This document shows, in pieces, positions 1 to 64,000 of a stretch of 64,000 bases of DNA. The notes under the pieces were generated by a model. It worked only from the letters and a program-made list of their open reading frames with translations. It ran no database searches and was not told where the DNA came from. Position 1 is the first letter of the stretch. The number at the start of each line of letters is the position of its first letter. Source of the stretch: Desulfuromonadales bacterium (lineage in GTDB: Bacteria; Desulfobacterota; Desulfuromonadia; Desulfuromonadales; BM103); contig JAQYVZ010000002.1 of assembly GCA_030145205.1 (NCBI GenBank), positions 62,001-126,000 of the forward strand, in the 5' to 3' direction. Position numbers and translations under genes: made by a program.

Positions 1-56
1 AATAACCCTAAGTCGCACAACCTAACGTTCAACACCACGAACACTGGAGTCCCCCC

Positions 57-260
57 ATGATCTCAGTCCATGCCACAGTTGCTGACGTGGCCAACAACAT
101 GAAAAGCTGGGTTCGACATTACGCATTTCATGAAATGAAACAGATTGCGTCCGGTTGGGGTCTGAATAACACCTACCCTGCACCTGACGCTGACCGTCCC
201 TCAGCCATTCAGATTCACGTCTCAACTCGTAGCCGCCGCACCTTGCTCAAATTCCATTAA
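57..260 (+). CDS. possible small ORF, unknown
   Basis: A 67-residue open frame preceded by GGAG seven bases upstream of its ATG. It has no recognisable motif, signal peptide or membrane segment, and an equally long frame runs on the other strand. It may be a real small protein or chance; the left edge of the window hides further context. Confidence 0.2.
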   Translation: MISVHATVADVANNMKSWVRHYAFHEMKQIASGWGLNNTYPAPDADRPSAIQIHVSTRSRRTLLKFH

Positions 261-283
261 GCCACCGAAGATTAAGCCATCCC

Positions 284-694
284 TCAGTGAGAAGAAGGTC
301 CTTTTTGAGCTGAGGACTGCGACAAAACGTCAACCTCAGCGGCGGGGATGCGTGCCCGGCTGAGCAACCGAGCCAGGCACTGCAGCAGGGCACGATCCGA
401 CGTTGATTTATGCAGAACCTGATCGAAAATCCCTTCAATCAAGTTGTGTTTATCTGTAAAAGCCACAATCGGCAGGTCTGAACGAACCAGTCCGATATAG
501 TTCGCCAGATCGTAGCCATCGAAATCAGGTAACGCAACCTCTGTCACGACTAAATCAATCGACGCACCATACAACTGGCCCATGGCCGAATGCCCGCCAG
601 TCGCTGTCAATACGGCAAAGCCATGCTGCTCGAGAAGCCTTCTGGATTGCGCAAGTTTTTCCGCATCGACATCAACAACAAGGATTCTGTACAT
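284..694 (-). CDS. receiver-domain protein with Glu at the phosphorylation site
   Basis: A stand-alone CheY-like receiver domain (136 aa) followed by a short tail and no output domain. The N-terminal acidic motif reads VVDVDAE (D8, D10). The strand carrying the phosphoacceptor reads DLVVTEVALP, so the usual aspartate is Glu52; the conserved Thr (AFTDK) and Lys (LHKST) are still there. Family knowledge says Glu here cannot be phosphorylated and can mimic the phosphorylated state. It lies 38 bp downstream of an unknown 107-residue gene on the same strand, so the two may be co-transcribed. The partner is unknown. Confidence 0.75.
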   Translation of the reverse strand: MYRILVVDVDAEKLAQSRRLLEQHGFAVLTATGGHSAMGQLYGASIDLVVTEVALPDFDGYDLANYIGLVRSDLPIVAFTDKHNLIEGIFDQVLHKSTSDRALLQCLARLLSRARIPAAEVDVLSQSSAQKGPSSH

Positions 695-732
695 CGAACC
701 GATCCTTTCTCACGCTCCCAGCCGGAACGAAG

Positions 733-1056
733 TCATCGCTGCAATGTCGAATCAACCGGGACATGTCGCATCATTTCGAGGATATAGCCGAACATCCAGC
801 CATCTTCGGCGCCGAAGATGTCGCGTCCGAGCTCATCTAAAACAATCTGTTCCTTCAACAGGGAGCTTTCAAGCTGCCTGAACAACCGAAGCAATTTCTG
901 TCTGGCGGAGGGCAGCTGTTCCAGAGACAGGCCCCCCAGATATTCTTCAATTTCATGCAAGCAGCAGAGAGTCCCACTGCACCTGTCTGCATCGAAAACC
1001 GGCAGCCGAGAAACGCGCGTCACCTCACACACTGGAGAGTCCTTTCCTTTGAGCAT
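733..1056 (-). CDS. hypothetical protein
   Basis: A 107-residue soluble protein of no recognised family. The N-terminal part has three cysteines (SGTLCCLHE and an earlier DADRCSG); the middle is a leucine- and charge-rich helical stretch (EQLPSARQKLLRLFRQLESSLLKE broken into helices), then a glycine/aromatic tail. There is no signal peptide or membrane segment. It sits just upstream of, and on the same strand as, the pseudo-receiver gene and is divergent from baeS. The start has only a weak ribosome site, so the true start may be inside. Confidence 0.5.
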   Translation of the reverse strand: MLKGKDSPVCEVTRVSRLPVFDADRCSGTLCCLHEIEEYLGGLSLEQLPSARQKLLRLFRQLESSLLKEQIVLDELGRDIFGAEDGWMFGYILEMMRHVPVDSTLQR

Positions 1057-1197
1057 ATTGGATACAATAATCTGTAAACATGCATGAAATGTGGAAGAAA
1101 TAAGGAAATCAAACCGATGAAGAGGATTCTACTGGTCTTCAATAAAAAACTTATGTTAGGAACGTAAACAGGTCGTTTCCACAGGGAAAACTCATTT

Positions 1198-2643
1198 ATG
1201 CGCGTCAGCCTCAAATATAAATTCACACTGGCCCTGCTTGGCGGCATCAGCACTGTCGTCCTCTGTATGCACCTGTTCGGCCAATGGAGTTTTGATCGCG
1301 GGTTTCTGCGTTATGTCAACACGGTTGAAAGGTCACGTTTCGAGCTGCTAGCCAACACGCTTGAGAATGTCTACGAAGACCAGCAAAATTGGGACTTCCT
1401 TCGTGACAACCCGGTTGTCTGGCTGAAGATTCTGGCTTCAACCCTGCCAGGCAAGCAGACAAATCCGGAGTTTATCGAACGCCTCAGCAGGAGCTTCAAG
1501 GATGGCAAGTTTCCACCTCAGCATGGCCTATCGCCAGAAGCGGAACGCTTCTTTGAAACACGGGTACTGCTCTTTGATGCCGACCGCAAACTCCTGTTCG
1601 GCCTCCGAAAATTCGAAGAAAATGCCCAGATCGACCCCATCGAAGTGAATGATCAAACGGTTGGCTATCTCGGCCTCGCTCCCCAGATTCATCTCTCGGA
1701 TATTCATCAACTGGAATTCGTCAAGCGTCAGAAACTCGCCTTCTTCCTTATTGCCGTCGGCATGCTGATGGCTGCAGCCTTCATAGCCATCCCACTGGCA
1801 GACCGCCTGATCAGACCTGTACGCCAGCTGACAGAAGCAACCCGGGAACTGGCTGCCGGGCGTTACGACATCCGGACACAGCGGAAGTCACAAGACGAAC
1901 TCGGTCAGCTGTCACGCGACTTCAATATCCTGGCAGCAACCCTGGAGCAGAACGAAAAAGCCCGGCGGCAATGGACTGCCGACATCTCTCACGAACTGCG
2001 GACCCCGCTGGCCGTCCTGCGTGGTGAGATTGAAGCGCTGCAGGACAAAGTCAGGGAAGTCACGCCACAGACACTCGAAACCCTGCATGACGAAGTCATG
2101 CACCTCAACCGACTGGTTAATGACCTCTACGAGCTGTCCCTCTCCGATCTGGGGGCATTGACTTATAAGAAAACGGAGGTAAACCTCGTCGAAGTTCTCC
2201 AAAAAGCCTTGACGCCGTTTAAGTCACGCTTCACAGGGAAAGAACTGCAGCTCAATGCTGTCTATGATGAAACAGCAGAGATTCTGGTGTTTGCCGACCC
2301 GGAACGTCTTCTTCAGATGTTCATTAATCTTCTGGAGAACAGTCTCCGTTACACCCATAACGGTGGAACGCTGCAAATTTCCCTGGAGCCAGGTCAGGAC
2401 GTAGTTTCTCTCATCTTCGACGACACCGCACCCGGTGTACATGCAGACGACCTGCCGCAGCTGTTCGATCGCCTCTTCCGTACAGAGTTTTCCCGTAACC
2501 GTGCGACCGGAGGCGCCGGCTTGGGCCTGTCGATCTGCCGAAGCATTGTTGAGGCGCACGGCGGCACCCTGACGGCAGAAGCATCATCCCTGGGAGGACT
2601 TTCGCTGAAGATCACTCTACCAACCACAAAGGGGCCGCAATGA
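1198..2643 (+). CDS. baeS: BaeS-like sensor histidine kinase
   Basis: Membrane sensor kinase of 481 aa that would detect envelope stress and phosphorylate the regulator encoded next. There is a membrane segment near residues 10-30, a periplasmic sensor region, a second membrane segment near 178-200, a HAMP linker, a dimerisation domain with the phosphorylated His265 in SHELRTPLAVL, and a C-terminal ATPase domain with N box LLENSLRY and G boxes (SAPGV-like DTAPGV and GGAGLGLSI). The catalytic half closely resembles E. coli BaeS as I remember it. Its stop overlaps the start of baeR by four bases (ATGA), so the two are translationally coupled. It is divergent from the unknown gene to the left. 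Confidence 0.9.
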   Translation: MRVSLKYKFTLALLGGISTVVLCMHLFGQWSFDRGFLRYVNTVERSRFELLANTLENVYEDQQNWDFLRDNPVVWLKILASTLPGKQTNPEFIERLSRSFKDGKFPPQHGLSPEAERFFETRVLLFDADRKLLFGLRKFEENAQIDPIEVNDQTVGYLGLAPQIHLSDIHQLEFVKRQKLAFFLIAVGMLMAAAFIAIPLADRLIRPVRQLTEATRELAAGRYDIRTQRKSQDELGQLSRDFNILAATLEQNEKARRQWTADISHELRTPLAVLRGEIEALQDKVREVTPQTLETLHDEVMHLNRLVNDLYELSLSDLGALTYKKTEVNLVEVLQKALTPFKSRFTGKELQLNAVYDETAEILVFADPERLLQMFINLLENSLRYTHNGGTLQISLEPGQDVVSLIFDDTAPGVHADDLPQLFDRLFRTEFSRNRATGGAGLGLSICRSIVEAHGGTLTAEASSLGGLSLKITLPTTKGPQ

Positions 2644-3314
2644 CCCAGAGCAAGCATATCCTGGTTGTCGAAGATGAACAGCGGCTTGCTGACCTACTCC
2701 GTGATTATCTTCAACAGGCGGGCTTTAACGTCTCGTGTCTGGACAACGGGTTGAAGGTTGTCTCTTTTGTTCGACAAAAAAAACCGGACATGGTCCTTCT
2801 CGACCTGATGCTTCCCGGCAAGGATGGCATGGAGATTTGTAAGGAAATCCGGCCGTTCTCAAGCGTGCCGATTATTATGATCACCGCGCGCGTGGAAGAA
2901 ATCGACCGATTGCTTGGGCTTGAACTCGGTGCTGATGACTATATCTGCAAACCATTCAGTCCACGCGAAGTCGTCGCCAGGGTCAAGGCCGTCCTTCGTC
3001 GCACGGATGGTTCCATCGGTAGACCGCAAGGTCTTGTCATGGACGAGGGAACACACAAGGCAACCTTGAACGGGGCAACCCTGGACTTGACCGTGGTGGA
3101 ATTTCAATTGTTGAACATCCTGGCGGCGACCCCAGGACGAATCTATTCACGTGACCACCTGATGGACAGAATTTATCCCGACCATCGGGTCGTCAGCGAT
3201 CGAACGATCGACAGTCACATCAAGAAACTGCGCAAAAAGCTATCAGGCATACGCCCGGACCAGTCCCTGGTCCACTCCGTTTACGGGCTCGGCTACAAAT
3301 TCGAAGAGGGGTGA
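2640..3314 (+). CDS. baeR: BaeR-like response regulator (OmpR family)
   Basis: Cytoplasmic transcription factor of 224 aa, the cognate partner of the kinase just upstream. The receiver domain has acidic pair E11/D12, phosphoacceptor Asp55 (VLLDLMLPG), conserved Thr and Lys (CKPFSPREV). The C-terminal half is a winged-helix OmpR/PhoB DNA-binding domain (YSRDHLMDR, DRTIDSHIKKLRKKL, VYGLGYKF). It is close to E. coli BaeR over its full length. BaeR in enterobacteria activates efflux genes; whether it controls the RND operon near 16.4-22.4 kb is not shown by the sequence, and that operon has its own TetR regulator. Confidence 0.9.
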   Translation: MTQSKHILVVEDEQRLADLLRDYLQQAGFNVSCLDNGLKVVSFVRQKKPDMVLLDLMLPGKDGMEICKEIRPFSSVPIIMITARVEEIDRLLGLELGADDYICKPFSPREVVARVKAVLRRTDGSIGRPQGLVMDEGTHKATLNGATLDLTVVEFQLLNILAATPGRIYSRDHLMDRIYPDHRVVSDRTIDSHIKKLRKKLSGIRPDQSLVHSVYGLGYKFEEG

Positions 3315-3353
3315 CGTCTTGCTCTCCTCAGCAATCCACCAGTCTGACAGGCA

Positions 3354-3737
3354 TTATGCTGTCCTGACAATTTCAACCAGATAGCCGTCAGGGTCCCGCA
3401 GAAAATAAAACCTCGCCTTACCCTGTTCCAAACCCTTCAAAGGCGTCGGTGCTAGTCCCATCTCGGAATGGCGCTGATGCGATGCTTCCAGATCATCGAC
3501 TTCAACAGCCAGATGCGAATATCCGTCACCAAGAGAGTATGGTTCCTGGCGGTCGTAATTATAGGTCAATTCCAGCTCGAAGGTTTCTCCAAGTGTCCGC
3601 ATATAACTCAAGGTAAAGCCGCCCTCAGGAAAATCTTTTTTGCGCGAGACCTCGAAACCGAACGCCTGCTGGTAAAACTGTTCCGACGCCTCCAGATCCA
3701 GAACCCGGATGCATGTGTGTATCATCGGATAATTCAT
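3354..3737 (-). CDS. gloA: glyoxalase I / lactoylglutathione lyase family protein
   Basis: Metalloenzyme of 127 aa expected to isomerise the hemithioacetal of methylglyoxal and a thiol. The fold is two beta-alpha-beta-beta-beta repeats. The metal ligands of GloA can be placed: His7 (MIHTCIRV), Glu in ELELTYNY, His in GYSHLAVEV and Glu in GYLVEIV. The start at MNYP is chosen because AGGAG precedes it; the open frame runs 29 codons further upstream without a ribosome site. It converges on baeR, with 39 bp between stops. GloA identity is likely, but the thiol cofactor in this lineage is uncertain. Confidence 0.8.
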   Translation of the reverse strand: MNYPMIHTCIRVLDLEASEQFYQQAFGFEVSRKKDFPEGGFTLSYMRTLGETFELELTYNYDRQEPYSLGDGYSHLAVEVDDLEASHQRHSEMGLAPTPLKGLEQGKARFYFLRDPDGYLVEIVRTA

Positions 3738-3921
3738 GAATGTTCTCCTTTCGTTTTCAGCATGAAGCATTTTAGCATGTTGTCCTGAAGAGGTGTGACT
3801 CCCTGGCAGTCTAAAAAAAAACACCCCTGATCATGGACGAAACGTGCGCACTTCACTACAATTGATGGTATTATCCTTGACTCGCAACAACCTGTTTTTT
3901 TTTTGGGGGCGAGATTAACCC

Positions 3922-6078
3922 ATGCGACCAGCAATTAAATACTGGGCCTTCCTGTTAACAATCATCGCCGTGATTTTTGCCATTTTGCTCGGCAGCTTCA
4001 TTGGGTCATGGTTCTATCTCGATCCGGGTGATCGAGAAGTCGTCCGGGCGCTCTTCGACAAACTGATCCTCTTCCCGCTGCTTGGCGGTCTTGCCTTAGT
4101 GATGATTATTGGCACCCTGGTAAGCCTGCTGTTCCGCTTCTATATCATTCCAGTACTCCTGCTAGCCGAAAAAGCACGCCTGATCACCACGGTCAACTCT
4201 GCCTACCGGATCACACCGACAGGAGCCCGTGAAATTATTTACCTCTCTGAGGTGATCAACGATTCTGCTGAAGCCTATCAGAAGCTGCAAACCGAGGTCG
4301 GTGCCCAGATTCGAGAAGCAAAAAACCAGTTGCACGAAGAGAGAAACCGCCTGGCGGCGCTTATGGCAGAGCTTCCCAATGGTGTACTGGTTTGCAATAT
4401 TGGTGGTCAGATTCTGCTTTATAATCCACAGGCGCAGGCCATGTTGCAATCACGACACGTTCAGAAAACGGATCATGAGCCACGTGACATCTGGGTTGGA
4501 CTGGGCCGCTCTGTTTTCGGATTGCTTTCCAGGGATTTGATTGTCAACGCTCTTGAATTATTGCAGCAGGGTGTCAATAAGGGGCAACAAGCCCCGATTT
4601 CGAGCTTCATGGCAACATTACGCAACGGCGCCTGCCTGCGTATCAGCATGACTCCGGTTTTCGCACACCAAGGTGAACGACACGAAATGTCCGGGTTTGT
4701 TCTGAGCCTCGAAGACATGAGCCGTCAAATTGCCACCAACAGTCGACTCGACATGCTGGTACAGTCGTTGACTGAAAATTTACAGAAATCGCTTGAACCA
4801 ATTCGTTCTGCGATACAAACCCTTTTGCAGACCCCCAATCTCAAACCGGACCAGTTGGTAAACTACGGCAAGACCATCGATACGGCCTCTCTCAAAATGC
4901 AGCAACAGCTGTCACATGCGGTAGAGGAATACACGCGGGTTCAGCATGAAAGCAGTCGTCTGGAAGATGTCCTGGCAGACGACCTTTTCTCGATTCTTGA
5001 GAGGTCGCTCAAAAAGCACTATTCCATCGAAGTCACCGGACAGGCCGACGCCGGACTCCATCTGCAGATGGACAGCTACTCCTTTATTCAGTCGGTCGCA
5101 CACCTGGCCGGTGTACTGCGCATTCACGAAGACATCAAGCGAATGCAGATCGACATCCGGAAAACAGCTTCAGCTCAGGCGTCGGTGCGTCTCCTCTGGG
5201 CGCCAGCCGGTATGCCGATTCCCCTGATTAAAGATTGGAAGAACGCACTCCTGATCACTGGTCCAAAGGGTCAACAACTCAGCTTTCTCGATATGGTGAA
5301 TCAACAGGGCGGAAACATTCATCTGGAAGTAACTGACCAGGAAACGTGCCTCGGGGTTCTCATCGACATTCCGGCAACCCATAAAGAGACGCGACTCGAA
5401 ATCCCGGCCCAGCCGGAAGCTAGACCGGTGAATTACGAGTTTGATCTGTTTCATCAGGAAATCGGCATACAGACAGCCAACCAACCGTTGCGCGAGTGCA
5501 CTTTCGTGGTTTTCGATACGGAAACGACCGGTCTTTCACCTTCTGATGGCGATGAAATCATTCAGATTGGTGGTATCCGCATCGTCCGCAGTCGTCTGCT
5601 TTACAATGAGACCTTTGACCAGCTGGTGGATCCACAACGCTCCGTCCCGCAAGCCTCCGTGGAAATCCATGGCATCCAGCCCGAATTGCTGGTCGGACAG
5701 CCGGTGGTCGAACAGGTTTTGCCTCGCTTTCATAAATTTGCCGAAGGTGCCGTTCTGGTCGCGCACAATGCCGCTTTCGACATGAAATTCCTGCAACTGA
5801 AACAGGCCCGCGCCGGCGTCCGCTTTGACCATCCGGTTATCGACACCCTGCTGCTCTCTTCAATCGTGCATCCGACCTGGGGCACTCACTCACTGGACGA
5901 AATCGCCGACCGATTGAACGTCACCATCGTTGGGCGCCATACCGCTCTGGGCGATGCCATTGTTACGGCGGAAATTCTCATCAAGCTTTTACCCTTATTG
6001 CAAGCCAAGGGGATCAACACTTTGCAGGAAGCTCGGCGTGCATCCTCAACCTCACAATATGCCAAGATGACTTTCTGA
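3922..6078 (+). CDS. membrane sensor fused to DnaQ-type 3'-5' exonuclease
   Basis: A 718-residue fusion. Two membrane segments (about 8-30 and 46-72) are followed by a linker and coiled coil (105-145), a PAS-like domain (about 145-260) and a histidine-kinase-like region (270-490) in which the dimerisation helix lacks the phosphorylated His (LTENLQKSLEPI where LTHELRTPL is usual). The C-terminal 190 residues are a DEDDh exonuclease: Exo I FDTETTG (Asp532, Glu534), Exo II HNAAFDMKFL, Exo III HTALGDAIVTA. The nuclease looks intact and would face the cytoplasm; the sensor part looks unable to autophosphorylate. In gammaproteobacteria a related exonuclease gene sits beside DUF294 and acetate-symporter genes; here those are at 52-57 kb. 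Function is inferred, not shown. Confidence 0.8.
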   Translation: MRPAIKYWAFLLTIIAVIFAILLGSFIGSWFYLDPGDREVVRALFDKLILFPLLGGLALVMIIGTLVSLLFRFYIIPVLLLAEKARLITTVNSAYRITPTGAREIIYLSEVINDSAEAYQKLQTEVGAQIREAKNQLHEERNRLAALMAELPNGVLVCNIGGQILLYNPQAQAMLQSRHVQKTDHEPRDIWVGLGRSVFGLLSRDLIVNALELLQQGVNKGQQAPISSFMATLRNGACLRISMTPVFAHQGERHEMSGFVLSLEDMSRQIATNSRLDMLVQSLTENLQKSLEPIRSAIQTLLQTPNLKPDQLVNYGKTIDTASLKMQQQLSHAVEEYTRVQHESSRLEDVLADDLFSILERSLKKHYSIEVTGQADAGLHLQMDSYSFIQSVAHLAGVLRIHEDIKRMQIDIRKTASAQASVRLLWAPAGMPIPLIKDWKNALLITGPKGQQLSFLDMVNQQGGNIHLEVTDQETCLGVLIDIPATHKETRLEIPAQPEARPVNYEFDLFHQEIGIQTANQPLRECTFVVFDTETTGLSPSDGDEIIQIGGIRIVRSRLLYNETFDQLVDPQRSVPQASVEIHGIQPELLVGQPVVEQVLPRFHKFAEGAVLVAHNAAFDMKFLQLKQARAGVRFDHPVIDTLLLSSIVHPTWGTHSLDEIADRLNVTIVGRHTALGDAIVTAEILIKLLPLLQAKGINTLQEARRASSTSQYAKMTF

Positions 6079-6126
6079 AAGACCCGCTCCGTCTGTAATG
6101 AAGACCAAACAAATCAGATTATGGAC

Positions 6127-6154
6127 TTGACACTGTTGACTGTCTCATTATACT
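6127..6154 (+). promoter_or_regulatory. sigma-70-type promoter for the liv operon
   Basis: A perfect -35 TTGACA (6127-6132) and a -10 TATACT (6149-6154) are separated by 16 bases. This leaves a leader of about 100 bases before the livK start. Confidence 0.6.
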
Positions 6155-6263
6155 GAAATGTCTGCATTAAACGCGGTTTGATTCTGAAATATACTTTGTG
6201 TTTAGTCTGCCAGTTCTGGCATTGGTCACTCGGACAGAATTTTACTCTAGAGGAGGACATGTG

Positions 6264-7424
6264 ATGAAGAGACTCAATCTGTTTGCTGCACTCTTACTAA
6301 CTGTACTGTTGGCTGCTCCGGCATTTGCTGCCGACACCATCAAAATCGGCTTCAATATCCCCCTGACCGGTGACATCCCGGAAGTTGGCGAAGGTTCCAA
6401 AAACGCCGCTGAAATGTACCTCGCCGACATCAACGGTGCCGGTGGACTGGAAGTTGGCGGCAAGAAGTACATGCTTGAGTTCATCTACATGGATAACGAG
6501 TCTAAAGCCGAATCGGCAGTCAACGCTGCCCTTAAACTGATTGAACAGGAAGATGTCGTGGCGATTATCGGCCCCAACTCCTCCAAGCAGGCCGTGCCTG
6601 GTGGCGGTACCGCTAACGACAACCGCGTGCCGATGATCAGCCCTTGGTCGACCAACCCAGACACCACCTTCGAGCGTCCATGGGTGTTCCGTGCGGCTTT
6701 TCTCGACCCCTTCCAGGGTCCGGTCGTTGCTAACTTTGCAGCCAAGAAATTCAGTGCCAAAACCGCTGCGGTCCTATTCGACGTTTCCAATGACTATTCC
6801 AAGGGCCTGGCTGAGATCTTCAAGTCTTCCTGGGAAGCCAAAAAGCTCGGTCCTGTCGTGGCCTTTGAATCGCACGGAACCAAAGATCAGGATTTTTCTG
6901 CCCAACTGACAACCATCATTGCCGCCAAGCCGGACTTCATCTTTGTACCGGACAACTACAACCAAGTCGCCCTGGTCATACCGCAGGCGCGTGATCTCGG
7001 TTACAAGGGTCCATTCATGGGTTCCGACGCCTGGGGCACCCCAGATCTGGTCAAACTCTGTGGCGAACAGTGCAACGGTCAGTACTTCTCAACCCATTAC
7101 GCTGCAGCCGGTGCCAAGGGAGCGACCAAGGTTTTCATCGACCGTTACATGGAGAAATATGGTGCGGAGCCGGCCGATTACGCGGCCCTGACCTGGGATT
7201 CCATCGGCCTGCTGGTGGAAGGCATCAAGAACGCGGGCAAGGTCGAGTCCAGTCCCCGCAAGATGCGCGCCGCAATCCGTGACGGCCTGGCCGCCATCAA
7301 GTCCTTTGACGGCATCACCGGTTCATCCAAGTTTGATGAGCAGGGCGACCCCATCAAATGCGCTGTTGTCGTGAAGATCTCCGACGCCGGGACGTTCGTC
7401 TTCGAGGAGTCAGTCTGCCCGTAA
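6264..7424 (+). CDS. livK: branched-chain amino-acid ABC transporter, periplasmic binding protein
   Basis: Periplasmic solute-binding protein (386 aa) of the Leu/Ile/Val type I fold that delivers ligand to the LivHM permease. A Sec signal peptide covers about the first 22 residues (hydrophobic LLLTVLLAAPAFA, cleavage after AFA). The mature start TIKIGFNIPLTGDIPEVGEG-type segment, the acidic YMDNESKAE loop and GPNSSKQAVP are typical. The start is the ATG behind AGAGGAGG; an upstream GTG in frame lacks a ribosome site. Followed by a hairpin at 7453-7472 and then the permease genes, so the binding protein can be made in excess. The ligand could be an amino acid, amide or small acid. Confidence 0.88.
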   Translation: MKRLNLFAALLLTVLLAAPAFAADTIKIGFNIPLTGDIPEVGEGSKNAAEMYLADINGAGGLEVGGKKYMLEFIYMDNESKAESAVNAALKLIEQEDVVAIIGPNSSKQAVPGGGTANDNRVPMISPWSTNPDTTFERPWVFRAAFLDPFQGPVVANFAAKKFSAKTAAVLFDVSNDYSKGLAEIFKSSWEAKKLGPVVAFESHGTKDQDFSAQLTTIIAAKPDFIFVPDNYNQVALVIPQARDLGYKGPFMGSDAWGTPDLVKLCGEQCNGQYFSTHYAAAGAKGATKVFIDRYMEKYGAEPADYAALTWDSIGLLVEGIKNAGKVESSPRKMRAAIRDGLAAIKSFDGITGSSKFDEQGDPIKCAVVVKISDAGTFVFEESVCP

Positions 7425-7452
7425 GCACTCATGATATATAACAAGAACGAGG

Positions 7453-7478
7453 CGGGGGTCTTTCGACCCCCGTCCTTT
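7453..7478 (+). terminator. intra-operon hairpin after livK
   Basis: CGGGGGTC and GACCCCCG form an 8-bp G+C stem around the loop TTTC, followed by TCCTTTTG. The T tract is short, so partial termination or 3'-end protection of livK mRNA is likely, which would give more LivK than permease. Confidence 0.7.
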
Positions 7479-7543
7479 TGTGCAGAATTCGGGTCGCCCC
7501 GGGCGAGACGGCCAAGCCAACGCTTTAACAAGGAAGATCCTAC

Positions 7544-8455
7544 GTGGATTTTATTATTCAGAACATTCTGAACGCCCTGCAGTGGGGAAGTTTCTACGCG
7601 CTCATCGCCCTTGGGTACACCCTGGTTTATGGAGTGCTGCGGCTGATCAACTTCGCCCATGGAGACATCTTCATGGTCGGGGCCTACATCTCATTTTTCG
7701 TGGCAGGATTCCTGCTGGGCCCGACCATCGGCCTCTCTCCGGCGATAGCATTCGCCGTAACCGTGCCTCTGACCATGGCCCTGACTTCGCTGGTCGGTGT
7801 GACTCTGGAACGGGTCGCCTACCGTCCCCTGCGACGCAAGGGCGCGCATCGCCTTTACGTGGTCATCACTGCCCTGATGTGCGGACTGATCCTTGAGTAC
7901 TCCAATCTGGCCGTGCTGGGTGCCAGTCGCCTGAAGTTTCCCGCGTTGCTTGAAAAACAGATCTGGCATCTTGGCGGCGTCACCCTGACCAATCTCAAGG
8001 TTCTTGTAATCGTGACCGCCATCCTGGTCTTCGTCTTCCTGCAATGGGTGGTCACCAAGACCCGCATCGGTATGGCCATGCGCGGCATCTCCTACGACAA
8101 GTTTGCCATTCCACTCATGGGCATCCCCATCGACACCATTATCGTCTTCACCTTTGTCCTCGGTTCAGGTTTTGCCGGGTTGGCCGGGCTGCTGTTCGCC
8201 ATGAGCTACCCTGTTCTGGAACCGTTCATGGGTATGCTCATCGGTTGGAAGGCCTTTATTGCCGCGGTGGTTGGTGGCATCGGAGACATCAAGGGGGCGT
8301 TTGTTGGAGGCTTTCTTCTCGGCTTCATTGAGGTTGGCGTGGTCACGGTCTTCCCCTCGACCTACCGTGACCTCTTCGCCTTCACTATTCTACTTCTCAT
8401 TCTGTGGGTAAAACCGACCGGACTGTTCGGCATGCCACAATCCACTAAGATATAG
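7544..8455 (+). CDS. livH: branched-chain amino-acid ABC transporter permease
   Basis: Inner-membrane permease subunit, 303 aa, with about eight hydrophobic segments. Typical LivH signatures are NALQWGSFYALIALGYTLVYG at the N terminus, LINFAHGDIFMVGAY, and the EAA-like cytoplasmic loop GIGDIKGAFVGG. The start is a GTG with AGGAAG upstream at good spacing. It pairs with LivM, whose gene begins 14 bases after this stop, to form the membrane channel energised by LivG and LivF. Confidence 0.9.
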   Translation: MDFIIQNILNALQWGSFYALIALGYTLVYGVLRLINFAHGDIFMVGAYISFFVAGFLLGPTIGLSPAIAFAVTVPLTMALTSLVGVTLERVAYRPLRRKGAHRLYVVITALMCGLILEYSNLAVLGASRLKFPALLEKQIWHLGGVTLTNLKVLVIVTAILVFVFLQWVVTKTRIGMAMRGISYDKFAIPLMGIPIDTIIVFTFVLGSGFAGLAGLLFAMSYPVLEPFMGMLIGWKAFIAAVVGGIGDIKGAFVGGFLLGFIEVGVVTVFPSTYRDLFAFTILLLILWVKPTGLFGMPQSTKI

Positions 8456-8469
8456 TTGGGAGAATAATC

Positions 8470-9540
8470 ATGACAAAATACTCTCTCAACATTCTGATTG
8501 CCGTCTTTGCGATCCTGCTGCTAAGCATGGCCCACTTCCGATTCATCGACAGCTACATCCAGATTGTCGTCATGACCATCGGTATCAACATCATGATGGC
8601 CACCAGCTTGAACCTGGTCAATGGCAACATGGGTGAATTTACCTGCGGCCATGCAGCCTTTATGTGCGTAGGAGCCTATGTTTCGTCGGTCCTGTCCGTG
8701 TTCTGCTTCGGCTCCAAGTTCGGCGACCCGTTGCTGCCTGCAGCTTCAGTGCTCATCGTTTTCCCCATCATCCTTCTGATCGGAGGAGGAGTGGCCGCCG
8801 TCTCCTCGCTTCTGGTGTCGGTTCCTTCCTTCAAGACGCGTGATGACTACCTCGCGATCATTTCCATCGCGGTAAACTACATGATCATCTCCGCTCTGGA
8901 GAACATGGACTTCATCGGCGGATCTCGCGGTTTCCAGGGCATGAAGGATACGGTCTGGGCCATGGTCGACATCTTCGACGGCCCATGGATGATGTTCTGG
9001 GTGATTAATTTCACTATCCTCACGGTCTGGGTGATCCGGCGGTTCATCTCCTCCACCTATGGAAAGGGAGTGAATGCCATCTGCCAGGACGAAGTCGCCG
9101 CCGAGATCATGAGTGTCAACACCAACAAGATCAAAATCATCAACTTCATGGTTGCAGCCGGACTGGCGGGGTGCGCAGGCGGACTGTACGCCCACATCAT
9201 CGGCTACGTGAACCCGCAGTCCTTCAATATTCTCAAATCCACGGAAGCACTGGTCATGGTTTATCTCGGCGGCATGGGGTCCCTGTCTGGCGCCATCATT
9301 TCCGCCGTCATCTTCACGATGCTCCTCGAAGTGCTCCGTTCCCAGGCCATCATTGACGGCCTGATGTCACCCTTCACCTTGGTGTTCCCGGACTGGGAGC
9401 CCTCGGCGGGCGTTATAAAATGGGTGATGATCCCGCTGCTGCTGGTCGTTGTCATGCAGTTCCGCCCCGAAGGGATCATGGGCAACCGCGAACTGGGAGA
9501 TATCTTCCCCTGGCTGAAGAAGTTTTACAGGTTTAAATGA
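8470..9540 (+). CDS. livM: branched-chain amino-acid ABC transporter permease
   Basis: Second permease subunit, 356 aa, strongly hydrophobic with about nine to ten membrane segments. Family landmarks include NLVNGNMGEFTCGHAAFMCVGAY near residues 50-72, the RDDYLAI motif at about 124, and the loop GGMGSLSGAIISA near 270. The start ATG follows GGGAGAA. Its stop overlaps the livG start (ATGA), so the subunits are translated in a coupled way. Confidence 0.9.
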   Translation: MTKYSLNILIAVFAILLLSMAHFRFIDSYIQIVVMTIGINIMMATSLNLVNGNMGEFTCGHAAFMCVGAYVSSVLSVFCFGSKFGDPLLPAASVLIVFPIILLIGGGVAAVSSLLVSVPSFKTRDDYLAIISIAVNYMIISALENMDFIGGSRGFQGMKDTVWAMVDIFDGPWMMFWVINFTILTVWVIRRFISSTYGKGVNAICQDEVAAEIMSVNTNKIKIINFMVAAGLAGCAGGLYAHIIGYVNPQSFNILKSTEALVMVYLGGMGSLSGAIISAVIFTMLLEVLRSQAIIDGLMSPFTLVFPDWEPSAGVIKWVMIPLLLVVVMQFRPEGIMGNRELGDIFPWLKKFYRFK

Positions 9541-10337
9541 TGGCAAAAACACAAACACAGACTGAAGCGGCACCAATCCTCGAAATACGTGGTCTCACTC
9601 AGCAGTTCGGTGGTTTGAGAGCCGTTTCAGATTTCAACGTCAAGCTGCGCACAGGAGAGATGACCGGCCTGATCGGTCCAAACGGTGCCGGCAAAACCAC
9701 GGTTTTCAACCTGACCAGCGGTTTTTATCAGCCGAGTGAAGGAGAGATTCTGGTCTGTGGCAAGAAGACTGCTGGCAAGAAACCACACCAGGTAACATCC
9801 ATGGGGGTGGCACGTACGTTCCAGAACATCCGTCTCTGGAATGACATGAGCGTGCTGGACAATATTCGTCTGGCCCAGCATTACCAGCTTGATTATGGAT
9901 TTTTTCACGCAATTGCCCGCAGCAAACACTACAAAGCACGTGAAAAGGCAGTCGAAGACAAGGCCCATGAACTACTCGAAGTATTCGGCTTGCACGATTA
10001 TGCCAATGAGTTACCCAAGAACTTGCCATACGGAACCCAGCGCAAACTTGAAATTGCCAGGGCCCTCTCCAGCCAACCGAAACTGCTGCTGCTTGACGAA
10101 CCTGCTGCCGGTCTTAACTCCGCTGACGCCAAGGAGTTAATCCGCCTGATCCGCTGGATTCACGGCCATTTCGATGTCACCATCTGGATGATTGAACATC
10201 ATATGGATGTCATGATGGAGTTGTGTACCTACATCAAGGTCATCGATTTCGGTGAAACCATTGCCGAAGGCACTCCAGACGAAATCCGCAATCACCCTGC
10301 GGTTATATCCGCTTACCTTGGAGATGATAATATCTGA
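9537..10337 (+). CDS. livG: branched-chain amino-acid ABC transporter ATPase
   Basis: Cytoplasmic ATP-binding subunit (266 aa). Walker A is GPNGAGKTT, the Q loop lies in [10 protein letters not shown], the signature loop is the LivG-type [13 protein letters not shown], and Walker B is [12 protein letters not shown], followed by the switch His in MIEHHMD. The second ATG three bases on is an equally possible start. Its stop TGA shares one base with the livF ATG. Confidence 0.92.
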
Positions 10338-11062
10338 TGCTGCTCTCGATTGAAAACCTCGAGGTCAAGTACGGGAATATCCAGGCGCTGCATGGAATCA
10401 GCTTCCATGTCAACGAAGGTGAGATTGTCACCTTGATTGGCGCCAACGGTGCCGGCAAAACGACAAGCCTCTACAGCATTTGCCGTCTGCCTCCACCGGA
10501 AGCGCCGCGCGTGATCGCCGGCGATATCAAATTTCATGGTGAATCAATCCTTAAAACACGCCCCAGTGACATAGTCAAACAATTCAATATGGCTCTGGTT
10601 CCTGAAGGTCGACATATTTTCGGCAACCTGACTGTCATGGAGAATCTTGAAATTGCCACTTACTCACGTGAAAAAGGGACAAATTTCGATGAGGAGTATC
10701 AGCGCATCTTTGATCTCTTTCCTCGGCTGCATGAACGCCGGAAACAACGCAGTGAATCTCTTTCTGGTGGAGAACAACAGATGCTGGCGGTCGGCAGGGC
10801 TTTGATGACCGGCTGCAACTTCCTTTTGCTAGACGAACCTTCCATGGGACTTGCACCTCTACTGAAGTACGAACTTTTCCGGACCCTGAAGAAGCTCAAC
10901 GAAGAAGGCATGACGATCCTGCTGGTTGAACAGAACGCTAACCTCGCCCTCCACCTTGCTCATCGAGGTTATGTACTGGATACCGGGGAAATTGCGGCAG
11001 AAGGGACCAGTGAGGAGTTGCTCGGCAACCCAGACGTCAAAAAAGCTTACCTGGGGGGATAA
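10337..11062 (+). CDS. livF: branched-chain amino-acid ABC transporter ATPase
   Basis: Second ATP-binding subunit (241 aa), pairing with LivG. Walker A is GANGAGKTT, the signature is LSGGEQQMLAVGRAL, Walker B is FLLLDEPSMGL and the switch His position is a glutamine-rich LLVEQNANLAL as usual for LivF. Last gene of the operon; a strong terminator follows 33 bases after the stop. Confidence 0.92.
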   Translation: MLLSIENLEVKYGNIQALHGISFHVNEGEIVTLIGANGAGKTTSLYSICRLPPPEAPRVIAGDIKFHGESILKTRPSDIVKQFNMALVPEGRHIFGNLTVMENLEIATYSREKGTNFDEEYQRIFDLFPRLHERRKQRSESLSGGEQQMLAVGRALMTGCNFLLLDEPSMGLAPLLKYELFRTLKKLNEEGMTILLVEQNANLALHLAHRGYVLDTGEIAAEGTSEELLGNPDVKKAYLGG

Positions 11063-11094
11063 AACATCTCATTGTACACCCAGCCTGTTCTACA

Positions 11095-11126
11095 AGCGGG
11101 ACCCCTGATCTGGGTCCCGCTTTTTT
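11095..11126 (+). terminator. terminator of the liv operon
   Basis: AGCGGGACCC and GGGTCCCGCT form a 10-bp perfect stem around a seven-base loop, followed directly by a run of T. It marks the end of livKHMGF. Confidence 0.9.
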
Positions 11127-11474
11127 ATTCATCAGCTGTCGATTCCCTTTTAGCATATCAAGTATAGACACACCTAACACCCTACCTCAGGACTTGGGTT
11201 TTCCGCTCCATCATGCAACTTATAAAATTTACATTCCTCATTCTTAATAAAGTATTCAACATATATATTCACCCATAAAGTTAAGCAGTTATGTCGTAAT
11301 ATCAAACACTTATGTCTATCACACTAAAATCATTCAAAAAATCGAATTCATTAATTTTTTTTTACCTCTTGAAATGCAGATTAATTTGGAGCAAGATGAA
11401 AACATTAATGAGCACCAATTGTGTTCATTCACAGATCGTCATTGCTACTTTTTTCCAATTTTGGGAGGTCATCA
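11127..11474. other. A+T-rich intergenic region
   Basis: About 350 bases, markedly richer in A+T than the neighbours, between the liv terminator and the rhodanese gene. Open frames inside it look like chance. A promoter for the rhodanese gene should lie here, but no pair of boxes stands out. No repeat or structured RNA was recognised. Confidence 0.5.
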
Positions 11475-12227
11475 ATGAAGGTTCCAACTTTAATGAAAGC
11501 AACATGTCTTTTAGCGTTAGCCCTCTGCGCCTGCCTGTTGTCGGTTACTCCGGTGTTCAGTGCATCACCAAGCGAGGTAACCGCTGAGCAGGTCAAGGAA
11601 ATGATGGACACCAACCAGGCTCTGGTGGTTTATCCGTTGAGCCTTCTCGAATTCAACAGCCTGCACATCAAAGGTTCAGTCCATATTCCGACCGAGCACA
11701 TTTCAGAGGAGTTGCCGGCAGACAAAGCTCAACCCCTGGTATTTTACTGCCTGGGCTTCACCTGAACGGCCTCCCTCGATACCGCCAGGTTGGCGGTTAA
11801 TGCTGGCTATCAAAATGTCTATGTATTTCGCGGTGGGCTGCCTGAATGGATCAAAGCTGGTTATCCAACAGAAACAACGGATCCACTACCGAAGATTGAT
11901 GTCCCATCCGTTTCAGTCCAAGAGCTCAAGGAACTTCTAGATTCGGATAACGAAATCATCCTACTAGATACCCGCCGTGATGGTGATGCAGCAAAATATT
12001 GGATTTCCTGCCCTCAAAGACTTCACATGTCAATGCACGATCTCGTTGTTAAATATGCTGAACTACCGAAGGATAAAAAGTTGTTTATTCTCGACAAGGG
12101 TGGAAAACGCTGCGGCCTGATATCACGCTTTCTGGCCTCCAAAGGGCTCAATGATCTCACCTTGGTTACCGGCGGCATGAAACAGTGGGTCAAAAGCGGC
12201 CTGCCAACGGAAATTGCTAAAAAGTAA
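11475..12227 (+). CDS. probable selenocysteine-containing periplasmic rhodanese (two domains)
   Basis: A 251-codon frame (250 aa plus stop) that is continuous except for one in-frame TGA at codon 97 (11763-11765). A ribosome site GGGAGG precedes the ATG and a signal peptide covers about residues 1-34 (cleavage near VFSA). Domain 1 (about 38-140) has the rhodanese strand LVFYCLGFT, then the TGA, then TASLDTARLAVNAGYQNVYVFRG. In related rhodaneses this loop reads YC-x-G-x-x-C-x-x-S, so the TGA falls exactly at the second Cys. Domain 2 (about 145-250) has LFILDKGGKRCG with Asp at the usual catalytic Cys and a Cys further on. A hairpin of bacterial SECIS type lies 16 bases after the TGA. A pseudogene or a sequencing error is the alternative, but nothing else in the frame is damaged. 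Confidence 0.75.
11763..11797 (+). promoter_or_regulatory. UGA codon and bacterial SECIS-like hairpin
   Basis: After the UGA at 11763-11765, ACCGCC (11781-11786) and GGCGGU (11792-11797) form a perfect 6-bp stem with loop AGGUU. The loop begins 21 bases after the UGA and has G at its second and third positions. Known bacterial SECIS elements have a short stem just downstream of the UGA with a G early in the apical loop, as in fdhF, whose loop also contains GGU. A short lower stem (GCC 11769-11771 with GGC 11804-11806) is possible. Confidence 0.65.
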
Positions 12228-12336
12228 TCAGGCAGAGGGAGACATTGCAACAAAAGCGCGACAATATTAAATAACCAAAAACTGGAACCTTCGGGGACAA
12301 CTGCAAATTGCGGCAAAAATCCTAACGGAGAATACA

Positions 12337-14457
12337 ATGCTTGACCAATTAAAAATTTCAATGAAATTACTCATCGGTTTTGGCGCAGTGTTGGCCCTGA
12401 TGGCGATGGTCAGTTGGTTTAACATCTCCAATTCCGGCAAAATCAGCCGACAAGTCGATCATGTCAAAGAGGTTCGCTACCAAGTTGCGATTGATACAAT
12501 CAACGCAATTAACCTTTCTGAAAAAATCCTGAGCAAACTTGTCAACGCTGCCGAAGCCGCAGTTATGGCCCCGCTTCAATCTGCAGAGCAGAACAAAGAG
12601 GTGCTACTCCCGAATCTGGAAACACTTTCTCGCTCACTCAAAGAGGATCAGATCCTGGCAGAAAAGCTTGAACAGTTCCGCGCCCTGTTTGAAGCATGTT
12701 TCGAAAACGGCAAGCAGATGGTGCAACACTCCGTCAATCAAGAATTGTTCGAGTATGTTGCATCACGTGATGAATATCAGAAATATTTTCAAGAACTGGA
12801 AAAAGCCGCGGCAGAACTTAACGTTTTGGTTTCTAAGGCGCTGTACGAGACATTGGAGCAAATCAACCAGGTCTCAGAAAAAAATGTTCAATGGAGCCGT
12901 TACCTGACCTTGTTCGGCTTGATCCTGGGTTTTGCACTGTCTGTTATTATTTCCAGGAACATCGCTAATCCGATGAAACATCTTGTTGATGTCATCGTTG
13001 ACATCGGACACGGCAACCTGTCGAAGCGTGTCTGTATCAACCGTGGTGATGAAATTGGTCAGGTTGCTTCAGCAATGGACGAAATGGCGGAAAAACTGGG
13101 GCAGATGGTCAAGCGCGTCCGCGCCTCCTCAGAAGAATTCACAAACGTTTCCGGAGCAGTTTCGGACGCAGCCAAGTCCGTGTCGGCATCCGCAAAAAAC
13201 CAGGAAGAGAGCATTGAAAGCACCTCAGGTGCGATTGTCGAAATCGGGGCGTCTATTGAGAGCGTTGCTCAGAATGTCGACAGCTTGAACGTATCTGCTT
13301 CAGACAGCACCTCTTCCTCTCTGGAAATGGCCTCAAGCATCGAAGAAGTTGCCGAAAACTCCCTGCGCCTGGCGAATGCCGTTGAAAGCATCGGTTCCTC
13401 CATTCACGAAATGGCCAGTGCGGTCACCCAGGTTGCCGGCAACGCCGAGCAACTGAAAAAGACTTCGGACGCAACATCATCAACCGTTGCTGAAATGGAT
13501 GCGACCATCAAACAAGTTGACGAACATGCTCACGAGACGGCGCGCTCCACAGCTGAGGTTCTTCAGGACGCCCGACAGGGCCAGGATTCTGTTGAAAAGA
13601 CCATCGCCGGGATTACCCAGATCAAGAGTTCATCCCATATTACCTCTGAGGCCGTTGGCAACCTCGCAGAGAAAGTTAAGGACATCGGATCAATTCTGGC
13701 GGTTATCGACGAAATAACCGAACAGACCAACCTGCTGGCCCTGAATGCCGCTATCATCTCCGCCCAGGCGGGACAGCACGGTAAAGGATTTGCGGTTGTC
13801 GCCGATGAAATTCGTGAGCTATCAGAGCGAACCAGTCAATCAACCCGTAAAATCGAAGAAGTGATTGCAGATGTTCAAAGGGAAACAGCTAGAGCGGTCA
13901 ATGCAATCAAACAAACTGAAACAATTGTCGGTGAAGGAGAACAGCTTTCACTGCAATCAGGAAACATGCTGGGCAAGATTGTGTCCGGCGTAGAGGACAG
14001 CTCAGGACGGGTTGACCATATTGTCAGGACCACTGTAGAGCAGGCACAAGCCAGCAAGCTGATGCGTGAGTCGATGGAAAAGGTCTCTGAAATGGTCGCG
14101 CAGATTGCTTCTGCAACCAAGCAGCAGGACCAAGGAGCCAGGTCGATCACCTCAGCCACAGAGTTGATTGCAGAGCTGACAGAGCAAGTCAAAAACTCAA
14201 CTCGTGAACAAAGTCAATCCAGTCAAGCCATCGGCCAGGCCATGGAAAAGATGAGTGGTTTGGTTCAACATGTGAAAACAGCCTGCGATCAACAAAACGA
14301 GGAAAGTTCCAACATTGTTCAGGCTGTGGATGGCATCAAAGACTCCGCCAGGGGAAATGTCACTTCCGTCAATTCCCTGAATAGTGCTGTCGAAAAATTG
14401 AGTCACGAGATCATCGTTCTCCAAGAGGAGATGGCTGCATTCAGGATTGAGGAATAA
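12337..14457 (+). CDS. methyl-accepting chemotaxis protein
   Basis: Transmembrane chemoreceptor of 706 aa. One membrane segment lies at about 8-28, a helical periplasmic sensor at 30-185 (four-helix-bundle type by its pattern), a second membrane segment at about 188-209, HAMP at 210-262, and a long helical signalling domain. The hairpin tip contains [12 protein letters not shown] and [18 protein letters not shown], with the common EAARAG stretch here reading ISAQAG. The ligand is unknown. It begins 109 bases after the rhodanese gene on the same strand, with CGGAG ahead of the ATG; co-transcription is possible. A bidirectional terminator follows. Confidence 0.92.
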
Positions 14458-14493
14458 ACATATTCCACAGAGTTCTTCTCCCTTCTTCTTCCG

Positions 14494-14534
14494 ACATAAA
14501 AAAACAGAGCCAACCAGGCCCTGTTTTTTTATGT
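14494..14534. terminator. terminator after the chemoreceptor gene
   Basis: ACATAAAAAAACAG pairs with CTGTTTTTTTATGT over 14 bases, with an inner GCC/GGC stem around AACCA. The A and T tracts make it workable in both directions. Confidence 0.85.
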
Positions 14535-14746
14535 TTCTCCTTGAGCCTTTGCAGAAATTTTATCATCGTACAGCATGTTATTTCAGATTGGGCGTCCGGA
14601 GGTTCAAATGATGATATTTAACGTTTATTGCGCTGCAAAAAGCTTGCATCATGAACCTTCAAGTGGTTGGATAGACGGCGCCAAATGAACTAACGTAGAC
14701 ACTTGGATATGGACACCCGCCATTCCGTTTCACCACATCGGACGAC

Positions 14747-15715
14747 ATGCCAACACTGCCTCAAAACCTATTAAAGTTCCTACAAAAGCTCCTGAACGAT
14801 GCCATCAGGACCAGCTTAACTCTTTTCAAAATCACGATTCCGATCAGTATCCTGACGAAACTTTTGACGGAGTTTGGCTTGATAGACCAGCTCGGCAGGG
14901 CACTCGGACCGATCATGGAATTGGTTGGTCTACCGGGGAGCATGGGTCTGGTCTGGGCCACCGCAATGGTGACTCATCTCTACGGCGGCATGATCGTATT
15001 TGCTTCACTAGCCCCGGACGCCAACCTGACTGTCGCCCAGGTAACGATACTGACCACCATGATGCTGGTTGCCCATGCCTTGCCGATTGAGCTTCGAATC
15101 GCGCAGAAAGCCGGTACCCGTTTCAGGGTCATGGCCACGTTGCGCCTCGTAGGGGCCTTCTCTCTTGGCTGGCTGCTGTTTCAGTTCTACCGGATCACAG
15201 ATACGCTGCAAACAGCCAATCAATCCTTCTGGAGCCCACCACAACAGGACCCATCCTGGATCGTCTGGCTGGTCGGAGAAGTCAGGAACCTGTTGTCGAT
15301 TTTCCTGATTATCCTCTGTTTACTTTTCATTATGCGCATCCTTGAGAAGATCGGCATTATTTCGCTCATGACCAAACTTCTGAGACCGATTCTCTCTCTG
15401 CTCGGTATCAGTAAGGAAGCTGCACCACTGACCATCATCGGTATGACTCTGGGTATCAGCTACGGCGGCGGTCTGATCATTCAGGAAGCCCAGACCGGCA
15501 ATCTGACCAAACAGGACGTCTTCTATTCGATGGCACTGATGGGCCTGTGCCACAGCGTGTTTGAAGACACCATGCTGATGATGGTTCTCGGTGGACACCT
15601 CTCCGGTATCCTCTGGGCGCGACTGGTCTTTGCCCTCCTTTGCACTGCTCTGCTGGTTCGACTTGCCAGGCGAATTCCGACTGCAACATTCAACCGCTAT
15701 TTGGTCCGTCCCTGA
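14747..15715 (+). CDS. nucleoside-recognition (Gate) domain membrane protein
   Basis: Integral membrane protein of 322 aa with two related halves, each holding the hydrophobic Gate / nucleoside-recognition domain also seen in spore-maturation proteins SpmA and SpmB and in FeoB. Typical strings are TIPISILTKLLTEFGLID, GSMGLVWATAMVTHLYGG, and in the second half GMTLGISYGGGLIIQEA and GLCHSVFEDTMLMM. The transported substance is not known for this family. It ends about 60 bases before the promoter of the tetR gene and is on the same strand. Confidence 0.8.
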   Translation: MPTLPQNLLKFLQKLLNDAIRTSLTLFKITIPISILTKLLTEFGLIDQLGRALGPIMELVGLPGSMGLVWATAMVTHLYGGMIVFASLAPDANLTVAQVTILTTMMLVAHALPIELRIAQKAGTRFRVMATLRLVGAFSLGWLLFQFYRITDTLQTANQSFWSPPQQDPSWIVWLVGEVRNLLSIFLIILCLLFIMRILEKIGIISLMTKLLRPILSLLGISKEAAPLTIIGMTLGISYGGGLIIQEAQTGNLTKQDVFYSMALMGLCHSVFEDTMLMMVLGGHLSGILWARLVFALLCTALLVRLARRIPTATFNRYLVRP

Positions 15716-15743
15716 CCTAAAAACCTTTTTTGTCTTTTTTTTA

Positions 15744-15772
15744 TTGACACTCGGAGTCGTCCTGACTATTTT
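15744..15772 (+). promoter_or_regulatory. promoter of the tetR gene
   Basis: -35 TTGACA (15744-15749) and -10 TATTTT (15767-15772) with 17-base spacing. The regulator's operator begins at the last base of the -10 box, so repressor binding would block polymerase. Confidence 0.7.
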
Positions 15773-15793
15773 CGGAGTGAACGTTCACTCCGA
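15772..15793. promoter_or_regulatory. operator 1, perfect palindrome
   Basis: A 22-bp perfect inverted repeat whose core is GGAGTGAACGTTCACTCC. It lies between the -10 box and the tetR start, and its half sites GGAGTGA/TCACTCC recur in front of the adaptor gene. The position indicates autorepression by the TetR protein. Confidence 0.85.
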
Positions 15794-15805
15794 CCGGAGA
15801 AAAAC

Positions 15806-16378
15806 ATGACAAAAAAGCCTACGGACAAACGTCAAGCAATCTTGGACGCCGCCCTGAAAATCTTTGCAGAAAACGGATTCCACAGTTCACCAACATCGCA
15901 GATCTCCAAGATGGCGAATGTCGGTACAGGGACCATCTATCGCTACTTTGAGAATAAAGACAGCCTGATCAATGCCCTTTATGATGAAGTTGACCAACGC
16001 CTGCGAGCGACCGCCTGGGAAGATATCGATGAGCAGGCCCCCGTTCGTGAAAATCTTTTTCATTTACTTGGTATCGTCTTTCGCTTCCTGCTCGACAACC
16101 CGAGCGATTTCAAGTTTTTCGAGCAGTATTACAACTCCCCTTACGGGATTGAAAAAAAACGCTCACAGGAAGAAACCTGTGACAAACCGATGGTGATGAT
16201 CTTTGAAAAAGGCATTGAGCAGCAGATTATTAAAGATCTGCCGCACGATCTGCTGTTTGCACTTTGCTTCGGACCGATGACCATGCTTATCAGAGATCAA
16301 TTAACGGGATACTTCACGATCACGGACGAAATGATTCAAACCACAATCAAGGCAACTTGGGACAGTATTCGATTATAA
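15806..16378 (+). CDS. TetR-family repressor of the RND efflux operon
   Basis: DNA-binding repressor of 190 aa. Residues 8-55 form the TetR helix-turn-helix domain (RQAILDAALKIFAENGF and GTGTIYRYFENKDSLI); the rest is a ligand-binding and dimerisation domain of helices. It is likely to sense a pump substrate and release two operators, one before its own gene and one before the adaptor gene 44-77 bases downstream of its stop. The inducer is not predictable. The ATG is preceded by GGAGAAA. Confidence 0.9.
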   Translation: MTKKPTDKRQAILDAALKIFAENGFHSSPTSQISKMANVGTGTIYRYFENKDSLINALYDEVDQRLRATAWEDIDEQAPVRENLFHLLGIVFRFLLDNPSDFKFFEQYYNSPYGIEKKRSQEETCDKPMVMIFEKGIEQQIIKDLPHDLLFALCFGPMTMLIRDQLTGYFTITDEMIQTTIKATWDSIRL

Positions 16379-16421
16379 AACACCCAATACAGTCAAAACG
16401 TATTTTTTAAAAACTCAAAAC

Positions 16422-16439
16422 GGAGTGATTGTTCACTCC
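16422..16439. promoter_or_regulatory. operator 2, before the efflux genes
   Basis: GGAGTGATTGTTCACTCC differs from the core of operator 1 at two central bases and keeps both half sites (GGAGTGA, four bases, TCACTCC). It lies 17 bases before the adaptor start, so the same repressor should bind both. Confidence 0.8.
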
Positions 16440-16455
16440 TAGTCGCGGGGACATC

Positions 16456-17619
16456 ATGAATCAGCAAACACAGGATCAGAGACAAAAAAACACTTACAAC
16501 GAGACGTTCGATAATAAATTCGGCTTGACGAGAACAAAAATTCTTGGTCTGAGCATCACAACCCTGCTTCTCCTCGCCCTGACCGCAGGACTTTTCTTTG
16601 GCCCCGCGTTGATGGCCTCTGAAGCAGAAGAGAAAGCCGCACCGCCAGCCATGCCGCCGATGCCGGTGGAAACCACTGAAGTTAAAGTGGCGAACAGTGA
16701 GCAAACCCTATCTGCCATCGGTAGCCTACAGTCAGAAGAATCCGTGGTGATCGCAACAGAAATTGCTGGGCGGATCACACATATCGGATTTGACGAAGGC
16801 AGTAAGGTGAAAACTGGCAAGCTGCTTGTGCAGTTAGATAATTCTGTTCTCCAGGCAGAGTTGGATCGGGCGATGGCCAGCCGCAATTTGAGTGCAGCTA
16901 ACTACAAACGTGCAGAAGCCCTTCTCCAGGACCGTGCTGTTTCTGAGCGTGAAAGAGACGGGGCCTACGCTCAATGGCAACTGGACGAAGCGACTGTCAG
17001 GCTGACTCAAGCTCAGTTGGACAAAACCCGTATTCTTGCGCCCTTTAACGGCAACCTCGGTCTGCGCCGGGTCAGTGTTGGCGATTATGTACAACCGGGT
17101 CAACACCTGATCAATCTGGAAGCGATTCGTCGTCTCAAGGCCGAGTTCGACATCCCGGAACGCTCCATTTCGGAAGTCAAGGTCGGCCAAATGATCAACC
17201 TGACCTCCGACGCCTACCCGGGACGCGATTTCACTGGCAAGGTTTACGCCATCGATCCGCAGATCGACGAATCGAGTCGCAGCCTGAAGGTACGGGCTCT
17301 GCTCGACAATAGTGACCGCGCCTTGCTGCCGGGTCAGTTCGTCAAAATTGCGTTGAGCGTTGCCACCACTGAAAATGCGCTCTTCATTCCAGAACAGGCG
17401 TTAATTCCTCAACCGAAGGTCAAGCTGGTTTTCAAAGTCGTTGACGGTACGGCGCAGATGGTCCCGGTTCAGACTGGCAGCCGTGTCAAGGGCTGGGTCG
17501 AAATCACCAGCGGCCTTCAGCCTGGTGATGTCGTCGTCACAGGCGGTCACCAGAAGATCGGTCCGGGCAGTCCGGTTCATGCCATCCCGGCAGACCCGGC
17601 CATGTTCGCAAAAATTTAA
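16456..17619 (+). CDS. RND efflux periplasmic adaptor subunit
   Basis: Membrane-fusion protein of 387 aa that links pump and outer-membrane channel. A cytoplasmic tail of about 30 residues leads to one membrane anchor (TTLLLLALTAGLFFGPALM). Then come the lipoyl/barrel-sandwich half (ETEIAGRITHIGFDEGSKVKTG type), an alpha-helical hairpin (about 140-190), the second lipoyl half (ILAPFNGNLGLRRVSVGDYV), a beta-barrel and a membrane-proximal domain. It is anchored by a transmembrane helix, not by lipid. The ATG at MNQQ is chosen since an upstream GTG lies inside the operator. Confidence 0.88.
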   Translation: MNQQTQDQRQKNTYNETFDNKFGLTRTKILGLSITTLLLLALTAGLFFGPALMASEAEEKAAPPAMPPMPVETTEVKVANSEQTLSAIGSLQSEESVVIATEIAGRITHIGFDEGSKVKTGKLLVQLDNSVLQAELDRAMASRNLSAANYKRAEALLQDRAVSERERDGAYAQWQLDEATVRLTQAQLDKTRILAPFNGNLGLRRVSVGDYVQPGQHLINLEAIRRLKAEFDIPERSISEVKVGQMINLTSDAYPGRDFTGKVYAIDPQIDESSRSLKVRALLDNSDRALLPGQFVKIALSVATTENALFIPEQALIPQPKVKLVFKVVDGTAQMVPVQTGSRVKGWVEITSGLQPGDVVVTGGHQKIGPGSPVHAIPADPAMFAKI

Positions 17620-17625
17620 ACGCTT

Positions 17626-17691
17626 CACCCTGCCCTTTCTGCCGCACGCGAGGATACGCCTCCATTCTCGTGTTGCAGGAAGGGCTGGGTG
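17626..17691. repeat. long imperfect hairpin between adaptor and pump genes
   Basis: CACCCTGCCCTTTCTGC at 17626-17642 pairs with GCAGGAAGGGCTGGGTG at 17675-17691 with two mismatches or wobbles, and the inner bases (CGAG, CTCG) extend it. There is no T run, so it looks like an mRNA-stability or REP-like element and not a terminator. Confidence 0.6.
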
Positions 17692-17718
17692 AGGGTGACA
17701 CGATAAAGGGAACAGAGC

Positions 17719-20700
17719 ATGAAAATCTCAGAAACCAGCGTCCGTCGACCGGTCTTGGCGACCGTAATGAGCCTGATCATCGTCCTGATCGGTCTGGTCG
17801 CCTACGATCGGCTGACGATTCGCGAATATCCGAACATCGACGAACCAACCATTTCGGTCGTCACCGTTTACCAGGGCGCCAGCCCGGACATCATCGAAAC
17901 GGAAGTCACCACCATTATTGAGGACAGCCTTTCCGGGATCGAGGGCATCAAAACGATCACCTCGGAAAGTCGCCAGGAGCAAAGCCAGATCAGTATCGTC
18001 TTCAAAATGGAGAGGAACGCTGACGATGCCGCTGCCGAAGTTCGCGACCGGGTCGGTCGGGTCCGCGCCGATCTGCCGTTTGACATTGAAGAGCCGGTCA
18101 TCGCCAAAGTTGAAGCAGACGCCGACCCGATACTGTACATGGCCTTTTCCAGCGACCAGCATAGCAGCGAGGAGGTCACCGATTATGTTGACCGCTATGT
18201 GACCGATCAAATTGAAATGATCGACGGCGTTGCCGAAGCCCAGGTCCTCGGCGCCCGAAAATACTCGATGCGGATCTGGCTGGATCCCGCCAAGTTGACT
18301 GCTCTGAAAGTCACTCCCCAGGATGTCGAGGATGCGATAAGAACCCAGAACATCGAGGTTCCGGGTGGCCGACTGGAAAGCGCCGCGCGTGAATTTACGG
18401 TCCTTTCAGACACCAGCCTTAACTCCCCGGAACAGTTTGAGCAAATTATTGTCCGAAAATCGGGGAACACCATGATCCGCTTGCGAGATGTCGGCCGTGC
18501 TGAAATCGGTCCGGAATCGGTTCGCGAGAATCTCCGTTACAATGGCAGCTCAGCTGTTGCAATCGGTCTGGTTAAACAGTCAACAGCCAATCCACTGGAG
18601 ATATCCGAAGCCCTGCGGGAGATCTTGCCTGAGTTGAACGTATCCCTCCCGGAAGGCATGCGAACGAAGATTGTTTACGACTCCTCGGTGTTTATCGATC
18701 GTTCCATTGAAAATGTTTTCGATTCGATTTTTGAAGCAGTCGGGCTGGTCCTGCTGATCATCTTTATATTCCTGCGCAGTGTCCGTTCGACCCTGATCCC
18801 GCTGGTGACCATTCCGGTTTCCCTGGTCGGCTCCTTTACCCTGATGTGGGCACTCGGCTTTTCCATCAACACGCTGACCCTGCTGGCGATGGTTCTGGCG
18901 GTCGGCCTGGTGGTTGATGATGCCATTGTCGTCCTTGAAAACGTGCATCGACACGTTGAAAACGGGCTGAAGCCCGCTCAGGCGGCAATCAAGGGAATGC
19001 GGGAGATCGGCTTTGCGGTCATCCTGATGACCATGACCCTGGCCGCTGTTTATATCCCCGTGGCCATGATGGAAGGCCGTACCGGCAAACTCTTCACCGA
19101 GTTCGCCCTGACCCTGGCCGGCGCGGTGATTGTATCCGGCTTTGTCGCCCTGACCCTGACGCCGATGATGTGCGCCAAGATGCTGCGTCATCAGGACAAG
19201 CACATGAAGATTTTCACCATCATGGAGAACTTCTTCATCGGCCTTGAAAATGGCTATCGTCGTCTACTCGGCTGGTCGCTGAAGACGGTCCTGATCGGCT
19301 TGAGCCTTGCCGTTGTCGCAGGGTTCGGCACATGGTACCTGTTCGGCCAGCTCCCGTCTGAAATGTCACCCCTCGAAGACCGGGGCGTGTTCATGACCTT
19401 CCTGATTGCTCCCGACGGCGCCAGCCCCGACTACACCGATCATTACCTGAAACAGGCAGAATCACTGTTGCAACCAATTCCGGAGAGTAATGGTGTGTTT
19501 GCCGTCTCCGGCATGGGTGGCAATGTGACGGAGGGACTTGCATTTGTTGAGTTGAAGGATTGGTCGGAACGGGAACGTTCCTCGCTGCAGATTGCCGGCG
19601 AGCTGGCTCCGCAGTTGTTCGGCATCCCCGGGGTGCTCGGTTTTCCGATTACGCCACCTTCCCTGGGTCAACCGTTCATGGATCAGCCGGTACAGTTTGT
19701 CATAAAAACAACTGACAGCTATTCAGAGCTGAATGATCAGATCAGCCAGCTGATGGCCGAAGTCCGCAAAAACCCGAATTTCCTCGCGGCCCGTACCGAT
19801 CTAAAGCTGAACTCCCCGGAGATCCGGATTGAGGTGGATCGCGACAAGGCCGCCGACCTGGGCGTCAGCGTTGCCAGTATCGGCCGAACGATTGAGACCC
19901 TGATGGGCGGCAATGACGTCACCCGTTTCAAGATGGACGGCGAACAGTACGACGTCATCGTCAAGATCGAGGATGATCTGCGTGTCACACCGGAAGACCT
20001 GAACAAGATTCACGTCCGCAGTGCTGCCGGGCAGATGATCCCGCTTGCCAACCTGGTCACCATCAACGAAGGGGTTACGGCTCAGTCGCTCAACCATTTC
20101 AACCGCAGCCGTGCGGCCGTGCTCAGCGCCAACCTGGCATCCGGCTACTCACAAGGAGAGGCGCTTGCGTTCCTGAATGACGCAGCGGCCCGGGTTTTGC
20201 CTGAAACAGCACGGATCGATTACAAAGGGCAGTCACGCGAATTTATGGACAGCAGCGCCGGTCTGCTGCTGACCTTTGTCCTCGCCCTGCTGATGATCTA
20301 CCTGATGATGGCGGCACAGTTCGAGTCCTTCATCGACCCGTTCATCATCCTGTTCACCGTGCCCTTGTCCATGGTCGGCGCCTTGCTCGCTCTGCAGCTG
20401 ACCGGCAACACCCTCAGCATCTACAGCCAGGTCGGCCTGATTACCCTGATCGGTCTGATTACCAAGCACGGCATCCTGATTGTCGAGTTCGCCAACCAGC
20501 TGCAGGAACAAGGCAAGAGTAAGCTTGACGCAGTGATGGATGCAGCCACCTTGCGCCTGCGGCCTATCCTGATGACCACCGGTGCCATGGTGCTTGGTTC
20601 GGTGCCACTGGCGCTGGCCACCGGCGCTGGCGCAGAAAGTCGTTCACAGATTGGCTGGGTCATTGTTGGCGGATTGACTCTTGGGACGATTCTGACGCTG

Positions 20701-20817
20701 TTTGTTGTCCCTGCGGTCTACTTGTTGCTGGCACGCAAAAGATCTGTGACAACAGAAATCACAGAATGCAACCCAGTCGTAGAAACGATGTCAGAGGAGA
20801 GCACAGCCAACGCCTGA
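17719..20817 (+). CDS. RND multidrug efflux pump (HAE1, AcrB/MexB type)
   Basis: Inner-membrane proton/drug antiporter of 1032 aa, the usual length for AcrB-type pumps. Twelve membrane segments are expected: one at 11-30, the first cluster at about 335-540 and the second at about 855-1015, with two large periplasmic loops between. The proton-relay pair Asp-Asp lies in GLVVDDAIVVLEN of TM4. Early motifs RREYPNID-like (TIREYPNIDEPT) and VYQGASPDIIETEV are typical. The subfamily resembles MexW/MexI or AcrB-like pumps of deltaproteobacteria; the substrates are unknown. Confidence 0.92.
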   Translation: MKISETSVRRPVLATVMSLIIVLIGLVAYDRLTIREYPNIDEPTISVVTVYQGASPDIIETEVTTIIEDSLSGIEGIKTITSESRQEQSQISIVFKMERNADDAAAEVRDRVGRVRADLPFDIEEPVIAKVEADADPILYMAFSSDQHSSEEVTDYVDRYVTDQIEMIDGVAEAQVLGARKYSMRIWLDPAKLTALKVTPQDVEDAIRTQNIEVPGGRLESAAREFTVLSDTSLNSPEQFEQIIVRKSGNTMIRLRDVGRAEIGPESVRENLRYNGSSAVAIGLVKQSTANPLEISEALREILPELNVSLPEGMRTKIVYDSSVFIDRSIENVFDSIFEAVGLVLLIIFIFLRSVRSTLIPLVTIPVSLVGSFTLMWALGFSINTLTLLAMVLAVGLVVDDAIVVLENVHRHVENGLKPAQAAIKGMREIGFAVILMTMTLAAVYIPVAMMEGRTGKLFTEFALTLAGAVIVSGFVALTLTPMMCAKMLRHQDKHMKIFTIMENFFIGLENGYRRLLGWSLKTVLIGLSLAVVAGFGTWYLFGQLPSEMSPLEDRGVFMTFLIAPDGASPDYTDHYLKQAESLLQPIPESNGVFAVSGMGGNVTEGLAFVELKDWSERERSSLQIAGELAPQLFGIPGVLGFPITPPSLGQPFMDQPVQFVIKTTDSYSELNDQISQLMAEVRKNPNFLAARTDLKLNSPEIRIEVDRDKAADLGVSVASIGRTIETLMGGNDVTRFKMDGEQYDVIVKIEDDLRVTPEDLNKIHVRSAAGQMIPLANLVTINEGVTAQSLNHFNRSRAAVLSANLASGYSQGEALAFLNDAAARVLPETARIDYKGQSREFMDSSAGLLLTFVLALLMIYLMMAAQFESFIDPFIILFTVPLSMVGALLALQLTGNTLSIYSQVGLITLIGLITKHGILIVEFANQLQEQGKSKLDAVMDAATLRLRPILMTTGAMVLGSVPLALATGAGAESRSQIGWVIVGGLTLGTILTLFVVPAVYLLLARKRSVTTEITECNPVVETMSEESTANA

Positions 20818-20830
20818 GAAAGGCAATCGA

Positions 20831-20905
20831 GTTCTGGACTGTAGCGGCACCACTTGTCAGACACGACAAGCCTCCCCCCGCGCAGGTGCCCTGCAGTCCG
20901 GAATT
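20831..20905. repeat. structured intergenic repeat, copy 1
   Basis: A 75-base element with nested symmetry. The ends pair over 19 bp with one bulged C (TTCTGGACTGTAGCGGCACC against GGTGCCCTGCAGTCCGGAA), and inside CTTGTC/GACAAG closes the loop AGACAC, followed by a C run. Copy 2 lies 90 bases on. It begins 14 bases after the pump stop. Confidence 0.8.
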
Positions 20906-20920
20906 AACACTATAAATACA

Positions 20921-20996
20921 GTTCTGAGCCGCAGCGGCATCAATTGTCAGACACGACAATCCTCCCCCCCGCGCGATGCCCTGCGGTTCGGGAATT
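20921..20996. repeat. structured intergenic repeat, copy 2
   Basis: The same architecture as copy 1, with base changes on one arm matched by changes on the other (for example inner pair C-G in copy 1, A-T in copy 2). The loop AGACAC and the C run are unchanged. It ends 18 bases before the channel gene start. Confidence 0.8.
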
Positions 20997-21014
20997 TTAA
21001 AACAGGAAAGTACG

Positions 21015-22427
21015 ATGAAAACTGTCTCTCGTAAATTGATCACCATTTTAGCCAGCACACTCCTACTGTCCGCCTGCGCACTAGGGCCGGATTACCAACG
21101 CCCGGAATTTGAGACACCTGCTGCCTACAAGCAAAACACCCCATGGAAGCAAGCGACCCCGATGGACCACCTTGAAAAAGGACCCTGGTGGAAGCTCTAT
21201 GAAGATAACGAGCTGAACCGCCTGGAAGAGCTCGCTTTACAAAACAACCAGAGCCTGCAATCCGCCCTGGCCCGTGTAGAGCAGGCCCGCGCCATCGCCG
21301 GCATAGACAAGGCGGCGCTGCTGCCATGGTTTGACCTGAATCCGTCAGCAAACCGATCCCGGACTGCAGCAGATCTTTCCTCAGACGGTGAGAGCACGAC
21401 AAGCACAACCTACTCCGTACCGATGGTCATGAGTTACGAAATCGACCTATGGGGACGCATCAGACGGACCATAGAAGCGGTGCAGGCCGATCTGGGCTCA
21501 ACGGAAGCGGACTTCCACAACCTGCTCTTGTCCCTGCAGGCCGACGTTGCCCGAGTCTACTTCAATCTTCGGACAACGGACGCCGAGACTCTGCTTCTGC
21601 AGGAAACGGTTCGCCTGCGCCAGGAGAACCTCAAGCTGGTCAACAGTATGTTCAAGCATGGGGAATCCGGGGCCCTGTCAGTCCGCTGGGCAGAAACCGA
21701 ACTTGCCACAACGCAGGCAGAAATGGCGGCCTTGCAAAAACAACGGGATGAGTACGAACACGCTCTGGCCGTTTTGACGGGACAAACCCCGACAACATTT
21801 ACCCTGGAACCGGCAAATGTCGCATTTAACCCCGTTGTCGTAAATCCTGGTCTACCCTCCAGTTTACTGGAACGACGCCCGGACATTGCTGCGGCCGAGC
21901 GCGCCATGGCCGCGGCGAGTGCACGCATCGGCGTTGCAAAAACAGCCTTTTTCCCATCCATCAGCCTGACTGGCACTGCTGGGTACGCCAGTACAGACAC
22001 CAGTAATATTTTCAACTGGGACAATCGAACCTGGGGCATCGGTCCTGCTATTTCGCTGCCGATTTTTGATGGCGGCATCAACAACGCCAGACTTCGGCAG
22101 GCACGGGCTGCTTACGAAGAGGCCATTGCGACCTACCGTCAACAGGTCCTGGTTGCCTTTGCCGATGTTGAAGACGCCCTAAGTGGGCTGCAACACCTTG
22201 ACCGGCAGGCCGGCTATTTGAACCAGGCTGTCAATTCGGCGCAGGAGGCTGCGGATATTTCTGGGAAACGTTACCGGGCGGGTCTAGTTGGTTACCTGGA
22301 AGTCATTGACAGCGAACGTACTGCTCTCGGTGTCAAGCGCCAAGAGTTGCAGGTTGCAAACCTTCAGCACCAGGCAAGCATCTCCTTGATCAAAGCACTT
22401 GGCGGCGGCTGGAACGCGTACAATTGA
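21015..22427 (+). CDS. outer-membrane efflux lipoprotein (NodT / OprM family)
   Basis: Outer-membrane channel of 470 aa completing the RND system. A lipoprotein signal (LASTLLLSAC, lipid on Cys20) precedes the family start LGPDYQRPEFETPAAY. Two tandem coiled-coil repeats of the TolC fold follow; landmarks are PWWKLYEDNELNRLEELAL, the VPMVMSYEIDLWGRI strand, LLERRPDIAAAERAMAAASARIGVAKTAFFPS and the repeat QARAAYEEAIATYRQ. The start is the ATG after ACAGGAAAG; the upstream in-frame start lies within repeat copy 2. Confidence 0.9.
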   Translation: MKTVSRKLITILASTLLLSACALGPDYQRPEFETPAAYKQNTPWKQATPMDHLEKGPWWKLYEDNELNRLEELALQNNQSLQSALARVEQARAIAGIDKAALLPWFDLNPSANRSRTAADLSSDGESTTSTTYSVPMVMSYEIDLWGRIRRTIEAVQADLGSTEADFHNLLLSLQADVARVYFNLRTTDAETLLLQETVRLRQENLKLVNSMFKHGESGALSVRWAETELATTQAEMAALQKQRDEYEHALAVLTGQTPTTFTLEPANVAFNPVVVNPGLPSSLLERRPDIAAAERAMAAASARIGVAKTAFFPSISLTGTAGYASTDTSNIFNWDNRTWGIGPAISLPIFDGGINNARLRQARAAYEEAIATYRQQVLVAFADVEDALSGLQHLDRQAGYLNQAVNSAQEAADISGKRYRAGLVGYLEVIDSERTALGVKRQELQVANLQHQASISLIKALGGGWNAYN

Positions 22428-22473
22428 TCTTCTGGAGGACTAGATATCGTCACACTGGGGCGAAGCCAGCTGC

Positions 22474-22593
22474 ATGCATATGCAGACGCAGCGGCAGCAG
22501 CGTGAGAGGCGACAGGAAGATCGCCGTAAAGGTGACCGGAGGAAAGGCAGTCAACAGAACAAGACTGAACAGAATCAGTATCAATTTGATTGA
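22474..22593 (+). CDS. possible 39-residue basic protein
   Basis: A short frame in the 211-base gap after the efflux operon. Its middle reads QRERRQEDRRKGDRRKG, a repeated RRxGDRR-like pattern that occurs in real small or linker proteins and is rarely chance. The ribosome site is poor, and a second ATG lies two codons in. Not recognised; may be the remnant of a longer gene. Confidence 0.25.
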   Translation: MHMQTQRQQRERRQEDRRKGDRRKGSQQNKTEQNQYQFD

Positions 22594-22613
22594 AACGAAC
22601 GGCACTTTATGTT
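22586..22613 (+). promoter_or_regulatory. likely tRNA promoter
   Basis: TTGATT (22586-22591) and TATGTT (22608-22613) are spaced by 16 bases, ending 25 bases before the tRNA. The boxes are only moderate matches. Confidence 0.4.
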
Positions 22614-22638
22614 AAAAACGTGACCCGTTCAAGCAATT

Positions 22639-22714
22639 GCCGTTGTAGCTCAGCTGGTAGAGCAGCTCACTCGTAATGAGCAGGTCGTCCGTTCGAGTCG
22701 GATCAACGGCTCCA
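22639..22714 (+). tRNA. tRNA-Thr (anticodon CGT)
   Basis: A 76-base cloverleaf with encoded CCA. The acceptor stem is GCCGTTG/CAACGGC, the D arm contains GCTCAGCTGGTAGAGC, the anticodon stem is GCTCA/TGAGC with loop CTCGTAA, and the T arm holds GTTCGAGTC. Anticodon CGT reads ACG, threonine. Confidence 0.97.
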
Positions 22715-22724
22715 GAATGACAAG

Positions 22725-22760
22725 CGGGCTGTCAGACAATCTCTGGCAGCCCGTTTTTTT
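22725..22760 (+). terminator. terminator after tRNA-Thr
   Basis: CGGGCTGTCAGA and TCTGGCAGCCCG form a long stem with a G-T wobble, followed by seven T. Confidence 0.88.
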
Positions 22761-22797
22761 GTGTACGTGACAAAAAGAGCAGAGTCAGCTTCAGTAC

Positions 22798-23049
22798 TTA
22801 TTGGCGAGGCTTAGGATCAAAGAACCAGATAGTGTTCTTCTTACGCCAGCCACGCTCCCACATACAGTCCTCATAACTCTGGAACTCTCCCCTTCCTGGC
22901 TCAGTGGTCTGGTACGCACCTCCGGTAATCATCTGACATTCACGGTCATCGGGATAAAATTCAGAAGGCCGCTTCGAGGTATGCTCCCATTGCGGCATAC
23001 ACCCAGCGATACACACAACCAACACCGAAACAGCAAGCATTCGCAACAT
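22798..23049 (-). CDS. small lipoprotein, unknown
   Basis: An 83-residue protein with a lipoprotein signal: MLRMLAVSVLVVCIAGC, lipobox IAGC, lipid on Cys17. The mature part is short, hydrophilic and rich in Trp and Tyr with two further Cys (DRECQMI, YEDCMWERGW), which could form a disulfide. GGAGAGAG precedes the ATG. No family is recognised. It converges on the tRNA gene and is divergent from the cytochrome gene. Confidence 0.65.
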   Translation of the reverse strand: MLRMLAVSVLVVCIAGCMPQWEHTSKRPSEFYPDDRECQMITGGAYQTTEPGRGEFQSYEDCMWERGWRKKNTIWFFDPKPRQ

Positions 23050-23138
23050 GATTTCTCTCTCCTCAAAATCTGTTGAAGAAACAGAATTACTGACTGTTTA
23101 AAGGGTATCATTCACATGAGAGATGGCAAAGATTTTTC

Positions 23139-23167
23139 TTGACGTGAGCTAAGAAATTCCATAAATT
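23139..23167 (+). promoter_or_regulatory. promoter of the triheme cytochrome gene
   Basis: TTGACG (23139-23144) and TAAATT (23162-23167) with 17-base spacing, leaving a 45-base leader with GGAGAGAG before the ATG. Confidence 0.55.
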
Positions 23168-23212
23168 ACACAAGATTTTAGATACATTCACTTACGTAAA
23201 GGAGAGAGAAAC

Positions 23213-23479
23213 ATGAAAAAGCTTGTTATCGCTTTGATGCTGGTTGCATTCACTTTCAGCGTTGCTTACGCAGCTGACGTCGTTACCTACGAAAGCAAAA
23301 AAGGCAACGTAACCTTCGATCACAAAGGCCACAGTGACAAAATGGCATGTGACAAGTGCCACGAAGGCGAGCCCGCAGCAATTGCTGTCGACAAAGCTGG
23401 TGCTCACAAAGACACCTGCAAAACTTGCCACAAAACTGACGGCGGCCCGACCAAGTGTAACGACTGCCACAAGAAATAA
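23213..23479 (+). CDS. periplasmic triheme cytochrome c7 (PpcA type)
   Basis: Small electron carrier of 88 aa. A signal peptide of about 20 residues ends at AYA. The mature chain has three c-type heme sites, CDKCH, CKTCH and CNDCH, and extra His residues for the distal ligands (TFDHKGH and GAHKD), giving bis-His hemes. Length and spacing match the c7 family, in which PpcA of Geobacter sulfurreducens shuttles electrons through the periplasm to outer-membrane systems. Monocistronic: own promoter and terminator. Confidence 0.9.
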   Translation: MKKLVIALMLVAFTFSVAYAADVVTYESKKGNVTFDHKGHSDKMACDKCHEGEPAAIAVDKAGAHKDTCKTCHKTDGGPTKCNDCHKK

Positions 23480-23493
23480 TCTGTTTATGAAAG

Positions 23494-23522
23494 AAGCCTC
23501 CTCTGTTGGAGGCTTCTTTTTA
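23494..23522 (+). terminator. terminator of the cytochrome gene
   Basis: GAAGCCTCC and GGAGGCTTC form a 9-bp perfect stem around TCTGTT, followed by five T. Confidence 0.9.
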
Positions 23523-23623
23523 GCTGCCATCCTGACCATTTCAGTCAGTTATTGCGGTTTCACAAAAGTGTGATAGATTGAAAGACGCATTCAATTAATT
23601 CATCTTATTCCCAAGGAGATATC

Positions 23624-24196
23624 ATGTCGCTCAAAGGCACACAGACAGAGATTAACATCCTGACAGCATTCTCGGGAGAAAGCCAGGCCCGCAACCGTTA
23701 CACCTACTTTGCAAAACAGGCAAAGAAGGAAGGATTCGAACAGATCGCGGCCATTTTTGAAGAGACTGCCAACCAGGAGAAAGAGCATGCAAAGCGCCTC
23801 TTCAAAATGCTGGAAGGCGGCGAAGTGGAAATCACCGCAAGTTTCCCGGCCGGCGTCATAGGCAGTACGGCTGAGAACCTTAAGGAAGCGGCTGCCGGCG
23901 AAAACCATGAGCACACCGAAATGTATCCTGAGTTTGCCGAAACTGCTCGCAAAGAGGGTTTTTCGGAACTGGCTGAGGTTTTCGTGGCGATTGCCGTTGC
24001 TGAGCTACGTCACGAAACACGCTATCTGAAGCTTTTGGAAAACATCGAAAAAGAACGCGTCTTTAATCGTGATACAGGTGCCGTCTGGACCTGCCGCAAC
24101 TGCGGCTATCAACATGACGGCGATACTCCGCCTGAGATGTGCCCTGCCTGCGCACATTCCCGGGCCTACTTCGAACTGATCGCCGATAACTACTAA
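23624..24196 (+). CDS. rbr: rubrerythrin
   Basis: Cytoplasmic NAD(P)H-linked peroxidase of anaerobes, 190 aa. The N-terminal four-helix domain carries the diiron ligands: Glu in FSGESQAR, Glu and His in QEKEHAKR, Glu in the second pair AELRHETRY and others. The C-terminal rubredoxin domain has both CxxC pairs, CRNCG and CPAC, for one Fe(Cys)4. It is 15 bases ahead of the desulfoferrodoxin gene, so the superoxide product peroxide is removed by a co-transcribed enzyme. Confidence 0.95.
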   Translation: MSLKGTQTEINILTAFSGESQARNRYTYFAKQAKKEGFEQIAAIFEETANQEKEHAKRLFKMLEGGEVEITASFPAGVIGSTAENLKEAAAGENHEHTEMYPEFAETARKEGFSELAEVFVAIAVAELRHETRYLKLLENIEKERVFNRDTGAVWTCRNCGYQHDGDTPPEMCPACAHSRAYFELIADNY

Positions 24197-24211
24197 ATCA
24201 GGAGAATAAAA

Positions 24212-24592
24212 ATGGCAAATCAAAATGATGTCTACAAATGCGACCTCTGTGGAAACATTGTTGAAGTGATGCATGGTGGCCCTGGCGCCCTGGTCTGCTG
24301 CGGACAAAAAATGCAGTTGCTGGCAGAAAACACCGTCGATGCCGCTCAAGAGAAACATGTGCCGGTGATCGAAGTAGGCGCTGACAGCATTACCGTTAAG
24401 GTCGGCAGTGTTGCCCACCCGATGGAGGATACACACTACATCGAATGGATTGAACTGGTCGCAGACGGCAAGATCTACCGCCAGCATCTCAATCCCGGCG
24501 AAGCCCCTGAAGCCACCTTCCCGGTTATCGCCACTGAAGTGACCGCTCGTGAATACTGCAACCTGCACGGTCACTGGTCGGCAACAAATTAA
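24212..24592 (+). CDS. dfx: desulfoferrodoxin / superoxide reductase
   Basis: Reduces superoxide to peroxide in the cytoplasm, 126 aa (two-iron class). The N-terminal desulforedoxin domain has CDLCG and VCCGQ, giving Fe(Cys)4 centre I. The catalytic centre II ligands are in [19 protein letters not shown] and CNLHGHW (His4-Cys). Follows rubrerythrin by 15 bases with AGGAG before the ATG. Confidence 0.95.
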
Positions 24593-24605
24593 TCGTTAGA
24601 AACTA

Positions 24606-24635
24606 AAAATGCCCGCCATTATGGCGGGCATTTTC
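24606..24635. terminator. bidirectional terminator between dfx and the PilZ gene
   Basis: AAATGCCCGCCAT and ATGGCGGGCATTT pair around the loop TAT-region with A and T tracts on both sides, between two convergent genes. Confidence 0.88.
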
Positions 24636-24663
24636 ATATACGGGGATGCGTCGTTTACAATAA

Positions 24664-25371
24664 TCACCCAGCCATAAGGTTTTCCAGGAAATCGTGCAAG
24701 GCGGCTTGCGAGGGGCCACTTAGATCAAAAAATTCCAGACCCATGCCACTCGGCATATTATTCTTTTTGATCCATTCTGGATGATTAACCCACGCTACCC
24801 TGGCAGAACATTGCAGAGGCATCCGATACCCAGGCAGGGTAAACTCGAGCAGCAGTCGGGTTTCAATCGGATAGATAAACTCGCTGCCCAGAAACATCCC
24901 ACCCGTGTTCAGGTTAACAGCTGTGCCAACGTGTTTCTTGTTCTCCAGCAAACTGAATTCAAGTTGAAATCCGACCGGGAAACGACGCGCAAGCCTACGG
25001 CTGACCCCCAGCAGACTGCACGCTTCATCCAGTAAACGCAAAGCCGAAAGCGGCCGGCCCACAACCAGGTCGGAACCAGCTTTCCAGCAGGCCTCTTCGA
25101 GTTCTCCCTGGTCACTCCCCAAAACACAGATCATCGGCGTGACCTGCAACAACGGGTCACTCTTCACCCGGCGACAGCAATCGAGACCTTTTTCCCCCAA
25201 GCTTGACAGGTCAAGTATCGCCATGGCTGGCGCATCCGCTTCAATCAGCCGAAAAGCTTCATCAGCATCAATGACGCAATCCATCCCGAAGCCTTCCCGC
25301 TGAAAGAAAGATTCCGTTAAAATAGCGAGCAGGTCAGGCACATCTGAAACGATGATCTTCTTGCTAAACAC
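24664..25371 (-). CDS. response regulator with PilZ output domain
   Basis: A 235-residue two-domain regulator. The receiver has Asp54 in MAILDLSSL as the phosphoacceptor, but the first acidic cluster is reduced to VSDVPD. The C-terminal PilZ domain (about 128-232) starts with RRLARRF (the RxxxR motif) and has NLNTGGMF in place of the usual (D/N)xSxxG, so c-di-GMP binding is plausible. It could tie phosphorylation to c-di-GMP control of motility or surface behaviour. The start is a GTG with GGGGAGG upstream. It stands alone between convergent and same-strand neighbours. Confidence 0.85.
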   Translation of the reverse strand: MFSKKIIVSDVPDLLAILTESFFQREGFGMDCVIDADEAFRLIEADAPAMAILDLSSLGEKGLDCCRRVKSDPLLQVTPMICVLGSDQGELEEACWKAGSDLVVGRPLSALRLLDEACSLLGVSRRLARRFPVGFQLEFSLLENKKHVGTAVNLNTGGMFLGSEFIYPIETRLLLEFTLPGYRMPLQCSARVAWVNHPEWIKKNNMPSGMGLEFFDLSGPSQAALHDFLENLMAG

Positions 25372-25470
25372 AGCAGCCTCCCCTTTTACGCAGACTCTCA
25401 GTATAAAGCATCAAAGTGGGAATTGTACCATAGAGCCGTCCGACTCAACATCTTTCAACAAGAGGCAACA

Positions 25471-25914
25471 CTACACAAAATCAAGCAATTCAATATTAAA
25501 GTGCAGAGTCTTGCCCGCCAGAGGATGATTACCATCCAAAACAACTGTCGTTTCAGTCAATTTAACGACCTGAACCTCCAGGCTCCGACCATCTTCCATG
25601 CTGGCCTCCAGAAAACTTCCAACCGCCAGACGGTCAGCCTCGGGGATCATGCTTCGTTCAATTTCGACAACCATTTCGGACACATGGGGGCCGTACCCGT
25701 CAACGGGGTCAACTTCGACAGAGCGCTGCTCACCACACCGCATCCCCAAAATCCCCTTATCAAAGCCGGGGATGACCTCCCCGGCTCCAACGGTAAACAC
25801 GAGGGGAGCGTGCCCTTCAGAGGAATCAAACTGCGAGCCGTCTTCAAAACAACCGACATAGGCAAGCTTGACCCGGTCACCGGTCTTAACGACCCGATCC
25901 GATGTACCCGACAT
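25471..25914 (-). CDS. FKBP-type prolyl isomerase, SlyD-like
   Basis: Cytoplasmic peptidyl-prolyl cis-trans isomerase of 147 aa. It has an FKBP domain with the IF (insert-in-flap) chaperone domain between strands: VKLAYVGCFEDGSQFDSS, VIPGFDKGILGM, VDPVDGYGPHV, and ends NHPLAGKTLHFNIELLDFV as in SlyD. The His-rich metal-binding tail of E. coli SlyD is absent. The start is set at MSGT behind GGAGTAG; an upstream start would overlap the preceding gene. It follows the lipoprotein FKBP gene by four bases. Confidence 0.85.
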   Translation of the reverse strand: MSGTSDRVVKTGDRVKLAYVGCFEDGSQFDSSEGHAPLVFTVGAGEVIPGFDKGILGMRCGEQRSVEVDPVDGYGPHVSEMVVEIERSMIPEADRLAVGSFLEASMEDGRSLEVQVVKLTETTVVLDGNHPLAGKTLHFNIELLDFV

Positions 25915-25918
25915 AGAA

Positions 25919-26638
25919 CTACTCCGTTGCAATGGAAATCAATTCAACGTCAAACAACAGAGCCGCATTCGGGCCGATCGCCTGACCTGCACCACGCTCA
26001 CCGTAAGCCAGATCAGCGGGAACGACCAATTGCCATTTTGCTCCAACCTTCATCAGGGGCAGCGCCTCGGACCAACCGGGGATGACTCCACCAACCGGGA
26101 AAGTCGCCGGTTCTTCACGACTGTAAGAGCTATCAAACTCCGTCCCATCCACCAGGGTTCCGCGATAATGCACTGTCACCACGCTGTCTGCTGTTGGCGA
26201 AGCACCATCACCAGGGGTCACAACCTTATACTGCAATCCGCTCTCCAGAACGACAACACCCTCTTTCTTGGCATTTTCAGCCATGAAGGCTTCACTCGCG
26301 GCCTTGTTCTCGTCTGCCAGAGCCTGCACTTTGGCCATCTGACCCTCCTGCATTGCCTGCTGAAACGCCTGGATTTCAGCAACCATCTCTTCTTCACTGA
26401 GACGGGGGTCCTTCCCAGTCATGGCATCCTTGATGCCGACAATCAGAACGTCTGGGTCAATATCCATTTCCTGGTTGGCAAAATCTTTGCCAATATTCAG
26501 ACCGATCGTATAACTGATGCGATTTTTGGGCGTATCCAACGTCGGCTCTGCGGGCGCCGCATTTTGTTCCGGGGCACAAGCAGAGAGAACAAGCAGTGAA
26601 AAACACAACAACAGGCCAACGATTTTTTTGCTCAACAT
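25919..26638 (-). CDS. FKBP-type prolyl isomerase lipoprotein (FkpA/Mip-like)
   Basis: Envelope foldase of 239 aa. Lipoprotein signal LLVLSAC (lipid on Cys21), then an N-terminal dimerisation domain of helices starting with KNRISYTIGLNIG, then the FKBP domain (about 135-238) with VTVHYRGTLVDGTEFDSSY, VIPGWSEALPLMKVG and IPADLAYGERGAG-like strings carrying the drug/substrate pocket residues. It should help fold exported proteins. First gene of a two-gene unit with the SlyD-like gene. Confidence 0.88.
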   Translation of the reverse strand: MLSKKIVGLLLCFSLLVLSACAPEQNAAPAEPTLDTPKNRISYTIGLNIGKDFANQEMDIDPDVLIVGIKDAMTGKDPRLSEEEMVAEIQAFQQAMQEGQMAKVQALADENKAASEAFMAENAKKEGVVVLESGLQYKVVTPGDGASPTADSVVTVHYRGTLVDGTEFDSSYSREEPATFPVGGVIPGWSEALPLMKVGAKWQLVVPADLAYGERGAGQAIGPNAALLFDVELISIATE

Positions 26639-26737
26639 ATCAATCCCTTTCTGAAGTTCTTAAAACACGAATTCGTAAAAATACCTATGACTTAGCGCTT
26701 CTGTCAACCAAAGAATGTGTTTCTCGTCCTTTCGTGA

Positions 26738-27865
26738 TCAGAGCGGTGTCCGAGTCAGCTTAATCGCCAACAGCAGCGCCGCACCAACGACCAGAAGCAG
26801 AACCAGCATATAACCGGGCCAACCATAGCCGCGGTAGACATAACCCGGCAGATAGGAGCCTATGGCCCCACCAGCGTAATAGAAGGAAACATACATCCCA
26901 TTGGCGACCGCCTGATGATCGGCGGCCTGCTGGCTCAAAAAACCGGCGGCTGTCGAGTGCGTCAGGAACATCGCGCCACACAACAGGAACATGCCGCCGA
27001 TCAGAGCAGCAACCGATGGCAACATCATAATGAGCAACGCGCAGCCATAAAAAATCAGGGCAATCACCATAACTCGCTGCGCGCCACCAAACTTTTTCTG
27101 CAGTCGGACAGCGCTAAGCGACATGACAATTCCAAACAGGTAGCCGACATAGGCCGAGCCAATCCGGAATTCATTTGCGAACGGACTCAACTCCGTCAAT
27201 CGGAACGGTAGATAATTCATCATGGCGGCAAACACCAGGAAAAAGCAGAAGACCATGGCGTAGCCGATTTTCATCACTGGATCGGCGAGGACCTTGCTGA
27301 TCACCCGCAGGTCTGGCTTCTGAACCTTAAGCTGACTGCTATCCGGCAAACGCCCCAACCAGAACCAGGCGATCATCAAGCTGAACCCCAGAAGAAGAAA
27401 ACTAAAACGCCAATGCAAACTGCTGGCAATAATGCCGGAGAGAAACCGGCCGGAGAAACCACCAAAAATTGTTGCAGAAATGTACCAGGCCATCGCCTTG
27501 GGGAGTTCACCGGGCGCCGCAAGTCGCGAGGTGCATGTCATCAAGCCTGTCAGCATCGCCGGGACCAGAAGGCCCTGGATCAGGCGAAGGGCCATCAAGC
27601 TGTTGAACGTTGCCGTGAAGAACACCAGGATTTCAGAAACAGCCAGAAGGAAAACGGCCCAACGCAACATCTTGCGAGCGGGAAAGGTTTCAAGCAAGAC
27701 ACCGTAATACAACGGCGCAAGGCTCAGCGGGAGGAAGGTGGCTGTGGTGAGCAACGCGGCCGTTTCACGGCTGACGCCGAACTCGCCGACCAGAACGGGC
27801 AGCAGCGGCTGAGGGAGGTAAAGCGCTGACAGTGCCAGGACGGTTGCGAACAGTACAGAGAGCAT
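26738..27865 (-). CDS. MFS transporter (YnfM-like)
   Basis: Major facilitator superfamily protein of 375 aa with about twelve membrane segments. The first begins VLFATVLALSALYLPQPLLP; the loop after TM2 reads YYGVLLETFPARKML, a weak form of the usual GxLaDrxGRR motif. Short loops suggest an efflux carrier of the DHA family; E. coli YnfM (arabinose/drug efflux class) is the closest type I can recall. Substrate unknown. No clear ribosome site at the ATG. Confidence 0.8.
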   Translation of the reverse strand: MLSVLFATVLALSALYLPQPLLPVLVGEFGVSRETAALLTTATFLPLSLAPLYYGVLLETFPARKMLRWAVFLLAVSEILVFFTATFNSLMALRLIQGLLVPAMLTGLMTCTSRLAAPGELPKAMAWYISATIFGGFSGRFLSGIIASSLHWRFSFLLLGFSLMIAWFWLGRLPDSSQLKVQKPDLRVISKVLADPVMKIGYAMVFCFFLVFAAMMNYLPFRLTELSPFANEFRIGSAYVGYLFGIVMSLSAVRLQKKFGGAQRVMVIALIFYGCALLIMMLPSVAALIGGMFLLCGAMFLTHSTAAGFLSQQAADHQAVANGMYVSFYYAGGAIGSYLPGYVYRGYGWPGYMLVLLLVVGAALLLAIKLTRTPL

Positions 27866-27955
27866 AGTTGACTTTAAGTCTTTCCACCTAACAGTCTATT
27901 TTTGTACATTTTATCCTTCTACAAACAGCATACACGCTACAGCTTCTCAACCGCT

Positions 27956-28654
27956 TCATTCTCCAAAAAGAAGAAATATGGCAGGCAACACAAAGGTCGT
28001 CATCAGACCGTTCAAGCCGATCGCCAAGCCCGAGACAGCACCAGCCAGACGATCAACTTCCAGCATACGCGCCGTACCGATTCCATGTGCCGCAGTGCCA
28101 ACGGCCAGTCCGGTTGAAGCACCGGGGCGGATTCCGATCATACGGCAGAACTCGGGGCCACAGACGGCGCCCAAACAGCCGGTCATAACGACCAGCGCAG
28201 CTGTAAGTGGTGCGACACCGCCGATCTTTTCGACAATACTGATTGCGATTGGTGTTGTGACCGACTTTGGCGCCAGAGACAAGACAACATCCCGACTGCC
28301 GCCAAACAACAAAGCCAAGCCACAGGCTGACACGATAGAAGCAACCGCGCCGGCAAAAACGCCGATAAGAATCGGCATTTTTCGCTTCAGGATTTCATCT
28401 TTTTTTTGATAGAGAGGGCCTGCAAGCGCGACCACCGACGGTCCCAACAAGAACAGGATCAGGTCACCGCCACGCGAATAGTCCGCGTAGCTGATGTCAC
28501 AGGCCATCAGGATACCGATTATCGCGACAATCGCAAGGAGGACCGGGTTAAGCCAGACATTGCGTGTCCGGTAGTAAACCCACTGTGCCAGAGCATAGAC
28601 GGCAAGGGTCAAGGTTACGCCGAACAGGGGAGACTGGACAAGCTCATTTGTCAT
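27956..28654 (-). CDS. lrgB: LrgB-family membrane protein
   Basis: Integral membrane protein of 232 aa with about six segments, partner of LrgA. Typical strings are NPVLLAIVAIIGIL, GGDLILFLLGPSVVALA, LAPKSVTTPIAISI, AAHGIGTARMLE. The LrgAB/CidAB pair is linked to control of murein hydrolases and cell lysis, and in some bacteria and plants to glycolate or pyruvate transport. The start is the ATG inside the 3' end of lrgA (11-base overlap), consistent with coupling. Confidence 0.85.
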   Translation of the reverse strand: MTNELVQSPLFGVTLTLAVYALAQWVYYRTRNVWLNPVLLAIVAIIGILMACDISYADYSRGGDLILFLLGPSVVALAGPLYQKKDEILKRKMPILIGVFAGAVASIVSACGLALLFGGSRDVVLSLAPKSVTTPIAISIVEKIGGVAPLTAALVVMTGCLGAVCGPEFCRMIGIRPGASTGLAVGTAAHGIGTARMLEVDRLAGAVSGLAIGLNGLMTTFVLPAIFLLFGE

Positions 28655-28997
28655 GAGAACCCTCTTCCGGCTCGAGCAAGTCAGAGACCTTGCCAGTAAC
28701 GGCCATGACAACGAACGTGCTGACAATTGTCGCGACACTGATCGGCAGCCACTCCCGAGCAATCAACTGGAAATACACCATGACTCCAACCCCGGCCGGA
28801 ACAAAAAACAGGGCCAGGTTATCGAGCAGTAGATCCGCCGCCTGCTCGATCCAATCCAGCTTGACCAGGTTGGCTGCCAGTGCCGCCAGCAACAAACCCA
28901 TTCCCAGAACATTGCCGGGGATTGGCAAGCCAGCAGCTCGACTGATCAGTTCACCCAGTAGCTGAAAACAGCATAAAATTGCCAGACCGCGAACCAT
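28644..28997 (-). CDS. lrgA: LrgA/CidA-family holin-like membrane protein
   Basis: Small membrane protein of 117 aa with four hydrophobic segments. The family motif of CidA/LrgA is visible in LLGELISRAAGLPIPGNVLGMGLLL and in LFFVPAGVGVMVY. The start at MVRG is chosen because GGAG lies upstream; the longer frame has no ribosome site. Overlaps lrgB by 11 bases. Confidence 0.85.
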   Translation of the reverse strand: MVRGLAILCCFQLLGELISRAAGLPIPGNVLGMGLLLAALAANLVKLDWIEQAADLLLDNLALFFVPAGVGVMVYFQLIAREWLPISVATIVSTFVVMAVTGKVSDLLEPEEGSHDK

Positions 28998-29084
28998 GCA
29001 CAACTCCGTTGCAAGCACTGCACCTAGGCCGCAAACCCTCAAAGGAAGCAACCGAAACAGAGTGCATTGCAGAAAAATATAACG

Positions 29085-29870
29085 CTAGAGCTCCCCTTCC
29101 AGGTCTTTGAGCAGGGCTTTGACCTCATCGCAAATATCGCTGGAGGAAGCACTGTGCTCAAGCTCCAGAAATTTACGGAAGCAGTGGACGGCTTCCTGAG
29201 TCAAGTCCTGATCCAGACTGATGTTTCCAAGGGTCAGATGTGCGAGGGAGAATTCAGGGTCAAGACCTATTGCCTTACGACAGGAGTCAGTGGCTGCCTC
29301 AAGATCACCCTGATCATGTAGCAACTCTGCCAAGCTGTAATGAGTTTGAGGGTCATCCGGCTCCAACTCAAGTGCTTTCATCAAACAGCTGCGCGCCTCG
29401 TCAAACCGCCCGGCCGCAAAACAAACATCGCCCAGAGATTGCAAAGCAAAAACAGCATTAGGGTCAATTTCAAGTGCCAGACGGTAATAATGTTCCGCCT
29501 GTTCAAAATCCTCCTGATGGAAACAAAGAAGACCTAGGCTGACGAGAGCCTCAACTTGCTGTGGATGTTGATCCAGAATCCCTCGGTAGATCTCCGCCGC
29601 GCGTTCAACCTGGCCAGCTTCGAAGCAGGCATCGCTGAGGGCAAAACGAACATCCAGATCCTCCGGCTCGAGTGACGCCGCCAACTCCAGGGCCTGTATA
29701 CCCTCTTTAAGAAGACCCGACTCGACCAGGGCTTCTCCCAGCAGAGCCGCGACATCGGCATTCTGAGGATAGTCTCCAGCCAATTTTCTGGCGACCCGAA
29801 CAGCTTCGACGAAATGACCGTTTTCGAGAGCCTGCTGCGCCCGGCTCAAAGAAATTTCATAATCCGACAT
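29085..29870 (-). CDS. tetratricopeptide-repeat protein
   Basis: A 261-residue soluble protein made almost wholly of TPR units (about seven 34-residue repeats, for example VAALLGEALVESGLLKEGIQ, VEALVSLGLLCFHQEDFEQ and NAVFALQSLGDVCFAAGRFDEA). TPRs serve as protein-binding scaffolds; the partner is unknown. It follows the DUF512 gene by 11 bases and has GGAGG before the ATG, so the two are likely one operon. Confidence 0.85.
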   Translation of the reverse strand: MSDYEISLSRAQQALENGHFVEAVRVARKLAGDYPQNADVAALLGEALVESGLLKEGIQALELAASLEPEDLDVRFALSDACFEAGQVERAAEIYRGILDQHPQQVEALVSLGLLCFHQEDFEQAEHYYRLALEIDPNAVFALQSLGDVCFAAGRFDEARSCLMKALELEPDDPQTHYSLAELLHDQGDLEAATDSCRKAIGLDPEFSLAHLTLGNISLDQDLTQEAVHCFRKFLELEHSASSSDICDEVKALLKDLEGEL

Positions 29871-29881
29871 CCGTCACCTCC

Positions 29882-31198
29882 TTATAAGGGGCTCTCATCC
29901 AGGTTAAATTCCATATGCAGAGTATCCAACACGTCCCATAGCCCATAGGGATCCGAGGGGAAGACCTCGACCCTGACCTTCAGTTGCGCTTCAAGGTCAG
30001 CCACGGTGACATCATCAAGCAAAACACTCTCGCCTTCACGCAAGAGCACATCAGGCAGCAGCAGGATCTCGCCGAGATCCCGCGTAGAGAGCTGCCGCAA
30101 AAGATCCCGACCAGTGATCAAGCCAGCTACAGTCACGTTGCCGCCAAAGAATTCGTTACGAACAGGCAGAACCTGCAATGAAACACCCGCCCTCACCTTC
30201 AAATCGTGTGCAAATGCATCGATATCCGCAGCAGCGTCGACACCTGTCACGACGGAGAGACGCGGTAGTTTCAAAAGAGACACCTGCGCAAGTACTTCGG
30301 CTGCGTGCACCCGAAACTGAGCAACCAGTCCGACGCCGTTTTCAATCTGCGGCAGATCTTCATACTCATCAAGCGCGGGGAACGGGGATTCGGCCTTGAG
30401 ATATAATTCATCCGCCGCAAACAGGAAACGACCGCCAGTCTCTGCCAGGCATTTTTGTTGTTTTTCATGAACCCAGTCCACCAAGCTGCGGGCTTCATCC
30501 TTACTGAAAAGTTGCAACTTTGGTAAATGCTCACGAAACGCGGTCAGGCCGACCGGCACCAGGGCCAACGAACGGATTCCCGGGCCAAGGCGATACAGAG
30601 CATTGAAGGTTTCCTCCAACACGTCACCATCATTGATCTCCGGGCAAATCACGATCTGGGTATGCAGGTCAATGCCTCCCTCTACCAAGCGCTGCAGAGT
30701 GGGCAAGATCGGCGGGGACTGCCGACCCAGCAAATGCTCACGAACGGCTTCATCCGTAGCATGCACGGAGACATACAGGGGGGATAGCTTCTGCTCAAGA
30801 ATCCGACAGATATCCTCCTCGGCAATATTGCTGAGAGTAACATATGCCCCGTAAAGATAAGAAAAACGATAATCTTCGTCTTTCACATAGAGCGTTGGAC
30901 GCATGCCTTGCGGCAACTGATGAACAAAACAGAAAATGCACTGATTGCCACAATTCATTGGCTCCGGGTGGGGCAAGACCAGACCAACGGGTTCATCCGG
31001 ATTCTTTTCAATTTCAAACTCCCAGGATTCACCATTGACCCGCTCTATATCAAGCACCAGATTCGAGTCGACGTCGCACACACAGTAGTCAATGATATCC
31101 CTGACAGCGACCCCGTTAATCGCACTTAGGTGATCACCAGGCTTTATACCCAACTCTTCGGCGATACTGAAAGGGACAACAGACAGAATTTCAAGCAT
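29882..31198 (-). CDS. DUF512 Fe-S protein with PDZ-like and radical-SAM-like domains
   Basis: A conserved protein of 438 aa. Its first 60 residues resemble a PDZ domain (VVPFSIAEELGIKPGDHLSAINGV). Next is a cysteine cluster, MNCGNQCIFCF (C-x3-C-x2-C), of the kind that holds a 4Fe-4S centre in radical SAM enzymes, and then a TIM-barrel-like segment (VSVHATDEAVREHLLGR). The C-terminal part is the DUF512 domain (GGNVTVAGLITGRDLL, LLPDVLLREGE). The biochemical role is not established to my knowledge. Family members are widespread in Clostridia, Cyanobacteria and Geobacter relatives. Confidence 0.85.
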   Translation of the reverse strand: MLEILSVVPFSIAEELGIKPGDHLSAINGVAVRDIIDYCVCDVDSNLVLDIERVNGESWEFEIEKNPDEPVGLVLPHPEPMNCGNQCIFCFVHQLPQGMRPTLYVKDEDYRFSYLYGAYVTLSNIAEEDICRILEQKLSPLYVSVHATDEAVREHLLGRQSPPILPTLQRLVEGGIDLHTQIVICPEINDGDVLEETFNALYRLGPGIRSLALVPVGLTAFREHLPKLQLFSKDEARSLVDWVHEKQQKCLAETGGRFLFAADELYLKAESPFPALDEYEDLPQIENGVGLVAQFRVHAAEVLAQVSLLKLPRLSVVTGVDAAADIDAFAHDLKVRAGVSLQVLPVRNEFFGGNVTVAGLITGRDLLRQLSTRDLGEILLLPDVLLREGESVLLDDVTVADLEAQLKVRVEVFPSDPYGLWDVLDTLHMEFNLDESPL

Positions 31199-31210
31199 GG
31201 TGATTTACTC

Positions 31211-31258
31211 TTAAAAGACAAAGGTCCCTTGTGGTGCATAATCACCAGCAAGAGACCT
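31211..31258 (-). terminator. terminator of the mutL-miaA-hfq unit
   Basis: On the minus strand AGGTCTCTTG-C-TGGTG pairs with CACCACAAGGGACCT over about 15 bp with one bulge, followed by TTTGTCTTTT. It lies 28 bases after the hfq stop. Confidence 0.8.
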
Positions 31259-31286
31259 TCGAATGTTGATAGTTGCTTCAGTCAGA

Positions 31287-31520
31287 TTAATCGCGACCGC
31301 TGTGCAGACGGAAATTGCCGTCTGCGGACGTAATAGCAGAAACAGCATGTTTATACAACAACAGGTCGCCGTTGCTGTCGACGAGGACACAGAAGCTGTC
31401 GAAAGACTTGATATAGCCTTCCATCTTTTCACCGGACATCATCGTGATAACAACTTTAACGCGTTCTTTACGTGCCTGGTTAAGATACTGATCCTGAATA
31501 TTGAACGGGGACTTAGCCAT
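31287..31520 (-). CDS. hfq: RNA chaperone Hfq
   Basis: Sm-like hexameric RNA-binding protein, 77 aa, pairing small RNAs with mRNAs. Sm1 is seen in VKVVITMMSGEKMEGYIKSFDSFCVLV and Sm2 in LLLYKHAVSAI (the usual YKHA). The distal-face residue stretch and N terminus NIQDQYLNQARKE are typical. The start is the ATG behind AAAAGGAG; an in-frame GTG two codons earlier falls inside the ribosome site. It follows miaA by 12 bases, the common order miaA-hfq. Confidence 0.95.
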   Translation of the reverse strand: MAKSPFNIQDQYLNQARKERVKVVITMMSGEKMEGYIKSFDSFCVLVDSNGDLLLYKHAVSAITSADGNFRLHSGRD

Positions 31521-31532
31521 AACCACTCCTTT

Positions 31533-32462
31533 TCAACCTGCATAGAAATCTTCAATGAATTTGTGAATTTTATCAAAGTCAGCGGAGGAATCAACCCATT
31601 TTATCGATTTATCCTGCCGCAACCAGGTAAGTTGCTGCCGAGCATAACGTCGCGTTGCCCGTTGCAGGTCCACCAAAGCCTCCTCACGTGTACATTCTCC
31701 GCTGAGGAACTCAATCGCCTGCCGGTAACCAATTGTCTGCAAGCTCTTCAGTTCTCGATTGTAGCCCGCCGTCAACAATTGTTCGGTTTCATCCAACAGA
31801 CCCGATTCAAACATCTGCTCTGCCCGGGAATCGACCCTGCAGTACAGTTCCTCCCGCTCGAGCGTCAAACCGATCTTCAGAGTACGGTAAGGCCGATCGC
31901 CAAAACGGTGTTCTGCCTGGAACGCGGACAACGTTCGGCCGGTCTGTTCGAAAACTTCGAGTGCCCGGATAATTCTGAGACGATCATTTGGATGCAACCG
32001 TTTTGCTGACTGTGGATCCACGTCTTGCAAACGTCGATGCAAAGCGTCACCGCCCGCTTCATCCGCCCAGCGGGCCAGTTGTTCGCGTAATTCTGGAGCA
32101 GCCCCAGGAGCCTGCACCAAGCCCTCTGTCAAGGCCCGAATATAGAGGCCGGTCCCGCCAACCAGCAAAGGTCGATGGCCGCGGGAAGTAATCTCACTGA
32201 TCGCCTGTTTCGCAAGATCGACAAACAGCGACGCATTAAATTCTTCATCCGGCCAGACAACATCAATCAAGTGATGCCTGACTTGTGCCTGCTCTGCGGC
32301 AGTCGGTTTTGCGGTCCCTATATCCATCAGGCGATAAACCTGACGGGAGTCGGCAGACACGACTTCAAACGGGAAGTTTCTGGCCAGTTGCGCGGCCAGA
32401 CCCGTCTTGCCGGCAGCAGTCGGCCCGCAAATAATCGGCAATGGGACCAAATCCGACATCAT
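31533..32462 (-). CDS. miaA: tRNA dimethylallyltransferase
   Basis: Adds a dimethylallyl group to A37 of tRNAs reading codons that begin with U. Length 309 aa is usual. The P-loop is GPTAAGKTGLA (residues 11-20), followed by VVSADSRQVYRLMDIGTAKPTAAE and the substrate-binding HHLIDVVWPDEEFNASLF, then GGTGLYIRALTEGL and the tRNA-binding ATRRYARQQLTWLR. Lies between mutL and hfq; ATG ATG gives two possible starts. Confidence 0.95.
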   Translation of the reverse strand: MMSDLVPLPIICGPTAAGKTGLAAQLARNFPFEVVSADSRQVYRLMDIGTAKPTAAEQAQVRHHLIDVVWPDEEFNASLFVDLAKQAISEITSRGHRPLLVGGTGLYIRALTEGLVQAPGAAPELREQLARWADEAGGDALHRRLQDVDPQSAKRLHPNDRLRIIRALEVFEQTGRTLSAFQAEHRFGDRPYRTLKIGLTLEREELYCRVDSRAEQMFESGLLDETEQLLTAGYNRELKSLQTIGYRQAIEFLSGECTREEALVDLQRATRRYARQQLTWLRQDKSIKWVDSSADFDKIHKFIEDFYAG

Positions 32463-32470
32463 CTACCCTG

Positions 32471-34264
32471 TTAACGGCGGTGAAACATGCGTTCCACATC
32501 CTTTTTGCCAAGTTTCCAGACAACGGGTCGGCCATGCGGACAATGGCTGCCAAAATCGATCTCTGCCAAGCTTTTCAGCAGAGCCTCCATCTCCAACCTG
32601 GACAGCACCTGGTTGGCACGGATCATCCCGTGGCAGGCCATCAGAGTCAAGACCTCATCAAAGGCTTCATCCAGCGCAGAAGCTCGTCCGGAAACACTGA
32701 GTTCGGTCGCAACGGTTCGGACCAAACGTTCGATGTTTGCATCAGCCAGCAACTGCGGTACAGACTTCACAGCAATTGACCGCCCACCGAACAGTTCGAT
32801 ATAAAAACCAAGGCGGTTCAGTGTATCAAGATGTTCGTTGATCGCGGCCGACTCCCGATGGTCAAGATCGATCACCACAGGGAGCAACAGTTCCTGCCGT
32901 TCAATACCGGCACTGGCAAACTGTGCCTTCAACCGTTCAAACCCAATCCGTTCATGAGCGGCATGTTGATCAACAACAAGCAAGTCCTCGCCCACCTGGC
33001 AAAGCAGATAACTTCCGAGATACTGACCAATCAAACGCCATTCATCAGACACGGGTTGCGCGTCCTCAGGGAGTGGGCGCGAAGGAAAGCCGATGGCCTC
33101 GCCCTTTTCTGAAGGAGACCACTTCACGCGAGGTGACTGCTGATAGGCAGAAAAGGCCTCCTGGACCCCAGCTTTCACAGCAACCTCGGGCTGTGAGGGG
33201 TCTGTGATTTCTGGTTGCCTTGGCTCTGAGGGTTTATCAAGTGAAAAAAAGTGACGAGGCTCTGCAGTAAGGTGGCTTCGCAGCGCATCACGAATTGCGT
33301 GCAGCAGAAAATCGTGAACCCTTCCCTGCTCACGGAAACGGACTTCGTGCTTGGTCGGGTGGACATTCACATCGACCTGTTCCGGTGGCAAATCGAGGAA
33401 GAGGACCACAACCGGATAGCGTCTTTTTTCCAGCAGGGTTCGATAAGCCTCAAGGACCGCGTGCTGGACAACCCGGTCCCGAACAAACCGGCCATTGACA
33501 TAAGTATAAATATGATTGCCGTTCGAGCGGCTCAGGGATGGCATACCCAACAGACCGGTGACGATTTCACCGCCACCTGATTCTGCTTCAAAAACCTTCA
33601 TTTCGGCGGCCATCGTTCGGCTCAGCAACGCAGCAACACGTTCCTCCAACCGTTGATGTCGTAATGCTTCAAGGTGCGTACGGCCGCCGTGGATCAGTTT
33701 AAAGTGAATATCCGGACGCGCCATTGCCAGCCGGCTGACGACATCGGCAATATGGCCGAACTCTGTCTCGTCCCGCCGCAGAAACTTTCGGCGCGCAGGC
33801 GTATTGAAAAACAGGTTACGGACTTCAACAACCGTTCCTGGCGGGCTGCCGACAGCCTCGGCCTGGCGAACCACCCCGCCCTCGGCGTAAATTTGCCAGC
33901 CAGTCTCTTCTTCAGAAAAACGGGTTTGCAGCCGGAAACGGCTGACCGATGCAATGGCAGGCAAGGCCTCCCCGCGAAACCCCATGCTCTGCAAGGCAAA
34001 CAAATCGCTTTCACTGGCAATCTTGCTGGTCGCGTGCCGCTCCAGGCAAAGGAAGGCGTCGTCATGGTTCATTCCACAACCATTATCCGTAACGCGCACC
34101 ATTCTCTTGCCACCGTTCTCAATTTCGATAATGATCTCGCTGGCGCCGGCATCTATTGAATTCTCAACCAGCTCCTTGACAACCGATGAGGGCCGCTCGA
34201 CCACTTCACCGGCCGCAATCTGGTTAGCAATAGCTTCAGGGAGTATTTTGATCTGCGTACTCAT
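32471..34264 (-). CDS. mutL: DNA mismatch repair protein MutL
   Basis: Mismatch-repair ATPase of 597 aa. The N-terminal GHKL ATPase is complete: VVKELVENSIDAGA, VTDNGCGM, HATSKI, GFRGEALPAIASV. The C-terminal domain carries DQHAAHERIGFE, matching DQHA-x2-E-x4-E, the endonuclease metal site. So this MutL should nick DNA itself, as in bacteria without MutH. The partner mutS is not in the window. Precedes miaA by eight bases. Confidence 0.95.
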   Translation of the reverse strand: MSTQIKILPEAIANQIAAGEVVERPSSVVKELVENSIDAGASEIIIEIENGGKRMVRVTDNGCGMNHDDAFLCLERHATSKIASESDLFALQSMGFRGEALPAIASVSRFRLQTRFSEEETGWQIYAEGGVVRQAEAVGSPPGTVVEVRNLFFNTPARRKFLRRDETEFGHIADVVSRLAMARPDIHFKLIHGGRTHLEALRHQRLEERVAALLSRTMAAEMKVFEAESGGGEIVTGLLGMPSLSRSNGNHIYTYVNGRFVRDRVVQHAVLEAYRTLLEKRRYPVVVLFLDLPPEQVDVNVHPTKHEVRFREQGRVHDFLLHAIRDALRSHLTAEPRHFFSLDKPSEPRQPEITDPSQPEVAVKAGVQEAFSAYQQSPRVKWSPSEKGEAIGFPSRPLPEDAQPVSDEWRLIGQYLGSYLLCQVGEDLLVVDQHAAHERIGFERLKAQFASAGIERQELLLPVVIDLDHRESAAINEHLDTLNRLGFYIELFGGRSIAVKSVPQLLADANIERLVRTVATELSVSGRASALDEAFDEVLTLMACHGMIRANQVLSRLEMEALLKSLAEIDFGSHCPHGRPVVWKLGKKDVERMFHRR

Positions 34265-34283
34265 AATATCCTGACATGAAAAG

Positions 34284-34305
34284 AAAAAGGCCGGACGAGC
34301 CGGCC
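34284..34305 (-). terminator. terminator before mutL
   Basis: On the minus strand GGCCGG and CCGGCC form a 6-bp stem around CTCGT, followed by TTTTTCTTTT. It ends the transcript of the TPR/ATPase genes. Confidence 0.75.
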
Positions 34306-34329
34306 GATTGACGTCAGCACTGAAGCCGA

Positions 34330-35232
34330 TCAGATTTTCTGCTCAAGCTGATCCAGCATATCCTCGATATCACTCAGCTCATCCCGATCATGGTCATGGG
34401 TCATTTCAGCCAAGGGCTGTTGCAGCAGGCCCAAGTCTCCCGCGACACTGTGAATGACTTGGGTGTCGACATCCTTCTTCTTCTGCAAGAAGGCCTCAAA
34501 CAGTCCGTTGTCACTAATCGTATTGATCAAACGTGGCACTCCACCTGCGTAGCGGTGAATCAGTGGAATGGCGTTCGTTCTGAATAACATCCGACGCGCG
34601 CCAGCAATCTGCAGTCGATGTTTGATATAAGAGAGAGTCGTTTCTATGGTAAGAGACTTAAGATGGTATTTAACTGCAACTCGCTGTGCAAGAGGCTCGT
34701 CCAGAGACAAACAGTCCTCAACCTCTGGTAAACCGAAGAACACAATATTAAGAAGTTTCTTGCCGGGAACCTCGAGGTTCAACAGGCCGCGGAACTCTTC
34801 CATCAGTTCACGGCTCTGCAACATTTGCGCTTCATCAATCAGCACAACGGCACGGCGCCCTTCTGCATCGAGTTCCAGGAGACGGTTATAGAGCTGTTTG
34901 AGGAGTTGCAGGCGATCAGATGACGGTTCAGAGACGCCGAGTTGCATGGCAATGCGCGTCACGATCCATTCCGGGGTAATTCCCGAATGCACCATAACAA
35001 GCAACGAAGATTCGTAACGGTCTTCCGGAAGACTGTCGAGCATTCTCCGCGCCAGGGTGGTTTTACCGGTGCCGACACCGCCGACCAGGACCGCAAGACC
35101 CTTATTTGAATTAACAGCATGCATGAGGCGCAGAAGTGCTTGCTCATGCTGTTCGCTGTTAAAATAAAAGCGGGCATCCGGAGCATTCGAAAATGGCTCA
35201 CGTTCAAGACTGTAATGTTCAATATAGCTCAT
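34330..35232 (-). CDS. AAA ATPase, ExeA/GspA-like
   Basis: ATPase of 300 aa of the ExeA class. It opens with YIEHYSLEREPFSNAPDARFY, typical of this family, then Walker A GGVGTGKTTLARR, Walker B VLIDEAQML, sensor and arginine residues in the following helices (GLPEVEDCL, LAQRVAVKYHLKSL). ExeA proteins help place or assemble secretins in type II secretion or work in pilus and transposition systems. The C-terminal tail is acidic. Encoded 15 bases after the large acidic TPR gene, which suggests a shared task. Confidence 0.85.
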   Translation of the reverse strand: MSYIEHYSLEREPFSNAPDARFYFNSEQHEQALLRLMHAVNSNKGLAVLVGGVGTGKTTLARRMLDSLPEDRYESSLLVMVHSGITPEWIVTRIAMQLGVSEPSSDRLQLLKQLYNRLLELDAEGRRAVVLIDEAQMLQSRELMEEFRGLLNLEVPGKKLLNIVFFGLPEVEDCLSLDEPLAQRVAVKYHLKSLTIETTLSYIKHRLQIAGARRMLFRTNAIPLIHRYAGGVPRLINTISDNGLFEAFLQKKKDVDTQVIHSVAGDLGLLQQPLAEMTHDHDRDELSDIEDMLDQLEQKI

Positions 35233-35247
35233 GGTCTCTTAACTGTG

Positions 35248-38097
35248 CTAAACGAATGAAACCCGATCACGGTTTCCACCCGCCTGGTCGTCGTCATCCG
35301 TATCCTCATCAAGTCCTAACTCAGCACGCAACTCCTTGACGATTTCACCGACATCCCGGAAGAAAAGATCATGGTCGGCAACAACCTGGAAGCTTTCAAG
35401 AGACTCCAGAAGTCGTCCGGCGGCACGATAAAAAAGACCAAGTTCATAGTGCAGCGTGACCCGGCCCTCCTGGGTTAAATCGTCGAGAGCAAGGCCCTGT
35501 TTCAAAGTCTGCTCAGCAGTATCATAGTCGCCCATTTCCAAGGCACATTGCCCCTTGAGAGTCAGGCAGTCGATCTTACGGGAGGGGGACTGGGCCGCCT
35601 TATCAAACTCCGCGATAGCATCGTCATACAGCCCCATTTCCTTGTAAGCGATACCAAGGTTATAGTGCGATTCAGTATCTTCGGAATCAAGTTCAGTTGC
35701 CAGCTCCTGCGCCAGCTCATCCTCACCTGCCCCGGACAAGACATCGCCACCGAGGAAGTCAGCCGCACCAAGCAGCTCATCGTCGTTCAGTTCTGCCATC
35801 ATGTCGGAGAAGTCCATGGTATCGTCGGTGGTGCCAGCTTCCCTCTTGTCACTGATCTCTGCAAGCTTGGCGCTAATCTCCGGGCGATCGCCATGAAATG
35901 TGCGGGCCTCACGCAATACGCGCTCTGCATCATCAAACAAGTCTTGCTGCAAGTAAAACTCGGCATCCTCCAACTCCGACATCAAGACTGCAGTCTTGAT
36001 GTCCTTCCCCAAATCGCCTCCCGACTTTAGAGCTGCGAGTTCTTCAACTTCCTCGAGTTCTTCAACTTCCTCGAGTTCTTCAACTTCCTCGAGCTCTTCA
36101 ACTTCCTCGAGTTCTTCAACTTCCTCGAGTTCCTCAATTTCCTCGAGTTCCTCAATTTCCTCGAGCTCTTCGACTTCCTCGAGCTCTTCGACTTCCTCGA
36201 GCTCTTCGACTTCCTCGAGCTCTTCGACTTCCTCGAATTCTTCGACTTCCTCGAGCTCTTCGACTTCCTCGAGCTCTTCGACTTCCTCGAATTCCTCAGC
36301 AACCTCGAGTTCCTCAGCAACCTCGAGTTCCTCAGCAACCTCGAGTTCCTCAGCAACCTCGAACTCTTCAGCAACCTCGAACTCTTCAGCAACCTCGAAC
36401 TCTTCAGCAACCTCGAACTCTTCAGCAACCTCAAACTCTTCTGATCCTGAAGCTTCTTCAAGAACCTCATCTTCGGCGAATTCGTCCTCGGCCAGTTGCT
36501 CTTCAATGGCCTCTTCGACGTTAAACTCATCCGCCTCAGTCTGTTCTTCGGCAATTTCCTCAGCAACAAACTCTTCTATGTCAAGCTGTTCTTCAGCAGC
36601 CTCTTCGACGCTAAACTCTTCCGCTTCCGGCTGTTCTTCAGCAGCCACTGCAGATTCTTCCAGGCCTTCCACATCAGACTGTAGCTCAATTTCGTCTTCC
36701 AGGCCGGCAAAATCCAACTCATCAAGCCCCTCCAGTTCCAGGTCAAGTTCGATTTCTTGTGTCGGTTCTCCTGGCAGGTCTTCCTGCGGCACTTCAGTGA
36801 CTTCAGTCTGAATCTCGGCCTCGAAATCTACCGTCTCTTCCACTGGCGAAGGGGCAATATCCAGCTCCAGATCAAGATCAAGATCTGGCAGGCCAACATC
36901 ACGTGAACCCTCATCCGTCAGTTCGCGGCCCTGTTCCGGCGAAAGGTCTTCCGGAACAACGCTGTCGCCAACGACATCAAGCGCTTCAACATCATCTTCG
37001 ACAAAATCGACCTGAATGGTCGTATCAATCAGCTCATCTGACGGTGAAGGCTCCTGTTCAGCCTCACTTGCCGGCATCTCAAGCTCTTCACCACTCAACT
37101 CATAGATGGCAGTCAGTGTCTGGACAACACGTGTATCGTCAGGGAGAGTTTCATGCAATGCTTCATACAGTTCACGTAAAACATCAACCCGCTCACTCTG
37201 AAAGAATTCATCTTTGATCTCTTCCAGGTTTTCAAGCGCCTTGTCCGCGTCACCTGCCGCCAGACAGGAACGAATGAACTGCTCGTGTACATCCAGATCT
37301 TCTGGCGCCAGTTTCAGTAGGTGGCGATAGGTTAAACGGGCATTTTCATGATCTTCAACACGCGCATATGCAGCCGCAAGAGACTGGATAACGGGCTGGT
37401 TTTCGGGGTCGACCTTGAAAAGATTCTTGAGCAGAGGGACGGCTTTTTCAGCCTGCCCAGAAGCCATGAGTGCTTCGGCGAGGGGCTGACTAGCAGCTGC
37501 GTTATCCGTCAGGTGATCGTGAAAACGCTCATACAGCTTGATGATTTTGGCATGTTCTTGGCCAGCCTGCAGATTGGCGACCATCTCCAGAAAGCTCTCG
37601 GTCGCTTTCTGTTCCTGATTTTCAGCAAACCAGAGATCTATCAGCTTGGCCTGAACATTCAGATTCCCTGCATCCAGAGTGAGCATCTTCTCCAGAACCG
37701 GGATAGCATCGCTGCCGAGGTTGTTCTTCTCGTAATAGGCAACAAGGTTCCGATACTCGGTCAGCGCATTGCCGACCAGGCCCTGCTTTTCATTCAAATC
37801 GGCCAGTTTTTCATAAAACTCGGCACGGGACGGATCGAGTTTCTGCATCTGCTTGTAAACAGCGATGGCCTTTAGATAAAAGCCGGTATCGGAGTAGTTG
37901 CGCGCAACCAGCTCATATTCAGAGATCGCCTCTTCGTTCTGATTGTTACGACTCAGAAGTTCGGCAAGTTTCTGCCGGTTGCGCACATCCTTGGGGAAGG
38001 CTTTGACCAGTTTCTGGTACTCCCCGACGGCCTTGGACATCTGACCCTTGGCCTGGAATTTTTGCGCAGCCGCTATGAGTTTGTCTTTGCTTGCCAA
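35248..38097 (-). CDS. large acidic TPR protein with hexapeptide repeat tract
   Basis: A 949-residue cytoplasmic protein. The N-terminal 340 residues are TPR units ([26 protein letters not shown] and others). A long acidic linker (about 345-690) contains 22 tandem six-residue units of the types EVAEEF and EEVEEL, which should form a very acidic helix. The C-terminal part again has TPRs ([23 protein letters not shown]). The start is a TTG with AGGG upstream. The mix of TPR ends and a Glu-rich middle resembles gliding or surface-machinery proteins of myxobacteria only in style; no function is assigned. Confidence 0.8.
36037..36432 (-). repeat. 22 tandem copies of an 18-bp unit (minisatellite) within the TPR gene
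   Basis: On the plus strand the unit is GAGTTCTTCAACTTCCTC or a near variant, repeated without a gap 22 times. Two blocks exist: about 14 units coding for EEVEEL on the right-reading strand and about 8 coding for EVAEEF/L. The 18-bp length keeps the frame on both gain and loss of units. Confidence 0.95.
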
Positions 38098-38208
38098 AAG
38101 AGAACCCTTATCTTACTGAAATAGAAGGCATTCGGTAATTTTAAACGATTAACAGGAAAACTGTCAAGGTAACGAATAGACAAAACCCCTTTAAAATACT
38201 GTCAAAAT

Positions 38209-39624
38209 TCAAGTAGAGACACTGTCCACTGATAAAACCCTGCGCGGCACCTCTGCCTGTAACTGCTCGAACTCATCCCGCTTCTCTGAAAAACCCTCCC
38301 GTCCCATCAAGGCGTAGGTCAAGGTCTTCCCTTCCTCGACACCGGGTTGATCGAGGGGATCAACATCGAACAGGTAGCCAGCGAACAGCGTCTGGACCTG
38401 AAGCCAATACAACAAGGCACCAACACTTGCTGCTGAAACATCGGGCAAAGTCAAGGTCAGGTTCGGACGCTGGTTACGTGCCAGGGCCGTTGCAGTCGCC
38501 CGTCGTTCAGCGTTAATCAGCTCAGCCATGCTATGCCCCTCGAGATACTGTAAGGCAGGCATATCCGGGTAGGACTGCATGGTGAAATCCTGATCAAAGC
38601 AGCCGACAGCCAGAAACATCACCAGCTTATCGAAAGGCCCTTCCATATAGAGCTGAACCTGAGAATGCTGATCTGTTGTGCCGAGAGCATTGATCGGAGT
38701 CGGCCCGACATGACAGACAGAGCCGTCCAGAGCATATTTCTTCCCAAGGCTTTCAGCCCACAATTGCCGGAACCAGTCCGCAACGCCAAACAGGCGGTTG
38801 CTGTACGGCATCATAACGGAGATTCTGGCTCCTTTTTGATAGGCAAGGTATTGCAGGACGGCGTTCAGGTAAGCAGGATTCGTCATCAGGTCATCATGAC
38901 AGACCTGCGGGGCCATGGCCGCCGCGCCTTTCAGCAGAGAGACTATGTCGACACCAGCACATGCCAACGGCAACAAACTGACCGGCGTAAAAACAGAGAA
39001 ACGACCACCGACGCCGGCAGGAATCGCACAACTCTCAATCCCTTCCCGCTCGGCAAGTTCGCGCAGCAAACCATGCTCCGGGTCGGTAATCAGAATGAAG
39101 TGTTCACGATAATTCAGGCAGCTGTTGGCATTCAGCCAGTCTCGCGCTACGAGAAACTGACTGGCCGTCTCGACCGTTGAACCCGATTTGCTGATAACCA
39201 GGAAGCAGGTGCGCTCAGGGTTGAGCAATTCGAAATGATCCGCAACGTAATCCGGGTCAACATTATCCAGCACAAACAGGCGCGGCAGACCGTTGCGATC
39301 ACCGGGAGACACCAGGTTATGCCAGGATGGTCGCAGTGCCGACATCACCGCCTTGGTTCCGAGGGCGGAGCCACCGATTCCCAGAACGACAACATCATCA
39401 AAGCGCTGTCTCACCTTGTCTGCCAGATGCAGGATTTCATCAACCTCGGCAGCAGCGAAAGGCAGATCAAAAAATGGCAGTTCACCCTGCTCACGCCGCG
39501 TTTTGATCCGGGCATGAATATCCTGACAACGAGTAACCTCTGATGCCAGTTCGGCGTCACTGGTCCCCTGCTCGCGACCAACCGACTCTGCCATCATGTA
39601 GCTATAATCGAATTCAAGCTTCAT
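38209..39624 (-). CDS. pgi: glucose-6-phosphate isomerase
   Basis: Interconverts glucose 6-phosphate and fructose 6-phosphate, 471 aa, in the length class between short Gram-positive and long enterobacterial forms. Landmarks are VVVLGIGGSALGTKAV, the sugar-phosphate site VISKSGSTVET, GVGGRFSVFTPVS and the GTTDQHSQVQLYMEGP signature with the catalytic His. GGGGGTGAG precedes the ATG. It follows rluB by 25 bases on the same strand. Confidence 0.94.
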   Translation of the reverse strand: MKLEFDYSYMMAESVGREQGTSDAELASEVTRCQDIHARIKTRREQGELPFFDLPFAAAEVDEILHLADKVRQRFDDVVVLGIGGSALGTKAVMSALRPSWHNLVSPGDRNGLPRLFVLDNVDPDYVADHFELLNPERTCFLVISKSGSTVETASQFLVARDWLNANSCLNYREHFILITDPEHGLLRELAEREGIESCAIPAGVGGRFSVFTPVSLLPLACAGVDIVSLLKGAAAMAPQVCHDDLMTNPAYLNAVLQYLAYQKGARISVMMPYSNRLFGVADWFRQLWAESLGKKYALDGSVCHVGPTPINALGTTDQHSQVQLYMEGPFDKLVMFLAVGCFDQDFTMQSYPDMPALQYLEGHSMAELINAERRATATALARNQRPNLTLTLPDVSAASVGALLYWLQVQTLFAGYLFDVDPLDQPGVEEGKTLTYALMGREGFSEKRDEFEQLQAEVPRRVLSVDSVST

Positions 39625-39649
39625 CTCTCACCCCCAATGCAACGCCGCA

Positions 39650-40372
39650 CTACTTAGGTGCAACCTCATTCTTCAGCGATCTGAGCTCCGTTTCGGACAG
39701 TTCCCGATAGTGCCCGACAGGCAAGTCATCCAGGCGTAAAAACGCATATCCGACGCGACTCAGGCGACTGACATCATACCCAAGCGCCTCGCACATGCGG
39801 CGAACCTGCCGGTTCCTGCCTTCATGAATGGTCATTTCAAACCAGGTATGGCTCCCCTTGCTGCGCACATGACGGATCAGCGCCGGCGAGGTGATGCCGT
39901 CTTCTAATTCAACACCACGTTCGAGTCGCTGGCGGTCCTCACGCCGCAGTTTTCCACGAATCCGGACCAAATATGTTTTATCGACTTCGTGGCTAGGATG
40001 AGCTAATCGATTAGCAAGGTCACCGTCATTTGTCAGAAGCAGCAACCCGGAGGTATTGTAGTCAAGACGCCCCACCGAAAACACCCGGACCGGCACTTCA
40101 CTGAGCAGGTCGATAACCGTGCGTCGACCATCCGGGTCCTTGCTGGTTGTCACGACCCCAACCGGCTTATTCATAAGCAAATAGCAAAGTTTCTCTTGAC
40201 GAGGCAATGTCTTGCCGTCAATGGCGACAACTGCGGCCTGTGGGTCGCAACGGTCCCCCAGTGACGCAACCTGTCCATTCACCGACACTCGGCCAGCTTC
40301 AATCAGACGCTCCGCTTCACGTCGGGAGCAATGTCCAGCCGCGGCAATAATTTTCTGCAGTCGCTGTTCCAA
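39650..40372 (-). CDS. rluB: 23S rRNA pseudouridine synthase (RsuA/RluB family)
   Basis: Pseudouridylates 23S rRNA (position 2605 for RluB), 240 aa. An S4 RNA-binding domain (RLQKIIAAAGHCSRREAERLIEAGRVSVNG) precedes the catalytic domain with the active-site Asp in GRLDYNTSGLLLLTNDG and the ending motif HEGRNRQVRRMCEALGY. The start is a TTG; a clear ribosome site is not seen. It follows scpB by five bases, the usual scpA-scpB-rluB order. Confidence 0.9.
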   Translation of the reverse strand: MEQRLQKIIAAAGHCSRREAERLIEAGRVSVNGQVASLGDRCDPQAAVVAIDGKTLPRQEKLCYLLMNKPVGVVTTSKDPDGRRTVIDLLSEVPVRVFSVGRLDYNTSGLLLLTNDGDLANRLAHPSHEVDKTYLVRIRGKLRREDRQRLERGVELEDGITSPALIRHVRSKGSHTWFEMTIHEGRNRQVRRMCEALGYDVSRLSRVGYAFLRLDDLPVGHYRELSETELRSLKNEVAPK

Positions 40373-40377
40373 ACCAG

Positions 40378-41025
40378 CTATTCTCCACTCTCTTCAGGAT
40401 GCTGCTCTGATTCTCTCGCATCAGACACATCACTCTTGGTCACAATATTTTCATCCACCGCAGACTCAGGGCTGATGCTCCCCTCGTCATCGACAAGGTC
40501 ACTAAACTCCTGCAGTGTCGGCAACGATGCCAGATCAGCCAAACCGAACAGCTCGAGGAATTCCGGAGTCGTTCCATAAATCATCGGCTTGCCTGGAACA
40601 TCTTTTTTTCCAAGAATTCGCACCAGATGTTTTTCCATCAGCGTTTTGATAACACTGCCGGAATCAACGCCGCGCAGATATTCGATCTCGGGTCGGGTGA
40701 TCGGTTGTCGATAGGCCACAATCGCCAGAGTCTCCAAGGCTGCACGTGAAAAACGGAAAGGGCGCTGCCGTCCCAGTTTACGCAGGGATTCTGCAAATTC
40801 TGGCCGGGTACGAAACTGGTAGCCGCCAGCGACTTCCTGCAGGAAAACACCTCGGCCCTGTGTATCGCACTGAGCGCACAGCGTCTCCAGGACAGCATAG
40901 ACGGCAGATTCCTCAACCTCAACAATCTCGGCGATTTGCACAGCTTTTAAAGGTCGGTCTGCAGCAAACACCAGGGCTTCGACTAAAGGGACTAGATCAG
41001 GAGTAACCAAGGCTATCGTCTCCAA
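40378..41025 (-). CDS. scpB: segregation and condensation protein B
   Basis: Winged-helix kleisin partner in the SMC-ScpAB condensin, 215 aa. Signs are PLVEALVFAADRPL, IVAYRQPITRPEIEYLRGVDS and GRKDVPGKP-like GKKDVPGKPMIYGTTPEFLELFGL. A short acidic tail (about 165-215) is extra. Two TTG starts are possible (41025, or 41010 with GGAG nine bases upstream). It overlaps scpA by up to 29 bases. Confidence 0.92.
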   Translation of the reverse strand: METIALVTPDLVPLVEALVFAADRPLKAVQIAEIVEVEESAVYAVLETLCAQCDTQGRGVFLQEVAGGYQFRTRPEFAESLRKLGRQRPFRFSRAALETLAIVAYRQPITRPEIEYLRGVDSGSVIKTLMEKHLVRILGKKDVPGKPMIYGTTPEFLELFGLADLASLPTLQEFSDLVDDEGSISPESAVDENIVTKSDVSDARESEQHPEESGE

Positions 41026-41764
41026 CTTCCATTTCTTCCGGGGTTACTTCCACCGAAGGCATCAACCAGATGGTACCGAAACGCTTGTTCTGCATAAAAC
41101 GAATCATGCGCATCCGAACCAATTCGAGCATCGCCAGAAATGTTACGATCACATCCTGACGATTAAACTGTTCCGCAAACAGATCTGAGAAGATCAAGCT
41201 CTGCTCACCCCGTAACCGGTCAAGAATGACATTGATTCGATCCGTAACCGACAAGTGCTCTACATCTACGTCATGAAACGCGGGTTCGGGTCCCTGACTG
41301 AAAACATCCTTCAAGGCAGACAGAAGGTCGAACAAACTGACTTCAGCAAAACCGCCATCGGTGTTTTCATACACTTCCGGCTCCGGCTCAAAGCGATTGA
41401 ATACATCCTGGTTCAACTTGGGACGTGATTCCAACTCGCCGGCTGCATCTTTGTATTTCTGGTATTCAAGCAGCCGCCGGACCAGTTCAGCCCGCGGGTC
41501 CTCATCCTCCTCTTCTGCATCCTCTTCCACAATTTTGGGTAGCAACATACGTGACTTGACGTGGACGAGGCTGGCAGCCATCAACAGAAATTCACCTGCG
41601 ACATCCAAGTTGAGGGTCTGCATTGTATCGAGGATTTCAAGGTATTGGGCCGTGATAGCAGCAATGGGAATATCATAGATATCCATCTCATTCTTCTTAA
41701 TGAGATGAAGTAACAAGTCCAGAGGGCCGTTAAAATTGCCGAGGTGAATTTGATAAAGTTCCAT
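40997..41764 (-). CDS. scpA: segregation and condensation protein A
   Basis: Kleisin of the SMC condensin complex, 255 aa. The N-terminal motif is FNGPLDLLLHLIKKNEMDIYDIPIAAITAQYLEIL, with LAAEFLLMAA-like GEFLLMAASLVHVKSRMLL next, then an acidic linker, and the C-terminal winged helix VTFLAMLELVRMRMIRF. Works with ScpB, encoded downstream in overlap. The smc gene is not in the window. Confidence 0.93.
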   Translation of the reverse strand: MELYQIHLGNFNGPLDLLLHLIKKNEMDIYDIPIAAITAQYLEILDTMQTLNLDVAGEFLLMAASLVHVKSRMLLPKIVEEDAEEEDEDPRAELVRRLLEYQKYKDAAGELESRPKLNQDVFNRFEPEPEVYENTDGGFAEVSLFDLLSALKDVFSQGPEPAFHDVDVEHLSVTDRINVILDRLRGEQSLIFSDLFAEQFNRQDVIVTFLAMLELVRMRMIRFMQNKRFGTIWLMPSVEVTPEEMEVGDDSLGYS

Positions 41765-41769
41765 GCGTG

Positions 41770-42453
41770 TCAGCTGTAGAATAAGAGATGCATGGTCTGC
41801 TCGACAACCCCGATCTGCGGACCTGCCATCCAGGCGACCACAGCAAAAACTGCCGGTCCGAACACCGTCCGCCAGAGCGATGTACCGAACATCAGGAACA
41901 CGATGATCAGAAGACCAAATGGCTCAATTTTGCGTAGAAACTGTGCTTTTCTCTCTGGGAGAAGGTTGGTCAACACCCGACCACCATCGAGTGGTGGAAT
42001 CGGCAACAGGTTAAGTATGAACAGGATGACATTGATATACAATCCGAAAGCAGCCATCAACCCGACCGGCTTCACATAAACAAGCAAATTGCTCTCAGGA
42101 AACGTTATTGCAATCAGGGCAACTGCACGCAACAACAGGGCGCAGAAAATCGCCAACAGCAGATTCGCCGCCGGGCCGGCCAAAGCAACCCAGACCATAC
42201 TGCGCCGCGGATCGCGCAGGTTATTGGCATTCACAGGTACGGGCCTTGCCCAACCGAAACCGAAGACCAGCACGGCAATGGTCCCGATCGGATCAAGGTG
42301 CTTGATCGGATTCAGGGTCAGGCGTCCCAGAAGACGCGCAGTCGGGTCGCCCAGCCTGTCGGCCGAAAATCCATGCGCAACTTCGTGCAGAGTCACAGCC
42401 AGTAGTGCCGGAACCAGCATGATTGATATTTTGAGAAGAATACCATCCATCAT
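41770..42453 (-). CDS. site-2 protease family membrane peptidase (M50)
   Basis: Zinc metalloprotease of 227 aa with about five membrane segments. The zinc motif HEVAH is in LLAVTLHEVAHGFSADRLGD and the third ligand Asp in NLLPIPPLDGGRVL. Minimal site-2 proteases lack PDZ domains and may cut membrane-bound regulators; the substrate is unknown. It precedes scpA by five bases, a common arrangement in this lineage. Confidence 0.9.
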   Translation of the reverse strand: MMDGILLKISIMLVPALLAVTLHEVAHGFSADRLGDPTARLLGRLTLNPIKHLDPIGTIAVLVFGFGWARPVPVNANNLRDPRRSMVWVALAGPAANLLLAIFCALLLRAVALIAITFPESNLLVYVKPVGLMAAFGLYINVILFILNLLPIPPLDGGRVLTNLLPERKAQFLRKIEPFGLLIIVFLMFGTSLWRTVFGPAVFAVVAWMAGPQIGVVEQTMHLLFYS

Positions 42454-42647
42454 TTTTCAAAAAGCAAAATAAATGCCCCGCATAAGACATAAAAAAACCG
42501 GCACAAAGCTGGACCGACTTGACATGAAGCAGGCACCAATACAGAACGGTTTATGCTAACAGAGAGCCTCGCGTGAGTCAATCTGACAATTGCCGGCAAA
42601 CAAATCTTAACCTACTGAAATAACAGAAAAATAGACTGGGAAAGGAA

Positions 42648-45293
42648 CTAGCTGCAATATTTTCGACGAACAAAATTCTTTTCATCCTGCAGGGTGACGA
42701 CACGCTCGTTCAACCGTGCATATAAAAGCTCTTCCAGGACCTGTTTATAGACCGGTCCGGGAGCAATCCCGAGTTGCTTGAGATCATGACCGCTCAGTAG
42801 CGGTTTCACATGTCGCAGGTTGGTAACGAAATGGGATATCCACTGGCGCACTCTCTCCTGAGAGGTCGAGGCCATAAGAAACAGAAGGACTTCTGTATCA
42901 AGCGGGGTAAGCCAACGATAGAGGTCACTCGACAGAGGGGGCCGCGCAGATGACCTGCGACGCTCCAGTTTGCGTAACACGGAGAGACCTGCAGTACGTT
43001 GTTCCAACAGGAGGGGCTGATAGCGAACAGGAACATTCAAACGCTGACAAACACGTTTCATCTGAGACGTTCCGAGTGAAGCGGTCAAACTCAAAAAGAA
43101 GCAGATCCAGCGACGGCACGGCTGACCAGTATACATCAAGTCAAACCAATCCATAGTCCTGCGGGTTTCAGTGAACAGGCCCCGAAACACCTGGCAACGA
43201 TCCAGAGATTCGTCGATCGTCTGCAGCAATCCTAACTGCGCCATCCTCTCTACAGCTGGCAGCGGATCACGCTCTGTTAAGATCAGGTAGAGTTCATTGA
43301 AAACCCGCAAGCCACTGATCTGCTCAAGGAACTTGAGACGAAGAGCGCTCTTCAACAGATGTTCCGTCTGTTTGCCGATTTTGAAACCGAGCCGCTGCTC
43401 AAAACGAACGGCCCGAAAAACCCGGGTCGGATCCTCGACGAAACTCAGATTATGGAGCACACGAACTGCTTTTTCATCGAGATCTTTCTGCCCACCATAA
43501 AAATCCTGAACTTCGCCAAACCGTTCCCCATTCAGGGCAATGGCTATGGTGTTGATCGTGAAATCACGGCGAAACAGATCAAGCCGCATCGAAGCATGCT
43601 CAACATCCGGCAAGGCACCGGGTCGCAAGTAATACTCCATCCGGGCCGAAGCGATATCCAGTTTGAACCCGTCTGGAAAAATCACGACGGCTGTACCAAA
43701 TTTGCGGTGCGCGCGAATGCGGCAATCATGCTCAGTTGCAAACGCCTCCGCAAAAACAATCCCGTCTCCTTCAACGACCACGTCAATATCCAGGTTTTCC
43801 TGGTTCAACAACAAATCGCGGACGAACCCTCCAACCACATAAGCCGTTACGCCGATACGATCGCCGGTTGCGCCAATATGCTGAAGCATCTTCTGGATAC
43901 GTGGCTGGAGTCGGTTGCGGATCAAGCGCTTGACCTGGCCAGCTTTAAGATAACGTCCACCGGAACTGATTAAGCGTGGGTCATCGGCCAGAGGTGCTGT
44001 TCCGGAACGAGTTGCCAGATGGCGCAGTAAATCCGTCCGGGTCACAGCTCCGACCAGCCGTTCTTCTTCAACCACCGGAACAAATCTTTGATTGGTCTCG
44101 GCAATCAGTACCTTCAATTCTTCGACAGACGCACTCGACGACACGGAGACAAACTCACCGATCATGTACTCAGCGACAGGCTGGTCGTTCAGCCCGTGGT
44201 AAACCGCCTTATCAACCAGCTGTCTTGTCAGGATGCCAACCGTTGATTCACCGGACATAACCGCCAGAGCGTTGATGTTGTAACGCGTCAGCAAGCGATG
44301 GGCGGCGGCGATCGTATCGTGGACCTGCACGACCTTAACCGGCGCGGACATCAAGTGTTGGATCTGCCATTGTGGCTGAACGTGCCGCTGCAAGATTTCA
44401 GGGAGTCGTTCGAGTATCTGGATCAACGTCAGGTCACGGACAGTTGCCGACGCCGCAGAAGCATGCCCGCCGCCACCAAATTCCCGGATGATTTCACCAA
44501 CATGAACCTCGGCGCGGCGCGAACGCGCCACCAGGAACACCCGACTCTCCATGCGCACAGCCAGAATCAGAACATCGAGGTTCTCCATGTCTTTGAACTT
44601 GTGCGCCAGGTTGCCGATATCGGCGACAAAATGGTCTACGGACGCATGAGCGATGCTGATATTGATCCCGTGAATATTCAGGATGTTGTGATTGGCGATG
44701 AGGTCATTAAGCAGACGAACCTGATCAGGGGTCAATTCATGAGCCAGGAAGTCAGAAACAACATTAAGGTTGGCGCCATGTTCGAGCAGATAGGCTGCCG
44801 CCTGGTAATCACGAACCGTGGTCGTATGGAAGGTCAGGTTGCCGGTATCTTCATAGAGACCCAACATCATCATGGTGGCTTCATCAGCCGTCGGCACGAT
44901 TTCTCTGACCATGAACAGATGGGTCAGTACCGTCACCGTCGAACCGACCGGCTCAATGTATTCAACGACGCCATTCAGTTTGGTCGGCACGTCAACATGA
45001 TGATCGTAAATGTGCAGGTCGACGTCATCTCGTAACGCCACCTCGCCAAATCGACCGATGCGGTTTTCCTGCCGGACATCAACCAGAATCAGCCGATCAA
45101 TCGCATCAAGGTCGATCTCCTTGGCGCGACAAAACCCATAAGCATACTGGACACTTTTCAGAAAAAACTGACGCAGGCTGCGTTCCTGCCCGCCCGGGAA
45201 TGCCATCACCGCATCGGGGTAAAGCCGCTTCGCGGCAATCATCGACCCGAGGCAGTCAAAGTCCGCATTCAGATGGGTCGTGATCACATCCAT
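42648..45293 (-). CDS. DHH-CBS-tRNA nucleotidyltransferase fusion
   Basis: An 881-residue three-part protein. Residues 1-300 form a DHH phosphoesterase (THLNADFDCLGSM, LVDVRQENRIG, DHHVDVP, GGGGHASAASA). Residues about 315-430 are two CBS domains (NINALAVMSGESTVGILTRQLV; VPVVEEERLVGAVTRTDLL), which may bind an adenine nucleotide. Residues 455-880 are a class II nucleotidyltransferase: VVGGFVRDLLL, LDIDVVVEGDG (catalytic Asps), RRDFTINTIAI and RAVRFEQRLGFKI. Such fusions are the A-adding half of a split CCA system in Aquifex and Deinococcus and are known in Geobacter. So it may add the last A to tRNA, or poly(A). The CC-adding partner would be elsewhere. Confidence 0.88.
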   Translation of the reverse strand: MDVITTHLNADFDCLGSMIAAKRLYPDAVMAFPGGQERSLRQFFLKSVQYAYGFCRAKEIDLDAIDRLILVDVRQENRIGRFGEVALRDDVDLHIYDHHVDVPTKLNGVVEYIEPVGSTVTVLTHLFMVREIVPTADEATMMMLGLYEDTGNLTFHTTTVRDYQAAAYLLEHGANLNVVSDFLAHELTPDQVRLLNDLIANHNILNIHGINISIAHASVDHFVADIGNLAHKFKDMENLDVLILAVRMESRVFLVARSRRAEVHVGEIIREFGGGGHASAASATVRDLTLIQILERLPEILQRHVQPQWQIQHLMSAPVKVVQVHDTIAAAHRLLTRYNINALAVMSGESTVGILTRQLVDKAVYHGLNDQPVAEYMIGEFVSVSSSASVEELKVLIAETNQRFVPVVEEERLVGAVTRTDLLRHLATRSGTAPLADDPRLISSGGRYLKAGQVKRLIRNRLQPRIQKMLQHIGATGDRIGVTAYVVGGFVRDLLLNQENLDIDVVVEGDGIVFAEAFATEHDCRIRAHRKFGTAVVIFPDGFKLDIASARMEYYLRPGALPDVEHASMRLDLFRRDFTINTIAIALNGERFGEVQDFYGGQKDLDEKAVRVLHNLSFVEDPTRVFRAVRFEQRLGFKIGKQTEHLLKSALRLKFLEQISGLRVFNELYLILTERDPLPAVERMAQLGLLQTIDESLDRCQVFRGLFTETRRTMDWFDLMYTGQPCRRWICFFLSLTASLGTSQMKRVCQRLNVPVRYQPLLLEQRTAGLSVLRKLERRRSSARPPLSSDLYRWLTPLDTEVLLFLMASTSQERVRQWISHFVTNLRHVKPLLSGHDLKQLGIAPGPVYKQVLEELLYARLNERVVTLQDEKNFVRRKYCS

Positions 45294-45534
45294 GCAACGA
45301 TTTCCTCTAAGAAATGAATTTTCTTACATTTTACCGCAGGACGCAGATAAATCTAAAGATAAAACGAGAAAGGCAAGCGCGCACAATCGGACTTACGACC
45401 GATCGCTACGCTCATTCAAGGACTCAGAGTTCACACTGCAAAACCAACCCAAAAACACAAGACTTTACATGGTTTGGTTAATAACTTTGCGCCCCCTACG
45501 AACTCCGCGTGAAACACATTTAAACTAAAAACCG
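45294..45534. other. intergenic region with no recognised element
   Basis: About 240 bases between pyrD and the nucleotidyltransferase gene, both on the minus strand. It contains CCGCAGGACGCAG and similar GCG-rich strings that may be decayed copies of a dispersed intergenic repeat. A terminator for the pyr genes should be here, but none is clear. Confidence 0.4.
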
Positions 45535-46476
45535 TTAAACGCGGAGACTGCCGATCAGCTGGTTGATGTCATCAAGCCCTTCATTGACACAGAACTCCTC
45601 GATGCCTCGGATCACGGTCAGCATGGCGGACGGATCAACGAAGTTGGCAGTACCGACCTGAACCGCAGTCGCTCCAGCAATCAGGAATTCGAGAGCATCC
45701 ATTGCGCAAACGATTCCTCCAACACCGATAACCGGCACGGAAACCGCCTGAACAACCTGGTGAACCATACGTACAGCGACCGGCCGGATTGCCGGGCCAG
45801 ACAAGCCTCCTGTCTTGTTCGCAAGACGCGGCTTACGTGTATGGATGTCAATCGACATACCAGTCAGCGTATTGATACAACAGATTGCATCAGCTCCTGC
45901 GTCTTCAACCGCCTTCGCCACAACGGTAATGTCTGTCACATTAGGCGTCAGTTTGACAATCAGCGGCTTAGTTAGTTTGCTGCGCACCAGACGAACGACT
46001 TCACTGGCCGCCTGAGGGTCTGTCCCGAAAACGATCCCGCCCTGTTTGACGTTCGGACAGGAAATATTCAACTCGGCTGCGGCAATTTCGGGAATTTCTT
46101 CAAGCTGCTCGGCAACGGCACCGTATTCTTCAAGCGTATTGCCAAAAAAATTTGCGATGACCGGCGTGTTTACTGTGCGCAGAAAGGGTATTTTATGCTT
46201 TTGAAATGCCTCAATGCCAACATTCTGCAGACCGATAGCGTTCAACATACCGCTGATCGTTTCAGCAATACGCGGCGTCGGGTTCCCTGCTTTCGGCTTA
46301 AGTGACAAGCCTTTGGTCACGATGGCCCCAATATCCTCCAAATCCAGAAAAGGAGCGTACTCCTCACCATAACCAAAGGTTCCGGAAGCCGGCATGACCG
46401 GGTTGCGCAATCGCATTCCGGCGAGATCAACAGTGAGATTCGGCCGTGTGGTCGGGGTCTTCTGTTCGATTGCCAT
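45535..46476 (-). CDS. pyrD: dihydroorotate dehydrogenase, class 1B catalytic subunit
   Basis: Oxidises dihydroorotate to orotate in pyrimidine synthesis, 313 aa. The FMN barrel starts [19 protein letters not shown]; the catalytic base is the Cys in [14 protein letters not shown], as in class 1B enzymes that use NAD through PyrK. Further strings are [15 protein letters not shown] and [27 protein letters not shown]. The ATG overlaps the pyrK stop by one base with GGAGG upstream; an earlier in-frame start falls in that ribosome site. Confidence 0.94.
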
Positions 46477-47333
46477 TAGCTGCACCCTCCACATTCAGTT
46501 TCTTCAGTTTGACCCAATTTCTCCCAATCCAGATAATCGGCCTTGAACACCGGGCCGGCAGTACAGGTGCACAGATAGCTGGGCGTTTCCTCCGTATGTC
46601 CGGCACCCTTTACAACACACCCGAGACAGGCTCCGACACCACACGCCATAAATTCTTCAAGCGACACCTGTAGAGGCGCGTTGTAATCCAGACACTTCTC
46701 GCGCACAGCTCTCAACATCGGCATCGGCCCACAGGCAAACACCTTTGCGTTCGGATATTTTTGCAGTTTCCGCTCCAGAACCTTGGTCACCAAGCCCTCT
46801 TCACCCAGGCTGCCATCGTCAGTGGAGACGTAGGTCTCAACCCCTAAACGCTCAAATTCCGTTACAGCCAGGATGTCGTCACGAGTACGACCTCCCATCA
46901 GCAAGCGCACGCTGCTGTGTTCCACCAACTCACTGGCCAGCATGTAGAGAGGCACCAACCCAATCCCGCCGCCAACCAAAATCATCTCACCATCCGTGTC
47001 GGTCACATCGAAACCATTACCGAGCGGGCCAAGCAGTTCCACGCCGTCCCCCTCGTGCAGGGCCTCCATAATCGTGGTTCCGCGACCAACAACCTTGTAG
47101 AGAATCTCAACATATTCCTTGGGCGGCATATCATCACAGTCCGGTTCCATGAACCCGACCTTGAAAATTCCGAAAGGACGGCGCAGCAAGGGCGGCAAGG
47201 AACGCTGGACACGGAACATCACAAATTGACCGGCGCGCGCCTTGGCACCGAAACCTGGCGCCAGAATTCTCATCCGGTAGTAACCGGGCGAGACCTCCTG
47301 ATTGGAGATGATCTTCGTCCTGTAATTTTTCAT
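46476..47333 (-). CDS. pyrK: dihydroorotate dehydrogenase electron-transfer subunit
   Basis: Links PyrD to NAD, 285 aa. The FAD-binding domain includes RPFGIFKV and the NAD-binding part [19 protein letters not shown]. Near the end four Cys bind 2Fe-2[10 protein letters not shown], then the LCTC region. Family members pass electrons from PyrD FMN via Fe-S and FAD to NAD. Its stop overlaps the pyrD start, giving matched subunits. Confidence 0.93.
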
Positions 47334-47354
47334 ACTCTTTCTCTCCTGAGCTGT

Positions 47355-47831
47355 CTATTCCCCATGATGATCTGCCAAAAGGCACATCACCAAAGCATCT
47401 TCACCATCATGGTAGTAGTTTGGGCGCCGGTCGTGTTCAGCAAATCCATAGCGGCGGTAAAGCGCTACCGCTGACTGATTGCTGGCTCGCACTTCCAACC
47501 AGGCAGACTGAAGACCAGTCGAAAAACTTCTCTCCAGGACCCGTTCCAATAAGCGTCCGGCAACACCTCGGCGTCGCCAGGACGCCGCCGTCGCAATATT
47601 TTGTATCTGCAGTTCTCCGGCAATCAGCCAGGAGCAGATAAAGCCGGCAACGGCCTGATCAACAAAATAAACGTCGATTGCCGCAACCGGATTATCAAGT
47701 TCCGCCTCAAACTGGGCAACCGTCCAAGGATGTTCCTGGCTGGAACATTCAATCGCGTGAACGTCTGCCAGATCCTCGTGCCGCAATGAACGGATCGTAT
47801 GACCCGCAGGAAGAACAAGACTAATCATCAT
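47355..47831 (-). CDS. rimI: ribosomal protein S18-alanine N-acetyltransferase
   Basis: GNAT acetyltransferase of 158 aa. The acetyl-CoA site is ASWRRRGVAGRLLERVL (R/QxxGxG/A), followed by WLEVRASNQSAVALYRRYGF, the RimI-type ending with the conserved Tyr. It acetylates the N terminus of S18 in E. coli; relaxed specificity is possible. It lies 21 bases upstream of pyrK on the same strand. ATG ATG gives two possible starts. Confidence 0.85.
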   Translation of the reverse strand: MMISLVLPAGHTIRSLRHEDLADVHAIECSSQEHPWTVAQFEAELDNPVAAIDVYFVDQAVAGFICSWLIAGELQIQNIATAASWRRRGVAGRLLERVLERSFSTGLQSAWLEVRASNQSAVALYRRYGFAEHDRRPNYYHDGEDALVMCLLADHHGE

Positions 47832-47982
47832 ACTGCGTTGATCGACAAAATAATGAGAGAGGAAACACCGTGAAACAGAGACGGCTCTTGCCGTCAGGTG
47901 TTATCATTGATCGAACCCGGGTATAATATGTCAGTGCGTTGACCGAGTAAAGCAAAGATGACAGTCAACGACCAGCTTTCAA

Positions 47983-48012
47983 TTGACAACCCATACCCGT
48001 GTGATTTATTTA
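47983..48012 (+). promoter_or_regulatory. possible promoter of purMN
   Basis: TTGACA (47983-47988) and TATTTA (48007-48012) with 18-base spacing, 38 bases before the purM start. A TATAAT at 47922-47927 offers a second candidate with a poorer -35. Confidence 0.45.
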
Positions 48013-48049
48013 AGTGTTCACCCAAGCCACGAACCGAAGGAGCTCTCTC

Positions 48050-49099
48050 TTGTCCGATAAAACGCGTATGACCTATAAGGATGCAGGTGTTGACATCGAC
48101 GCTGGCAACCGCTTCGTTGACATCATCAAACCGCTGGTCAAGTCCACCAGTCGCCCCGAAGTCCTGACCGACATTGGTGGTTTCGGCGGTCTCTTCTCCC
48201 TGAGCACGGAGAAATATCGCAACCCGGTCCTGGTCTCCTCAACGGACGGCGTCGGCACCAAGCTCAAACTGGCCTTCCAGCTTGATCGTCACGACACCAT
48301 CGGCATCGACCTGGTCGCCATGTGCGTCAACGACATCATCGTTCAGGGTGCGGAACCGCTCTTTTTCCTCGATTATCTCGGCACCGGCCGTCTCGCACCC
48401 GAAGCCGCCGCTGACATCGTTAAAGGCATCGCTGATGGCTGCAAACAAGCCGGCTGCGCTCTGATTGGCGGAGAAACGGCAGAAATGCCCGGGTTTTATG
48501 CGGACGGCGAATACGACTTGGCCGGCTTTACCGTCGGCGTTGTGGAGCGTGACAAGATTATCGACGGCTCTTCCACCCAGGTAGGTGACAAGTTAATCGG
48601 TATCGCCTCCAATGGACTGCACTCGAATGGCTATTCCCTGGCCCGCAAGATCGTTGAAGAACGTGTCGATGGCGGGCTGGATGCGAAACTGGACGGATAC
48701 GAGGGTACCCTTGGTGACATCCTGCTGACCCCCACCCGCATCTACGTCAAAACAGTCCTGAACCTCTTGCGGGACTTCGAAATTCGCGGCATGGCGCATA
48801 TTACCGGTGGAGGCTTGCTCGAGAATTTGCCGCGCGTTCTTCCACAACACTGTCGTGCCATTGTACAGCGGGACGCATGGCCGAAACCTGCGATTTTCGA
48901 GCTGCTTCGCGAAAAAGGCAACCTCGATGAGCAGGAGCTCTACAAAACCTTTAATTATGGAATCGGCATGGTCCTGGTTGTCCCTGGCGACTGCGCTGAT
49001 GATATCCTGACCCGGTTGCGCGGACTCGATGAAGACGCTTACCTGATCGGCGATATCACATTGTGTGAAGAAGGCGGGCCGCTGCTTGATCTGGTCTGA
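48050..49099 (+). CDS. purM: phosphoribosylformylglycinamidine cyclo-ligase
   Basis: Closes the imidazole ring to AIR in purine synthesis, 349 aa. Signature strings are YKDAGVDIDAGNRFVD, DGVGTKLKLAF, GIDLVAMCVNDIIVQGAEPLFFLDY, GGETAEMPGFY and AHITGGGLLENLPRVLP. The start is put at a TTG with AAGGAG seven bases upstream, giving MSDKTRMTYKDAG as in relatives; the ATG six codons on has no such site. Followed by purN. Confidence 0.95.
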   Translation: MSDKTRMTYKDAGVDIDAGNRFVDIIKPLVKSTSRPEVLTDIGGFGGLFSLSTEKYRNPVLVSSTDGVGTKLKLAFQLDRHDTIGIDLVAMCVNDIIVQGAEPLFFLDYLGTGRLAPEAAADIVKGIADGCKQAGCALIGGETAEMPGFYADGEYDLAGFTVGVVERDKIIDGSSTQVGDKLIGIASNGLHSNGYSLARKIVEERVDGGLDAKLDGYEGTLGDILLTPTRIYVKTVLNLLRDFEIRGMAHITGGGLLENLPRVLPQHCRAIVQRDAWPKPAIFELLREKGNLDEQELYKTFNYGIGMVLVVPGDCADDILTRLRGLDEDAYLIGDITLCEEGGPLLDLV

Positions 49100-49122
49100 T
49101 TTGAACCCTGAAAGGTAGACTC

Positions 49123-49785
49123 ATGTCCCGTTCCTTGCGACTTGGAATCCTGGCCTCTGGAGGTGGAACCAACCTGCAGACGATTATCGATCGCTGCCAG
49201 GACGGCTCCCTGGACGCCTCAATCGCCCTGGTCCTGACCAACAACCCCGACGCTGGCGCCCTGAATCGCGCCCGCGAGGCTGATATCCCGACCATCTGCA
49301 TCAATCATCGCGAATATGCAACCCGTGAAGACTTTGATCAGGCCGTGGTCGGTGCCTTGCAGGCAGCTGGCGTCGAGCTGGTGGTGCTGGCCGGTTTTAT
49401 GCGAATCATCACCCAGACGTTCCTGGAGGCTTTCCCGCAGCGGGTCATCAACATCCATCCGGCTCTGCTGCCAGCATTCCCGGGCCTGCACGTTCAGCAA
49501 CAGGCCCTTGATTACGGTGCGCGTTTTTCAGGGTGCACGGTTCATTTCGTCGATTCCGGCGTTGACACCGGCCCGATCATCATCCAGGCCGTTGTCCCGG
49601 TTCTGCCTGATGACACGGCTGACACACTGGCGGCCCGAATTCTCGAACAAGAACATCGTATCTACCCCCGAGCTATTCAGTTAATTGCCGAGAAACGGGT
49701 TCACATCGACGGCAGACAGGTTCTGATTGACCCACCTTCTCCACCAACAGAGGAGAGTCTGATAAACCCAGGCCTTGAAGCATAA
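49123..49785 (+). CDS. purN: phosphoribosylglycinamide formyltransferase
   Basis: Transfers a formyl group from 10-formyltetrahydrofolate to GAR, 220 aa. It has LGILASGGGTNLQTIID, the active-site LAGFMRIITQTFLEAFPQRVINIHPALLPAFPG (Asn-His) and the loop VHFVDSGVDTGPIIIQ with the catalytic Asp. It lies 23 bases after purM with AAAGG before the ATG; one purine unit. Confidence 0.95.
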   Translation: MSRSLRLGILASGGGTNLQTIIDRCQDGSLDASIALVLTNNPDAGALNRAREADIPTICINHREYATREDFDQAVVGALQAAGVELVVLAGFMRIITQTFLEAFPQRVINIHPALLPAFPGLHVQQQALDYGARFSGCTVHFVDSGVDTGPIIIQAVVPVLPDDTADTLAARILEQEHRIYPRAIQLIAEKRVHIDGRQVLIDPPSPPTEESLINPGLEA

Positions 49786-49845
49786 TATTATTTATAATCA
49801 ATTATTTAATCCATATTATCTAAAGCTAACTGTAATGAAAAAATC

Positions 49846-50319
49846 ATGCCTGAACCGATTCTCGTGAGCGCTTGCCTGCTCGGCCTGCACACCCGCTATG
49901 ACGGAGCCCAGAAACAGGACAAGGCCGTTCTTGACTACCTGAGTGCCAACGACTACCTGCCCATACCGGTTTGTCCCGAGCAGCTCGCTGGTTTGGCGAC
50001 CCCTCGTGATGAAGTGCAATTTACTGAGGGTGACGGTACGAATATTCTTGCCGGTTCAGGAAAAGTCGCAACACGATCGGGGCTGGAGATGAGTACTGCT
50101 TTTGTACATGGCGCAACCGAAACCCTCGAAATTTGCCGACTGACCGGCTGCCAAACGGCGCTCCTTAAGGAGAGGAGCCCTTCCTGTGGTGTCCACATGG
50201 TCTACCGTCAAGGCGAACGCGTGCCGGGTATGGGTGTGACAGCCGCTTTATTGAAGCACGAAGGGATCGCTCTGCTCTCTGAACAGGATATCCCTCACAG
50301 CAGCTCCGCCGGGAAATAA
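49846..50319 (+). CDS. DUF523 protein
   Basis: A 157-residue protein of the widespread DUF523 family. Conserved Cys are in LVSACLLG, PVCPEQLAGL, GCQTALLKERSPSCGV, and the Arg/Tyr string LLGLHTRYDG; these could bind a metal or Fe-S centre. No activity is known to me. It follows purN by 60 bases and precedes the cryptic Rossmann gene by nine bases. Confidence 0.8.
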   Translation: MPEPILVSACLLGLHTRYDGAQKQDKAVLDYLSANDYLPIPVCPEQLAGLATPRDEVQFTEGDGTNILAGSGKVATRSGLEMSTAFVHGATETLEICRLTGCQTALLKERSPSCGVHMVYRQGERVPGMGVTAALLKHEGIALLSEQDIPHSSSAGK

Positions 50320-50328
50320 GTCGACTCC

Positions 50329-51591
50329 ATGAAACAGCGTCAATTCGACATCGCCATCATTGGCAACACCTTGTCAGCCCGCATGACTGCCACCCTGTTA
50401 GCTAAAAACGGGTTGAGCGTTATTCAATTCGAATCTGCCGAACCAGCCAGTTCACACTGGTTCTTTTCGTCGATTTTCCTTGAAAAACTTCTGGGGGCAC
50501 TGGGAGGACGAGCCTGCTTTACCAGCCCGAGCCCTTTCCAGGTCATTTCGACCAGGTCGAGAGTCACAGTCCATCAGGAGATCCCCATTGAAGCGGAGTT
50601 GACCCGAGAGTTCGGAGATACCTCGAACTCGCTGGCAAGCTTTCTCAACAGCCTCCTGGTGTCTGGCAGCAACCTCAACGCCCTACTGTGGGACAATCAT
50701 GGCCTGCCCTGGTCTGGTCTCAAAAGCCAGGGACGTTTCCGATATCATTGCCTGCGCCACAAGCTCTCTCTGAAGGAGCTTGAAGTTCCATTGTCAGAAC
50801 AACTGCAGACATTCAGTCCTGCGGCGTGCGAATTCCTTATCAATCTTTTCCAAGGGCTATCACTGCGACCGATCAGCGAGTTATCCTTGGCTGATGCAGC
50901 CCTGCTCTGGACACAGGCTAATCGGCCCGAGAGCCTGGATGAAGCGGAATTCAAGATCCTGCTTGATAAACGCTTTGAGCAGTTTCACGGTGTCACCGAA
51001 CCACTGGAATTACTGGAGCGGATCGACATCAAAAACGGCGAATTTACGGGTGGCAGCGTTAAGGAACGCGGGAATTTCCACGCCAAGTCTCTGTTGATCG
51101 GCGACCTTCGTGCTGGCAGTCAATTGCAGGGAATCAAGGACCTCTTGCCGCAACCTGCAACACGTCGTACACGCTACTCAACCAGCGATTTAGCTGGTCA
51201 AATCTCTCCGCTTCTGGCTGAGAGAGTGATCGTCGGCGCCAAACAGCCCCTGCGGGTTTTACTGCAACAGGACTCCAATCGCATTATTGGGGATATTGAT
51301 GCGACAGGGGAACTGACCGCACCCGAACTGATGCAGACCCTGGAATCTGCCCTCCCCTTTGCAAAATACGATCTCAATGTTACAGAAACTCCTATTGTTG
51401 CATGCGCGAATGATAACCAGACAGTGAAGACCAACTCTCTTTTCTCACTGCCTTTGCAGCTCGGCAAGAACCTCTTCTGTGCTGACAGTTCCATACTTTA
51501 TCCGGGCATGCCTGCTGCTGGAGGGGCACTGCTGGGCTGGAGTCTGCTCAATCATCTCGGCAGTACAGAGGCCAAAGGAAAAAGCCGATAA
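50329..51591 (+). CDS. Rossmann-fold oxidoreductase-like protein, unknown
   Basis: A 420-residue protein. It opens like an FAD enzyme, DIAIIGNTLSARMTATLLAKNG, but the GxGxxG loop is changed to GNTLSA. It ends with FCADSSILYPGMPAAGGALLGWSLL, like the FAD-contacting end of flavoprotein oxidoreductases. The middle matches nothing I know. It may be a flavoprotein with an altered dinucleotide loop or a protein that has lost it. It begins nine bases after the DUF523 gene, so the pair may work together. Confidence 0.6.
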   Translation: MKQRQFDIAIIGNTLSARMTATLLAKNGLSVIQFESAEPASSHWFFSSIFLEKLLGALGGRACFTSPSPFQVISTRSRVTVHQEIPIEAELTREFGDTSNSLASFLNSLLVSGSNLNALLWDNHGLPWSGLKSQGRFRYHCLRHKLSLKELEVPLSEQLQTFSPAACEFLINLFQGLSLRPISELSLADAALLWTQANRPESLDEAEFKILLDKRFEQFHGVTEPLELLERIDIKNGEFTGGSVKERGNFHAKSLLIGDLRAGSQLQGIKDLLPQPATRRTRYSTSDLAGQISPLLAERVIVGAKQPLRVLLQQDSNRIIGDIDATGELTAPELMQTLESALPFAKYDLNVTETPIVACANDNQTVKTNSLFSLPLQLGKNLFCADSSILYPGMPAAGGALLGWSLLNHLGSTEAKGKSR

Positions 51592-51607
51592 AAACAGGGA
51601 AAAACCC

Positions 51608-51636
51608 TTGCAATAATCAGGATTTCATGTTAGAAA
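51608..51636 (+). promoter_or_regulatory. promoter of rpmB
   Basis: TTGCAA (51608-51613) and TAGAAA (51631-51636), 17-base spacing, with CGGAGG further on before the ATG. Confidence 0.5.
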
Positions 51637-51669
51637 TCTTCGTTCTTAACGAATCGGAGGTATTGAGCA

Positions 51670-51861
51670 ATGGCAAGAGTTTGTGAAGTTTGTGGCAAGG
51701 GACCAATGACCGGCAATAATGTCAGCCATGCACACAACAAAACCAAAAAAGTTTTCAATCCGAATCTTCAGAAGATCCGGGTCGAGTCCAATGGTGCGGT
51801 GAAGTCGATGAAAGTCTGTACCCGCTGCATCCGTTCCGGGGCTGTCCGCAAGGCCAGCTGA
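51670..51861 (+). CDS. rpmB: 50S ribosomal protein L28
   Basis: Large-subunit ribosomal protein, 63 aa. It has [20 protein letters not shown] and VCTRCIRSG, so the four Cys of the zinc-binding (C+) form of L28 are kept (CxxC twice). CGGAGG lies ahead of the ATG. A strong terminator follows 23 bases after the stop; monocistronic. Confidence 0.95.
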
Positions 51862-51884
51862 ACGGAGCAAACACAACAGAATTG

Positions 51885-51912
51885 AAAAGGGCGGCTATCA
51901 GCCGCCCTTTTT
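51885..51912. terminator. terminator between rpmB and the DUF294 gene
   Basis: AAAAGGGCGGCT and AGCCGCCCTTTT form a 12-bp perfect stem around ATC between two convergent genes; both arms have A or T tracts. Confidence 0.92.
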
Positions 51913-51935
51913 CTGTTTCTCTTCAACCCCCTCTT

Positions 51936-53849
51936 CTACAACATGCCGCGCCCAAAATGTTTTCGGGCGGAATCCTGCAGTTTCGCTGCAACACGAAATG
52001 CCTCACGCAACAGGTCCTGTTCATTCTTTGTCAACACGTGGGGATCAATGTAATCGGTAGGCGGCTCGCCCTCATCAATCAAGAAAATTTCATTTCGCAA
52101 GCGAAGAAAGGTGAAGGCTTCCAGAGCTGCCTTGAGGTGCTCTGCCGTCTCTTGGTTAAAAACATTCAAGTTGACCAACTCATCAAGCCGTTCGATACTT
52201 GAAGCGGCGTCAAAAGCCTGCTCCAGCACAAACATCCGGATGCAGTCGACAATAAACACGCTGCCCGCTTTTTTAAGTGAAAGCTTGCCCTTGTTCACCC
52301 CTTCCCGTTCAACCACAAAACGCCCCAGCAAGCCGAGCGGTGCCTTGTGGTTGAGGTCGTTCTCAAGCAAGTGATAGAGAAAACGTGGTGTTTTACGCAG
52401 TTCCTCGTGTACGGTCTCGCGCAGCTCCTGGCATAAAGAAGGGTCTCCCACCAGCGGCATAAAGTCGAAAAAAATCGTTGAGTACATCACCTTCTTCGGT
52501 TCTGGTACGTTGATCCAGTTCGACACCCGTGCCTGCCATTCCTTGAGACGACCACGCCAGATCGGATTGTTAACCATGACTTCGCCATTGCAAAGCGGAT
52601 AGCCGATCTGCGCATACACTTGTACCAGTCGCTCTGTAAACGGCACGAAGAAGGCATCCACTTCATCCTTCAGCTCATCTGCAAAGTCCTCATAAATAAT
52701 GCCATTGTCCTGATCGGGGTCCAGCAGCATCTCCTTGCGTCCACCGCTGCCCATAATAAACAGACAGAAGCGGATATCGGGTGGCATCAGGCCCTGTTCT
52801 TCCATCTCGTCCAGAACAATCTCGAAACCGCGCTGCATAATGCAGTGATGGATATAGGAGAGAATCTCCATCGTCTCGAAAGGAGAACGGGCCTCGCTGA
52901 GAAGAACCCGGGCAACCTTCACCAGCTCAAGCTTTGCCGTTATCAAAGCATCGATTGTGGAGGCTTCCCTGACGCTGCCGACCAGCAGCATCGACTTCTG
53001 GCTGCGATACTTCATCAGGTCGTGCAGGGTGACCATGCCGACCACTTCATCCCGGTCCAGAACCGGCAGATGCTTAATTTTATGCCCCATCATGTAGGTC
53101 GCCGCCTCATACATGTAGGTGTCAGGCGACATTGTAAAGGGCTGCAGCGTCATAACATCGGCGGCCGTCGCACCGCTGCACTCTGCTCCTTCAACAGCGA
53201 CAATCTTGGCGACCAGGTCATGCTCGGTAATAATGCCCGCAAGCCGACCGGTCGTGTCGCAGACCAGCATGGCACCGATTCCTTTCAGAATCAGGCGGCA
53301 GGCAAGCTCCTTGACCGGAGTATCGAGACCACAGGTTTCAACCGGTGTGGACATAATCTCAGAGAGGCGCTTCTGAAAAGGATAAGCTTCAACCCGGGTA
53401 AGCGCCTTCTCGGCGTGCTCACCGACCATATCAGAATAGAGACTGCGTACCCGCGAAAGGATAGCTCGCGTGAAATGTTCTGTAATGTGCGGATAGTTCT
53501 GGGCCGCCTTGGCGATCAGTTCAGCAGGAATCAGATAACATTCCGTCTCTTTGACCGTTCGCGCGCCAGCCGTGTAGGATTCATTAGTGAAAATCGGGGT
53601 ACCGCCAAAGAAACTGCCGTCTTTGCGGTAGTCAACCACCATTTCGACGCCACCCGGTGTCAAGGCGACAATTTCAACCAACCCTTCCTTGATCACATAG
53701 AGATAGCCGGTTGGCGGATCGTGTTGGTTGAAGATATGTGTGTGTGCGGGAAAGAGCTCCAGAATGGCAGCGTGGGCAAACTCCTCGAAGGTTTCATCGG
53801 GAAGTTGATTGAACGGTTCTACATCCTTCAGACGATTAATTAAGCCCAT
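51936..53849 (-). CDS. cNMP-binding / CBS / DUF294 nucleotidyltransferase-like regulator
   Basis: Cytoplasmic signalling protein of 637 aa. Residues about 15-130 form a cyclic-nucleotide-binding domain (TGYLYVIKEGLVEIVALTPGG). Residues 165-285 hold two CBS domains (IMSTPVETCGLDTPVKELA; VADVMTLQPFTMSP-type DVMTLQPFTM). Next is the DUF294 nucleotidyltransferase-like domain with FIMGSGGRKEMLLDPDQDNG, keeping GSxGR and the Asp pair, then the DUF294 C-terminal domain. In many bacteria this gene lies beside a VC_2705-type symporter, as it does here, and may sense nucleotides to control uptake. Activity is unproven. Confidence 0.88.
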   Translation of the reverse strand: MGLINRLKDVEPFNQLPDETFEEFAHAAILELFPAHTHIFNQHDPPTGYLYVIKEGLVEIVALTPGGVEMVVDYRKDGSFFGGTPIFTNESYTAGARTVKETECYLIPAELIAKAAQNYPHITEHFTRAILSRVRSLYSDMVGEHAEKALTRVEAYPFQKRLSEIMSTPVETCGLDTPVKELACRLILKGIGAMLVCDTTGRLAGIITEHDLVAKIVAVEGAECSGATAADVMTLQPFTMSPDTYMYEAATYMMGHKIKHLPVLDRDEVVGMVTLHDLMKYRSQKSMLLVGSVREASTIDALITAKLELVKVARVLLSEARSPFETMEILSYIHHCIMQRGFEIVLDEMEEQGLMPPDIRFCLFIMGSGGRKEMLLDPDQDNGIIYEDFADELKDEVDAFFVPFTERLVQVYAQIGYPLCNGEVMVNNPIWRGRLKEWQARVSNWINVPEPKKVMYSTIFFDFMPLVGDPSLCQELRETVHEELRKTPRFLYHLLENDLNHKAPLGLLGRFVVEREGVNKGKLSLKKAGSVFIVDCIRMFVLEQAFDAASSIERLDELVNLNVFNQETAEHLKAALEAFTFLRLRNEIFLIDEGEPPTDYIDPHVLTKNEQDLLREAFRVAAKLQDSARKHFGRGML

Positions 53850-53898
53850 AGGCCCCTCGCAACAGGATTGAGAATGTATCTGCCGATTTCAACACATA

Positions 53899-53927
53899 AA
53901 AAAAAGGCTCCCACAGGGAGCCTTTTT
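53899..53927 (-). terminator. terminator before the DUF294 gene
   Basis: AAAAAGGCTCCC and GGGAGCCTTTTT pair around ACA with tracts on both sides. It lies downstream of the unknown membrane gene and upstream of the DUF294 gene, both on the minus strand. Confidence 0.85.
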
Positions 53928-53999
53928 CTCCATGCTTAGTGATGATAGCACAAGCATGGGGGAAGAAAAAGTCCGTTCAAAGCATGCAAGGGGCAGGCA

Positions 54000-54416
54000 T
54001 CATTTCTTGCCCTTCTTCTTGGTGGCTTCCCCTTTGAGCTTTTTCTTACCGAGCGTAAAAGGATGTGCTTGCCGGCTAACAATATAATCAGCAAAAATCT
54101 TCATCCAGATAGTCGAGCCGGCGACAGAACTCCACCCCTGGTAGTTAGTAAACGGTCCGATAACCAGGCCGGTGGCAATCCAGAGAGGGACACCAATAAT
54201 CACCCACAACGCGGCACTACCTGCTATCAGATTGACCAGCCCCGTAGCTTTTGACCATTTCTTGGGATCAGGAGGCAGTTCTCCCCGTTTCAGGGCGACC
54301 TCTGAATAATCATGCTTAACAAAAATCCGCCAGGCGCGACGAAACCAGATGAAGGACATGGGGAAAAGGGCCAAAAACAAAATCCATGACATGACAGTAA
54401 AAACATCAAAAGGCAT
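54000..54416 (-). CDS. unknown membrane protein of the symporter locus
   Basis: A 138-residue protein with about three membrane segments (VMSWILFLALFPMSFIWF; LVNLIAGSAALWVIIGVPLWIATGLVI; the third weaker) and a lysine-rich tail (GKKKLKGEATKKKGKK). The sequence matches no family I know. The start is the ATG behind AGGAG; an in-frame TTG two codons earlier is less likely. It sits between the DUF294 gene and the symporter, separated from each by a terminator, so it may have its own promoter. Confidence 0.65.
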   Translation of the reverse strand: MPFDVFTVMSWILFLALFPMSFIWFRRAWRIFVKHDYSEVALKRGELPPDPKKWSKATGLVNLIAGSAALWVIIGVPLWIATGLVIGPFTNYQGWSSVAGSTIWMKIFADYIVSRQAHPFTLGKKKLKGEATKKKGKK

Positions 54417-54543
54417 CAACAACTCCTGTTAAGCATCCATATGAAGCGCTGTTCTTGGTGTCGCCAGCGCCTTAAAAAGTCCTGCTATCAAAGACAGCCT
54501 GTTTTTTTTACCCGAGGTTGTCTGCGTAATCAATATAATTTTC

Positions 54544-54576
54544 AAAAAAGTGCCCCGCCAGCGTGACTGGCGGGGC
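54544..54576 (-). terminator. terminator of the symporter genes
   Basis: On the minus strand GCCCCGCCAG and CTGGCGGGGC form a 10-bp perfect stem around TCACG, followed by ACTTTTTTG. It lies 42 bases after the symporter stop. Confidence 0.9.
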
Positions 54577-54617
54577 TTCACAAACAGTCAATGAGCTCCT
54601 AGGAGCAATCAAATTGG

Positions 54618-56438
54618 TTAGTGAGCATGCGATCCATCAACAGCCTTGGAGCCACGCGGGATACGCACGTCTTCCACCATGTGAGTGATATGCTCGGGGC
54701 ACTCAGGAGTGATCTTGCTGACCACATAAGCAACCGCGAAGTTAACTACCGCACCAATTGCACCAAACGCATTCGGCTCGATGCCGAGGAAGAAGTTCGG
54801 GCCGCCAACGGAATTAACAAATGCCGTCGACTTGATGAAGAAGATACCCTTGTGAGCAAACACGTAGAACATGGTGATGCCGAGACCGGCGAGCATACCA
54901 GCAATCGCGCCTTCTTTGTTCATCTTCTTATTGAAGATACCCATCATCAGACAGGGGAAGATCGAGCTAGCAGCCAAACCGAAGGCGATGGCCACGGTAC
55001 CGGCAGCAAAGTCAGGCGGATTGAGGCCGAGGTAACCGGCGACAACGATGGAGCAAGCCATGGCGATCTTACCTGCCATCAGTTCGCCCTTCTCGGAGAG
55101 ATCAGGCATCCACATGTCCTTGAGAAGGTCATGCGAGATCGCCGAAGAGATCGCCAGCAGCAGACCGGCAGCGGTCGACAATGCAGCAGCCAGACCACCG
55201 GCAGCAACCAGTGCGATAACCCAGTTAGGCAGCAAGGCGATTTCCGGGTTGGCGAGAACCATGATGTCACGATTAACTTTCAGCTCACTGCCCGCCCAGC
55301 CGGCAGCTTCAACCTTGGCAACAACCGCCGCGTCTTTGGTTTTGTCATTGTAGTACTGGACCCGGCCGTCGCCGTTTTTGTCTTCAAACTTGAGCAGACC
55401 GGTGACTGCCCAACGATCCATCCATGCCGGGCGCTCATCCCAAACCAGCTGGTTTTCAGCGGCAAAGAAATCGGCAGTCTCACGATCCTGGGTGACAGCC
55501 TTGTTAACGGTGGCGTGCAGGTTCAGGCGAGCCATGGCGGCCACGGCAGGAGCGGTGGTGTACAGGATCGCGATAAAAACCAGCGCCCAACCAGCAGAGG
55601 CACGTGCGTCCTTAACCTTGGGAACCGTGAAGAAACGGATGATGACGTGCGGCAGGCCCGCAGTACCGATCATCAGGGAGACGGTGTAAACGAACTGGTT
55701 GAGGATACTCATCCGAACGTTCGTAGTGTACTTAGCAAAACCGAGCTCGGTAACAACCTGGTCAACCTTGTTGAGCAAGGAATGGCCCGTGTCGAGATAC
55801 TCGCTACCCAGACCAAGTTGCGGAATCGGGTTGCCGGTCAGCTGCAGGGAGATAAAGATTGCCGGAATGGTATAGGCCAGGATCAGGACGCAGTACTGGG
55901 CGACCTGAGTGTAGGTGATGCCTTTCATGCCGCCGAACACCGCGTACATAAACACGATACCCATACCGATGAAGACGCCCGTAGTGTTGGAGACGCCCAG
56001 GAAGCGGGAGAAGGCAACACCAACGCCGGTCATCTGACCGATGATATAGGTCAGGGAAGCGGCCAGCAAGCAAAGAACTGCAACAGAGCTGGCACCCTTG
56101 GAGTAGAAACGGTCACCAACAAACTGGGGAACGGTAAATTTACCGAATTTCCTCAGATATGGTGCCAGCAGCATGGCCAGGAGGACATAACCACCGGTCC
56201 AGCCCATCAGGAAGAGACTGCCGCCGTAGCCCATGTTGGCGATCAAGCCGGCCATGGAGATAAAGGAAGCTGCGGACATCCAGTCGGCGCCAGTCGCCAT
56301 ACCATTCAGAACGGGATGGACACTACCACCCGCTACATAAAACTCACTGGTACTACCCGCACGCGCCCAGATGGCGATACCGATGTAGATCGCGAAGGTA
56401 AAACCAACAACAAGATAAGTCATCGTTTGAAGAGACAT
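54618..56438 (-). CDS. sodium:solute symporter, VC_2705 family (acetate/carboxylate)
   Basis: Inner-membrane symporter of 606 aa with about thirteen membrane segments. Family strings are FYVAGGSVHPVLNGMATGADWMSAASFI, GRFLGVSN-like FLGVSNTTGVFIGMGIVF and GGLAAALSTAAGLLLAISSAISHDLL, which holds sodium-site residues. A loop near residues 320-370 is long and charged, as in VC_2705 relatives. With the small DUF4212 subunit encoded ten bases upstream, it should take up acetate or another short carboxylate with Na+. AGGAGG lies before the ATG. The opposite strand is also open over nearly the whole length, a codon-bias effect. Confidence 0.9.
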   Translation of the reverse strand: MSLQTMTYLVVGFTFAIYIGIAIWARAGSTSEFYVAGGSVHPVLNGMATGADWMSAASFISMAGLIANMGYGGSLFLMGWTGGYVLLAMLLAPYLRKFGKFTVPQFVGDRFYSKGASSVAVLCLLAASLTYIIGQMTGVGVAFSRFLGVSNTTGVFIGMGIVFMYAVFGGMKGITYTQVAQYCVLILAYTIPAIFISLQLTGNPIPQLGLGSEYLDTGHSLLNKVDQVVTELGFAKYTTNVRMSILNQFVYTVSLMIGTAGLPHVIIRFFTVPKVKDARASAGWALVFIAILYTTAPAVAAMARLNLHATVNKAVTQDRETADFFAAENQLVWDERPAWMDRWAVTGLLKFEDKNGDGRVQYYNDKTKDAAVVAKVEAAGWAGSELKVNRDIMVLANPEIALLPNWVIALVAAGGLAAALSTAAGLLLAISSAISHDLLKDMWMPDLSEKGELMAGKIAMACSIVVAGYLGLNPPDFAAGTVAIAFGLAASSIFPCLMMGIFNKKMNKEGAIAGMLAGLGITMFYVFAHKGIFFIKSTAFVNSVGGPNFFLGIEPNAFGAIGAVVNFAVAYVVSKITPECPEHITHMVEDVRIPRGSKAVDGSHAH

Positions 56439-56448
56439 TTATAACCTC

Positions 56449-56703
56449 CTAGTCTTCGTGAACGTCAAATTTTTCGTCGATTTTCCCCATCCGCCATGCA
56501 TAGATGAAAATCAGTGCGACGAAAGCGTACATTGAGCCCTGCTGCGAGAACCAGAATCCCAGCGGGTAGCCACCCAACATGATGTTGTTGAGAGCACTAG
56601 CGAAAAGGATTCCACAGCCATAGGAGACCAGGAACCAAACGGCCAGAACTTGTGCAATAAGGGTTAAGACTGTCTTCCAATAGGCTTCTGCAGATGTGTC
56701 CAT
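56449..56703 (-). CDS. DUF4212 small subunit of the symporter
   Basis: An 84-residue membrane protein with two membrane segments. DUF4212 features are YWKTVLTLIAQVLAVWFLVSYGCGIL and GGYPLGFWFSQQGSMYAFVALIFIYAWRM. It is always found next to VC_2705-type symporters; its role is thought to be structural or regulatory. AGGAGG before the ATG; the symporter gene follows in ten bases. Confidence 0.9.
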   Translation of the reverse strand: MDTSAEAYWKTVLTLIAQVLAVWFLVSYGCGILFASALNNIMLGGYPLGFWFSQQGSMYAFVALIFIYAWRMGKIDEKFDVHED

Positions 56704-56834
56704 CAGTTACCTCCTCTAAAAAATGGTGGTTTCACTCGAAACCAAGAGTTGTTGCGGGGTCTGCCTAAGACCCCCCATACTGCTGAAAGATGTTAAGAAC
56801 ACCTCCTTTCGATATATTGTGTTTATTATCAAAT

Positions 56835-57614
56835 CTAGTATAACAACTTATTGCTGATATGCCCGACATAGCCAAGCTGCGAAGAAACAACAAGGCCCGC
56901 ATCCACCAAGCTAGGCAGCAAGTCGTCGTTAACTCGCTGAGACTCAAGACGAAAGTCAGGACCGACCATGCACAGACAGCCAGGGATTTGACCCTGGGCA
57001 TCGATCAACGGCACTGACAGAGAAGCGATTCCTTCGCCAAAGCCATCGTCATCAAGAGCACAACCACATTTGGCAATATCTGCAAGTTCATCTTCGAACG
57101 ACCTGATGTCCTTGGAGTCAAAATTATTACGATAATGCGCACTGTGAGCCAGCATGACACGGCCGGCCGAGGTTTTCTCCATCGGGTAGCGGCAACCGAC
57201 CAGGGGAGCAATTCTGACTTGATGAGTGGTGTCAACCATATCCAGCATCAGGATTTCCTTGCCACGAGCCACAACCAGGTAAAGAGCTTCGTTGCAGTTT
57301 CGAGCCAACTGTTCGATCACCGGCTTCGCCTTACGCAGCAGACCCATGCGCGAGAGAAACTTCTGACCGATTTCATAGGCAGATAAGCCGAGACGATAGC
57401 GATGTGAGTTTTTGACCTTCTCGACATACCCGCGATTTTCAAAAGTTGCCAGGTAACGGAAGAGACTCATCTTCGTCATACCGAGGCGCTCACTCAAATG
57501 AGACACCCGAATCTCTTCATCTTCTTCACAGATGGCTTCAAGCACGTCCAACGCATTGTCAACAGACTGAATTGAGTAGCTGTCTTTTCTTCTGATTGAC
57601 AAAGGTCTCTCCAT
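56835..57614 (-). CDS. IclR-family transcriptional regulator
   Basis: Regulator of 259 aa. The N-terminal winged helix (about 15-75) has SVDNALDVLEAICEEDEEIRVSHLSERLGMTKMSLFRYLATFENRGYV; the C-terminal effector domain contains GVPLVDMVDTTH-like MLDMVDTTHQVRI, TSAGRVMLAHS and SVPLIDAQGQIPGCL. Many IclR proteins sense small carboxylates. It is encoded just upstream of the DUF4212-symporter pair, 131 bases away, so it is the likely local regulator. Confidence 0.85.
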   Translation of the reverse strand: MERPLSIRRKDSYSIQSVDNALDVLEAICEEDEEIRVSHLSERLGMTKMSLFRYLATFENRGYVEKVKNSHRYRLGLSAYEIGQKFLSRMGLLRKAKPVIEQLARNCNEALYLVVARGKEILMLDMVDTTHQVRIAPLVGCRYPMEKTSAGRVMLAHSAHYRNNFDSKDIRSFEDELADIAKCGCALDDDGFGEGIASLSVPLIDAQGQIPGCLCMVGPDFRLESQRVNDDLLPSLVDAGLVVSSQLGYVGHISNKLLY

Positions 57615-58214
57615 TCTGGGTAAAAAGTAGTCTGGAAAGAGAACACCGTGTAAAAGTGTTTTAGACTTACCGTCTCAAGCTCCCTGCCCCGCAAGTTGTA
57701 TCAAACTGTAAAGCAGTGTTTTATTTCTGTCAACCATATATTTTACAAAAAACATAAAGAGCCAATTTCTACATGTAATTTCATAAAGTTACATCATAAA
57801 CAAATGTATTTTTTTACAGAGAGTTCACCTCACAAAAAGACCTAATGCCGCCCGATATAACGGACCCTGGCGGTAATATAACAGGGTTATGATTTGTTAT
57901 GTAAAATATTGTTTTATATGTAATGACTACGGGATTTCATATATAAAACAACAAGATAGAGAGCGATAATGGGAGATGAACACAGGCGTGAATGGCGGTG
58001 CTCGGCCCAAAAGCACACTACGACAGGCATCCGCCGCTACCATCGTGAAACAGTGAGGGCACATCCCTCGAAAAGACCAGGCAAGACAAAAAAGAAAGGG
58101 CACGCAAATGCGGCCCGATTTGAAGAGAACACGCCAGGCGTAGAAACACCCGGCAGACATCAAGCAAAGAGGAAACCCCAGCAAGGCTCAGGCTATCCTG
58201 GTTGGATCAAACAA
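57615..58214. other. A+T-rich intergenic region with repeated motifs upstream of the IclR gene
   Basis: A 600-base gap. The first part holds TGTAAAAGTGTTTTA (57649-57663) and TGTAAAGCAGTGTTTTA (57707-57723), direct repeats, then an inverted repeat ATGTAA / TTACAT with 10 bases between (57773-57794) and two more ATGTAA further on. These may be regulator sites. The rest up to ridA holds open frames that look like chance. Confidence 0.5.
57649..57723. promoter_or_regulatory. direct repeats upstream of the IclR gene
   Basis: TGTAAA-(A or GC)-AGTGTTTTA occurs twice, 58 bases apart start to start, within 110 bases of the iclR start. Their position fits operators for autoregulation. Confidence 0.35.
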
Positions 58215-58595
58215 TTACACAGCAGCAATCCACTCAATCTCAACCGAGACGCCTTTCGGGAGAGCAGAAACCTCAACGCAGGCCCGTGCTGGCGCCGGCG
58301 AAGGAAAATAGCGCCCATAAACTTCATTAACCGCCGCGAAATCGCCCATATCAACCAGATAAATCGTGGTCTTGACGACATGGGCAAAATCGAGGTCTGC
58401 CGCGCCGAGTAGAGCAGCTATATTCTGCATAACTCGCTCCGTCTGGATCGCGATATCTCCGGCAACAATTTCACCTGTTTGCGGATCAAGCGGAATCTGG
58501 CCAGAGAAATAAAACATATCCCCGATTCGTATTGCCTGAGAATAAGGGCCGATTGCTGCTGGCGCCTGATCGGTAACGACCGCCTGTTTATTCAT
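58215..58595 (-). CDS. ridA: RidA-family enamine/imine deaminase
   Basis: Hydrolyses reactive enamine/imine intermediates of amino-acid metabolism, 126 aa (usual length). Signs are AAIGPYSQAIRIGDMFYFSGQIPLDPQTGE, MQNIAALLGAADLDFAHVVKTTIYL and the catalytic Arg in ARACVEVSALPKG with the closing VSVEIEWIA. It is 21 bases after rel on the same strand. A common neighbour of rel in this group. Confidence 0.93.
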   Translation of the reverse strand: MNKQAVVTDQAPAAIGPYSQAIRIGDMFYFSGQIPLDPQTGEIVAGDIAIQTERVMQNIAALLGAADLDFAHVVKTTIYLVDMGDFAAVNEVYGRYFPSPAPARACVEVSALPKGVSVEIEWIAAV

Positions 58596-58616
58596 TTCAA
58601 CCTCCCAAATCCCCGG

Positions 58617-60770
58617 TTACTGCCCGAACAGAACACGTTCGACCTTGTGGACACCCTTGACCTTACGAATCACATCCATGACCCGCTTCAGATGATCGAG
58701 GTCACGCACTTCAACTTCAAAGCTGAAAACACCACGGCCTTCAGCCGTTGAAAACGCATTCGCACGAATAATATTCGCCTCACATTGACTGACGGCACTA
58801 CTGAGATTCGCCAACATCCCCTTCTGGTCATTGCTGTAGATTTTGATGGTTGCCGGCCGTGAACTTTCCTTACCGGTATCCCAGGTCACATCAATGCGCC
58901 GCGCCGGGTCGGTTTCCAGAACATGAGGACAATCCGAGACATGGACCGTCACACCCTTCCCCCGCGAGATAAATCCGACAATCGGATCCCCGGCCAGAGG
59001 TTTACAGCATTTGGCGAACCGGACCATGATGTCATCCATCCCCTGCACTCGGACGGCGCCCGTTGGTTTCTTACGAATCTTCTCGAGCACCTTTGTCAAC
59101 CGACCAGGCTTCGTGACGCTCTTTCTGTCGCCCTCAGGCAACAAACGGTTCAAAACCTGCCCAGAGGTCAACTTGCCGTAGCCAATCGCAGCCAGCAGGT
59201 CTTCCGTGCTTTTGAGACCAAGATCTGCCAGAGTCTTCTCCATGCTATCAAGAGCGAACGCGCGATTAAAGCTGTAGTTGTACTTGCGCAAATCCTTCTC
59301 AAGAATCTCCTTGCCGATCTCCAAGCTTCTCTGCCGCTCCTGCTCTTTGACCCAATAGCGGATTCGATTGCGTGCTTTGGATGACTTAACAAAACGCAGC
59401 CAGTCCTTGCTCGGGGTCTGGTTGGGAGATGTCATCACCTCGATACTATCGCCATTGCGCAGGATCGTCTTCAAAGGCACCAGCCGGCCGTTGACCTTCG
59501 CGCCGGTACAGTGATGGCCGATGTCCGAGTGAACACTATAGGCGAAATCGACCGGGGTACTGTCTTTCGGCAACTCCTTGACGTCGCCGTTGGGTGTAAA
59601 CACATAAACTTCTTCGGGAAACAGCTCCACCTTGACCGTATTCATGAACTCGCTCGAGTCTTTTAACTCTTGCTGCCACTCGAGCAAGCCACGCAGCCAA
59701 CTGAAGCGTGCCATATCGCCGTTGCGGGAGGATCCGCCGCCTTCCTTATACTGCCAATGGGCAGCAATCCCCTCTTCTGCAATCCGGTGCATTTCATCCG
59801 TACGAATCTGCACTTCCATCCGCTGGCCGCCTGGGCCCATGACCGTCGTATGCAACGACTGGTACATATTGGCCTTCGGCATCGCAACATAGTCCTTAAA
59901 TCTGCCGGCAACCGGCTTCCAGCAGGAATGAATCACGCCAAGCATGGCATAGCAGTCAGGCAAGGACGGCACGACAATCCGAAACGCGATCACATCGTGA
60001 ACTTGCTCGTACTCAAGCTGCTGCAGGACCATCTTGTTGTGGATTGAGTAAAGATGCTTCAGACGCCCCTGGACCAGACCATTGATTTTGTGCTCGGCAA
60101 GCAGAGTTTCCAGACGTTGTTTGACCCGGGTGACGTAGGTGTCGCGTTCTGCCTGCTGCTGCGCAATTTTATCCGCCAGAAGCTGATATTCATCTGGTTC
60201 AAGATAGGCAAAGGCGAGGTCTTCGAGCTCACTCTTGATCCAGCTGATACCGAGACGATTGGCCAGCGGCGCATAGATATCACGCGTCTCACCAGCTATC
60301 CGCAATCTGGCTTTCTCCGCCTGATGAGCAAGCGTACGCATATTGTGAAGGCGATCCGCCAGCTTGATCATAATGACCCGTAAATCGCGCGCCATGGCCA
60401 ACAGCATTTTCCGAAAATTCTCGGCCTGGCGCTCTTCACTGGTCCTGAAAGCGTATTTGCCAATCTTGGTGACACCATCCACCATAGCGGCAACTTCGGG
60501 ACCAAACAGCTCTCGCAGCTCTTCTTCAGTTGTGAGGGTATCTTCCAGAGTATCGTGCAGCAACCCTGTCACGACAGTCGGTACATCCATATGCAGCCGG
60601 GTCAGAATGTAAGCGACCTCAAGGAGGTGCGTCATGTAGGGATCGCCGGATAGACGGGTCTGGCCCAGGTGGACCTTAGCGGAAAAGACGTAAGCCTTAC
60701 GGATAGCGTCCAGGTCGGCGTCGCTGTGGTAACTCCTGACAGCGTCGAGGATGTCGTCGATGCGTATCAT
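58617..60770 (-). CDS. rel: bifunctional (p)ppGpp synthetase/hydrolase (RSH)
   Basis: Stringent-response enzyme of 717 aa. HD hydrolase (about 20-170): VVTGLLHDTLEDT, VIMIKLADRLHNMRTL. Synthetase (about 230-360): VHDVIAFRIVV, AGRFKDYVAMPKANMYQSLHT with the RFKD motif of bifunctional forms. Then TGS (PVDFAYSVHSDIGHHCTGAKVNGR), a zinc/helical part (CCKPLAGDPIVGFISRGKGVTVH) and a C-terminal ACT. The start at MIRIDDIL matches relatives; an upstream in-frame start has no ribosome site. Makes and degrades (p)ppGpp; lies in the ridA-rel-rpoZ-gmk order. Confidence 0.95.
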   Translation of the reverse strand: MIRIDDILDAVRSYHSDADLDAIRKAYVFSAKVHLGQTRLSGDPYMTHLLEVAYILTRLHMDVPTVVTGLLHDTLEDTLTTEEELRELFGPEVAAMVDGVTKIGKYAFRTSEERQAENFRKMLLAMARDLRVIMIKLADRLHNMRTLAHQAEKARLRIAGETRDIYAPLANRLGISWIKSELEDLAFAYLEPDEYQLLADKIAQQQAERDTYVTRVKQRLETLLAEHKINGLVQGRLKHLYSIHNKMVLQQLEYEQVHDVIAFRIVVPSLPDCYAMLGVIHSCWKPVAGRFKDYVAMPKANMYQSLHTTVMGPGGQRMEVQIRTDEMHRIAEEGIAAHWQYKEGGGSSRNGDMARFSWLRGLLEWQQELKDSSEFMNTVKVELFPEEVYVFTPNGDVKELPKDSTPVDFAYSVHSDIGHHCTGAKVNGRLVPLKTILRNGDSIEVMTSPNQTPSKDWLRFVKSSKARNRIRYWVKEQERQRSLEIGKEILEKDLRKYNYSFNRAFALDSMEKTLADLGLKSTEDLLAAIGYGKLTSGQVLNRLLPEGDRKSVTKPGRLTKVLEKIRKKPTGAVRVQGMDDIMVRFAKCCKPLAGDPIVGFISRGKGVTVHVSDCPHVLETDPARRIDVTWDTGKESSRPATIKIYSNDQKGMLANLSSAVSQCEANIIRANAFSTAEGRGVFSFEVEVRDLDHLKRVMDVIRKVKGVHKVERVLFGQ

Positions 60771-60876
60771 GTCAGATGCCCACCGCATCGAATAGAAAGC
60801 AAAATGATGCCGGCCTGTAGGGGCCGGCATCCGAGAAACTCCAGTTGACAACAATCACAGGGGTCAGATCCGGCGA

Positions 60877-61086
60877 TCAGCCCTGATGACGGGTCGGAAT
60901 ATCGTAAACAACCTTGCCAGCAGCAACTTCGCGCAAAGCCAGCACGATTTTACGATTGCCGGACTTGTTTTCAATCAGTGGCTCAGACCCTTTATAAAGC
61001 TGCTTGGAACGCTTCGCAGCAACCATTGCCAACAAAAACCGGTTAGGGACAACATTCAAACAATCTTCAACGGTAATTCGTGCCAT
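60877..61086 (-). CDS. rpoZ: RNA polymerase omega subunit
   Basis: Small RNA polymerase assembly factor, 69 aa. [30 protein letters not shown] is the family start, and the MALREI-like [12 protein letters not shown] follows. Situated between gmk and rel, the standard order, where omega also helps (p)ppGpp bind polymerase. Confidence 0.95.
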
Positions 61087-61163
61087 TTTTCCTCACTTCT
61101 GCAAAGTCTGCCAGCAGCAGAACATTTTTAATATCTTCGCAACAGGATAACGATCTCGCGCAA

Positions 61164-61775
61164 CTATTTCAAGCTGAATTCTTTCGGCAGATCGGACATC
61201 AGGCGTGACGTCCGAACCGATTCTGCCAACATGATCGCCCTGACCTCTTCCACGGCCTTGTCAAAAACATCATTCACAACCAGGTAATCGAACTGCGCCG
61301 CATGAGCGATCTCTTCTGTAGCATTCGTCATGCGCTGTTCAATAACGTCGTGGCTTTCCGTATTACGCCCCTCGAGACGCTTGCGCAGCTCATTCAAAGA
61401 TGGTGGCAAGACAAAGATAAAGACCCCATCAACATCGCTGATGCGCAGCTGGGCGGCTCCCTGAAAATCAATATCGAGAAGAATGTCTGCTCCAGCAAGC
61501 CTCGCTTCCTCCAACGTGGCCCTGGCCGTCCCGTAACAGTTGCCGTGCACCTCAGCCCATTCGGCAAAAGCGCCCTCGCTCACCATACGATCGAATGTCT
61601 CACGTGTGACGAAATGATAATCGACGCCCTCTTCCTCACCTGCACGCATCGCACGCGTTGTATAGGAAATCGATTGCCGGAGCTCTGGCTCATGCGACTT
61701 GATCATCTTGCAGATCGTCGTCTTCCCGGCCCCGGAGGGGGCAGAAATTACGTAAAGGACACCTTCTCTTTTCAC
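61164..61775 (-). CDS. gmk: guanylate kinase
   Basis: Phosphorylates GMP to GDP, 203 aa. The P-loop is ISAPSGAGKTT; GMP-binding strings are SISYTTRAMRAGEEEGVDYHFV and FAEWAEVHGNCYGT; the end has the usual NDVFDKAVEEVRAIM. The start is a GTG seven bases after GGGGAG, giving MKREG; the GTG two codons earlier is too close. Follows yicC by 30 bases. Confidence 0.94.
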   Translation of the reverse strand: MKREGVLYVISAPSGAGKTTICKMIKSHEPELRQSISYTTRAMRAGEEEGVDYHFVTRETFDRMVSEGAFAEWAEVHGNCYGTARATLEEARLAGADILLDIDFQGAAQLRISDVDGVFIFVLPPSLNELRKRLEGRNTESHDVIEQRMTNATEEIAHAAQFDYLVVNDVFDKAVEEVRAIMLAESVRTSRLMSDLPKEFSLK

Positions 61776-61805
61776 CGGCACACTCCCCGCTTCGGGTCTT
61801 CCAAC

Positions 61806-62684
61806 CTACTCAACATTCTGGACCTGCTCCCGTACCTTCTCCAACTCCGCCTTCAGGGCGACAACGCAGCGCGTCAACTCAGCGTCATTGGCTTTGGACC
61901 CCATGGTGTTCACTTCCCGGTTCAGTTCCTGCACCAGAAAATCCATGCGACGACCAACCGGTTCATCATCATCGAGCAAAGCTCGGAACTGCACAAGGTG
62001 ACTTTTGAACCGGGCAACCTCTTCGCTGATATCACAGCGATCAGCAAAGACCGCAATCTCCTGGGCGACGCGCTGTGGGTCAAGTTCGAGATTCGCCGGC
62101 AAGCGTTCCAGACGCTCTTTCAGCCGATCCTGCCATTCCAGAGGAACCTGTGGCGCCCGGGCCAGGACGTCACCCAACAGGGATTCGGCGACGTCAAGCC
62201 GTTCAGCAATATCGCGACAGGTCTCTTCACCCTCAACTCGCCGCATCTCAAGATGCTGCCCCAGCGCAAGCTGTAGGGCCTGATCCAGACATTCGCCGAG
62301 CAAGGCATCATCGATTTCAACCTCCCGAACCTGAATAACATCTTTCTGGCTCGCCAGGTATTCCGTTGTAACACCGCCCTCGATTTGCAACTCCCGCTGT
62401 AATTCCACAAACAGGTCATGATAGGTCCGAGCCAGGTCATGATTCAAGACCGGTACGGATTGCGCCTCACCTGTTAACTCGAAGTTGATAAAAACATCGA
62501 TCTTGCCGCGCCGCAAGACTTTGCCGACCTGCTTACGCAAACCATTTTCGAACGCCATAACACTACGCGGCAGCTTGACCGAAATGTCAGCGTAGCGATG
62601 ATTGACGGCCCTGACTTCGACAGACACAGCCAGACTGTCCCGACGGACCTCTCCCTTACCGTAACCGGTCATGCTATGCATCAT
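61806..62684 (-). CDS. yicC: YicC-family endoribonuclease
   Basis: Protein of 292 aa of the YicC/YloC family; E. coli YicC has been described as an endoribonuclease acting on RyhB. Signs are MHSMTGYGKGEV, VEVRAVNHRYADISVKLPR, and the end VGRRMDFLVQELNREVNTMGSKA. It overlaps the 3' end of the decayed kinase-like gene upstream by 11 bases and shares the strand with gmk. Confidence 0.9.
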   Translation of the reverse strand: MMHSMTGYGKGEVRRDSLAVSVEVRAVNHRYADISVKLPRSVMAFENGLRKQVGKVLRRGKIDVFINFELTGEAQSVPVLNHDLARTYHDLFVELQRELQIEGGVTTEYLASQKDVIQVREVEIDDALLGECLDQALQLALGQHLEMRRVEGEETCRDIAERLDVAESLLGDVLARAPQVPLEWQDRLKERLERLPANLELDPQRVAQEIAVFADRCDISEEVARFKSHLVQFRALLDDDEPVGRRMDFLVQELNREVNTMGSKANDAELTRCVVALKAELEKVREQVQNVE

Positions 62685-63237
62685 AAGTCGGCCCTTTCTG
62701 TGCGCTGAGAGTTGTTTTCATGTAAACTTCGACAAAATTACGGGACAGGCTCCGGGCAAAGTCGCGACTCTCACGGAACGGTGAAGCAAACGAGGCTATC
62801 ACGATCACGCCATTCTTCTCAAGCACCGATGCCAGATGACCCGCCCGGCGGATATGCCGATCAACATCTTCGGGCGTAAAACCGACTGTCGGGAACAGTG
62901 GTCGAATGTCATGACTGTCCAGTCTTTCGATCTTCAACCGTTCTTTTTCGAGTTGTTTGAACACGGCGTTCGCCAGCTGTTTTTTGCCAGACGCCGGCAA
63001 TCCGGTAAACCAGACCACGAAGGCCGGCACATCCCGCTTACCGAAATGCAGTTTTTGCCAGACGCGCTCGCGTACGAAGTAGAGCGCCATCTTCGCAAAG
63101 ACTTCGAGAAGGCCGACCGTCAAGGCCAGGGCAATCTCTCCGGTAAACACAAACACGATCACCGCCGTGGTGATCGTCGCCAGGGTCCTCTAGGAGATCG
63201 CCTTGAAGATTGACCGGCTGCGACTTTCATACTGCAT
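62674..63237 (-). pseudogene. decayed DUF2061 / adenylylsulfate-kinase-like gene with amber codon
   Basis: Read from the ATG at 63237, codon 16 is TAG (plus strand 63190-63192) in a string that is otherwise DUF2061: SIFKAIS-stop-RTLATITT, where relatives have SWR; one G to A change explains it. The rest of DUF2061 (to about residue 60) is intact, with RERVWQKL. Next is a CysC-like kinase: VVWFTGLPASGKKQLANAVF, whose Walker A has Lys in place of Ser/Thr, and VIVIASFASPFRESRDF. It ends abruptly in the yicC start, missing the last 40-50 residues of the family. Re-initiation at an internal start could still give a 162-residue protein; function is doubtful. Confidence 0.75.
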
Positions 63238-63268
63238 AATTCAATGAATCCTGAGAAAGAATGGTCTT

Positions 63269-63868
63269 CTATTGCGCGGTATTGTCTTCTCCTCTACCCA
63301 AAATCAGATCGGCTGCTGCAGTCAGATCGTCAACCACCGGGGTCGACTCGGCAAACTCATCCAGGCGGCCCTGCTCAATCTGGCCGTATCCCGTCCGTAC
63401 CAGCGCTGACCGGCAACCCGCCCGCACACCAGCCTCGACGTCAGCCCGTTTGTCGCCGACAATCCAGGAACCCTGCAGGTCAAGGGCGTGCTCAGATGCA
63501 GCTTGCAGCAGCATACCGGGTTCACCTTTGCGACAATCACAGGTTCTCCGGTACTCGCCCTGTCCCTGGGTAGGATGATGGGGGCACATGTAAAACGCAT
63601 CGACTCGCGCCCCGGATGCCCGCAACAGTTCCTGAATATGGAGATGCAGCCGGTCGACATCCTGAGGTGAGTAATAGCCCCGCGCGACACCCGACTGGTT
63701 GGTGACCACAATCACCAGGTAACCGGCCTCGTTGAAACGTTTGATTGCCGCCGGGACACCTTCGATAAAATCAAACTCCTCGATCCTGTACAGATAATCC
63801 TTCTCGACGTTGATGGTGCCGTCCCGGTCGAGAAAAATGGCCTTGCGCATCCCCTCGTCGCTGTTCAC
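63269..63868 (-). CDS. gmhB: D-glycero-beta-D-manno-heptose 1,7-bisphosphate 7-phosphatase
   Basis: HAD phosphatase of 199 aa in ADP-heptose synthesis for LPS. Motif I is AIFLDRDGTIN (nucleophile Asp), motif II VTNQSGVARG, the zinc loop CPHHPTQG and CDCRKGEPG, and motif III/IV WIVGDKRADVEAG. The GTG start overlaps the upstream stop by four bases (GTGA); an ATG six codons on is an alternative. With hldE upstream, this is a heptose unit. Confidence 0.92.
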   Translation of the reverse strand: MNSDEGMRKAIFLDRDGTINVEKDYLYRIEEFDFIEGVPAAIKRFNEAGYLVIVVTNQSGVARGYYSPQDVDRLHLHIQELLRASGARVDAFYMCPHHPTQGQGEYRRTCDCRKGEPGMLLQAASEHALDLQGSWIVGDKRADVEAGVRAGCRSALVRTGYGQIEQGRLDEFAESTPVVDDLTAAADLILGRGEDNTAQ

Positions 63869-64000
63869 GACCGATCCTCACGACATTGCGCCAGAATCCT
63901 GTCAATGATCCCGGTGGTCGATTTGCCATCGACAAAGGTGATCAGCTCAACCCGGCCACCATAGCTCTCAACCAGTTCTCGGCCGACCACCGTCTCTGGC
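63865..64000 (-). CDS. hldE: heptose 1-phosphate adenylyltransferase (3' end only)
   Basis: The last 45 codons of a gene that starts beyond the window. The translation GRELVESYGGRVELITF then GKSTTGIIDRI, ending in QCREDRS, matches the C terminus of RfaE2/HldE, which makes ADP-heptose from heptose 1-phosphate and ATP. The stop TGA overlaps the gmhB start. Whether it is the two-domain HldE or the single-domain RfaE2 cannot be told from here. Confidence 0.8.
   Translation of the reverse strand, partial: PETVVGRELVESYGGRVELITFVDGKSTTGIIDRILAQCREDRS

Follow-up and report, generated by a model that had tools for sequence, protein, structure and literature searches.

A predicted two-domain rhodanese-like selenoprotein whose gene adjoins a chemoreceptor gene in a Desulfuromonadales bacterium

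In the window, that is the whole stretch of 64,000 nucleotides of Desulfuromonadales DNA analysed here, the forward-strand gene at 11475–12227 encodes a two-domain rhodanese-like protein of 250 residues with a signal-like N terminus. Its in-frame UGA at codon 97 is almost certainly decoded as selenocysteine (Sec) by the cell's own SelA, SelB, SelD and tRNA-Sec, using a downstream hairpin, as judged from comparative sequence analysis. What is new here is the pairing of this rhodanese selenoprotein gene with the chemoreceptor gene at 12337–14457, suggesting that a selenium protein helps the cell to sense sulfur or redox chemistry.

The frame, read directly, starts with the ATG at 11475 and ends with the TAA at 12225–12227. 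Its single TGA is codon 97 (11765–11767), lying within F-Y-C-L-G-F-T-U, and the read-through protein runs M...F90-Y91-C92-L-G-F-T-U97-T-A-S...K250. A ribosome binding site, GGGAGG, was read at 11463–11468 ahead of the ATG, and approximately the first 30 residues (11475–11564) form a hydrophobic signal-like N terminus, predicted from sequence only and modelled as a helix (H5–22) with lower pLDDT; the protein is probably exported. An earlier sequence-only reading had claimed the ribosome site, the signal peptide and a lone TGA in a frame running through to the stop; the ribosome site and the TGA were found as described, and the N terminus is signal-like. With the TGA read through, one scan with PF00581 (cut-off 22.2 bits) gave 78.5 bits in two matching stretches. 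Rhodanese domain 1 (residues 36–127, 11580–11855; PF00581 and AlphaFold model) carries the loop C92-L-G-F-T-U97, and rhodanese domain 2 covers approximately residues 145–244 (11907–12206; PF00581, NCBIfam and AlphaFold model, the latter with a mean pLDDT of 92.3). The best solved matches are rhodaneses, 6mxv being on top both by sequence (E 7e-26) and by fold (E 3.8e-17). This two-domain protein of Francisella tularensis, catalogued as an ordinary rhodanese-like protein, differs however from the window protein in its sequence (23% identity) and in its whole-chain TM of 0.45, and the domain packing of the modelled window protein is probably different. The usual rhodanese motif at one site of domain 1 is D-x-R, where the near family has P-L-S. 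A second copy of the gene, 57% identical at the protein level and likewise carrying UGA97, is present in the window's own genome.

In the following, L-numbers denote loci and G-numbers genomes. A search of 136 genomes of the order (E 1e-25 or better) retrieved 28 family matches in 27 genomes. TGA was present in 13 of the 28, always aligned at the codon 97 column, and absent from 15; 12 of these are near relatives with YCLGxxC, and the remaining three, which are less closely related, likewise carry Cys at that column. Cys or UGA at codon 97 of relatives, together with selA, selB, selC and selD in the genome, had been named beforehand as checks on the prediction: UGA was found in 13 matches and Cys in 12 near relatives, and selA, selB, selD and tRNA-Sec were all detected. 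A TAA flagged in four order rows as a second recoded stop was ruled out, being the true gene end. In the window genome, tRNA-Sec scored 76.8 bits, selA 601, selB 402 and selD 369, all above the curated cut-offs, and the three sel genes are adjacent on one contig. The selD gene beside selA and selB (L044, G000:C248:12346-13269) has itself an in-frame TGA, and SelD of this genome is probably a selenoprotein too. tRNA-Sec was detected in 23 of the 25 genomes of family members and missed in G024 and G076, both of them drafts with the UGA gene. All twelve genomes of Cys members also contain it, so that its presence supports decoding and does not separate the two groups.

A hairpin of the bacterial SECIS (bSECIS) type, ACCGCC-AGGUU-GGCGGU, lies at 11783–11799 on the forward strand. 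As previously claimed, it has a 6-bp stem whose first base is the 16th past the TGA (a 15-base spacer), the letters ACCGCC-AGGTT-GGCGGT being read directly. A G early in the loop is typical of bSECIS elements and is present here (A-G-G-U-U). The protein motif A-A-x-x-A-A/V favours such a stem, the protein sequence alone making approximately 4.7 of the six pairs likely, and synonymous codon shuffles were therefore used as comparison. For the window gene alone these gave P = 0.13 for pairs and 0.007 for energy; its hairpin was rejected as a stand-alone proof, given the bias of the protein sequence towards these pairs. When each close cluster was represented by a single gene, the resulting 12 Sec genes formed 70 of the 72 pairs versus 54.5 expected (z 6.1), with an energy z of -5.7; the identical test on 16 Cys genes gave z 1.5 for pairs and +0.4 for energy. 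The stem register is constant in the 15 Sec genes compared (87/90 pairs). In the alignment of 13 distinct Sec rows, pairing holds in 75 of 78 cells; no shuffle out of 500 attained this percentage, the seven cells changed on both sides or the covariation score (0/500 each). The number of pair types was reached by 21/500 shuffles, and two pairs had changes on both sides, which does not exceed chance (253/500). In the control of 12 Cys rows no covariation measure was in excess, with 326/500 shuffles as high in pairing. Another 11 Sec genes, having other loops or belonging to distant branches, formed all six pairs in this register in four cases and three to five pairs in seven; the elements of these seven, if any, are positioned differently. 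Taken over the Sec genes, these comparisons indicate a hairpin selected beyond what the protein sequence demands, without such selection in the Cys genes.

Substitutions on both sides of the UGA were also compared. Between L142 and L144, 57 of 80 differences after the UGA fall at third positions (15, 8 and 57 by position 1, 2 and 3) and 19 of 29 before it (7, 3 and 19); between L146 and L149 the corresponding values are 55 of 74 (13, 6 and 55) and 21 of 30 (6, 3 and 21). L147 and L148 are very closely related; past the UGA they show 8 differences (4, 1 and 3 by position) with no third-position bias (3/8) and a dN/dS of 0.49, and this pair neither supports nor opposes selection there. dN/dS could be compared on both sides for three Sec pairs, other pairs being saturated on at least one side: before and after the UGA it was 0.155 and 0.084 for L142/L144, 0.063 and 0.056 for L146/L149, and 0.077 and 0.077 for L146/L147. 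The surrounding genes follow the standard bacterial code, in which UGA means stop, and a broken gene, with a real stop at codon 97 and a decaying downstream part, would accord with it; we regard this as very improbable in view of the same UGA codon in 13 order matches, the third-position bias persisting after it in most pairs, the hairpin under selection, and tRNA-Sec and selABD in the genome. Least credible of all is a sequencing or assembly error replacing a Cys codon by TGA: although the window genome is available as a 317-contig draft, the UGA is shared with the paralogue and 11 further genomes of the order, and stands in the same column in DAOVNV010000217.1, JADGDX010000042.1 and JADGEB010000005.1, among others. 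The proposal of a probable selenoprotein is thus upheld by the UGA or Cys in one column of relatives, the sel machinery and the selection on the hairpin.

Position 97 corresponds to the Arg of the usual C-x4-R rhodanese loop. Sec at this sixth loop position (C-x-x-x-x-U) was also found elsewhere, in the loops YCMGVRU, YCNGFKU, YCSGSSU, YCKGYRU, YCEGPRU and YCMGLDU, and the same slot is used in the double-Sec loops YUMGYTU and YUAGLTU, the latter of TsoB. On a tree of 52 rows, Sec/Cys requires at least six changes, five of which are forced by well-supported branches, and these changes mark the sixth loop slot, as far as sequences can tell, as a point of repeated Sec/Cys exchange. The tree left out eight rows of other architecture (L238, L256, L257, L259, L261, L263, L264 and L266), L257 being the one among them whose neighbours were inspected; nine TGA-less relatives (L241–L244, L246–L249 and L255) fall outside the loop pattern, and Cys relatives are under-sampled. 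At the phylum level, 395 genomes taken from a larger group were searched, with part of the candidates scored. The rhodaneses of six genomes from one genus of the class, that of G252, revealed no TGA. In L240 (G536) the loop reads FFCKGLPTU, with Sec six residues after Cys, hence one residue further, and all six stem pairs are formed.

The sequence-only reading had spoken of a new selenoprotein; the selenoprotein part stands, while 'new' says too much about the kind: rhodanese selenoproteins are already in print (PMC13188914, PMC9312934 and PMC2398784), and the slot in question holds Sec in TsoB as well. TsoB (NCBIfam NF045694), a rhodanese/DsbD fusion-like selenoprotein credited in PMC13188914 to Haft and Tolstoy 2025, reads FYUAGLTUVRS, as judged from six of eight stored loci, where the window protein reads FYCLGFTUTAS. 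It differs by an additional Sec in the first slot and by a membrane part resembling DsbD; the window protein, for its part, has a second rhodanese domain. The window protein was rejected as an NF045694 member, scoring 59.8 bits against a cut-off of 805 and having neither the DsbD-like part nor two Sec. Its best NCBIfam match is rhodanese_LYCAU (NF041203), at 77.7 bits, which shares Cys and Sec in the loop but is a single domain with Sec two residues past the Cys ('form 3', CxU, in PMC13188914). This assignment was also rejected, the score being below the cut-off of 115 and the loop being YC-x4-U and not YC-x-U. Bit scores were set against these two cut-offs for the window protein only; in alignment A2 all 26 members match both NF041203 and NF045694 at E 1e-5 or better. 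NF041203 exceeds its cut-off in 60 of the 395 phylum genomes, with a YC-x-U or YU-x-U loop in 29 of 30 stored loci. Five rhodanese selenoprotein forms (UxxS, UxxG, CxU, UxxG and UxxxxU) are tabulated in PMC13188914, and the string 'CxxxxU' is absent from its text. Form 1 (UxxS, WP_010941598.1; PMC13188914), compared by its description only, may use the same slot, the window loop also reading U-x-x-S. ExtH of G. sulfurreducens, considered as a possible relative, is a protein of 49 kDa (PMC5877670). The window family is set apart by its two rhodanese domains, with Cys92/Sec97 in the first and Asp207 at the catalytic Cys site of the second.

Other selenoprotein genes of this fold were noticed in the same searches. 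In the window's genome, L222 (G000:C75) and L223 (G000:C199) are single-domain rhodanese genes with YCTU loops, and the genome probably encodes at least four rhodanese selenoproteins of two loop types. L199, L205, L209 and L220 are of the NF041203 type with YUTU or YUAU loops, hence two TGA per loop, and in L225, L226 and L231 a YC-x-U rhodanese domain follows an apparent multi-pass membrane domain, as judged by eye. L263 (G427) has two TGA and the loop YUMGYTU, in the double-Sec plan of TsoB, in a frame of 282 residues that is too short for a DsbD part.

In domain 2, the site of the catalytic Cys is occupied by Asp207 (12093–12095), within DKGGKR, where the near Cys clade has CLKGKR or a variant of it; the loss of the usual Cys, already pointed out from the sequence, was confirmed by alignment. 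Asp is found in all 13 Sec members of the order, and Cys (CLKGKR and variants) in all 12 near Cys members. In the wider set of 52, the combinations of slot and domain 2 residue are Sec-Asp in 18, Sec-Cys in three, Cys-Asp in eight and Cys-Cys in 23, the states of L156 and L062 having been set by eye from their sequences before the tree analysis. Only two Asp/Cys changes occur on the tree. The idea that Sec brought about the Asp was rejected: among five independent pairs, one or two go the same way, none the opposite way and the rest are alike, and eight Cys members have Asp. These two changes, unlinked to Sec in the five pairs, identify the Asp in our alignments as an old clade mark and not a by-product of Sec, and we infer that domain 2 is a catalytically dead pseudo-domain.

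The gene located 109 bases downstream on the same strand (12337–14457) encodes a chemoreceptor (methyl-accepting chemotaxis protein) of 706 aa, with a sensor at approximately residues 1–204, HAMP at 205–254 and MCPsignal at 409–586 (Pfam; 127 bits for the latter). A terminator-like hairpin at 11094–11122 (forward strand) closes the upstream ABC-transporter operon and separates it from the rhodanese and receptor genes; the terminator scan of 11000–15000 found no other, hence none between these two genes. The neighbours were then surveyed with a receptor profile against six-frame translations of 58 regions. A same-strand chemoreceptor gene adjoins 18 of the 24 Asp-type members with visible flanks (the window gene, L027, L142, L144–L150, L237, L238b, L239, L059, L060, L061, L064 and L066), L010 and L063 lying at contig ends and outside the 24. 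That of L147 is a fragment at a contig end, and that of L064 is a weaker match confirmed by Pfam, which was also run on seven of the other 17. Beside four more Asp-type members (L062, L151, L272 and L273) a histidine-kinase gene was found, which in L272 and L273 comes after a second rhodanese selenoprotein gene; neither chemoreceptor nor kinase was found as a neighbour of L143 and L240, both Sec and Asp. On the contrary, a chemoreceptor adjoins none of the 26 members with a Cys-type domain 2, several of them with one side visible, and their loci hold one chemoreceptor match in 303 kb, 3.9 kb away in L304. Fisher's P for 18/24 versus 0/26 is 7e-9, but, the rows being related and only two Asp/Cys changes underlying them, it measures the strength of conservation and not many independent events.

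Kinase-like matches occur somewhere in seven of the 26 Cys-type loci (L051, L292, L296, L305, L308, L309 and L311). Pfam analysis of nine neighbours in six Cys-type loci identified a PAS histidine kinase as the next gene in L292, approximately 370 bases downstream, and a response regulator approximately 330 bases downstream in L296. L257, which has Sec and a Cys in a differently built domain 2 and is outside the counts, has a kinase next door. Receptor pairing is hence not exclusive to the Asp type, given the kinases of L257 and L292. Seven Cys members of the Asp type are also paired with a receptor, so that Sec is not essential to the pairing, and in the compared loci the receptor link follows the domain 2 Asp and not Sec. 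The window gene has both marks of the proposed receptor-linked group, namely the domain 2 Asp and an adjoining same-strand receptor, and its genome holds two rhodanese-receptor pairs. Further arrangements were observed: in L315 and L316 (the L272 and L273 loci) tandem rhodanese selenoproteins, with YCMGLDU or YCMGHDU followed by FHCLSDRU or FHCLSERU, stand between an apparent response regulator gene (by eye) and a histidine kinase gene, and in L280 (G041) and L281 (G040) the rhodanese is flanked by chemoreceptor genes on both sides. The upstream one in L280 has a 4HB sensor and a weak chemoreceptor zinc-binding match below the Pfam cut-off. Titles and the beginnings of abstracts under open licence showed no sign of a rhodanese or selenoprotein tied to chemotaxis, which may be in print elsewhere, and the accessible part of PMC3543383 reports no rhodanese-chemotaxis pair.

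Ten Sec-linked receptors have sensor domains that can be aligned over their full length, with 20–75% identity; between the window pair and the paralogue pair the sensors are 55% identical and the rhodaneses 57%. A profile built from these ten and run on the 58 regions (E < 1e-3) matched only receptors within approximately 2 kb of a rhodanese of the window family. Beyond the training set it matched six Cys-linked chemoreceptors, divergent chemoreceptors in L299 (approximately 0.3 kb) and L298 (1.8 kb), and, with 69 bits, the kinase beside L062, which has the same sensor with a different output. The L064 receptor was missed (E 0.005). As the 58 regions hold few unrelated receptors, the association between sensor and rhodanese is supportive.

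Based on these data, the reading we favour, by a little over even odds, is that the selenoprotein is the periplasmic sensing partner of the adjoining receptor, with Cys92/Sec97 as a chalcogen or redox switch. For the role of the window protein as periplasmic sensing partner of the chemoreceptor encoded beside it, taken by itself, the chances seem evenly balanced. Somewhat more tentatively, two-domain rhodaneses with a dead domain 2 may form dedicated pairs with receptors (chemoreceptors, sometimes histidine kinases), Sec being the sensing residue in the Desulfuromonadales branch and the Cys/Sec pair responding reversibly to chalcogens or to redox state in the periplasm. In such a mechanism, Cys92 would be loaded by an oxidant or by a compound of sulfane sulfur or selenium; Sec97, whose closeness to the catalytic Cys suits a resolving residue, would resolve the loaded Cys92, forming a selenenylsulfide and liberating sulfide; the receptor sensor domain would distinguish the two protein states; and the rhodanese would be reset by a thiol system of the periplasm. 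In TsoB, both loop slots of the rhodanese hold Sec, and a part that NCBIfam names DsbD-like is joined to it, a combination that fits a reducible pair; this plan suggests that a Cys/Sec-type pair can be re-reduced by a membrane electron relay. Pairs of a periplasmic binding protein and a chemoreceptor similarly consist of a soluble periplasmic partner and a transmembrane receptor. The window pair resembles them in having a soluble partner, predicted here to be periplasmic, beside a transmembrane receptor, and differs in the rhodanese fold and the Cys/Sec pair of that partner.

Gene adjacency does not amount to interaction, and that of the receptor rests on few independent events, because the Asp/Cys state changes only twice on the tree; domain 1 could also be an ordinary enzyme. 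A lesser but serious possibility is a selenoenzyme, either a periplasmic persulfide/polysulfide reductase or a sulfurtransferase, in which Sec97 would resolve the Cys92 persulfide and the receptor gene would be only co-regulated, for example for movement to the same substrate. The rhodanese fold and loop are indeed retained, both loop slots are common to TsoB, and the existence of Cys-type relatives without receptor neighbours indicates a protein able to work alone; against it, receptor pairing is kept across members approximately 30–57% identical to the window protein, Asp replaces the domain 2 Cys throughout the chemoreceptor-linked group, and the near family lacks the usual D-x-R in domain 1. 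That Sec serves in the delivery of sulfur or selenium to a periplasmic acceptor, as the sequence-only reading had proposed, would agree with the rhodanese homology but appears improbable, the recurrent neighbour in the compared loci being a receptor, with no recurrent acceptor or biosynthetic gene seen among their shared clusters. The gene neighbourhood points more to signalling than to sulfur or selenium transfer.

These results add a well-supported selenoprotein subfamily that comes with its own in-family set of Cys controls, and reveal one position of the rhodanese-fold loop where Sec and Cys have been swapped repeatedly. If the link between the predicted sensing partner and its receptor is functional, selenocysteine would enter signal perception and movement, beyond metabolism, and the ligand would be testable, since each paired locus names both partners.
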